Assembly: GCA_017743475.1 (NCBI GenBank)
Contig: JAGHYV010000049.1
Location: 1 to 36,691 of the forward strand
From: Roseiflexus sp.
GTDB taxonomy: Bacteria; Chloroflexota; Chloroflexia; Chloroflexales; Roseiflexaceae
Length of the DNA stretch: 36,691 bases
Direction: 5' to 3'
Part shown: positions 1 to 36,691 of the stretch, one piece after another
Numbering within the stretch: position 1 is the first letter of the stretch
How the letters are laid out: each line of letters begins with the position of its first letter
The notes under the pieces: generated by a model
Database searches by the model: none
Told to the model about the DNA's origin: nothing
Seen by the model: only the letters and a program-made list of their open reading frames with translations
Program-made: the position numbers and the translations under genes

Positions 1-55
1 GCTCGTCGGGCTCATAACCCGAAGGTCGGTGGTTCGAATCCACCCGCCGCTACCA
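1..55 (+). tRNA. Initiator tRNA-fMet (CAT anticodon), 5' end cut off by the window
   Basis: The anticodon arm is TCGGG-CTCATAA-CCCGA, so the anticodon is CAT. The T arm is GGTGG-TTCGAAT-CCACC, followed by the 3' acceptor strand and an encoded CCA at 53-55. Three consecutive G:C pairs in the anticodon stem are the hallmark of the bacterial initiator tRNA. Position 72 is T, which would give a non-pairing C1-U72 end as in some other initiators if position 1 is C, but the 5' acceptor strand and D arm lie outside the window. An elongator tRNA-Met or tRNA-Ile(CAU) is less likely because of the GGG/CCC stem. Confidence 0.9.
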
Positions 56-60
56 TACAT

Positions 61-99
61 AGACGGCTTACAGTCGATCTGTAAGCCGTCTGTTTTTTT
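61..99 (+). terminator. Intrinsic terminator of the tRNA gene
   Basis: A perfect 13-bp stem (61-73 with 79-91) closes a 5-nt loop, and a run of seven T follows a single G. It starts five bases after the encoded CCA, so it should end the tRNA-fMet transcript and insulate it from the F420 genes downstream. Confidence 0.93.
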
Positions 100-231
100 A
101 ACTAACTGCTCCTCGGAATGTTACAGGTTTCTCACCGTGAAGCATAATTTGGCGGAAGATAAGCTTTCACACTTCGTCACGTGGTACAATGTCAGACGCT
201 TCATCATTATGTATGTTGAGGCATTCGTCCG

Positions 232-987
232 ATGAACAATGGTATTCGTATTATTCCCGTTCGCGGCATCGGCGATGTGCAGCCTGGTGATGACCTTGCC
301 AGCGTTCTTGTCGGTGCGCTTACGTGCAACGATATCGTACTGGAGGATGGAGATGTTCTGGTCGTTACCCAGAAGATTGTTTCGAAAGCGGAAGGTCGCC
401 TGGTAAATCTGCAAACTGTCGAGCCATCGCATCTGGCGCGTATGGCTGCGTTGCAGGGACGAAAAGATGCAGCATACTATGAAGTGGTGCTGCGTGAGAG
501 TCGGCGTATTGTCCGAATGGATCGTGGTGTGTTGATTACTGAAACTCACCATGGGTTTATCTGTGCAAATGCTGGAGTCGATGAGTCGAATGTGGCGGGC
601 GGGCGTTTTGTGACGTTACTGCCAACTGATCCGGACGCCTCGGCGGCGCGCCTGCGGCAGGCGTTGCTCGAACGCTATAATCTTGAGGTGGCAGTTATTA
701 TCTCAGATACATTCGGGCGCCCATGGCGCGAAGGACAGGTGAATGTCGCGATTGGCGCTGCGGGCATTGCACCGCTGGTTGATTATGCAGGTCAACAGGA
801 CGCATATGGCTATACTCTGCATGCAAGCCTCATTGCAGTAGCTGACGAGTTGGCCTCGGCTGCGGAGTTAGTGATGGGAAAGGCTAATCAGATACCTGTA
901 GCAATTGTGCGGGGGTATCGTTTTGTGCACTCTGATGTAGGTGCACGAGCATTGATTCGTGCACCTGAACGTGATCTTTTTCGTTAG
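232..987 (+). CDS. cofE: Coenzyme F420-0:L-glutamate ligase (CofE / FbiB N-terminal type)
   Basis: The product (251 aa) belongs to the CofE ligase family, which adds L-glutamate to F420-0 in the cytoplasm using GTP and divalent metal. Family signatures are visible: VTQKIVSKAEGR at residues 45-56, ANAGVDESN at 112-120 and SDTFGRPWREGQ at 158-169. The length matches stand-alone archaeal CofE; in mycobacterial FbiB this domain is fused to a nitroreductase domain, which here is the next gene. It is the first gene of a tight plus-strand cluster with cofD and cofC. The ATG at 232 is the first in frame and gives a normal N-terminus, but I see no strong Shine-Dalgarno site. How many glutamates it adds cannot be read from the sequence. 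Confidence 0.93.
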   Translation: MNNGIRIIPVRGIGDVQPGDDLASVLVGALTCNDIVLEDGDVLVVTQKIVSKAEGRLVNLQTVEPSHLARMAALQGRKDAAYYEVVLRESRRIVRMDRGVLITETHHGFICANAGVDESNVAGGRFVTLLPTDPDASAARLRQALLERYNLEVAVIISDTFGRPWREGQVNVAIGAAGIAPLVDYAGQQDAYGYTLHASLIAVADELASAAELVMGKANQIPVAIVRGYRFVHSDVGARALIRAPERDLFR

Positions 988-998
988 GGAACGTACAG

Positions 999-1634
999 GT
1001 GGTGATGTCTGGAGAAGCAAACCGTCTGTCGCTTTCGCTAGCAGACATTATTCGTGGACGTCGGTCGGTGCGCCGCCTGGCGGATCGCCCCGTTCCACGC
1101 GATTATGTTCTGGCAATGCTGGAAGCCGCTCGCTGGGCACCGTCGCCGCATGGACGGCAGCCATGGCGTTTTGTGGTATTGACCCGTGCTGAGCCTAAGC
1201 ACATCCTGGCTGAAGCTATGGGCGCCGAGTGGCGACGACAACTCGCCCTTGATGGTCAGGACGAGGCTACCATCGAGATGCGTGCGCAGGCATCGTATAA
1301 GCGCATTACCGGTGCTCCGGTGGTCATTCTGCCATGTCTCTACACTGTCGATCTCGATGTGTATCCTGATGCACTGCGTAACGCTGCCGAAACGACGATG
1401 GCAGTGCAGAGTCTCGGATGCGCCATTCAGAATATGCTGCTGACAGCGTATTCACTAGGACTGGACTGCGGCTGGATGTGTGCACCGTTGTTCTGTCCGG
1501 CAGTCGTGACGACAGCGCTCGCTCTCGATCCCGCGCTTACACCCCATGCTCTGATTACGGTCGGGTACGCCGCGGTCGAACCAGTTCGTCGGGAGCGATT
1601 GCCGCTTGATGCTTTGATCGTCCTCTTTGACTGA
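999..1634 (+). CDS. Nitroreductase-family protein, FbiB C-terminal-like; probable dehydro-F420-0 reductase
   Basis: This 211-aa FMN-binding nitroreductase-fold protein begins 11 bp after cofE. RRSVRR at residues 21-26 and APSPHGRQPWRF at 47-58 match the N-terminal flavin-binding signature and resemble the C-terminal half of mycobacterial FbiB. In that system the domain reduces dehydro-F420-0, the product made when the pathway starts from phosphoenolpyruvate rather than 2-phospho-L-lactate. Function here is inferred from that homology and from its place between cofE and cofD. Start choice: GTG 999, GTG 1002 and ATG 1005 are in frame; AGGGA at 986-990 is best spaced for 999. A general nitroreductase of other specificity is possible but less likely in this context. 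Confidence 0.82.
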   Translation: MVMSGEANRLSLSLADIIRGRRSVRRLADRPVPRDYVLAMLEAARWAPSPHGRQPWRFVVLTRAEPKHILAEAMGAEWRRQLALDGQDEATIEMRAQASYKRITGAPVVILPCLYTVDLDVYPDALRNAAETTMAVQSLGCAIQNMLLTAYSLGLDCGWMCAPLFCPAVVTTALALDPALTPHALITVGYAAVEPVRRERLPLDALIVLFD

Positions 1635-1653
1635 TACAAGATAAGGTCTCCTC

Positions 1654-2598
1654 ATGATCGTCGTGCTTGCGGGTGGCGTCGGGGCTGCCCGTTTTCTTGA
1701 AGGTCTGGTGCAGGTTGCTCCGCCGGAGGAAATCGTTGCAATCATTAACACTGGCGACGACATGGTCTTTCACGGATTGCATGTGTCGCCAGATATCGAT
1801 ATCGTCACGTACACGCTGGCAGGTATTGTCGATGAGTTGCAGGGATGGGGAGTGCGCGACGATACCACGCATACGCTGTCTATGCTTGCGCAGTTGGGCG
1901 CAGAAACGTGGTTCAAGCTCGGCGATCGTGATATGGCAGTGCATATTCGTCGCACCGAGTTGTTGCGGGCAGGGTGGACGCTCTCTGAAGTAACGGATGC
2001 ATTTCGTCGCGCATTGAAGGTGGGTGTCCGACTTCTGCCTATGAGTGATGATCAGGTGGCGACTGAGATTTACACTCCGGTGGGCTGGCTGCATTTTCAG
2101 CAGTATCTGGTGCAACGCCGCGCACGCGATGAGGTGCTTGGGGTGCGTTTTGTCGGCATCGACCGGGCGCGCCCGGCGCCGGGAGTGATCGAGGCGTTGC
2201 AGCAGGCGGACGCGGTGATCATTGCACCGAGCAATCCGATTGTCAGTGTCGGTACAATCCTGGCGGTACCCGGTGTGCGTGATGCAGTCACTTCTACACC
2301 GGCGCCGGTTGTAGCAGTCAGCCCGATCGTGGCAGGCGCACCAATCAAGGGTCCGGCAGCGCCGCTCATGCGTGCAGTTGGACTGGACGTGTCTGCACGT
2401 GGTGTAGCGATTTGCTATCGCGGCGTGATTGACACACTGATCATAGATCAGGCTGATGCCGGGCTGGCTGACGAGATCCGCGCATTTGGTATGGAGGTAG
2501 TGGTTACCGATACCATCATGCACGGACGCGCTGCAAAGCGTCGCCTGGCAGAAACGACTCTAAGCGCAGCAAGAACTGCAACCCGTCGCCGATCGTAA
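1654..2598 (+). CDS. cofD: 2-phospho-L-lactate (or PEP) transferase, CofD/FbiA
   Basis: The 314-aa product matches the CofD/FbiA family, which transfers the phospho-acid moiety from its GDP-activated form to the deazaflavin FO, giving F420-0 or dehydro-F420-0. Visible signatures are the N-terminal GGVGAARFLEGL (7-18), NTGDD (32-36) followed by HGLHVSPDIDI (40-50), KLGDRDMAVHI near residue 90, IAPSNP, and SPIVAGAPIKGPA in the second half. Length is normal. It starts 19 bp after the nitroreductase gene and ends 13 bp before cofC, consistent with one transcript. Confidence 0.95.
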   Translation: MIVVLAGGVGAARFLEGLVQVAPPEEIVAIINTGDDMVFHGLHVSPDIDIVTYTLAGIVDELQGWGVRDDTTHTLSMLAQLGAETWFKLGDRDMAVHIRRTELLRAGWTLSEVTDAFRRALKVGVRLLPMSDDQVATEIYTPVGWLHFQQYLVQRRARDEVLGVRFVGIDRARPAPGVIEALQQADAVIIAPSNPIVSVGTILAVPGVRDAVTSTPAPVVAVSPIVAGAPIKGPAAPLMRAVGLDVSARGVAICYRGVIDTLIIDQADAGLADEIRAFGMEVVVTDTIMHGRAAKRRLAETTLSAARTATRRRS

Positions 2599-2611
2599 GA
2601 GAAAGAATTGC

Positions 2612-3280
2612 ATGGTCGTCCACGCGATTGTTCCAGTGAAGGAATTGCACAGGGCGAAACAGCGTCTCGCATGCGTGCTCGACACGCATGAACGGCGAGC
2701 GTTGTCGCTGGCAATGCTCGACGATGTGCTGGTCGCATTATCGCGCTCGCCAGTCAGTCGCATCATCGTGATCGGTCGTGATGTGGAAGCATGGCATACA
2801 GCGCACGCTCACGGCGCCGCGTTTGTGATGGATCAGTCCGTCGATCTCAACGCTGCACTGCATCAGGCTGCAGCAGATATACCCGATCATACCGCAGTGA
2901 TGGTAGCACCGTCCGATCTGCCGCTCCTTGATGCGGAGGATGTCGTGGCACTAACCAGCATATCCGGCAACCATCCAGGAGTAGTAATTGCACCAGCTCA
3001 CGATGGCGGAACAAACCTTCTCCTTGTGAATCCTGTAGCGGGATGGACGTTTCTCTTTGGTCCTGATAGTCTCATGCAACATATTGCGGCAGCAAAACGG
3101 CGTCAATTGCCGGTGCACCTGTTGCGTCTACCACATATCGAACGGGATGTTGACGATATTGATGATCTGATCTGGCTGGCGCAACAGCCCGGTGATACGT
3201 CGGCGCAGCGCCTGGCGCGGATGTTTCTGGATCGAAAAGGAGCACAGCTATGGCAATCATCGGATATGCCGCCGCATTAG
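2612..3280 (+). CDS. cofC: 2-phospho-L-lactate / phosphoenolpyruvate guanylyltransferase (CofC/FbiD)
   Basis: The 222-aa product is a nucleotidyltransferase-fold protein of the CofC/FbiD family that couples GTP to a 3-carbon phospho-acid. VPVKELHRAKQRL at residues 7-19 is the family's nucleotide-binding start, and an APAHDGGTNLL motif lies in the middle. The substrate cannot be decided from sequence by eye: the adjacent FbiB-C-like reductase suggests PEP (FbiD type), because PEP leads to a dehydro product needing reduction. The gene overlaps the following LLM oxidoreductase by 31 nt in another frame, so the two are probably translationally coupled. Confidence 0.9.
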   Translation: MVVHAIVPVKELHRAKQRLACVLDTHERRALSLAMLDDVLVALSRSPVSRIIVIGRDVEAWHTAHAHGAAFVMDQSVDLNAALHQAAADIPDHTAVMVAPSDLPLLDAEDVVALTSISGNHPGVVIAPAHDGGTNLLLVNPVAGWTFLFGPDSLMQHIAAAKRRQLPVHLLRLPHIERDVDDIDDLIWLAQQPGDTSAQRLARMFLDRKGAQLWQSSDMPPH

Positions 3281-4239
3281 AGCAGTTTCACCCAAACGAT
3301 CTACTGGCATACTGTCAACTTGCTGAACGGCATGGATTCAAAGGCGTGATGGCAGCCGATCATTTCCAGCCATGGGTGCCGCAACAGGGTCATAGCGCCT
3401 TTGTCTGGAGCTGGATGGCAGCGCTTGGCGCGACAACCTGTACACTGAGATTCGGTCCAGGCGCGACATGTCCGTCGTTTCGATACCATCCGGCCATCGT
3501 TGCGCAGGCGGCTGCCACGCAGGCAGCAATGACCCCTGGTCGTTTCTGGTTGGGATTGGGAAGCGGTGAAGCACTGAACGAACGGGTGGTTGGCGGCATC
3601 TGGCCCGAGCCGCACATTCGCTTGCAGATGCTCCAGGAGGCGGTTGGCATCATCAAGAAGTTATTCACTGGAAAAGTTGCCCGCCACGACGATGGCAAGT
3701 ATTTTAAAATGGAGCGTGTTCGCCTGTGGACCCTGCCGCCAACCCCGCCGCCGATCTATATCGCAACTGCCGGACCGGTGACTGCTGAATGGGCGGGAAG
3801 AGAGTGCGACGGGATCATTACGCCTGGGGCAAGTCTCGAAAAACTGCGCATGCTGCTGGGAAAGTTCGAGGAGGGAGCGCGAAAAGCTGGAAAAGACCCG
3901 GCACGGATGCCCAAACTGCTCCAGTTGCATATGTCGTGGGCAGAAACCTACGAGGAAGCGATGCAGAACGCATTGACCGAGTGGCCCAACGGCGGGATGC
4001 CCTTTCCCAAACAGGATATTCGCAGCCCGGAAGATTTTGCCGAGATCGCCAAACTGGTGCGCCCCGAAAACTTCAAGAACCGTTTGTTGATTTCGCCCGA
4101 TCTCGATGAACATCGCGCCTACATTCAACAGTTCATCGATCTGGGTTTCGACGAGATCCATGTCCACAATGTCGGACGCAATCAAGAACAGTTCATTAAG
4201 GCGTTTAGTGAGCGTGTCATACCAAATCTTAGTCGATAG
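3250..4239 (+). CDS. F420-dependent LLM-class oxidoreductase, FGD-like (G6PDH family)
   Basis: This 329-aa TIM-barrel flavin-type enzyme closely resembles F420-dependent glucose-6-phosphate dehydrogenase (FGD) and its paralogues, which pass hydride between substrate and F420. Equivalents of FGD catalytic residues are visible: E11 in EQF, H38 and W42 in DHFQPW (37-42), and E107 in GSGEALNE (104-111). The segment that in mycobacterial FGD carries a substrate-phosphate lysine appears to lack it (TPGASLEKL), so glucose 6-phosphate may not be the substrate. An AAGGAG site at about 3237-3242 sits before ATG 3250, inside the end of cofC. As the last gene of the F420 cluster it is the likely local user of the cofactor. 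Confidence 0.88.
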   Translation: MAIIGYAAALEQFHPNDLLAYCQLAERHGFKGVMAADHFQPWVPQQGHSAFVWSWMAALGATTCTLRFGPGATCPSFRYHPAIVAQAAATQAAMTPGRFWLGLGSGEALNERVVGGIWPEPHIRLQMLQEAVGIIKKLFTGKVARHDDGKYFKMERVRLWTLPPTPPPIYIATAGPVTAEWAGRECDGIITPGASLEKLRMLLGKFEEGARKAGKDPARMPKLLQLHMSWAETYEEAMQNALTEWPNGGMPFPKQDIRSPEDFAEIAKLVRPENFKNRLLISPDLDEHRAYIQQFIDLGFDEIHVHNVGRNQEQFIKAFSERVIPNLSR

Positions 4240-4327
4240 AAATGTACCCCTGCCGGGGCAAATCGGAGTTGTTCCGGAATGTTTCTGGCATGCTGGAACA
4301 GTGCGTGTCCCTGCATTGCCTGGGTGC

Positions 4328-4344
4328 GCAGGCGTCTCGCCTGC
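4328..4344. repeat. Short palindromic hairpin, possible dispersed intergenic repeat
   Basis: GCAGGCG-TCT-CGCCTGC forms a 7-bp stem with a 3-nt loop in the non-coding spacer. Similar short GC-rich palindromes are commonly scattered between genes in some bacterial genomes. Calling it a dispersed family is inference from one copy here plus the shared 12-mer nearby. Confidence 0.5.
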
Positions 4345-4526
4345 ATGTAGCGATCAACCCATCACCGGAGTGCGGGCATCATATCCTTGGACACCCTACA
4401 AGGGCAGGATGCCCTCCTGTGGCAAACCTAGCGGACTGCGCAGCATGTTTTCCAGATGTGATATGACACGTGGCTGGAGGATTGTGAGCTAGTGGGTTGA
4501 CACAGTCTCTTGCCTCCCTGGGAAAC

Positions 4527-4557
4527 GGCACCAGCCGCAGCTGGCGCCATCTTTTCT
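4527..4557 (+). terminator. Possible terminator of the F420 cluster
   Basis: GGC-A-CCAGC (4527-4535) pairs with GCTGG-C-GCC (4540-4548) around a CGCA loop, with one A/C mismatch, followed by ATCTTTTCTC. The T-run is short, and the hairpin lies almost 290 nt after the LLM stop codon, so this is a weak call. Confidence 0.35.
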
Positions 4558-4573
4558 CAGCGCTTCGTCATAA

Positions 4574-6880
4574 TCAACCAGGGGTGGACGACTGCCCGTT
4601 GATCTGTTCCCGCATTGCGCGCCAGAGCGCTTCCGCCCGGATTGGCAGTTCAGTCATGCGGACGCCGGTTGCATCGCGGATAGCGTTGGCGATCGCGGCG
4701 GCGCCTGCGGTGATCGGCGGTTCACCAACTCCGCGTGCGCCGAAAGGACCGTAGGGCGACGGGTTTTCCACCAGTACCGCCTCAATATCCGGAACCTGAT
4801 CGAACGCTGGCAGGTTGTAGTCCATGAAACTGGCTGTCAGCAACTGACCGTACTCATCATAGATCATCGCCTCATACAGCCCCCAACCGATGCCCTGCAC
4901 CGAGCCGCCGTGGATCTGCCCGGCAACCATTGTCGGGTTGAGGGCAAAGCCGACATCCTGGATGGCGACGTACTGTTTCAGCGTCACCTGTCCGGTTTCA
5001 GGATCGACGTGAACCTTTGCCAGGTGCGCCACGAAGCCCGGCGCATTCTCAGAAACCGCAGCGCTCCCCTCCGCAATGATCGGACCTGGTCCGCCTGCTT
5101 TGCTTTCGGCAATGGCTGCCAGTGTGCCAATCGAGACGGCCTTATCGGGAAAGCCCCTAACGCTCACCATTCCATTGCGGAGTTCGAGATCTGCGACGCT
5201 GACTTCGAAGTGATCGGCAGCAATCTCGAACAGCTTCTCACGAACAGCGCGTGCAGCCTTTGCAACCGCCCCTGCAACACTGTAGGTCGTCTGACTGCCG
5301 CCAGAAGGACCGGCAAATGGACCGCTGCGGGTATCGCCCTGGATGAGTTCGATCTGTTCGGGCGGAATATCAAGAATCTCAGCCACGACGAGCACAAGTG
5401 AGGAATTGACGCCAGAAATGTCAACCGATCCGACATGAATGCGCACAGTTCCGTCAGTATCCACGCGGCAGATGGAGGCGGCAGGCGACATACCGCATGG
5501 CCATCCGCCAATGGCGATGCCGACGCCTTCATTCGGTCCGACCTGCCGATCCTTCCATGCAGGATGGTCGCGCAACCGTTCCAGCACTAGTTTCAGACCA
5601 ATATGGGGCCAGGGATCGTTGTTGCCCATAGGATCGCCGGTTTCAGCCGCGTTTTGCAATCGGAACGTAAGTGGATCATGCCCAAGTGCGCGTGCCAGGT
5701 CGTCGATCGTCGATTCGATAGCGAAGGTGGCAGTTGGCGCGCCGGGAGCGCGATAGGCGCCTGCCTGCGGTTTGTGCGTCAATACTTCATAGCAGTCGAT
5801 CCGCAGATTGGGGCATTTGTAGTAACCGCCGAGCAGAATACCGACAATTCCGCCCAGCGTGAAGGGAAACACCCCGTTGTCCATTAGCACACGCGCCTGA
5901 ATTGCTGTGAGTGTGCCGTCGGCGCGTGCACCGACCTTCAGTTCCACAATCGCAGCGGGTGAAGGCGTGGTCGAGAGAAAATCCTCGGTACGGGTCAGCA
6001 CCAGGCGGACAGGGCGTTTGACAGTGATAGCAACAGCTGCAACCAGCGGATCGATAATACCGTACTTGGCGCCAAAACCTCCGCCAATCGTCATCGGAAC
6101 GACTCGCACCTTGTGCTTTGGCAGCGACAGAAGACGCGCCACCTCGTCGCGCACACTGAACTGACCCTGCGTGCTGGTATACACAGTTACGCCGCCACGG
6201 TATAGATCGGGTTCGGCAACCGATGCATGCGGCTCTAGATACCCCTGATGCACCATTGGCGTGCGGTATACCCGTTCGATGACGACATCAGCTTCGGCAA
6301 ACCCACGCTCAACATCTCCGCGTACGAAGTGAACTTCGTCATGAATATTCGAGGGTGCGCCAGTCGTTTCCTGTTCACCCTTGTCTACTGCGGCATGCGC
6401 TGCTGTCAGGTCGGCGCCTTCTTTGGGCAACCCTTGGGGCCAGATGACTGGTGCATCGGGGGCAGCAGCCTTCTGCACGTCGATAATTGGCGTCAACGGC
6501 TCATACTCGACAACGACGCGATCAGCAGCGTCGCGCGCTGCCGCCTCGGTTTCGCCAACCACCACGACAACCGGTTGACCGCGCCAGAGGACACGATCTT
6601 TTGCCAGAACAGCGCTGTGGCGTGAATTGACCGCCCGGTCGCGCGTTGGCAAGTCGTCGGCGGTCAACACAGCAACAACGCCAGGAGCAGCCTGGGCAGT
6701 GCTCCTATCGATAGCAACAATCCGTGCGTGGGCGTAGGGACTCAAGACGAGGCATGCATGCAGCATACCGGGGAGCGACAGATCACCTGCATACTTTGCA
6801 TTGCCGGTAATCTTCTCCAACCCTTCGATTAAGCGATGGCCCTTGCCAAGATAGCGAAACGTCGATCCATTGTGCGACAC
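4574..6880 (-). CDS. Xanthine dehydrogenase/aldehyde oxidase-family molybdopterin-binding subunit
   Basis: The 768-aa product is the large molybdenum-cofactor subunit of a xanthine-oxidase-family hydroxylase. It has the N-terminal a/b hammerhead domain (about 20-135), a GGGFGAKYG cofactor-binding loop (266-274), GAYRAPGAP (374-382) and a C-terminal GARGVGEPP loop (714-722) whose E720 should be the catalytic glutamate. AYRAPG differs from the AYRCSFR loop of true form-I CO dehydrogenase, so CO oxidation is unlikely; the substrate is unknown. No FAD-binding or 2Fe-2S subunit is encoded next to it, which is unusual. The GTG start has GAGGA five bases upstream, 14 bp after the gatC stop, so it probably shares the gatC transcript. 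Confidence 0.9.
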   Translation of the reverse strand: MSHNGSTFRYLGKGHRLIEGLEKITGNAKYAGDLSLPGMLHACLVLSPYAHARIVAIDRSTAQAAPGVVAVLTADDLPTRDRAVNSRHSAVLAKDRVLWRGQPVVVVVGETEAAARDAADRVVVEYEPLTPIIDVQKAAAPDAPVIWPQGLPKEGADLTAAHAAVDKGEQETTGAPSNIHDEVHFVRGDVERGFAEADVVIERVYRTPMVHQGYLEPHASVAEPDLYRGGVTVYTSTQGQFSVRDEVARLLSLPKHKVRVVPMTIGGGFGAKYGIIDPLVAAVAITVKRPVRLVLTRTEDFLSTTPSPAAIVELKVGARADGTLTAIQARVLMDNGVFPFTLGGIVGILLGGYYKCPNLRIDCYEVLTHKPQAGAYRAPGAPTATFAIESTIDDLARALGHDPLTFRLQNAAETGDPMGNNDPWPHIGLKLVLERLRDHPAWKDRQVGPNEGVGIAIGGWPCGMSPAASICRVDTDGTVRIHVGSVDISGVNSSLVLVVAEILDIPPEQIELIQGDTRSGPFAGPSGGSQTTYSVAGAVAKAARAVREKLFEIAADHFEVSVADLELRNGMVSVRGFPDKAVSIGTLAAIAESKAGGPGPIIAEGSAAVSENAPGFVAHLAKVHVDPETGQVTLKQYVAIQDVGFALNPTMVAGQIHGGSVQGIGWGLYEAMIYDEYGQLLTASFMDYNLPAFDQVPDIEAVLVENPSPYGPFGARGVGEPPITAGAAAIANAIRDATGVRMTELPIRAEALWRAMREQINGQSSTPG

Positions 6881-6894
6881 AGGTTTCCTCGCTT

Positions 6895-7188
6895 CTACTC
6901 TTCCTCAAAAATTGCCCGAACACGGAACATGCCATCCTGCTGCTCAGGAGCGTTTGCCAACGCCTGTTCACGCGGCAGCGACGGACGAATCTCATCTTCG
7001 CGCAGAACATTGACCAGGTCAGTGACTTGCGCAGTGGGTGGCACCGTGCTCACATCGATCTGTTGCAGCATTTGAAAATGGTCAAGAATGTTGGACAGTT
7101 GATCGCGCATCTTCTCCAGTTCGGCAGGAGAGAGGCGCAAACGCGCCAGTCGCGCCACATGGGCAACATCTTCCAGGGTAAGTGCCAT
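6895..7188 (-). CDS. gatC: Asp-tRNA(Asn)/Glu-tRNA(Gln) amidotransferase subunit C
   Basis: This 97-aa protein matches GatC over its whole length: an N-terminal LEDVAHVARLARLRLS helix, a middle ILDHF-Q-L segment and the C-terminal LREDEIRPSLPREQALANAP motif. GatC wraps around GatA and stabilises the GatCAB complex, which amidates Glu-tRNA(Gln) or Asp-tRNA(Asn). gatA and gatB are not in the window. It lies 29 bp downstream of cdaR and 14 bp upstream of the molybdoenzyme gene on the same strand. Confidence 0.95.
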   Translation of the reverse strand: MALTLEDVAHVARLARLRLSPAELEKMRDQLSNILDHFQMLQQIDVSTVPPTAQVTDLVNVLREDEIRPSLPREQALANAPEQQDGMFRVRAIFEEE

Positions 7189-7217
7189 ATGTTTTCTTCC
7201 TCCTGTAATCCAGATGC

Positions 7218-8579
7218 TTATGGCGTTGTTGATGTTGGTGTTAGTGTTATGGTTGGTGTCGGCGCAGGCTCAGGTGTGCCTGGCATCGCCGTTGGCTGTG
7301 TCGTGATGTCAGGTGTTGCCAGCGGTTCCGGTGTCAACGTAGGCGGCATGCGGAGCGTGACAAAAACCCGCGGCGCTGGCGGAACCAGGGTCACTCCTTC
7401 CGGCAGCGAGAATGTTGGTTCAAGTTCATACGTTCCAGGTCCTAATCCGCGAACATTGATCACGCCAAGCAATTGCGTGCCAGACAACGCTTCGAGTTGT
7501 AGCGATGATCCTGTCACAGTGACAGACACAATACCCGGACTGAGCGATGCCAGTAAGCCATCACTGATGCCAATGATCTGCACCGATGCCGGTACGGTTA
7601 CCTGAAACGGTCGGTTGATTGGCACGATTGTGACTGTCACAACTACGTCTGCTGGCTCGCCAAAGCGCAACTGGGTACCGCGCGGCGGTATGAGTGCTAC
7701 CGTTCGGGTCAGTGTTTGTGAAGCGCCAGTAATATCCACCTCCTCAGTCACAACATTCTCTGCATCATCGAGTGGTCCTGAACTGCCGGTCAGTGTCACC
7801 AGCAAAGGCGAGACTGACACACCGGCAACGACGTAGCCGCTGGCAGGAACGCCGGTGACAGAGGGCACAACTGGCACACGTTTGAGGCCAACACTCGAAA
7901 TGATCGGCACCAGTACATCGACGGTCGCCGGGTCGACGGTCACACCGGCGATTGGTTGACCGTTGGCATCGACCGGTTCGAGTGTCCGCGGCGAATTATA
8001 ATTTGCTGTCAGGCGGTCGATATCAACTCGCGCACGCACCATAGCCACTCGTTCAACGCGCCCTTGAGGTCCACGCACCGTTACCTTTGTGACAGGTTGC
8101 CCACGTGATGTGACCTGTGGTGTGCGCGCCTCGAAACCGAACGGCACGATACCGGTCGTTTCGACGGTCAGTGCCACTGTTCGGGTGATTTCCTGATCCA
8201 GGCGAATGAGCAGATACTCGGGTTCAGCACTCGCCCGCAGGCGAAGTGAGCGCGTGGTCACCACATTGACCGGTACATTATGCTCACCCGGTCCGCGCCC
8301 GGTAAGATCCACGAAGGGACGCAGATCGCTGACACGCACGTTCCGCACTGTTTCATCATCCGCCAGGACGGTAATATCGACTTCGGGACGCTGGGCGCGT
8401 GGCAGACCTTCCTTGTCGATCACAACCAGTCCGGGCGCCAGACCTTCGATATCAACCGGCACATTATCATAGGCGATCGACCGATCCGGATTCTGTGTGT
8501 AGGATACGAACACCCACAGCGTAAATGCCAGGATGAGCGCCAGCAGGAGACGTAAAGCTGGCGTATTCAGGAAATCCAC
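7218..8579 (-). CDS. cdaR: YbbR-domain membrane-anchored protein, probable cyclase regulator CdaR
   Basis: The 453-aa product has one N-terminal membrane helix (about residues 8-27) and then about four YbbR-like beta-rich repeats outside the membrane, recognisable by recurring V-V-DPxTV and VxVxG phrases. In Firmicutes, CdaR (YbbR) binds and modulates the diadenylate cyclase CdaA; the gene lies directly after cdaA here (21 bp gap). The last 40 or so residues form a proline/threonine-rich low-complexity tail (PTLTPEPLATPDITTQP), which may span the cell wall or surface layer. The start is GTG with AAGG upstream. No glmM follows, unlike the usual cdaA-cdaR-glmM order. Confidence 0.9.
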   Translation of the reverse strand: MDFLNTPALRLLLALILAFTLWVFVSYTQNPDRSIAYDNVPVDIEGLAPGLVVIDKEGLPRAQRPEVDITVLADDETVRNVRVSDLRPFVDLTGRGPGEHNVPVNVVTTRSLRLRASAEPEYLLIRLDQEITRTVALTVETTGIVPFGFEARTPQVTSRGQPVTKVTVRGPQGRVERVAMVRARVDIDRLTANYNSPRTLEPVDANGQPIAGVTVDPATVDVLVPIISSVGLKRVPVVPSVTGVPASGYVVAGVSVSPLLVTLTGSSGPLDDAENVVTEEVDITGASQTLTRTVALIPPRGTQLRFGEPADVVVTVTIVPINRPFQVTVPASVQIIGISDGLLASLSPGIVSVTVTGSSLQLEALSGTQLLGVINVRGLGPGTYELEPTFSLPEGVTLVPPAPRVFVTLRMPPTLTPEPLATPDITTQPTAMPGTPEPAPTPTITLTPTSTTP

Positions 8580-8600
8580 GATGACGACCTTTCGAACGCT

Positions 8601-9440
8601 CTAGTTTTTTAGCGTCTCATCGAGTTGCACCTTGAGCAAACCTGCCAGCATGCTTCGCAGGCGTGCTTCGTTCAGATAGCTTACCATACGCCCGTCGTGC
8701 ACCAGCGAAATCGCACCGGTTTCTTCGGAAACTACCACTGCAATCGCATCAGATTGTTCGGAAATGCCTTTCGCCGCACGATGGCGTGTGCCAAGGCGCC
8801 GTGGTCCGACGATATCTTCACTAAGCGGCAGAACGACGTTCGCAGCCAGGATTCGATTGCCGCGCACAATGACTGCCATATCGTGCAGCGGCGCGTTTGG
8901 ATAAAAGATATTGAGCAGGAGCGGCACCGCGAGTCGTGCATCGAGAATGACGCCGCGATCCGCATACTCTTGTAGTCCGGTCTCACGCTCGATCACCATC
9001 AACGCGCCGATGCCTTGCTGCGAGAGTTGCTGCGCGGCGCGCGAGATACCAATCACCGTTTCAATCAACTCCGACCGGTTGGAGCGCGAGAACGGTCGTC
9101 CAAGCAAATCATTGGTGCGCCCCAGGCTTTCCAGTGCGCGACGCAACTCAGGCTGGAACAGCACCGGAATAGCCACGATCAACGCCGGTTGTATTGCATT
9201 CTCGATCAGCCAGCGGAGCGTTTCGAGTGGCAAGACCGAACTCAGTACGATCGAAATTGCGAGCAAAATGCCAAAACCGCGCAGCAACTGCACGGCACGC
9301 GTGCCGCGAATAACGCCGAGCAGCCAGTAAAAGATCAGTGCAACGATCGCAATATCAAGCAGTGCACGCGGGTCAACGAAGGGATTGAGGCGATCAGCGA
9401 GGCGACTGATCCACTCCAGGATGCTACGAATGTCGGGCAT
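8601..9440 (-). CDS. dacA: Membrane diadenylate cyclase CdaA/DacA (c-di-AMP synthase)
   Basis: The 279-aa product has about three N-terminal membrane helices (roughly 27-45, 53-72, 80-95) and a DAC domain (about 100-255) that condenses two ATP into cyclic di-AMP. ERETGLQEY (151-159), LLNIFYPNAPLHD (175-187), LGTRHRAA (216-223) and VVSEETGAIS (236-245) are clear family motifs, and the RHR triplet is intact at 219-221. The metal-binding DGA motif reads D187-M188-A189, so its glycine is replaced by methionine. The key aspartate is kept, so activity is likely but unproved. It is followed at once by cdaR. ATG 9440 has no strong Shine-Dalgarno site. Confidence 0.93.
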   Translation of the reverse strand: MPDIRSILEWISRLADRLNPFVDPRALLDIAIVALIFYWLLGVIRGTRAVQLLRGFGILLAISIVLSSVLPLETLRWLIENAIQPALIVAIPVLFQPELRRALESLGRTNDLLGRPFSRSNRSELIETVIGISRAAQQLSQQGIGALMVIERETGLQEYADRGVILDARLAVPLLLNIFYPNAPLHDMAVIVRGNRILAANVVLPLSEDIVGPRRLGTRHRAAKGISEQSDAIAVVVSEETGAISLVHDGRMVSYLNEARLRSMLAGLLKVQLDETLKN

Positions 9441-9595
9441 AGCGTTCTATCGGTGCAAGGCAATGCCAGGAATAGCCTGTAGTTGAGCATATGCTGCCAC
9501 TATCCCAGCGATATGGCGTGATGATGCCGCCTTGTATCACATATGCAGGGCAGTGCGTTTTCGGTGGTTTCGTGATCGTCACGCATTGCGTCCCA

Positions 9596-12500
9596 TCATC
9601 GTTTCTCTGCCTGTTGCTGTTCGAGCATACGTCTGGCTGCTGCCTGTAATGCTTCGACGCGCTCGATCTCCACGTTTGGCAGTTTCGCAAGGCGGTTGTA
9701 GATGCGAATGGCCTGTTCATACTCCTGACGACGCATAAGTGCATCACCCAGCTGGAACAGATTGTCAGTATCGTTCTGATCCAATCCATAGATCTGGTGC
9801 ATTTCGGCAATCGCATTATCCAGGTCGCGGCGCTGGAGCAGGATACGGATAATCTGCTTCTTTTGCGCAATGGCTTCGCGCGTCATGCCTGCCAGCGTGT
9901 ACATGAACGAAAGCCACTGGCGCGCTTCAATATCGTTGGGCGCAATATGCACAATTTTGTCGTACAATGCACGTGCCTCGGCATGTTTGCCAAGCATCCA
10001 GTGAACTTCAGCTGCCTGCTGCAGGCTGGCGATGGCATCCTTGATCTGCCCCTCTTTGCGCTGTAAGTCGGCGACCCGCACCAGCGCTTCAACGCCTTTA
10101 TCCAGGAAACCGCGTCGGATGTACATTTTTGCCAGGCGGTTGCCGATTGCAGTATTATTCGGCGCCAGGCGCAGTGCGCTTTCAAGGGCTTCGATGGCGC
10201 GATCCAGCATTTGACGCTGCTCGTAGTGGCTTGCCAGTTCTTCAAGTTGCGCCAACGCTTCGTTCAGGCGACCCTGGCGGAAATAAATATCGGAGAGTTT
10301 GGTATAGATCGCCCGGTCGTAGGGCAGGAACTGCTTGGCTTCCTGCAGGGCGCGTTCAGCGCCCGCCAGATCGCCGACTGCAGCATACGCTTCGGCCATG
10401 CGACGCATGATTTCGCCCTGGGAGAGCGGTGTCGAGAAGGGATAGCGGGCGCTATCGGGGGGTGGCGCCGCCGCTTCCAGTGCGAGGCAGTGCTGGAGTT
10501 GCTCCAGCGCCTCGCCAGCCTGACCCAGTGCGATGTAACTGTCCGCCAGCGCCTGATGAACAAGATGCGGCGTCAGGAATGGATCGCGCTCGTTCTGCAG
10601 CAGTTCGAGCGCCTGCTCGAACTCAAGAATTGCCGACTGATGCTGACCGGCGTTTTGCTGGATGATGCCGAGAATGTAGTGGAGAACTGGCAGATCAGCT
10701 ATCAGAAATGCAGCGCGATATTCTGCCTGCACATCATTCAGGCGCTGTGGATGCTGTTTGATCTGTTCGAGAAGGGTTGCCAGCGATTGCCAGACAGCAA
10801 CCGATTGTTCTCCCATCATCGCCAGCGCCAGATTGATACGCGCAATATTGACCGGATTCCGCTGGTCGAGTTCAAGGGCGCGGCGGAAGGCGATCAGCGC
10901 TGCCTCGGTGCGTTCAAGTTTCAGCAGCGCCTGGCCATACTGCGCATGGAGATCGGCGCTGGCAGGCGACCATTGCAGCGCGCGACGATACTCTTCGAGC
11001 GCTTTATTTGTCTGCCCCATGCGGAAATAGGCACTAGCCACTACAGAAAGTTGCTGGGCGGCTTCTTCGTTGCGTCCTTCGGCGCGTAATAATTCTGCCA
11101 GCCGCGAACGCGGCAGGATCGTATCGGGTGATAACTCGATCAGGCGATAGTAGACATCAATAGCACGTTGCGGTTCACCACGTGCCACATATGTGTCAAT
11201 CAGCAACTGATACTTGATCAACGCCTCATCTCTGCGCCCATCACGTTCATAGATCTCGCCCAGCCGCAGATGGATCGGAAGGTAGTCTGGGTTGAGCCGA
11301 ATGACTTCCATGCAGGCATCGTTGGCTGCCAGCATTAATCCCTGCTCAATGTATTTTTCACTTGCCTGCACATACCGCTCACATAGTTCGTCCAATCCTG
11401 TTGTGTCGAGTGGCGTAACGGGCGTGGTTGGAGCGCGTTCGGGATGTGGCAGCGCTTCAAGCGCCTCCAGCGGATCGACCGGTTCAGTGGCGACAGAGGC
11501 AGTTGCTTCGAATCGCTCACTGTCCATTTTCTGTGCCTCTGGCGAGCGCAAGAAATCGGTGATCGGACGGATCTTGCCCCATGTTTCGGGCATGGGGCTT
11601 TCGTGTGGCGGTTCGGGTTCTGGAGTGGGCGGTTGGGGTGACAGTGCACCGGTGCCAAGCGTGCGGAGCTTGGCGAACATGTTTCGTTCGGTCAGATCCT
11701 TGGCTTTCTGGCGAAACTCATCGGCGCGTTCGCGCCCCCAGCGTTTGCTCTGGAGGAAGTTTGCCAGCGTTGAGTAGAGGGTTGCCGCGCGTGCAATGTC
11801 GTTGAGCTGGATATAGACCTGCGCTGCGCTCTCGTACATCTGGATCATATCGTCGGCTTCGGCGCGTCCGATCGACTCCAGCGGCAGGAGACGAATAGTC
11901 TGTTCATACTCGTGCGCTGCTTCATGAAGTTTCCCCAACTCCTGATACGCCTGACCGAGCATATAGTGCGCCGAGAGCGCGTACTCCTGATCACCAGCAG
12001 CGCTCTGCAGCAACTCGATAGCGCGCTGATAGTCGCCCCGTTCCTGATACAGTAGTCCCAGACTATAAAAGACGTCACTCCGGTCGGTACCCAGTTTCAG
12101 CGCACGCTCATACTGTTCGATGGCGCCATCGATATCGCCAGCTTCCTGCCGTTCGTGCGCCAGTGCAACGATGCGTTCGACTGCGATCTGTGTGCCGCGC
12201 AGACTGCCAGTTCCAGCGATCGACAGTGGGATTGCCTCAGCAGCGGCAGGCATCGCTTCGATTGCCGATTGGACTGTCGTTGCCAGGGTATCGTGGAGTG
12301 CAGCAATCAATTCCTTGGCTTCGCGGTTGTCGGGCTCATAGCGAAGCGCCGTTTCCGCCAGATCCACTGCCTCTTCGAGGCGCCCGTGTACCTGTGCGCG
12401 TCGTGCCAGATCGAGGTATTGCGCTGCTGCTTCCGACCGTGCACCCTGGTCGGCGAGCAACTGTGCCAGTCGCGCCCGCTGATCGTCGGCATCGGGTTGT

Positions 12501-12874
12501 AGGCGCAGCGCTTCACGCAATGCATCGATCGCGCGCGCTGCCAGTTTTCGGCTGATCTGGAGATCGGCGAGTTGCACGTATGCAGTCGTTGCCGCCTTCG
12601 GGTCGCCGAGGCGCTCGTAGGTGCGCGCCAGATATTCCAGATAGAACGGATTGCTGGCATCAGTGCGGTGCAGTTCATCGAACATCTGGAGTGCCTGTGC
12701 GTATTTTGCTGTGTTGAAGAGCGCTACTGCGGCGGCTGAGCGTGCGTCGAGATCGTGGGGAAACTCCTGAAGCGCGCGAATTGCCTGTTTCAGCGCCTCG
12801 TCCCAGTTCATGAGCCGCGCAGCCTCACGGCTTTGCTCCATAGCGCGGTCGAACAATGCGCGATTGCCTGGCAT
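9596..12874 (-). CDS. Large tetratricopeptide-repeat (TPR) protein
   Basis: The 1092-aa product is almost entirely TPR repeats, with canonical signatures such as AYQELGKLHEAAHEYEQ and YGQALLKLERTEAALIAF. There are three repeat arrays: about residues 1-390, then a proline/glutamate-rich linker near 405-490, then about 495-1085. There is no signal peptide or membrane helix, so it should be a cytoplasmic scaffold; its partner cannot be told. The ATG start is supported by AGAGGT upstream. It lies between the helicase-loader gene and dacA on the same strand, with about 150-bp gaps on both sides, so it may have its own promoter. Confidence 0.88.
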   Translation of the reverse strand: MPGNRALFDRAMEQSREAARLMNWDEALKQAIRALQEFPHDLDARSAAAVALFNTAKYAQALQMFDELHRTDASNPFYLEYLARTYERLGDPKAATTAYVQLADLQISRKLAARAIDALREALRLQPDADDQRARLAQLLADQGARSEAAAQYLDLARRAQVHGRLEEAVDLAETALRYEPDNREAKELIAALHDTLATTVQSAIEAMPAAAEAIPLSIAGTGSLRGTQIAVERIVALAHERQEAGDIDGAIEQYERALKLGTDRSDVFYSLGLLYQERGDYQRAIELLQSAAGDQEYALSAHYMLGQAYQELGKLHEAAHEYEQTIRLLPLESIGRAEADDMIQMYESAAQVYIQLNDIARAATLYSTLANFLQSKRWGRERADEFRQKAKDLTERNMFAKLRTLGTGALSPQPPTPEPEPPHESPMPETWGKIRPITDFLRSPEAQKMDSERFEATASVATEPVDPLEALEALPHPERAPTTPVTPLDTTGLDELCERYVQASEKYIEQGLMLAANDACMEVIRLNPDYLPIHLRLGEIYERDGRRDEALIKYQLLIDTYVARGEPQRAIDVYYRLIELSPDTILPRSRLAELLRAEGRNEEAAQQLSVVASAYFRMGQTNKALEEYRRALQWSPASADLHAQYGQALLKLERTEAALIAFRRALELDQRNPVNIARINLALAMMGEQSVAVWQSLATLLEQIKQHPQRLNDVQAEYRAAFLIADLPVLHYILGIIQQNAGQHQSAILEFEQALELLQNERDPFLTPHLVHQALADSYIALGQAGEALEQLQHCLALEAAAPPPDSARYPFSTPLSQGEIMRRMAEAYAAVGDLAGAERALQEAKQFLPYDRAIYTKLSDIYFRQGRLNEALAQLEELASHYEQRQMLDRAIEALESALRLAPNNTAIGNRLAKMYIRRGFLDKGVEALVRVADLQRKEGQIKDAIASLQQAAEVHWMLGKHAEARALYDKIVHIAPNDIEARQWLSFMYTLAGMTREAIAQKKQIIRILLQRRDLDNAIAEMHQIYGLDQNDTDNLFQLGDALMRRQEYEQAIRIYNRLAKLPNVEIERVEALQAAARRMLEQQQAEKR

Positions 12875-13026
12875 GAATGACCTCTAATGCGGCAAACTGG
12901 TGTGGATGCTCCTTCATCGGAGCACGTGACTCCAGTGGCGCGACGGATCGCGCAAGAAATCAATGATAATGATAGCACAAAACGGTCGTATCAGGGAACA
13001 GGTATGATGAGAACGCCTTTCATGTA

Positions 13027-13860
13027 CTATTTCAGGCGACGTTGAGCGCCAGAGACCGGATAGCGTTGCGCGATTGGCAACCGACGGTAATCGGCAGCAT
13101 CAATGATAATGTGTTCTTCACACAAGGCCCGGTCAGACATGCGTGAAAAGATGCGCGGATCGATCTCTTCCGGTTTGCGATTGCTAGTAATGACGGTTGG
13201 CAGTGCAAAATTGTACCGGTGGTTGATGATCTGAAAGAGTTTTTCACGCGCCCATGGAGTGGTATTTTCTGTGCCAAGGTCATCCAGAATAAGGACGTCT
13301 GCCTCACGAATATCCTCAAAACGTTGATCGTACTCGATCTCGCTCGACGGACCGAACGTCGAGCGCAGATGGTCGAGCAGGTCGGGAACAATTGCAAAGA
13401 GGACACGGTAGTGGTTCCGGAGCAGTTGATTGGCGATGGCAGCCGCAAGATGTGTTTTGCCACAGCCATAGTTGCCAAACAGAATGAGCCATCCGCGTGG
13501 GTGGCGGGCATACTCCTGTGCGCGCAGATAGGCGCGACGCACACCAGGCACATTGGGGTTGAAGGTCTCGAACGTCTTATCGAGGAATGCTGCTAGGTTG
13601 CTGATCTCCAGCAGGCGCGCTGCGTCGCGCTGCTCCTGTTCCGCCAGTTTGCAGACGCACGGGAAGAGTTTGGCAAAATCGGGATGACCGTATGGAACTG
13701 CTTTCTTATAGAAACCGGCGCCGCCGCAGTGCGGACATTCCGCGCTACTGGAGGTCGGAGACGTCACTGCCACGGCGGAAGAGGTCGCCGTAGGCGCCGC
13801 TGGTATATTTCTCGACATCGATAGGTCGGTCGGCACGATCCTGCGCATCGTTTCGTCCAT
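13027..13860 (-). CDS. DnaI/DnaC-like helicase loader ATPase
   Basis: This AAA+ ATPase probably loads DnaB onto DNA. From ATG 13860 it is 277 aa: a zinc-binding-type N-terminus (CPHC at 42-45, PCVC at 67-70), Walker A GNYGCGKT (129-136), Walker B VLILDD (189-194), a sensor-like TSNRKPEEID and a SRMSDR arginine motif. Start choice: the frame runs open to 13944, but ATG 13860 has AGAGGTGG at a good distance. Even so it overlaps the preceding DnaD-like gene by 116 nt in a different frame. The poorly conserved, Ser/Thr/Ala-rich residues before CPHC leave room for a later start. Its location after dnaB and the DnaD-like gene supports the role. Confidence 0.85.
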   Translation of the reverse strand: MDETMRRIVPTDLSMSRNIPAAPTATSSAVAVTSPTSSSAECPHCGGAGFYKKAVPYGHPDFAKLFPCVCKLAEQEQRDAARLLEISNLAAFLDKTFETFNPNVPGVRRAYLRAQEYARHPRGWLILFGNYGCGKTHLAAAIANQLLRNHYRVLFAIVPDLLDHLRSTFGPSSEIEYDQRFEDIREADVLILDDLGTENTTPWAREKLFQIINHRYNFALPTVITSNRKPEEIDPRIFSRMSDRALCEEHIIIDAADYRRLPIAQRYPVSGAQRRLK

Positions 13861-14464
13861 TGGCAGCCCACCTCTCGAGTATCTTTTTGACATAACGCCA
13901 CGAACGAACGTTCGCACGTACTGCTTCCCGCAGTGCATCTTCAATCCAGTGCGCCGGGTAGCGCTCCTCCGCTTCGCGCAGGTCTTCGAGCAGCATGGGA
14001 GTCACCAGTCCGATATTCTGCTCGTACAGGGCGATCAGCGATGGGCGCTCATCGGGCAGAGAGGGGTTGGGTGTGAGCGCAGCGCTCGCCTGCCCTACCT
14101 GTTCGACCCACGCACGGTTGGCGGCGGTGTTCACGACGTACCAGCTGACGCTGCGCGCGCCATCGGGTAGCGCAACGTGGAGAAGAGTGGTGCGACGCAC
14201 AGCGGCGTCGATCCCCTCAGCAAGCAGTTCTTCTGGCGGACGTAAGCGTGTAATAGCACGCAACCCGCGTCGCAAGACACGATCCGCCGCCAGGTCGTCC
14301 CAACTGATCCGCCGTGGCGCCGGTCCACGCTGGCGGCTCAGGCGATAGAATACGTGCAGCGTTACCTTGAGTTCGCTGGGGAGCGTGATCTGCGGCAGCA
14401 CCTCAGTGAAGAACTCAACCGGCAGTCCAACCAGCGTGTCAGTTGTGAAACCGGTGAACGCCAT
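13745..14464 (-). CDS. DnaD-domain replication protein
   Basis: The C-terminal half shows the DnaD (DnaB_2) domain: LIALYEQNIGLVTPML, then LREAEERYPAHWIEDALREA, then WRYVKKILERWAANG. It ends with DVEKYTSGAYGDLFRR, a tail pattern frequent in DnaD-like replication proteins. The N-terminal half (about 1-90) probably forms a winged helix. In Firmicutes, DnaD acts with DnaI to bring DnaB to origins or stalled forks. From ATG 14464 the protein is 239 aa; CAGGAG lies about 11 nt upstream. In-frame ATGs at 14497 and 14488 lack such a site and crowd the promoter. Its 3' end overlaps the loader gene. Confidence 0.85.
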   Translation of the reverse strand: MAFTGFTTDTLVGLPVEFFTEVLPQITLPSELKVTLHVFYRLSRQRGPAPRRISWDDLAADRVLRRGLRAITRLRPPEELLAEGIDAAVRRTTLLHVALPDGARSVSWYVVNTAANRAWVEQVGQASAALTPNPSLPDERPSLIALYEQNIGLVTPMLLEDLREAEERYPAHWIEDALREAVRANVRSWRYVKKILERWAANGRNDAQDRADRPIDVEKYTSGAYGDLFRRGSDVSDLQ

Positions 14465-14508
14465 CCGCGCCTGCACTCCTGTATGCATAACATGCATGTT
14501 CTAAGACG

Positions 14509-14537
14509 ATTATATACCGAGATATTTATCATTCCAA
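14509..14537 (-). promoter_or_regulatory. Sigma-70-type promoter for the DnaD-like gene
   Basis: On the minus strand, TTGGAA (14532-14537) and a perfect TATAAT (14509-14514) are separated by 17 bp. Transcription would start near 14502, giving a leader of about 38 nt to ATG 14464. It sits in the roughly 100-bp gap downstream of dnaB. Confidence 0.7.
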
Positions 14538-14563
14538 CAGGATCATCCCAAAGAGCGGGCATG

Positions 14564-15898
14564 TCAGTACCCCTCTGGCGTGCGATAGGTCAGATCCATG
14601 AACCGTGTCGTTGATGGATCGAAACGCATCGACACTACGCCAACGGGACCGTTCCGATGTTTGGCGATATGAATTTCGGCGATGCCTTTCTTGTCGGTGT
14701 TCGGGTCGTACAACTCTTCACGGTAGATGAACATAACAATGTCAGCATCCTGCTCGATCGACCCCGACTCGCGCAGATCGCTCAGCATTGGTATGTGGCT
14801 GGTGCGCCCTTCGACAGCGCGTGAGAGTTGTGAAAGTGCAATCACCGGTACATTCAACTCGCGTGCCAGCGCCTTCAATCCGCGCGAAATCTCACTTACC
14901 TCCTGCACGCGATTCTCGGAACGGCGTCCCTGCATCAATTGCAGATAGTCGATAATAATCAGGTCTACCCCGACGCGCGCCTGGAGTCGGCGCGCGCGAC
15001 TGCGCACGTCCATGATGCTTAACCCTGCAGTGTCTTCGATATAGATTGGAGCGGCTGCCAGGCGTCCCATCGCACTGATAACGCGCTCCATTTCTTCCTC
15101 GCGCAACTGCCCTAGGCGCAGGCGGTGCGTATCGATCGATGTCTCCATCGAGAGTAGGCGCTGCACCAATTGTTCACGGCTCATTTCCAGGCTGAAAATG
15201 CCGACCGTTCCCTGGTACTGCATGGCTACATTGTGGGCAATGCTCATCACCAGGCTGGTTTTACCCACACCGGGACGCGCTGCGAGAATGATCAGGTCGC
15301 TTCGCTGCAATCCGCCGGTCAGTTGATCAAGATCGCGGAAGCCGGTCGGCAACCCGACCACTTCGCCGCGATGATCCTGGAGGTAGTTGATCTGCTCATA
15401 GTACGCATCGATGACCTGACCGATATGAATGAAATCTTGGTTAGTGCGGCGTTGAGAAACCTCAAACAGGATCTGTTCGGCAAGGTCGAGCGTTGTCTCA
15501 ATATCCTGCTGCTCCTCGTACCCTAGCGCAGCAATCTTGCTACCGGCTGCAATCAGGCGACGGAGCAGAGCAGTGCGCTCGACGATCCGCGCATAGTATT
15601 CGACATGGTACGACGTCGGAACACTATCGACGAGTTCTGCCAGGTAGAGCACGCCGCCAACGGCTTCGAGTTGGTTACGGCGACGCAGTTCCTCAGCGAC
15701 GGTGCGAGTGTCGGGGGGGATGCGGGCGTTGTAACACGCCAGCATTGCTTCATAAATCTGAACGTGCCGTTGCAGGTAGAAGTAATCCGCCTGCAACCAG
15801 GGCGCAATTGCAATAATGGCATCGCGATTGAGCAGGATCGAGCCGAGTGTTGCCTTCTCAGCATCGATGCTGTGTGGTAGATCGGGAAGTGTGGTCAT
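14564..15898 (-). CDS. dnaB: Replicative DNA helicase DnaB
   Basis: This RecA-fold hexameric helicase unwinds DNA ahead of the replication fork. The N-terminal LPHSIDAEKATLGSIL is the classic DnaB start, followed by a helical domain, linker, Walker A ARPGVGKT (about 207-214), the FSLEMS motif, Walker B LIIIDYLQLM and a C-terminal DADIVMFIYREE block. It has no intein, and its length (444 aa) is normal. Start choice: ATG 15898 gives the usual N-terminus and has GGGGA nearby; an in-frame ATG at 15943 adds 15 residues that are not family-like. It follows rplI, a common bacterial arrangement, and precedes the DnaD- and DnaI-like genes. Confidence 0.95.
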   Translation of the reverse strand: MTTLPDLPHSIDAEKATLGSILLNRDAIIAIAPWLQADYFYLQRHVQIYEAMLACYNARIPPDTRTVAEELRRRNQLEAVGGVLYLAELVDSVPTSYHVEYYARIVERTALLRRLIAAGSKIAALGYEEQQDIETTLDLAEQILFEVSQRRTNQDFIHIGQVIDAYYEQINYLQDHRGEVVGLPTGFRDLDQLTGGLQRSDLIILAARPGVGKTSLVMSIAHNVAMQYQGTVGIFSLEMSREQLVQRLLSMETSIDTHRLRLGQLREEEMERVISAMGRLAAAPIYIEDTAGLSIMDVRSRARRLQARVGVDLIIIDYLQLMQGRRSENRVQEVSEISRGLKALARELNVPVIALSQLSRAVEGRTSHIPMLSDLRESGSIEQDADIVMFIYREELYDPNTDKKGIAEIHIAKHRNGPVGVVSMRFDPSTTRFMDLTYRTPEGY

Positions 15899-16027
15899 AG
15901 GATCCCCGGCATCGAACACCGCTTTTCCCGGTTGAGCGTCCATCTTCTGGCGTCATGTGATGCAGAAGCGTTTTCACCCGGTTCTCGACAGGTTATCCCA
16001 CGTCTGTCCACATGCGCCCTGAGAAGC

Positions 16028-16064
16028 GATAATGTGCCAGGGCGCTTTGCCGTGGCACATTATC
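16028..16064 (-). other. Stable hairpin between rplI and dnaB
   Basis: A perfect 12-bp stem (16028-16039 with 16053-16064) encloses a 13-nt segment with a further GGC/GCC pair. No T-run follows on either strand, so it is not a standard intrinsic terminator. It could be an mRNA processing or stability element that sets dnaB levels relative to rplI. Confidence 0.6.
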
Positions 16065-16097
16065 TAGACCGGATGTGCTATCGAATGTCGCAGACGA

Positions 16098-16595
16098 TCA
16101 GACTGTCTCTGGCTCCGGAGGCAACTGGATTGCCCCTTCCTCTCCCTCAACGACGACATTGACCACTGCCTCGACGCCCGCCATCAAGCGAATGGTTACC
16201 GGATAGATACCAATGCGCTTGATCGGCTCTTCCAGTTGGACCTTGCGGCGGTCGAATTCTACGCCGAGGATCTCGCCAATCTTCTCGGCGATATCGCTGC
16301 TGGTGATCGAACCGTACAACCGGTCGAGTTCACCAACGCGCGCAGTGAAGCGCAGGGTTTGCCCGTGCAGGCGTGCAACAATTGCCTGCGCATCGCGGCG
16401 CGCCGCTTCTTCGCGCCGCCGCTGCGCGGCGAGGCGCTCTTCGGCCTGCCTGATCTGTCCGCGCGTTGCCAGCACCGCCATCCCGCGCGGAATAAGATAA
16501 TTGCGGCCATATCCGCCGGACACTTCACGGATCTCGCCAGCAGTGCCAAGATTGGCAACGTCTTGTGTCAACACAACTTTGATTTTGCTCCCCAC
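16098..16595 (-). CDS. rplI: 50S ribosomal protein L9
   Basis: L9 binds 23S rRNA at the base of the L1 stalk. The N-terminal domain KVVLTQDVANLGTAGEIREVSGGYGRNYLIPRG-type sequence is unmistakable (about residues 4-36), followed by the long connecting helix and the C-terminal domain. The frame opens at 16670, but GTG 16595 has AGGAG seven bases upstream and gives the normal L9 start; this makes 165 aa, with a short acidic C-terminal tail. rpsF, ssb and rpsR, which often precede it, are absent. Confidence 0.94.
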   Translation of the reverse strand: MGSKIKVVLTQDVANLGTAGEIREVSGGYGRNYLIPRGMAVLATRGQIRQAEERLAAQRRREEAARRDAQAIVARLHGQTLRFTARVGELDRLYGSITSSDIAEKIGEILGVEFDRRKVQLEEPIKRIGIYPVTIRLMAGVEAVVNVVVEGEEGAIQLPPEPETV

Positions 16596-16683
16596 AGTCA
16601 GGCTCCTGCAAAGATATTCTGCCAGATAACAATAAGGAAGCGCCGTTGCCAGCCAGGGCATCGGGCGCATTCAAACAGCGACT

Positions 16684-16712
16684 ATAGTATCACAGGATTG
16701 CCAGGAGCGCAA
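16684..16712 (-). promoter_or_regulatory. Probable promoter of the rplI-dnaB group
   Basis: On the minus strand, TTGCGC (16707-16712) and TACTAT (16684-16689) are 17 bp apart, about 90 bp upstream of the rplI GTG. Both hexamers match the consensus only partly. Confidence 0.45.
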
Positions 16713-16769
16713 CGGGCGCGAGTGTCAAGGGTCGTAACTATACTATTCACGCCTGGAGTGACACACACG

Positions 16770-16829
16770 CCTGGAAGCATTATCCTGCGTTCGTCACGTC
16801 TGCGAGGGCAGGATGCACTCGCTTCCAGG
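16770..16829. repeat. 60-nt inverted-repeat element
   Basis: CCTGGAAGC (16770-16778) pairs with GCTTCCAGG (16821-16829), and ATCCTGC (16782-16788) pairs with GCAGGAT (16808-16814), giving a long imperfect hairpin. Its right arm holds AGGGCAGGATGC, also found at 4401-4412, so it may be one copy of a dispersed intergenic repeat. It lies downstream of the HAD gene and could act as a 3' end structure. Confidence 0.6.
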
Positions 16830-16962
16830 AGAAATACGAACGTTTATCGAGAGTCGCGCTGCTGACACTCGAAAACTCTGCTATCTAGCAATGCCGTGTG
16901 TTGCTGAGAGCAATCTGTCTGGCTCTTTTGTCACCCGGAACGATAATACAACTACCCATATC

Positions 16963-17622
16963 TCAGGATGCACAGGCATGAATAATTGCTGCAAGATCGT
17001 GCAACCCTTCGACTACAGCGATCGGTTGGGGAGTGTCGGGCGGTAACGTCGCCCCGTGGCGATTGACCCAGATAGCGCGCATGCCTGCCATAGCCGCTCC
17101 GTGCAGGTCGTGTTCGGGCGAATCGCCGACGAAGATTGCTTCATGGGGCGCAACTGCCAGGGCGCGCAGTGCAATGTGAAAGATCTGTGGGTCCGGCTTG
17201 GCGCAGCCGACTTCTTCTGAGACGATGATTGCGTGCATATACGAGGATAAGTGGAAGCGCTCAATCTTCGGGCGCTGCGACCATGACGGTCCGTTCGTTA
17301 CAAGAGCGAGACGATAGCGCGCGCCAAGGTCTGTTAGCAACGCTGGCGCTTCTGGATCAAGGGTGAGCGTATCGAACCAGATATCACGGTAGCGCGTGGA
17401 AGCGTCGTCGATAATACGCTGATCGATAATTCCCTGGGTGCGCAGAAAGTCGGGCAATTGCTCAATCCAGATCTTCGCAGCCAGCGCTGTGTGCACCAGC
17501 GTCTCCAGATCGTAGCGCGTATATGCGGCAACGTTCGCCAGTGCACTGCGCAGGCAGGCGATCCAGTGCGCCCGGAGATCGTACAGGGTGTTATCGAGAT
17601 CAAAAAGCACGGCGCGGATCAT
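16963..17622 (-). CDS. HAD-superfamily hydrolase
   Basis: The 219-aa product shows all four HAD motifs: DLDNTLYD near the N-terminus (nucleophile D8, general acid D10), VTNG (motif II), the lysine in GCAKPDP (motif III) and VGDSPEHDLHGA (motif IV). A helical cap domain lies between motifs I and II, as in haloacid-dehalogenase/phosphoglycolate-phosphatase-like enzymes. The substrate is not evident. The frame opens at 17655, inside the upstream gene, but ATG 17622 has AAGGA and gives the family's usual N-terminus. It lies 20 bp after the metallo-hydrolase gene, so the two are likely co-transcribed. Confidence 0.88.
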   Translation of the reverse strand: MIRAVLFDLDNTLYDLRAHWIACLRSALANVAAYTRYDLETLVHTALAAKIWIEQLPDFLRTQGIIDQRIIDDASTRYRDIWFDTLTLDPEAPALLTDLGARYRLALVTNGPSWSQRPKIERFHLSSYMHAIIVSEEVGCAKPDPQIFHIALRALAVAPHEAIFVGDSPEHDLHGAAMAGMRAIWVNRHGATLPPDTPQPIAVVEGLHDLAAIIHACAS

Positions 17623-17642
17623 AGGGTTGTGATCCTTCTCAT

Positions 17643-18608
17643 TCAGCAGATGCATCGTCGCCAGGAGTACCGTCCACTATCATGTTCGACCAGTTCAATG
17701 CGTCTCTGCGTTGCCAGATATTCCAGGTGTGCCAGCGTTTCTGCCATAGCAAAGCGTATCTGGTGTGATGTGAGTTCCTGGAGTGGAAACACTGCCGTGC
17801 ATACATCGTATGCAGTCGCTCCTGCACCAACGGCGCGTTCCATAGCTGCCAGACGCTCGGCGTGATGGATGCGCAGTTCTTCAAGGCGTTCATGGAAGCG
17901 TGTGATCGGCGGTCCGTGTCCCGGCAATGCCAATGCCACGTCAAGTTTCGCCAGGCGGTCGAGCGATGCGAGAAACTGCGCCAGGGGATTGCCGTGCGTC
18001 CGTCCCCACAGCCCAACGTTGGGCGTAATTTTAGTCAGCACTGCATCGCCGCAGATCAGCAGGCGTTCTTCTGCGCAGTAGAACACCAGATGATCGTCGC
18101 TGTGTCCGGGCGTTGCAACCGGCACGAATACGCGCTTGCCGATTGTCAACGGCTCACCAGCCGAAAGATAGGTCAAGACGACCGGTGTTGGATGAGTCAT
18201 CAAGCGCAGGTTGACGATATCTTCCGTAACAGTTGCCATCAGGTCGCATGGCATTCCGTGCGCACCAAAGAAAGTAGCGGTTATCTCGTGAGCGCGTGAG
18301 TCGCTGTGCCACTGGGCTCGGGCAAATGCCGCTTCGCCTGCTGAAAGCGCCACTGGTGCACCAGACAGGCTCTGGAGCCAGCCCGCCATGCCATAGTGAT
18401 CGGGATGTGCGTGGGTCAGAACAATGCGCCGGATCAGTGCCGGATCGACGCCATATCGGTTGAATGCTTCGCGCCATGCTGCCTGACCTGGCGGATAATT
18501 GAGTCCAGCGTCGATAATTGTCCATCCATCATCATCACGCATCAGGTAGGCATTCACGATTCGCAATGGGAATGGCAGCGGCAACTGAACCTGATGGATA
18601 CCTTCCAT
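17643..18608 (-). CDS. Metallo-beta-lactamase-fold hydrolase
   Basis: The 321-aa product has the dizinc-binding HAHPDH motif (about 66-71), then GHSDDH, GDAVL and LPGHGPPI, in the order of the glyoxalase II/LACTB2-like branch. A C-terminal segment of about 60 residues (HHAERLAAM...HQIRFAMAETLAHLEYL) looks like the winged-helix tail of that branch. The substrate is unknown; thioesters, nucleic acids and lactones are all possible. ATG 18608 has AAAGG nine bases upstream; the open frame to 18647 would cross the start of the divergent gene's leader. Confidence 0.87.
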   Translation of the reverse strand: MEGIHQVQLPLPFPLRIVNAYLMRDDDGWTIIDAGLNYPPGQAAWREAFNRYGVDPALIRRIVLTHAHPDHYGMAGWLQSLSGAPVALSAGEAAFARAQWHSDSRAHEITATFFGAHGMPCDLMATVTEDIVNLRLMTHPTPVVLTYLSAGEPLTIGKRVFVPVATPGHSDDHLVFYCAEERLLICGDAVLTKITPNVGLWGRTHGNPLAQFLASLDRLAKLDVALALPGHGPPITRFHERLEELRIHHAERLAAMERAVGAGATAYDVCTAVFPLQELTSHQIRFAMAETLAHLEYLATQRRIELVEHDSGRYSWRRCIC

Positions 18609-18649
18609 GGTATCATGCCTTTCGTACAACAGATCATCAAGGACCATGC

Positions 18650-19423
18650 GTGATCGACATCGACATTGAAGAATTGCAGATTTGGGCTCGCGAATGCGGT
18701 GACATTGCGCTGCGCCTGTTCAATCGAGTCAAAGCTCAACGCAAAGCCGACAACAGCCCGGTCACTGAAGCGGATGTAATGATTGAGCGGATGCTGGTCG
18801 AACGTCTCGCACAGCGCTACCCGGATCACGGCATTATCGGCGAGGAGCAGACAAAGATTGACACTACCAAAGAGTACGTATGGGCGCTCGACCCAATTGA
18901 TGGAACCGCATCGTTCGTCGCGGGTCTGCCGGTGTGGGGGATTTCGATCGGGTTGTTGCATCGCGGGGTTCCGTGTGCAGGACTGTTTTACATGCCCCTG
19001 ACTGACGACTGTTACTGGGCGCTTGGGGATCGTGCATTCCTTGGTCAGCAAACGATTAGCGTTGTTGTGGCGGCAGATCACGAATGGAACAGTGAAGACT
19101 GGCTGGCTATCCCCTCTGACGCGCATCGTCGGCTCGACATCGATTTCATTGGTAAGACGCGCAGCCTGGGTTCTGCTGCTGCCGCGATCTGTTACGTGGC
19201 ACGCGGTTCGGCGCTGGGTGCCGTTCTAACCTACGCAACCATCTGGGACCTGGCGGGCGGGATTGCGATTCTGAAGGCTGCTGGCGGTGTCGGCGTCACT
19301 CTGTCGGGTGTACCGCTCGATAACGTCGCACTGCTGGAAGGACGGGTCATACGCGAGCCATTGCTATTTGGCGCTCCGGGCACTGTCGAGGCGCTCCGTT
19401 GCCGTATTCGGGCGCGTCGCTGA
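18650..19423 (+). CDS. Inositol-monophosphatase-family phosphatase
   Basis: The 257-aa product has the metal-dependent sugar/inositol phosphatase fold: SPVTEAD (36-42), GEE (64-66), DPIDGTASF (81-89) and WDLAGG (199-204). The usual DPIDGT-x-N-F has serine in place of asparagine, seen also in histidinol-phosphatase-like and other subgroups, so the exact substrate (inositol-P, histidinol-P, fructose-1,6-bisP or PAP) cannot be set. The frame opens at 18518, but that part is antisense to the neighbouring gene; GTG 18650 has AAGGA six bases upstream. It is divergent from the metallo-hydrolase gene with only 41 bp between starts. Confidence 0.88.
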   Translation: MIDIDIEELQIWARECGDIALRLFNRVKAQRKADNSPVTEADVMIERMLVERLAQRYPDHGIIGEEQTKIDTTKEYVWALDPIDGTASFVAGLPVWGISIGLLHRGVPCAGLFYMPLTDDCYWALGDRAFLGQQTISVVVAADHEWNSEDWLAIPSDAHRRLDIDFIGKTRSLGSAAAAICYVARGSALGAVLTYATIWDLAGGIAILKAAGGVGVTLSGVPLDNVALLEGRVIREPLLFGAPGTVEALRCRIRARR

Positions 19424-19432
19424 AATCAACAG

Positions 19433-19470
19433 AACAGTTCGGAGGGAGGTTTCCCTCCGAACTGTTTTCT
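19433..19470. terminator. Bidirectional terminator between convergent genes
   Basis: A perfect 14-bp stem (19433-19446 with 19453-19466) with a 6-nt loop lies between the phosphatase stop and the rpsI stop. TTCTTG follows on the plus strand and TCTGTTGATTT on the minus strand, so it can serve both the phosphatase gene and the end of the ribosomal cluster. Confidence 0.82.
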
Positions 19471-19491
19471 TGCACCGTACCTTGAACCAGA

Positions 19492-19890
19492 CTATCGCTT
19501 CGTGTACTGCGGCCGCTTGCGCGCGCGCTTGAAACCGGCTTTCTTACGTTCTTTCATGCGTGGATCGCGCGTGATCAGCCCGGCCTTCTTCAGCGTAGGG
19601 CGGAAATCGGGATTGGCATCGAGCAGGGCGCGGGTGATACCATGACGCACTGCCTGCGCCTGCCCGCTAATGCCGCCGCCGCGCACCTTAACCAGCACAT
19701 TGTAGGTGCCGATTGTACCGGTCAGTTCTAGCGGTTTAAGAATCTCACGGGCGTACAACTCGCGCGTGCCGAAGTACTCGCGGATCGACTTGCCATTGAC
19801 GATGATCTCACCGCTGCCGGGAAACAACCGGACCCGCGCCACAGCAGTCTTACGGCGTCCTGTTCCCTGAAAATAGCGCTTTTCGATCAT
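19492..19890 (-). CDS. rpsI: 30S ribosomal protein S9
   Basis: The 132-aa product is S9: [14 protein letters not shown] at the start, [15 protein letters not shown] in the middle and the conserved basic tail ending QYTKR that reaches the P-site tRNA. It is the last gene of the long minus-strand ribosomal cluster, 21 bp after rplM, and is followed by the bidirectional terminator. Confidence 0.98.
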
Positions 19891-19911
19891 GGGTTGCTCC
19901 AGTACACACTG

Positions 19912-20352
19912 CTAGCCGCGAGGTCGCGGTTGGTAGACTTTTGGTTGCTGTGCCGCGTGCGGATGTTTTGGTCCGGCATAAATCTTCAGTTTCGTCAACT
20001 GCCGACGTCCCAGGCGAGTTTTGGGCAGCATACCTTTCACGGCAAAGCGCAGCACACGCTCTGGATGCTTTGCCATCAACTGCTTAAATGATACCGCCTT
20101 GAACCCGCCGGGGTAGTTCGAGTGGCGGTAATACATTTTCTGCTCCGGCTTCTTACCAGTTAGCCGGATACGTTCGGCATTGACGACGATCACGAAGTCA
20201 CCGCCATCGATATACGGGCTAAACGTCGGTTTGTGCTTGCCGCGCAGCAGGGTTGCAATCTGCGTTGCGAGCCGACCGAGAGTCTGGTTCGTCGCATCGA
20301 TCACATACCAATCGCGCTGCACTTCCGACGCCTTTTGCGCGTAGGTTTTCAT
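19912..20352 (-). CDS. rplM: 50S ribosomal protein L13
   Basis: The 146-aa product matches L13, an early-assembly 23S rRNA-binding protein: [15 protein letters not shown] near the N-terminus, [18 protein letters not shown] in the middle and [13 protein letters not shown] in the second half. The rplM-rpsI pair is a standard unit; here it is joined to the alpha operon through truA, which ends 14 bp upstream. GAGGAT precedes the ATG. Confidence 0.98.
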
Positions 20353-20366
20353 AGTTGCATCCTCAT

Positions 20367-21161
20367 CTAAGGTACTCCATGCAGTGCGGCAGGTTCGTCC
20401 GACGTACCCTTTCCATCTTCCGGATAGCGCACTGCCATCAGGTAGAGACCGTGTGCTGGCGCTAGCACTCTGGCGCGTCGGTCTTCACCTGCCAGCACTG
20501 CTGCAAACCGGTCGGCGTCGATTCGCCCCTCACCGACCTGAATAAGCGTTCCAACCAGATTCCGCACCATATGGCGGAGGAAAGCATTCGCCGCAATATC
20601 AATCAGCACCAGCGGCTGTCCCCACACTTCAGCACGCGTGCAGCGCGCCTCATAGCAGGTCCGAACCGTCGATCCTTCCTGCGGTCCGTCGCTTAGCGGT
20701 GCAAAATCATGTGTTCCGATCACCTGCCTCACCGCAGCGTCCATTGCGGATGTATCGAGGCGGCGCGGCACGTATGCCGCGTGGCGGCGCAGCAGCGGCG
20801 AGGGCGTGCGACCATTGTCGATGACGTAGCGATATTCACGACGTACTGCCGAGTAGCGTGCATGAAAATCATCGGGTGCTTCCCAGGCGGCAAGAACACC
20901 AACATCTTCTGGCAGAATGCCGTTCAACCCCCGTACAATCGTAGATATCGTATGGCGGGTATCAGTTCGGACATTTGCCACCTGTCCACGGGCATGCACC
21001 CCGGCGTCGGTACGTCCAGCCAGCGTCATCCGGCGGCGCTCACCAGTCAGTTGCTGCCAGGCAGCTTCAAGTACCCCCTGGACCGATCGGCCATTCGTTT
21101 GCCACTGGGAGCCGACAAAATCGGTACCGTCATACTCAATCCGTAACGCGATGTTTCGCAT
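20367..21161 (-). CDS. truA: tRNA pseudouridine(38-40) synthase TruA
   Basis: The 264-aa product is TruA, which makes pseudouridine at tRNA positions 38-40 in the anticodon arm. The catalytic aspartate is D52 in [14 protein letters not shown] (48-61). [13 protein letters not shown] in the C-terminal half is another family block. Its ATG directly abuts the rplQ stop codon (TAA-ATG, no gap), so it is probably translated by reinitiation. rplQ-truA-rplM-rpsI is a common bacterial order. Confidence 0.97.
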
Positions 21162-21512
21162 TTAGATCAGTTCGATCTGCACCATCGTTGCGCCATCGCC
21201 CTGGCGCTGCCCCAACTTCGTGATACGGGTAAAACCACTAGTGCGATCGGCATACTCAGTTGGTGCAAAACTGAAGAGCCGACGCATTGCCGTCTTGCTC
21301 GCCAGCCGCGAAAGCGCCATCCGCCGGTTATGGGGCGTATCCTGGCGAGCCAGCGAGATCAACTTTTCTATTTCTGGTTGAACAGCTTTGGCTTTTGCCA
21401 GCGTCGTCCGAATCCGGCGATGCTCGATCAGGGCAATCATCAACCCGCGGATCAACGCCTCACGCTGCTCTTTTTCCCTGCCAAGCTGGTATCCCTTTTT
21501 GCGGTGTCGCAT
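21162..21512 (-). CDS. rplQ: 50S ribosomal protein L17
   Basis: The 116-aa product is L17: MRHRKKGYQLGREKEQREAL at the start, then RIRTTLAKAKAVQPEIEKLI and the closing VQIELI. It sits near the peptide exit tunnel. It follows rpoA by 12 bp, the usual end of the alpha operon. Confidence 0.98.
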   Translation of the reverse strand: MRHRKKGYQLGREKEQREALIRGLMIALIEHRRIRTTLAKAKAVQPEIEKLISLARQDTPHNRRMALSRLASKTAMRRLFSFAPTEYADRTSGFTRITKLGQRQGDGATMVQIELI

Positions 21513-21524
21513 AGCACTTCCTCA

Positions 21525-22496
21525 TCAACCCTCGATCTCTGCACGCGCCGTGTGCGATGTCTGACCGATCCGTGGAATGTAACCGCGTTCAATCAATTTA
21601 TCGCGGATTTCTTCCATCGATTTTTGTCCCAGGTTCCGCACCGACAGCAGTGCCTTTTCGTCCATTTCAAGTACCTGACCAACTTTAGTAATATCGGCGC
21701 GCTTGAGACAGTTGTAGGTACGTGTTGAGAGATCGAGCTCCTCAATCGGTGTATCATAAATATCTGCCGGGATAGCCAGTCCGTTGGGCGCCGCAGCTGG
21801 TTCTGCTTCTTTCGAGACGCGATTGAAGTCGGCAATTGTCTGCGAATACTGAACCAGCACCTGCGCTGCGTGGCTGAGCGCATCACCAGGCTTGATCGTT
21901 CCATCAGTCCAGATTTCGATCAACAGACTATCGATATCGGTCGCCTGCCCCACGCGAATATGTTCAACTACATAATTGACCTTGGGGACAGGAGTAAAGA
22001 TCGCATCAATCGGAATTTCGCCAATTGGCAGTGCGTCGCGCTGATCCGCTGGCAGGTAGCCACGTCCGCGTTCGACCGTCATTTCCATATCAACAGCAGC
22101 ATCGTCGCGATCGATCATACAGATATAGTGGTTAGGATTAACGATTTCGACATTACTAGGCGCATCAATATCCGCAGCGCGAACAATACCTGCGCCGCGC
22201 TTCGACAGCGATATTTTCACAGGACGTTCGGCATAGGAACGCAAACGAACACCTTTGATGTTCAAGACAATCTCAGTGACGTCTTCTCTGACCCCCGGAA
22301 TAGTCGAGAACTCGTGAAATACTCCTTCAATCTTGATCTTCGTAATCGCTGCACCAGGGATGGAGGAGAGCAAAACGCGGCGCAGTGCATTCCCGAGCGT
22401 ATGCCCATACCCTGGATCGAGCGGCTCAATTTTGAACCGTCCGTAATTTTCAGCAGCAGTAACGACTTCAACCTTTGGCATGGCGATATCCAGCAT
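21525..22496 (-). CDS. rpoA: RNA polymerase alpha subunit
   Basis: The 323-aa product has the dimerising N-terminal domain (FKIEPLDPGYGHTLGNALRRVLLSSIPG) that nucleates RNA polymerase assembly, a linker near residue 235-250 and the C-terminal DNA- and activator-binding domain (IEELDLSTRTYNCLKRA, then VRNLGQKSMEEI). The frame opens at 22538, but ATG 22496 has AAAGGAGG five bases upstream. The 93-nt spacer before it can fold into a 9-bp stem, listed separately. Confidence 0.98.
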   Translation of the reverse strand: MLDIAMPKVEVVTAAENYGRFKIEPLDPGYGHTLGNALRRVLLSSIPGAAITKIKIEGVFHEFSTIPGVREDVTEIVLNIKGVRLRSYAERPVKISLSKRGAGIVRAADIDAPSNVEIVNPNHYICMIDRDDAAVDMEMTVERGRGYLPADQRDALPIGEIPIDAIFTPVPKVNYVVEHIRVGQATDIDSLLIEIWTDGTIKPGDALSHAAQVLVQYSQTIADFNRVSKEAEPAAAPNGLAIPADIYDTPIEELDLSTRTYNCLKRADITKVGQVLEMDEKALLSVRNLGQKSMEEIRDKLIERGYIPRIGQTSHTARAEIEG

Positions 22497-22527
22497 AATC
22501 GCCTCCTTTTCTGGCCGATCACATGAT

Positions 22528-22583
22528 CCGGGTTCCACGCGATAATCATGCCAGCGTTCCGCTGTGCAGCGTCAGGAACCCGG
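22528..22583 (-). promoter_or_regulatory. Structured spacer between rpsD and rpoA
   Basis: CCGGGTTCC (22528-22536) pairs perfectly with GGAACCCGG (22575-22583), with smaller alternative stems such as AGCG-TTC-CGCT inside the loop. It lies just upstream of the rpoA Shine-Dalgarno site, so it may modulate rpoA translation or mRNA processing. The role is inference from position. Confidence 0.5.
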
Positions 22584-22589
22584 AACCGA

Positions 22590-23210
22590 TCAGCGACTGT
22601 AGAACTCAACAATCAATTGTTCGTTGATGCCCGGCTCTGCATCTTCACGACGCGGCATCGCGACCACCTCACCAGAAAGATCCGCTGGATTCAGGCGGAG
22701 CCAATCGGGTGTTTTGTGGCGCGCGAGCGCACCGCTATCGATCAGATTCTTAAAGTATGTGCGACGGCGGCTCTCCGGTCGAACGGCTATCGTTTCCCCG
22801 ACATTCACCGTATACGACGGGATATTCGTTTTCCGCCCGTTCACGGTAATATGCCCGTGGGAGACCAGTTGCCGCGCCTGGGCACGGGTGGTTGCGAAGC
22901 CCAGGCGATACACGACATTATCGAGTCGCCGCTCGAGCAAAATAAGTAGGTACGCGCCAGTCTCACCAGGAAAGCGTTGCGCCTTCTCGAAAGTACGGCG
23001 AAACTGGCGTTCCAGCACGCCGTAGATATAGCGCGCCTTCTGTTTTTCGAGCAGTTGCAACCCATAATCCGACACCTGCCGTCGGCGCGCCGACGGCCCA
23101 TGCTGACCAGGAGGAAACGGCCGTTTTGCCAGGATGCGTTGCCCCTTATCTGTAATGCCGATCCCCAGACGTCGGCTGACTTTTCCTACAGGTCCCAGAT
23201 AGCGAGCCAT
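22590..23210 (-). CDS. rpsD: 30S ribosomal protein S4
   Basis: The 206-aa product is S4, which nucleates 30S assembly on 16S rRNA and in E. coli represses the alpha operon. [16 protein letters not shown] shows the zinc-free form: the four N-terminal cysteines of the C+ type are missing. The S4 RNA-binding domain is clear ([22 protein letters not shown] with SHGHITVNG). TTG 23213 and ATG 23210 are both possible; GGAG six bases upstream favours ATG 23210. Confidence 0.98.
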
Positions 23211-23231
23211 CAATCACTCCTCAGTCATCTC

Positions 23232-23651
23232 TCAGACACGCCGGCGCTTGGGCGGTCGGCAACCATTGTGTGGAATCGGCGTCACGTCGGTGATCGCAGT
23301 CACCTGCAAGCCAGCTGCCTGCAGCGACCGGATCGCCGCTTCGCGTCCAGCGCCCGGTCCTTTCACGAAGACTTCAACCTGACGCATGCCGTTCTCCATC
23401 GCCTTGCGTGCCGCATTTTCAGCTGCCACCTGAGCTGCATACGGCGTGCTTTTGCGGGATCCTTTGAAGCCACTCTGTCCGGCGCTTGACCAGCAGATCA
23501 CATTCCCGGACGAATCGGTGATTGTAACAATCGTATTGTTAAATGTGCTCTGGATATGCGCCTGACCGCGCGGCACATTCTTCTTTTCACGGCGTTTGCC
23601 ACGCTGTCGTTTAGTTGGGGTTGCCGAACTTTTTGCTGCTTGCTTTGCCAT
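23232..23651 (-). CDS. rpsK: 30S ribosomal protein S11
   Basis: The 139-aa product is S11, part of the 30S platform: [38 protein letters not shown] and the C-terminal [18 protein letters not shown]. The N-terminus has a basic extension of about 20 residues. The frame opens at 23708, but ATG 23651 with GGGAG upstream is the family start. Confidence 0.98.
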
Positions 23652-23728
23652 GCTATCTCCCTGCCCTGCTGCGCCGGATGCACGATTGCATCGCCGGTGT
23701 ACGTGCAATCGTTATCCAGCAACACAGC

Positions 23729-24112
23729 TTACTTCTTCACTGTCTTCTTCTTGATGCCAATCGCTGGACCTCGGCGACCGCGGCGGGTGCGCGCATTGGT
23801 GCGGGTGCGCTGACCGCGCACTGGCATGCCTTTGCGATGACGCAGACCGCGGTAGCAACCGATGTCCATCAGGCGCTTGATATTCATCTGGATTTCGCGG
23901 CGCAGATCGCCTTCGACGCGATACTCACGCTCGACAATTTCACGGATCCGTGAAATCTCCTCTTCGGTTAGATCGCGTACTCGGGTTGCGGGGTTGACGT
24001 TTGCTTTACGCAGCACCTCAGCCCCGTTAGAGCGCCCGATACCGAAGATATACGTAATGGCGATTTCGATCCGTTTGTTGCGCGGGAGATCAACCCCTGC
24101 AATGCGTGCCAT
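23729..24112 (-). CDS. rpsM: 30S ribosomal protein S13
   Basis: The 127-aa product is S13 of the 30S head, which contacts S19 and the P-site t[25 protein letters not shown]-like start, [17 protein letters not shown] block and a lysine-rich tail (GIKKKTVKK). GAGGAG precedes the ATG. A hairpin (24134-24158) lies in the 102-nt gap to rpmJ. Confidence 0.98.
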
Positions 24113-24133
24113 ACGCTCCTCTTACTGACTGAT

Positions 24134-24158
24134 GTTGCGCGCCGCCAGGCGACGCAAC
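24134..24158 (-). other. Hairpin in the rpmJ-rpsM spacer
   Basis: GTTGCG (24134-24139) pairs with CGCAAC (24153-24158), with an inner GCC/GGC pair. It sits upstream of rpsM, where E. coli has the S4-binding alpha-operon leader, but I see no evidence that it is the same structure. Confidence 0.4.
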
Positions 24159-24214
24159 CGCACATCTCCTGCGGAACGATGCATTTCACCTCATCGATCC
24201 GCCTCCTCTAACGT

Positions 24215-24331
24215 TCATCCCTGGCGCTGCTTATGCTTGGGTTGTCGGCTACAGATAACGCGTAGCACACCCTTGCGTTTGATAACGCGGCAATATTCGC
24301 AGCGCGGCTTGACCGACGCTCGAACTTTCAT
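24215..24331 (-). CDS. rpmJ: 50S ribosomal protein L36
   Basis: This short gene encodes 38 aa that read as L36 from start to end: [20 protein letters not shown], then [18 protein letters not shown]. It is the zinc-binding form, with C11, C14, C27 and H33. The position between infA and rpsM is the standard one. Confidence 0.97.
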
Positions 24332-24379
24332 GCTTGTTCCTTTCTATGCCAACAATCAACAAGATGCAACGTTTCAACA

Positions 24380-24414
24380 AAAGGATACCATCCTTTCTAC
24401 CGCGCCCTGCGCGG
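24380..24414 (-). other. Two tandem hairpins in the infA-rpmJ spacer
   Basis: AAAGGAT-ACC-ATCCTTT (24380-24396) and CCGCGC-CCT-GCGCGG (24400-24414) are two perfect adjacent stem-loops in the 109-nt gap after infA. On the minus strand the second hairpin transcribed ends in only four T, so partial termination or RNA processing is more likely than full termination. Confidence 0.6.
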
Positions 24415-24440
24415 AAGACTCACAAGATACGCTTCTCTGT

Positions 24441-24662
24441 TCACTTGTAGCGATACGTAATGCGCCCGCGCGTCAGATCGTAGGGCGACAATTCGACCAG
24501 CACCCGATCTCCTTTGAGAATGCGAATATAATTCATTCGCATACGACCCGAAATATGAGCCAGCACTTCATGCCCATTTTCAAGCTTTACGCGAAACATG
24601 GCATTTGGCAATGGCTCAGTAATCGTTCCTTCCATCTCGATGACATCTTTTTTTTTGGACAT
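24441..24662 (-). CDS. infA: Translation initiation factor IF-1
   Basis: The 73-aa product is IF-1, an OB-fold protein that occupies the A site during initiation: [41 protein letters not shown] and [19 protein letters not shown] lies upstream. It follows adk directly, 15 bp away, with no map gene between them. Confidence 0.98.
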
Positions 24663-24677
24663 GCTGCTCCTTTCTTG

Positions 24678-25358
24678 CTACGCGCTCTTGTCAGAAGGTG
24701 TCGCGCTGACAGCATATTTGTTGAGTGCTTCAATCATACTGCGTGTCACCTGCGAAATCTCACGGCGCCCATCGATTTCGACCAGCACCCCCTGGTCACG
24801 ATAGTACTCGATCAGCGACATCGTTTGGGCAAAATAGACTTCGAGCCGATGGCGCGCCGTTTCCATCGTATCATCGCTGCGCTGATACAGTTTCCCACCG
24901 CAATCATCACAGACATTCGGATGTTTTGATGGGAAATAGTAAATATTATACGTCGAGCCACAGGTTTTGCAAGTCTGTCGCCCGGCGATACGCCGCAGCA
25001 GCATATCTTCCGGCACACGAATGTAAAGGACGATATCGATCCGCCGCCCTTGTTTGTTGAGCTCCGCTTCGAGCGCCCGCGCCTGCTCGCGGGTGCGTGG
25101 GAATCCGTCGAAAATCACGCCCCGACTGCAATCGGGCTGACTGATGCGTTCGACAATCATGCGAATGACTACTTCATCTGGCACCAGTTCACCACGATCC
25201 ATATACGACTTCGCTAGCATACCGAGTTCCGTTCCCTGGCGAAGCGCCGCGCGGAACAGATCGCCGCTGGCAACGTGCACCATTCCGGTATGCTCCTCGA
25301 GATATTTCGCCTGGGTGCCTTTCCCGGCGCCAGGCGCTCCGAGCAGAATGATATCCAT
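24678..25358 (-). CDS. adk: Adenylate kinase
   Basis: The 226-aa product converts ATP + AMP to two ADP. It has the P-loop GAPGAGKGT (7-15), the AMP site with DGFPRT (84-89), and a long-form LID domain carrying four cysteines (C130, C133, C150, C153), so the LID is probably zinc-stabilised. secY-adk is the usual order; map normally comes next but is missing. Confidence 0.98.
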   Translation of the reverse strand: MDIILLGAPGAGKGTQAKYLEEHTGMVHVASGDLFRAALRQGTELGMLAKSYMDRGELVPDEVVIRMIVERISQPDCSRGVIFDGFPRTREQARALEAELNKQGRRIDIVLYIRVPEDMLLRRIAGRQTCKTCGSTYNIYYFPSKHPNVCDDCGGKLYQRSDDTMETARHRLEVYFAQTMSLIEYYRDQGVLVEIDGRREISQVTRSMIEALNKYAVSATPSDKSA

Positions 25359-25393
25359 GGCACAACCCTCTGCACGTCGTCGAACGCCGGTGG

Positions 25394-26746
25394 TCAGCGA
25401 TTGATGAACCCTTCATAATTGCGCATGACCAGTTGAGCTTCCAACTGTCGCATTGTATCGACCGCTACACCGACCACGATCAGTAGCGCCGTGGCGCCCA
25501 GTCCAATTGGCACGCCGGTAAGTTGCTGCGTAATAAAGGGTAGGATTGCGACAATGCCCAGGAACAGTGCGCCAATTCGTGTAATCCGGCTCACCACCTG
25601 GTCGAGATACTCCTCGGTGCGTTTCCCCGGTCGAATACCCGGAATAAACCCACCGTTGCGCTGCAGCATCTCTGGGATGTTTTGCTGGTCAAAAATAACC
25701 TTTGTGTAGAAGTAGGTAAAGAAATAGACAAGCACGAACAGCGCAATCGAGTACACCAGCGTCCCGCCGCCGTACTGCGGACTAAACGTTTGATACGTAA
25801 AGCATGCAATTTGCTTGAAGACACCCGCTCCCGGCGGTGCAATCTGTTCCGGGCAGGCATACGATGCAATCGTGCCTGGAAAGATGATGATGCTCTGCGC
25901 AAAGATCAGCGGGATCATACCCGCCATGTTGACCTTCAGCGGAATATGACTGCTCTGCCCGCCATACACACGATTACCGCGCACGCGCTTGGCGTACTGT
26001 ACCGGGATGCGTCGTTGCCCCTCGTGCATCAAGACGATACCCACAATTGTTCCCAGGGCAATAGCCAGGAACGACACCAGCCCGATAATTTGCTCAATGC
26101 CTCCCAGTTCAACAGTCGTGAACGCCTGAATGATCAATCCCGGCAAACCGGCAACAATCCCGGCGAAGATGATCATCGACACGCCGTTGCCAATCCCGCG
26201 CTCCTGGATCTGTTCGCCGAGCCACACCAGCAGCATCGTTCCCGCCAGCATGCTCACCAGGATGGTAAAGGTCGGAAAGAAATTATTTACAATATCGAAC
26301 GGCGTCTGGAAAAGCGCTTGCCCGGTGCCAAGACTGCGTTCAAGTGTCAGCGTTTGCCCATAGGCCTGCAACAGCGCCATTGGAATGGTCAGGTAGAACG
26401 TGATGCGGTTCAGGCGCATGCGTCCCTGTTCACCCTCTTTGCGCAATTCTTCCAGCGCCGGGATGAGCGGCACGAGCAGTTGCAGAATGATCTGGGCAGT
26501 AATGTAGGGGTAGACTCCCATCGCTGCCACTGATAGGTTCTGCAGTGCGCCGCCAGCGAAAATGTTGAGGAGTTGTGCCAGTTGATTCCCCTGCAACGCG
26601 ATCCGCAAACTTTCCAGCGCGGCTGGGTCGATGTTTGGCACAGGAATATGCGCGATTAATCGGAAGAGCAATAGCATCGCCAGCGTAAACAGGATGCGCT
26701 GACGTAGATCAGGCAACCGGAGCGCATTGACAACCGATTCAAGCAT
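25394..26746 (-). CDS. secY: Protein translocase subunit SecY
   Basis: The 450-aa product is the channel-forming SecY with about ten membrane helices. The plug and first helices (RILFTLAMLLLFRLIAHIPVP), the cytoplasmic QQNIPEMLQRNGGFIPGIRPG loop and the C-terminal QLEAQLVMRNYEGF are all present. One outside loop (near residues 280-310) carries two cysteines (YACPEQ and KQIACF) and is a little long. AAAGGAG precedes the ATG. Confidence 0.97.
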   Translation of the reverse strand: MLESVVNALRLPDLRQRILFTLAMLLLFRLIAHIPVPNIDPAALESLRIALQGNQLAQLLNIFAGGALQNLSVAAMGVYPYITAQIILQLLVPLIPALEELRKEGEQGRMRLNRITFYLTIPMALLQAYGQTLTLERSLGTGQALFQTPFDIVNNFFPTFTILVSMLAGTMLLVWLGEQIQERGIGNGVSMIIFAGIVAGLPGLIIQAFTTVELGGIEQIIGLVSFLAIALGTIVGIVLMHEGQRRIPVQYAKRVRGNRVYGGQSSHIPLKVNMAGMIPLIFAQSIIIFPGTIASYACPEQIAPPGAGVFKQIACFTYQTFSPQYGGGTLVYSIALFVLVYFFTYFYTKVIFDQQNIPEMLQRNGGFIPGIRPGKRTEEYLDQVVSRITRIGALFLGIVAILPFITQQLTGVPIGLGATALLIVVGVAVDTMRQLEAQLVMRNYEGFINR

Positions 26747-26795
26747 GCAAATCTCCTTTATTCAGAAAGCGGTTGGCACCGTGATCGCCCGCGCC

Positions 26796-27320
26796 TCACG
26801 CCTTCTGCAGTGTTTCCACCTTGCGGCTGTGCCGGGGCGGGTTGGGTCCCCGACTACGACTGCGCCGTTCCACAACCCATGGCGTTTCGATAGCAGCACC
26901 GCCAGCTGCTTCGATTCGCGCCCGAGCACTGGCGCTGAACTTATGCGCGTGGATCGTCAGTTTACGCTCCAGTTCGCCGTCCCCAAGAATCTTAACCGGC
27001 TTCGCCGGATGAATCCATCCCTGGGCGATCATCTCCTCAATGGTCAGTTCAGTTCCATCAGGAACGTCATTCAGTTGACCGATATTGATCACCTGATACT
27101 CAACTCGCCAGCGATTCTTGAAGCCGCGCAGTTTAGGCATTTTGCGGGTGATACGCATCTGCCCGCCCTCGAACGACGGTGATGGTTTGGGACCGGAGCG
27201 CGCTTTCTGACCCATCATACCTTTGCCGCCGGTTTTGCCCTTCCCCGAGCCAATGCCACGCCCGATGCGCTTGCGCTCACGGTGTGCTCCCGGCGCTGGT
27301 TTCAAATCATGCAGTTTCAT
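26796..27320 (-). CDS. rplO: 50S ribosomal protein L15
   Basis: The 174-aa product is L15: [36 protein letters not shown] and [18 protein letters not shown], then a C-terminal globular part. The last 20 or so residues ([19 protein letters not shown]) form a basic extension beyond the usual end near 150. Its ATG overlaps the rpmD stop codon by four bases (ATGA). Confidence 0.97.
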
Positions 27321-27562
27321 GATTCAGTTCCCCCATTGTGCCCCGATTCAGCGCCCGTTTCGGCATCTGGCGAGGTATCATCAGCGATTTCTTCAACACT
27401 GACCAGGTGGCGAACTTTGAAGACCATCCCGCGAATGGTCGGCGTATCGTCGTGGATGACGACGCTGTTCAGCTTGCGTAACCCAAGCGAACGGATGGTT
27501 GCTTTCTGGTCGCGACCATACCCAATCGCACTCTTGCGATACGTGATTTTCAATTTGGACAT
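27317..27562 (-). CDS. rpmD: 50S ribosomal protein L30, with acidic C-terminal extension
   Basis: Residues 1-58 are a complete L30 ([21 protein letters not shown], then [13 protein letters not shown]). The protein runs on to 81 aa with a Ser/Glu/Asp/Gly-rich tail ([18 protein letters not shown]), acidic and likely disordered, which most L30 proteins lack. It starts 3 bp after the rpsE stop with AGGAGG inside the end of rpsE, and overlaps rplO by 4 nt. Confidence 0.95.
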
Positions 27563-27565
27563 CGT

Positions 27566-28114
27566 CTACGCCTCCTGCTCCTGAGGCGCCGGTTCGCGCC
27601 GCATGCGCCGCAGGTTCAGTTCGTGCGGCGTCATCCCACGCATACGCGCCTGTTCTTCGAGCGATGTCAGCGCACTTAGCGCCTTAAACGTTGCCTTCAC
27701 CACGTTAATCGGATTGTTGCTGCCGTACCGTTTCGAGAGCACGTCTTTGATACCTGCCATCTCAAGCACCGGGCGCACGCCGCGCCCGGCAATCACACCG
27801 GTACCCGGTGCAGCCGGGAGCAGGCGCACCTTGGAAGCGGCAAACTCCATCTGCACTTCGTGCGGAATGGTCGTACCGGAGAGCGGCACCCGAATCAGGT
27901 TCTTTTTCGCCGCCTCCACACCCTTGCGGATCGCATCGGGCACTTCAGCCGCTTTGCCCATGCCAATGCCAACATGCCCTTTGCCGTCGCCCACGACGAC
28001 AACAGTGCTGAAACTGAAGCGGCGCCCGCCTTTGACCACTTTCGAAACGCGGTTGATCTGTACTACGCGCTCTTCGAGTTCGAGTTCATCCGCATTAATG
28101 CGTCGCTTGATCAC
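27566..28114 (-). CDS. rpsE: 30S ribosomal protein S5
   Basis: The 182-aa product is S5, involved in decoding accuracy: [22 protein letters not shown]-type start, [20 protein letters not shown] and [19 protein letters not shown] blocks. The start is GTG 28114 with GGAG seven bases upstream. It is preceded by an 87-nt spacer with an inverted repeat. Confidence 0.98.
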
Positions 28115-28136
28115 TTTTACACTCCGTCAAGGCTAG

Positions 28137-28167
28137 AGGTTACGGTTGAAGGTGGCACCTGTAACCT
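28137..28167 (-). promoter_or_regulatory. Inverted repeat in the rplR-rpsE spacer
   Basis: AGGTTAC (28137-28143) pairs with GTAACCT (28161-28167), and a palindrome AGGTG-G-CACCT (28150-28160) fills the loop. It lies about 20 nt before the rpsE GTG. It could be a protein- or ribosome-sensing mRNA structure; no family is recognised. Confidence 0.4.
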
Positions 28168-28201
28168 GCAACTGTGCCGCTGGACAGAGCCGGTCACGTT
28201 A

Positions 28202-28567
28202 TCAGAACTGGAGTCCGCCCTCACGCGCCGCATCGGCAAGCGCCTGTACCCGCCCGTGATACTTGAACCCGCCGCGGTCGAAGACGACCCGCTCAATGCC
28301 AGCGGCTCTGGCACGTTCAGCAATCGCAGCGCCAACCACCTTCGCTCGTTCAGTTTTCGTCTTTCCAGTCAGCAATGCGCGTAATTCAGGCTCCACAGTG
28401 GAGGCGGCTGCCAGCGTTCGCCCGACTGTGTCGTCAATAATCTGCGCATAGATATGCATATTACTGCGAAAGACACACAGCCGTGGTCGTTGTGGAGTGC
28501 CACGAACCTTTTTCCGCACACGGCGGTGGCGTCGGATTCGCAGTTCTCGTGGTGTTCGTTTTGCCAT
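28202..28567 (-). CDS. rplR: 50S ribosomal protein L18
   Basis: The 121-aa product is L18, which binds 5S rRNA with L5: [33 protein letters not shown] and the C-terminal [26 protein letters not shown] is nine bases before the ATG. Confidence 0.98.
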
Positions 28568-28638
28568 AGCGATCTGCTCCTGGGGGCAGAGATGACCATC
28601 CCCTGCCGCTGCTGAGTCGCAAAAAGGTTCTGAAAGCG

Positions 28639-29202
28639 TTATCGCGCTTTCCCTGCCTTGCCCGCCTTGCGACGAATCCGCTCGTCATGATACTTAATGC
28701 CATACCCTTTGTACGGATCCGGCGGGCGCAGCGCACGCAGTTTTGCTGCTTCTTCGCCGACTTTCTGCTTATCGATACCTCGTATGATCACCTGCTGCGG
28801 TTCATTCGCGCTGCGACGCTCCAGCACCTCGAAGGTGATCCCTTCGGGCGGGGTCACACGGATCGGATGGGAGAATCCGACTTGAAGGATCAGATTTTTC
28901 CCTTCACGCGCGGCGCGATACCCAATGCCGGTGATCTCCAGAATCCGCTGATACCCTTCGGTTACGCCCGTCACCATATTGGCGATCAGCGAACGCGTTA
29001 ACCCGTGCAGGGCGCGGTAACGTTTATCGTCCGAAGGACGCGCAACCGTAATCACGCCGTTCTCGTGCTTGATAAGCATTTCCGGCGAGAATTGTTGTGA
29101 GAGCGTCCCTTTTGGACCTTTTACAGTCACCCGGTTATCCTCTGTGATCGTCACCTCGACGCCACGCGGGACCGGGATTGGTTTTTTGCCAATACGCGAC
29201 AT
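28639..29202 (-). CDS. rplF: 50S ribosomal protein L6
   Basis: The 187-aa product is L6, with two similar alpha/beta domains: [17 protein letters not shown] at the start and [23 protein letters not shown]-type sequence at the end, which contacts 23S rRNA near the factor-binding site. A GTG at 29211 is in frame but falls on the Shine-Dalgarno site; ATG 29202 follows GAGGAG by eight bases. Confidence 0.98.
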
Positions 29203-29220
29203 AATGTTCACTCCTCGGCG

Positions 29221-29613
29221 CTACCAGACGTAACAGAGAACCTCGCCGCCGACGCGCTGCCGCCACGCCTCGTGTCCCGCCATTACCCCGCGCGGGGTCG
29301 AAAGAATGCTCAACCCCAATCCGCCGCGTACCCGCGGAATGTCGGCACGTTTGGTATAGATGCGCAGTCCCGGCTTACTCACACGCTTCAGCCCAGTAAT
29401 CACCGGTCGCCGATCAGGAGTGTATTTCAACGTGATAATGATCGTGTCGCGTGGCTTGCCCTGCTGCACCGTGAAATCCTGGATGAACCCCTCGCGCTTA
29501 AGGATTTGCGCGATAGCGAGTTTCATCTTCGACGACGGAATCGACACTGTTGCATGGCGGGCCATACACGCATTCCGAATGCGGGTCAGCATATCGGCAA
29601 TTGGATCATGCAT
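29221..29613 (-). CDS. rpsH: 30S ribosomal protein S8
   Basis: The 130-aa product is S8, a central-domain 16S rRNA binder that in E. coli represses the spc operon: [15 protein letters not shown] at the start and [19 protein letters not shown] in the C-terminal half. GTG 29616 and ATG 29613 both follow AGGAGG at usable distances; ATG gives the usual N-terminus. Confidence 0.98.
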
Positions 29614-29662
29614 CACTGCGGTCCTCCTTCATCTCCGGACTGACTGTAGGCATCGAATCTGC

Positions 29663-29848
29663 TCACCAGCTCGATTTTGTTACACCGGGGATCAACCCGC
29701 GCAGTGCGTGCTCGCGGAAGCAAATGCGGCACATGCCAAACTTCCGCATATATGCACGCGGACGCCCACAGATCTTGCAGCGGTTGTAGGCCCGCACTTT
29801 ATACTTTTGCGGCCGCTGTGCTTTGACGATCAACGCCTTTCGTGCCAA
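29663..29848 (-). CDS. rpsN: 30S ribosomal protein S14, zinc-binding type (S14Z)
   Basis: The 61-aa product is the short S14 with a zinc ribbon: C24, C27, C40 and C43 (CKIC, CRIC). The C-terminus [11 protein letters not shown] is typical. The start is TTG 29848, with AAGGAG eight bases upstream; no ATG is available at that point. Confidence 0.97.
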
Positions 29849-29923
29849 ATCAGAATCTCCTTATTATAAATAGTCTGGGCAGGTTAGCACCTCTGATTGA
29901 TCGGCGCTCCTGCCTGGGCGCAC

Positions 29924-30466
29924 CTAATCACGAAACGGCATGCCGAGCCGCTTGAGCAATGCATACCCCTGTTCATCGTTGGGTGCAGTGGTCACGATCA
30001 CCACCTCGAGGCCACGGATTTTATCGATCTTATCATAGTCGACCTCTGGGAAGACGATCTGTTCGCGCAGGCCGATCGAGTAGTTGCCGCGTCCATCGAA
30101 TGAACGACGACTGACGCCACGAAAATCGCGCAGGCGTGGCAGCACCAGGTTCATCAACCGGTCAAGGAATGACCACATGCGCGGACCACGCAGTGTTACC
30201 ATGACTCCAATCGGCATCCCCTGACGTACCTTAAACGCTGCAATTGACTTTCTGGCACGGGTAATCACCGGCTTTTGACCGGCAATTGCTGCCAGATCCG
30301 CCGTCGCAGCATCGAGCGCCTTCGGGTTCTGGATCGCCTCACCCAGTCCGATGTTCAGCACAATTTTCTCGAGCCGCGGCACCTGCATAACGGAGCGATA
30401 GCGAAACTCCTGCATCAGCGCTGGCACGACCTCAGTCTGATATTTTTCTTTGAGTCGCGGTACCAT
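29924..30466 (-). CDS. rplE: 50S ribosomal protein L5
   Basis: The 180-aa product is L5, which binds 5S r[18 protein letters not shown] start, [39 protein letters not shown] and a C-terminal [16 protein letters not shown]. An in-frame GTG at 30520 overlaps the rplX stop by four bases and would add 18 residues unlike the family; ATG 30466 follows GAGGAG by six bases and gives the standard length. Confidence 0.97.
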
Positions 30467-30516
30467 CACCTGCTCCTCGAGATCCCGGAGCGCAGTCGTC
30501 GCTCCGTTCTCGCCAT

Positions 30517-30849
30517 TCACTCATCGATGACGGCATCACATGCTTTACAGTACCGCACCTTTTTGGGGCGGCCCTTATGATCCGTCTCTTCCAGAAAGCG
30601 ATGCCCGGTACGCGATGCGCGACCGCATTTCGGGCAGATCAGCATCACATTCGACACATGGATTGGCGCTTCCATCTCAATAATCCCGCCAGGTCGTTTT
30701 GGACCACGCGGTTTCATGTGTCGTTTCACAATATTCAGTCCCTCAACAATCACCCGTTGCTCTTTGGGGCGCGCCTCTTTGATTTTGCCGCGCTTGCCGC
30801 GATCTTTTCCAGTGATAATCAGGACCTCGTCGCCGGTTTTGACATGCAT
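30517..30849 (-). CDS. rplX: 50S ribosomal protein L24, with zinc-ribbon C-terminus
   Basis: The 110-aa product is L24, an early 23S rRNA-binding assembly protein. The KOW domain is at the start ([20 protein letters not shown]), followed by NIVKRHMKP. The C-terminal part carries two CxxC pairs (C72/C75 and C101/C104) that should bind zinc. Confidence 0.98.
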
Positions 30850-30864
30850 GGCATTCTTCTCCCC

Positions 30865-31233
30865 TCACAGCACTTCCGGCGCCAGCGAGATGATCTTCAT
30901 GAATGAGCGTTCGCGCAATTCACGGGCGACAGGACCAAAGATGCGCGTCCCACGCGGATTATTGTCTTTCCCAATAATCACTGCTGCATTATCATCGAAC
31001 CGGATATGCGAACCGTCGGGGCGGCCATACTCCTTCGCCGTGCGCACGATGACGGCGCGCACCACTTCACCCTTCTTTACCGCGCCGCCGGGTGTCGCCT
31101 CCTTGACCGAAGCAACGATCACATCGCCAACGCGACCGTAGCGCACATGTGAGCCGCCCAACACGCGGATGCAGAGTATCTCCTTTGCGCCGGTGTTATC
31201 GGCAACACGCAGCCGTGTTTCCTGCTGCACCAT
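30865..31233 (-). CDS. rplN: 50S ribosomal protein L14
   Basis: The 122-aa product is L14, at the subunit interface: [20 protein letters not shown] at the start, [21 protein letters not shown] and the closing [10 protein letters not shown]. It begins two bases after the rpsQ stop, with GAGGAGG inside the end of rpsQ. Confidence 0.98.
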
Positions 31234-31235
31234 AG

Positions 31236-31496
31236 TCAGGCCTCCTCATTGCGCTTGATAATCTCAACGACTTCCCAGCGTTTGGTCTTGCTCAGCGGGC
31301 GAGTCTCACCGATGCGCACGATATCGCCGATCCGACACTGCTGCTCATCGTGCGCATGGAACTTGCTGGTGCGGCGAATGATTTTGCGATAGAGCGGATG
31401 CGGCTTCAGATAGTCAACCGCCACCACAACCGTCTTCTGCATTTTATTGCTAATGACTCGCCCGACCTTGAATTGTCGTCGTCGTGCTTCAGTCAT
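31236..31496 (-). CDS. rpsQ: 30S ribosomal protein S17
   Basis: The 86-aa product is S17: [20 protein letters not shown], then [19 protein letters not shown] and [18 protein letters not shown]. It is an OB-fold primary binder of 16S rRNA. Its ATG overlaps the rpmC stop by four bases (ATGA). Confidence 0.98.
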
Positions 31497-31708
31497 CGAT
31501 CTGTCTCCTGGACTTCAATACCAAGTTCACGCTCACGCAGGATCGTCTTAATGCGCGCAATATCGCGTCGGACGACCCGCGGACGGCCAGTGGCCGTCAA
31601 TTTGCCCATGACCTGCTGAAAGCGCAGGTTGAACAATTCTTCGTAACACTCTTTCAATTTCGCGCGCAATTGCTCATTATCAAGTTTGCGCAACTCATTG
31701 GCTTTCAT
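31493..31708 (-). CDS. rpmC: 50S ribosomal protein L29
   Basis: The 71-aa product is L29, near the tunnel exit: [34 protein letters not shown] and [15 protein letters not shown]. The frame opens at 31747 inside rplP; ATG 31708 follows GGAGG by seven bases and overlaps the rplP stop by four bases. Confidence 0.97.
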
Positions 31709-32130
31709 GCTGTGCCCTCCAGGTCCTCGCGCGGAACAATTTTGCATTTGATCGGCAGTTTCTGCGCCGCGCGTTCCAGCGCCTCGTGCGCAACCTCAGG
31801 TCGGACACCAGCCAGTTCGAACAGAATACGTCCCGGCTTGATGACTGCCACGTAGTGATCAACCGCTCCCTTACCCGAGCCCATTCGGGTTTCGGCGGGT
31901 TTAGCCGTAACTGGCTTATCTGGAAAGATACGGATCCAGATTTTTCCGCCGCGTTTGACATGGTGACTAATAGCGCGGCGTGCCGCTTCGATCTGACGGC
32001 TCGTCATCCACGTCGCTTCAAGCGCCATCAAGCCGTACTCGCCAAATGCAACGGTGTTGCCGCGGTGTGCCATACCGCGATTGTGGCCACGCTGCTGTTT
32101 GCGATACTTAACACGCTTTGGCATCAACAT
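31705..32130 (-). CDS. rplP: 50S ribosomal protein L16
   Basis: The 141-aa product is L16, which helps shape the A-site and peptidyl transferase region: [66 protein letters not shown]-type block and [21 protein letters not shown] 32130 lies nine bases after AAAGGAG; ATG 32124 is an alternative. Confidence 0.98.
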
Positions 32131-32145
32131 ACGATTGTGCTCCTT

Positions 32146-32934
32146 TCAGCCGCGTGACCGTCCGCCACGACTACTGCGCGCAGCACCGGCGTTCGCGCCG
32201 CGTCCGCCGCGCCCGCCTTTGCGCTGTGGACGTTCTTCTTCCTCAACTGTCAGGCTCGGACGTACAGCGGCGACTACCGGTTGCGGCAGTTGCATCTGCT
32301 CCTTCTGATCAGGGAAGACATCTCCCTTATAGATCCACACTTTCACGCCAATCCGCCCATAGGTTGTGTGCGCATGCACCTGTGCGTAGTCGATATCAGC
32401 GCGCAGCGTATGGAGCGGAACCCGTCCATCGCGCTCCCAGGCGACACGCGCCATCTCGGCGCCTGCCAGACGTCCCGAACACTTAATCTTCACCCCCTGG
32501 GCGCCCAGGCGCATAGCGCGCTGCACTGCCTGTTTCATCGCGCGCTTGTACGAGACGCGCTTGTTGATCTGTTCAGCAATGCTCTCGGCGACCAGTTGCG
32601 CCTCGAGTTCCGGTTGATGTATCTCCTGAATATTAAGCTTGACCTTCTTGCCGGTCCGTTTCTCCAGTTCAGCCCGCAGTTCATCGACTTTCGCGCCGCG
32701 CTTGCCGATGACAATGCCTGGCTTGGCTGTATAGACTGTCACCTCGACTTTGTTCGCTGAGCGCTCGATCTCGATCCGCGCCACACCCGCATTTTCAAGC
32801 TCTTTGGCAACGATCTTGCGCAGCATGATGTCTTCATGGAGCAGTTCGGTATAGTTGCGCTCTGCGAACCACTTCGACTGCCAGTCCTTGATATACCCAA
32901 GGCGGAAGCCAATCGGGTGTACTTTCCGTCCCAT
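32146..32934 (-). CDS. rpsC: 30S ribosomal protein S3, with Arg/Gly-rich C-terminal extension
   Basis: The 262-aa product is S3 of the 30S head: [19 protein letters not shown] start, the KH domain ([17 protein letters not shown]) and the C-terminal [13 protein letters not shown]. After about residue 225 it has a charged, Arg/Gly-rich tail ([20 protein letters not shown]), making it longer than the usual 210-235 aa. The tail is probably disordered and RNA-binding. Confidence 0.97.
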
Positions 32935-32979
32935 AGGTCCTCGCTCTCTCCCGCGGGCTGGCGCGGTAACGCCGCCTGC

Positions 32980-33321
32980 CTACATCTCCCCTCCGTCATC
33001 AACAATAACCGTGATATGGGTCGTCCGCTTGCGAATACGATCAGCTCGACCGCGGGCGCGCGGCATGATCCGTTTGAATGCCGGACCTTCATCGGCGAAA
33101 ATGTACTTCACGATAAGCGCATCGGGCGCCATATCGTAGTTGTTGGTGGCATTCGCCCGTGCTGACTCGATCGTGCGGGCGATCTCGCGCGCCGCTTTGT
33201 GAGGCAGGTGGCGAAGGATCGCCAGCGCCCGATCAACCGGCTTACCACGCACCAGATCCATTACCGGGCGCACCTTTGTTGGCGAGATGCGAACATATTT
33301 GGTTACTGCTTTCGCCTGCAT
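32980..33321 (-). CDS. rplV: 50S ribosomal protein L22
   Basis: The 113-aa product is L22, whose beta-hairpin lines the exit tunnel: [34 protein letters not shown] and the [18 protein letters not shown] hairpin. The frame opens at 33360, but ATG 33321 has AGAGGT five bases upstream and gives the usual start. Confidence 0.97.
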
Positions 33322-33376
33322 ATCAAACCTCTGTTGCGCCTGTCGCACGCCCGCAGGCAATGCGACGGCGCTCCAA

Positions 33377-33664
33377 TCACTTCATTTTGCCGCGCTTGTC
33401 GGCTTTCTTCCCGCCATGACCGCGAAACACTCGGGTTGGGGCAAACTCGCCCAGTTTATGCCCGACCATATTTTCGGTAATATACACCGGCACATGGCGT
33501 CGGCCATCGTGAACTGCAATGGTATGCCCGACCATTTGCGGGAAGATTGTCGAGTCGCGCGACCATGTGCGCAACACTCGCTTTTCATTTGCCCGGTTCA
33601 ATTCCTCAATGCGGTTGAGCAACCGGACATCGACGTAAGGACCTTTTTTAGAAGAACGCGACAT
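33377..33664 (-). CDS. rpsS: 30S ribosomal protein S19
   Basis: The 95-aa product is S19: [20 protein letters not shown], then [20 protein letters not shown] and [19 protein letters not shown]. It forms a complex with S13 in the 30S head. Confidence 0.98.
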
Positions 33665-33688
33665 ACGCTCTACCCTCTGTCCTCATAT

Positions 33689-34516
33689 TTACTGTGTCCG
33701 GCGGCGGATAATGAAGGGATCGGTCCGCGGGTTGTGGCGGGTCTTCACACCGCGCGCCGGTTTGCCCCACTTGGTCTTCGGAGTAGGCATGCCACGCGGA
33801 GCGCGTCCCTCGCCGCCGCCGTGCGGATGATCACGCGGGTTCATCGCCGCGCCACGCACCTCAGGTCGTCGACCGAGCCAACGTTTGCGTCCAGCTTTCC
33901 CCAGACGGATGTTCTGATGATCCAGGTTGCCCACCTGACCAATCGTCGCCATGCAATCGATGAACACTCGGCGCACTTCGCCTGATGGCATGCGCAGGAT
34001 GGCATAGTTACCCTCCTTCGCCATCAATTGCGCAGCTGCGCCGGCGCTACGCACCATTACGCCGCCACGTCCTTTTTCCAGTTCGACGTTATGCACCTGT
34101 GTACCGAGCGGTATCTGGCGCAGCGGCAGCGCATTGCCGACCCGGATATCGGCATCAGGACCGCTCATCACCGTATCGCCGACGTTCAAGCCGAGCGGCG
34201 CCAGGATATAGCGCTTCTCGCCATCGACATAGTGCAGCAGAGCAATGCGCGCCGACCGGTTTGGATCGTATTCAATCGCCGCGACCTTCGCCGGGATGCC
34301 AATCTTATCGCGCTTGAAATCAATCCGGCGATAATGGCGCTTATGGCCGCCACCGCGATGCCGCACTGTAATGCGGCCATAGTTGTTGCGCCCGGCTTTC
34401 TTGCGCAGCGGCTCAAGTAGTGATCGCTCTGGCTCTGTCTTTGTAATCTCCTCGAAGGTCGAGACCGACATGTTACGGCGACCTGGCGAGGTTGGTTTGT
34501 ACTTTTTGACCGGCAT
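33689..34516 (-). CDS. rplB: 50S ribosomal protein L2
   Basis: The 275-aa product is L2, central to subunit association and the peptidyl transferase centre: [15 protein letters not shown] start, [20 protein letters not shown], and the conserved [17 protein letters not shown] near residue 225-240. It begins three bases after the rplW stop, with GGGAG inside the end of rplW. Confidence 0.98.
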
Positions 34517-34519
34517 GGG

Positions 34520-34804
34520 TTATGCTCCCTCGAACAGGTCGATGCGGTCGCCTTCCGCCAGCGTGACGATCGCCTTCTTCCAATCGGCAGTATAACCGTA
34601 CTGACGTCCCCGGCGGCGCAGTTTGCCGCGCACATTCATAGTGTGCACTGCTGTCACTCGCACGTTGAAGATTTCTTCAATCGCGCGCTTGATCTGCGGC
34701 TTGGTAGCGTTGCGATCGACCTCAAACGAATACTTGTTAAACCTCATCAGGTTCGTATTCTTTTCCGTGATCAGCGGTCGCCTGATGATCTGATGCGGGT
34801 TCAT
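34520..34804 (-). CDS. rplW: 50S ribosomal protein L23
   Basis: The 94-aa product is L23, the docking site for signal recognition particle and trigger factor at the tunnel exit: IIRRPLITEKNTNLM, YSFEVDRNATKPQIKRAIE and GKLRRRGRQYGYTADWKKAIV-type block. Its ATG overlaps the rplD stop by four bases. Confidence 0.98.
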   Translation of the reverse strand: MNPHQIIRRPLITEKNTNLMRFNKYSFEVDRNATKPQIKRAIEEIFNVRVTAVHTMNVRGKLRRRGRQYGYTADWKKAIVTLAEGDRIDLFEGA

Positions 34805-35472
34805 GACACTTCCTCCTCGCTCGCACCCGCCGCCGCGACGACATGCCTCGATTGGTCGAGATACCCTTGAGCGACGTCCACTGCCGCCTGCAGCATCACA
34901 ATATGATCATGCGTAAGCAGGTCGATAACGTTCAGATAGTGTGCTAGCAGGGTCTTGACATTCGGCAGATTATTTGCGGAGCGACGCACATTCTCGTCCT
35001 TCTTGTCCAACACGATCAGGGTCTTTCCAGTCAGATTCAGCGCGTTCAGCACTGCAATCATATCTTTCGTGCGCGGTCTCTCGAACGTCAACCGATCTAG
35101 AAAAGTGATCGCGCCATCGCGGTACCGCGCGGAGAGCGCCGAGCGCACTGCTAGGCGGCGCATTTTGCGTGGCATGGCTTTGGTATATTTGCGCGGATGG
35201 GGTCCATGTGCGACACCGCCCCCTTTCCGATGCGGCGCACGGATCGATCCCTGTCGCGAGCGACCAGTGCCTTTCTGACGGTAGAGTTTGCGCGTGCTCC
35301 CATCGACTTCACCGCGGCCGAGCGTATTATGGGTGCCAAGGCGCGCATTGGCGCGCTGGCGCTCCATCGCCTGATGCATAACCGGCACATTCGGCTCAAT
35401 CCCAAAAACGTAATCGGATATGTGGATGATGCCGACCTCTTCGCCGGACTGGTTGTACAACTTGGCTTCCAT
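34801..35472 (-). CDS. rplD: 50S ribosomal protein L4
   Basis: The 223-aa product is L4, a tunnel-lining protein that in E. coli represses the S10 operon: the long basic loop (STRKLYRQKGTGRSRQGSIR, GGGVAHGPHPRKYTKAMPRK) and the C-terminal TLIVLDKKDENVRRSANNLP block. GTG 35475 and ATG 35472 are adjacent; GAGGAA upstream suits ATG 35472. Confidence 0.97.
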   Translation of the reverse strand: MEAKLYNQSGEEVGIIHISDYVFGIEPNVPVMHQAMERQRANARLGTHNTLGRGEVDGSTRKLYRQKGTGRSRQGSIRAPHRKGGGVAHGPHPRKYTKAMPRKMRRLAVRSALSARYRDGAITFLDRLTFERPRTKDMIAVLNALNLTGKTLIVLDKKDENVRRSANNLPNVKTLLAHYLNVIDLLTHDHIVMLQAAVDVAQGYLDQSRHVVAAAGASEEEVS

Positions 35473-35523
35473 CACACTTCCTCAAAGTATCTGCGCTCCA
35501 CTGATGCGTTCAGCGCGCTGCTC

Positions 35524-36156
35524 TTACGAGCCCTTAATCGCCCGGCGAACCATGACCAATCCATTCTTAGCCCCTGGAATGGAGCCGCGCACGAGCAACA
35601 GATTGCGCTCTGGCACGACATCAACAACCGTCAGGTTTTGGATGGTCACTCGCTGGTTGCCCATCCGTCCGGCCATGCGGGTATTCTTCAACACATGACC
35701 CGGATCGGTGCCAGCGCCAATCGAACCGGGAGCGCGCAGGCGGTCGCTCTGACCATGCGTGCGCGGTCCGCCGCCAAAGCCATGGCGTTTCACCACGCCC
35801 TGGAATCCGCGACCTTTCGATGTGCCGATAACATCGACGCGCTGACCTGGTGTGAACATCTCGACCGTCAACACATCACCAACCTTGTAATCGGCGATAT
35901 TGTCGGCTCGGAACTCGCGCAGGTAGCGCAGCAGCTTACCTGCACCACGAAGATGCCCTTGTTCAGGTTTGGTCAGGCTTTTCGCCTTGACTTCCTGGTA
36001 GCCAATCTGGACGGCTTCGTACCCATCACGCTCTTTTGTGCGAATCTGGGTAACGACGCATGGACCCACTTCGATGATTGTCACAGGGATGACCTGTCCA
36101 GTCGCATCGAAGACCTGGGTCATGCCGATTTTGCGGCCAAGTAACCCTTCGATCAC
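35524..36156 (-). CDS. rplC: 50S ribosomal protein L3
   Basis: The 210-aa product is L3: [40 protein letters not shown] and [20 protein letters not shown], the last near the peptidyl transferase centre and holding the glutamine that is methylated in E. coli. The start is GTG 36156, seven bases after GGAGG. Confidence 0.98.
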
Positions 36157-36216
36157 AATCGCACCTCCGCAGCATGCGCGTTTTCGCTATGCGCAGCGGC
36201 TGCTTCTGTTCCAGAC

Positions 36217-36525
36217 TCACAACTTGATTTCGATGTCCACACCCGCTGGAAGATTAAGTTTCATCAGCGCGTTGATGGTCTGCTGGCTCGGATCGAGCAC
36301 ATCGATCAATCGCTTGTGAGTACGAATCTCAAACTGTTCCTGCGAGTCTTTGTCAATAAACGGTGAACGAATGACACTATACTTTTCAATTTTGGTCGGC
36401 AACGGCACCGGACCAGCGACAAGCGCTCCGGTGCGCTCGGCTGCTTCGACGATCTGTCGCGCCGATTGGTCGAGAATCTTATGGTCGTATGCCTTAAGAC
36501 GGATGCGAACCTTTTGTTTCGCCAT
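36217..36525 (-). CDS. rpsJ: 30S ribosomal protein S10
   Basis: The 102-aa product is S10 (NusE): [39 protein letters not shown] and [20 protein letters not shown]. It joins the ribosome and also transcription antitermination. The frame opens at 36630 in the spacer, but ATG 36525, with GAGG five bases upstream, gives the universal start. Confidence 0.98.
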
Positions 36526-36550
36526 ATGCACCTCAGGGAGAGGGTAACAG

Positions 36551-36616
36551 CGGCGGGGCGAGGCGTGGATCAGAGCACTTTTTATCAGTCTCCTTTCTGA
36601 TAGCTGCTCCCCGCCG
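36551..36616 (-). promoter_or_regulatory. Structured leader between tuf and rpsJ
   Basis: Three nested stems can form: CGGCGGGG/CCCCGCCG (36551-36558 with 36609-36616), AGCA/TGCT (36574-36577 with 36605-36608) and TATCAG/CTGATA (36583-36588 with 36597-36602). The structure fills most of the 110-nt spacer and ends about 25 nt before the rpsJ start. It is in the position where E. coli has the L4-binding S10 leader, but resemblance to that RNA is not shown. Confidence 0.55.
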
Positions 36617-36635
36617 TCCGAAACCCACATTCATA

Positions 36636-36691
36636 CTAATCGATAATCGACGAGACGACGCCTGCGCCGACGGTGCGCCCGCCCTCGCGGA
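36636..36691 (-). CDS. tuf: Elongation factor Tu, C-terminal end only (cut by the window)
   Basis: The last 17 codons read REGGRTVGAGVVSSIID followed by TAG, which is the conserved C-terminus of EF-Tu, the GTPase that delivers aminoacyl-tRNA. The rest of the gene lies beyond the right edge. tuf immediately before rpsJ is the usual arrangement. Confidence 0.93.
   Translation of the reverse strand, partial: REGGRTVGAGVVSSIID

Follow-up and report, generated by a model that had tools for sequence, protein, structure and literature searches.

Methionine in place of the DGA glycine in the CdaA diadenylate cyclase of Roseiflexus and other Chloroflexales

The diadenylate cyclase (DAC) encoded by a 36,691-nucleotide stretch of Roseiflexus DNA, which we refer to throughout as 'the window', carries the triplet Asp-Met-Ala (DMA) where Asp-Gly-Ala (DGA) is expected. 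DGA is cited in the literature as a conserved signature of diadenylate cyclases (passages in PMC7288161 and PMC4568413, among others). The DMA triplet is a genuine deviation from this motif, shared across the lineage and found again in other groups, in a CdaA that is otherwise normal. With considerable confidence, we regard the protein as an ordinary, functional, membrane-bound CdaA, the sole DAC found in its genome and encoded beside cdaR, in which residue 188 is a tolerated variant. The finding is more a correction to the DGA signature than evidence of a new mechanism. Because the glycine is replaced by methionine or leucine (M/L) across whole lineages, motif-based annotation should key on the aspartate and on GxRHRxA, and not on DGA. 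The M/L enzymes also provide natural material for asking what the DGA glycine does.

The gene, its product and the altered triplet

The features of the window to which we refer are as follows:

8601..9440, minus strand: cdaA, a diadenylate cyclase of the CdaA type, 279 aa (TIGR00159 equivalog, PF02457, PF19293)
9147..9362, minus strand: CdaA N-terminal transmembrane domain, residues 27-98 (PF19293 match; helices in the model)
8688..9041, minus strand: DAC catalytic domain, residues 134-251 (PF02457 match; model alignment to 8c4o_B)
8874..8882, minus strand: codons of D187-M188-A189, DMA replacing DGA (codon reading)
8778..8786, minus strand: R219-H220-R221 of the GxRHRxA motif, intact (sequence reading)
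7218..8579, minus strand: cdaR (YbbR-domain protein), the downstream neighbour of cdaA (PF07949, 91.1 bits)

The cdaA reading frame begins with ATG and runs from 9440 to 8601. Its product comprises an N-terminal membrane domain (PF19293, CdaA_N; 27.3 bits, cut-off 23.8) followed by the DAC catalytic domain (PF02457; 137.5 bits, cut-off 27), and scores 221.5 bits against TIGR00159, the curated CdaA equivalog, above the cut-off of 188.8. Two other DAC classes were considered for this protein and rejected: the NCBIfam model for DisA gives 33.7 bits against a cut-off of 201, and that for CdaS gives 142.5 bits against a cut-off of 225.

Residues 186-189 of the protein are H-D-M-A, encoded by CAC (H186), GAT (D187; 8880-8882), ATG (M188; 8877-8879) and GCA (A189; 8874-8876). 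The literal glycine of the triplet is absent, and M188 occupies its place. The first-pass annotation, which reported DMA for DGA within 8860-8900, had identified and numbered the triplet correctly, and its statement that RHR and the flanking motifs are intact agrees with what we find: R219-H220-R221 sits within GTRHRAA, and VVSEETG, which contains the SEE motif, is unaltered. H186 precedes D187 in the window protein, and D187 is present in all 281 aligned rows, 98 from the clade of the window and 183 others (the 98 and the 281 include the window and its own locus, and the rows are not all distinct, some contigs occurring in two collections). The annotation also described DGA as a site of metal and ATP binding, and this calls for a qualification. 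According to passages of a review (PMC7288161), the Asp of DGA binds ribose; a magnesium ion is coordinated by the second Glu of SEE, and so DGA is not chiefly a metal site.

An AlphaFold2 model of the protein (mean pLDDT 87.9) aligns with the ATP-bound Listeria CdaA structure 8c4o_B at a Z score of 27.1 and an rmsd of 1.2, with 151 of 151 residues matched to model residues 121-271. In this register, M188 corresponds to Listeria Gly172. Ten active-site residues are given for Listeria CdaA in the review passages, and the motif glycine is not among them. By the 8c4o_B alignment, all ten are retained in the window protein, and each is retained in 87 to 98 of the 98 clade rows. The pocket would be expected to tolerate M188 because, although it adjoins the ribose-binding Asp, position 188 is not one of the listed active-site residues. 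The window protein has V203 at the position of Listeria Tyr187, an adenine-stacking residue called crucial for catalysis in a passage of PMC10167629. Valine is the commonest residue at 203 in Chloroflexota outside the M/L clades, too (44/67).

Distribution of methionine and leucine at position 188

Residue 188 is M in 39 and L in one of 40 genomes read from the same genus, family or order, Chloroflexales, with M recurring in other assemblies at each of these three ranks; in the same class outside Chloroflexales it is G (14/14 genomes read). A methionine conserved across the lineage, which had been proposed as something to look for in Chloroflexota alignments, is thus borne out for this order. 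The search of the phylum gave a match in 304 of 400 Chloroflexota genomes, and 110 of these were read, largely the highest-ranking ones, with the result that nearer relatives are over-represented. M188 is kept in 20 of 21 Chloroflexales representatives. Its persistence alone is no proof of special constraint, because 54 of the 118 DAC-domain positions are conserved at least as well among these representatives. D187, R219 and H220 occur in all 98 clade rows, and S238, E239 and E240 in 97, the last row having a gap. A Chloroflexales-type CdaA occurs, too, on a contig filed under Candidatus Gracilibacteria (L128, JAAUTF010000163.1); this contig is probably misbinned.

Named genomes of 84,980 species, each species represented once, were scanned for the pattern N-x-P-L-H-D-[M or L]-A. 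This returned 95 loci, every one of which encodes a DAC protein. Of these, 76 have M at the position and the other 19 have L; GTRHR or GSRHR is present in 87, and SRHQ or ARHR in 8. To fit the pattern, a locus needs N-x-P-L-H-D ahead of the residue and, for Leu, a codon that ends in TG; Planctomycetota rows such as GSALHDM fall outside it, and M or L may occur in further contexts or phyla. Named genomes with the motif belong to Roseiflexus, Chloroflexus, Oscillochloris, Chloroploca, Viridilinea and Herpetosiphon, and the loci include others from Dehalococcoidia/Tepidiforma and from Phycisphaerae-like Planctomycetota. Because the scan gave these named relatives, and a tree groups the window among such loci, we take the order of the window to be Chloroflexales. 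A search of Planctomycetota with an M-type query gave a match in 179 of 199 genomes. Seventy loci were read from the upper and middle parts of the list (L211, L217-L285), plus 5 chosen for having L. Of these 75, 58 have G at residue 188, 9 have L and 8 have M; genomes picked for M or L account for six of the M/L rows.

The tree was built by a quick method, with SH-aLRT support only, from 156 representatives obtained by clustering at 80% identity and with the pocket columns removed. On it, the division between M/L and all other residues implies at least four changes, and well-supported branches force three of these. Rows with M or L fall into four groups: Chloroflexales, a Tepidiforma-like clade, one small Chloroflexota family (L) and a Phycisphaerae-like clade. 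There are no G rows inside these four clades on the tree, many of their rows being from the scan that selected M/L. Outside them, G occurs in 120 of 125 rows, and the remainder have A, S or R; the Chloroflexota rows outside the clades comprise 62 with G, 3 with A, 1 with S and 1 with R, out of 67. Plasmid-borne DACs from Bacillota, Bacteroidota and Cyanobacteriota have G in all 12 that were read, of 30 records found. The first-pass description of this position as 'nearly always glycine' stands, then, outside the four M/L clades, and fails inside them. Viral contigs were searched for related loci, and none encoded a relative. The abstracts and passages that made up the literature searched describe no naturally occurring M or L at the DGA glycine, although the Listeria CdaA structure papers may do so.

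Gene context, probable activity and possible role of residue 188

In the window, cdaA is followed by cdaR and then by gatC. In all 12 members of the order examined, a YbbR gene lies beside the DAC gene, within about 1 kb downstream and on the same strand. Each of these genomes has one full-length DAC (11 with M, 1 with L), and all 12 exceed the DAC domain cut-off. One of them (G034) has a second, partial match at C68:2782-2946 (28.4 bits, model positions 62-115) in a 445-residue frame. The 7TMR-HDED domain of PgpH-type phosphodiesterases is present in all 12, elsewhere than cdaA, and the PgpH-type gene of the window's own genome shows the complete architecture of 7TMR-HDED, 7TM and HD. The DAC model finds one match only in this genome, and a second DAC that might free cdaA to decay was rejected on these grounds. 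Of 20 relatives, three carry the c-di-AMP riboswitch RF00379, two of them from the genus of the window and one from its family; the window's own genome gives no match. The three riboswitches, in L112, L113 and L114 (1501-1634), score 75.7-81.9 bits and lie 5' of a gene of the SulP sulfate permease family (PF00916 in L112 and L113; L114 by similar translation).

Published mutants bear on the role of the glycine. In passages of PMC3328451, Mycobacterium tuberculosis DacA/DisA with the substitution G73A has wild-type ATP binding and retains DAC activity, a qualitative result; changing RHR to AAA does not leave ATP binding and cyclase activity intact, and changing DGA to AAL or AAA yields inclusion bodies. 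Activity is lost when DGA is changed to AAA in CdaS (passage in PMC4568413), and also in the D110A/G111A mutant of M. bovis CdaM (passage in PMC13022847). As described in these passages, the DisA AAL and AAA, CdaS AAA and CdaM D110A/G111A mutants all remove the Asp as well. We do not treat the DGA glycine as defining, because the 12 order members pass the DAC cut-off with M or L in its place and because DisA G73A is active by that account. The literature passages searched include no assay of any DMA enzyme.

The enzyme of the window is, then, very probably functional, to judge from its family, its active-site residues and its gene context, which together suggest both activity and tolerance of M188. 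Family membership and the model lead us to expect that, as in other CdaA enzymes, its DAC domains would dimerize head to head and make c-di-AMP from two molecules of ATP. Roseiflexus probably has intact c-di-AMP signalling. The change from G to M at 188 was most likely fixed before Chloroflexales radiated, M or L having been kept since. The pocket may accommodate a long, flexible, hydrophobic side chain at this position, probably with small adjustments nearby, and any effect of residue 188 on rate is likely to be quantitative. A strong effect is spoken against because DisA G73A is active in the published account, because the ten active-site residues are kept, and because this is a sole DAC accompanied by cdaR and a PgpH-type gene. 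A quantitative effect on rate, metal choice or regulation is conceivable because Ala is far smaller than Met, and because DisA is not CdaA. Several points count against our preferred explanation: V203 in place of Tyr187, the lack of a riboswitch match in the window's own genome, the unexceptional conservation of M188 within the order, and the loss of activity or of soluble protein in whole-motif DGA mutants elsewhere, as given in the passages above.

Alternatively, M or L might have been selected, in Chloroflexales and the other clades, for tuning the enzyme by a change in its rate, its preference for metals, the release of product or the geometry of the dimer. This reading extends to whole lineages the first-pass suggestion that M188 could affect rate, metal choice or regulation by CdaR. 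We consider tuning unlikely, but it has something to recommend it: the repeated gain or loss of M/L in the tree, the want of G rows within the four clades, and changes elsewhere in the pocket. All 31 rows with L188 carry S or A at position 218, which is the Thr of GTRHR, whereas T218 is seen in 118 of the 125 rows with M188 and in 109 of the 120 with G188. Every one of the 37 Phycisphaerae-like rows has both V202 and A207; 36 have Q or E at 203, 33 have S or A at 218, and 5 have Q221. These co-varying residues suggest local adjustment around position 188. The counts represent non-independent events, and some rows are duplicated; only three independent contrasts lie on supported branches, and for this reason a test of the coupling between L188 and S/A218 cannot reach significance. 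Against tuning, too, T218 is retained by 95 of the 98 rows from Chloroflexales and by all 19 that are Tepidiforma-like, DisA G73A is reported to be active, and about half of the positions in the DAC domain match or exceed M188 in conservation within the order. One further coupling, of M/L to the absence of T183, was tried and rejected: N-T-P-L-H-D-[M/L] gave 0 matches, yet T183 is present in 8 of 17 Planctomycetota M/L rows. Separately, four Phycisphaerae-like loci (L115, L126, L130 and L204) have GSRHQAA, with Gln for the second Arg of RHR, together with L at the DGA glycine.

A bolder proposal, which strikes us as improbable, is that a large, hydrophobic side chain following the ribose-binding Asp marks a natural DAC subtype that has arisen several times with a co-adapted pocket (at 218, and at 202, 203 and 207 in the Phycisphaerae-like clade). 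The side chain might then help to close the pocket in place of the missing Tyr187, shifting turnover, metal use or nucleotide selectivity.

It is very improbable that the protein is no longer active and serves instead as a scaffold or an ATP-binding protein. A signature residue is altered, and the motif-wide changes to DGA described in PMC4568413 and PMC13022847 abolish activity in other DACs. However, the protein is the sole cyclase of its genome and is encoded beside its regulator, and the genome has a phosphodiesterase gene dedicated to this pathway; all this speaks against inactivity, as do the arrangement common to all 12 order genomes, the near-invariance of D187, R219, H220 and the SEE residues in the clade rows and the persistence of c-di-AMP riboswitches in relatives. 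Finally, the idea of a sequencing or assembly error at one codon, to which the origin of the window in a 206-contig draft might lend some colour, is refuted by relatives from other assemblies, M recurring in 39 of the 40 order members and in 76 of the 95 scanned loci, the rest having L as the pattern demands, and its probability is negligible.

Comparison with known cyclases

Among characterized structures, the CdaA/DacA proteins of Listeria, Bacillus and Staphylococcus (8c4o, 6hvl, 8ogk and 6gyw) share the DAC fold with the window model (Z 25.8-27.1). They have in common with it the His before the motif, the Asp, GTRHRAA and SEE; the window protein has, in addition, the CdaA_N membrane domain and a YbbR neighbour. 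They differ from it in the residues at Gly172 (M188) and Tyr187 (V203), and are 42-43% identical to it over the domain. The G73A mutant of M. tuberculosis DisA (passages in PMC3328451) is altered at the same motif glycine and retains activity, but it belongs to the DisA class, and its substitution is an engineered Ala rather than a natural Met. The CdaA enzymes of Chloroflexota outside the M/L clades belong to the same family as the window protein and are about 43-60% identical to it, but mostly have Gly at 188. The CdaA enzymes of Tepidiforma/Dehalococcoidia and of the Phycisphaerae-like group have M or L at this very position, and they form clades apart from that of the window on the tree.
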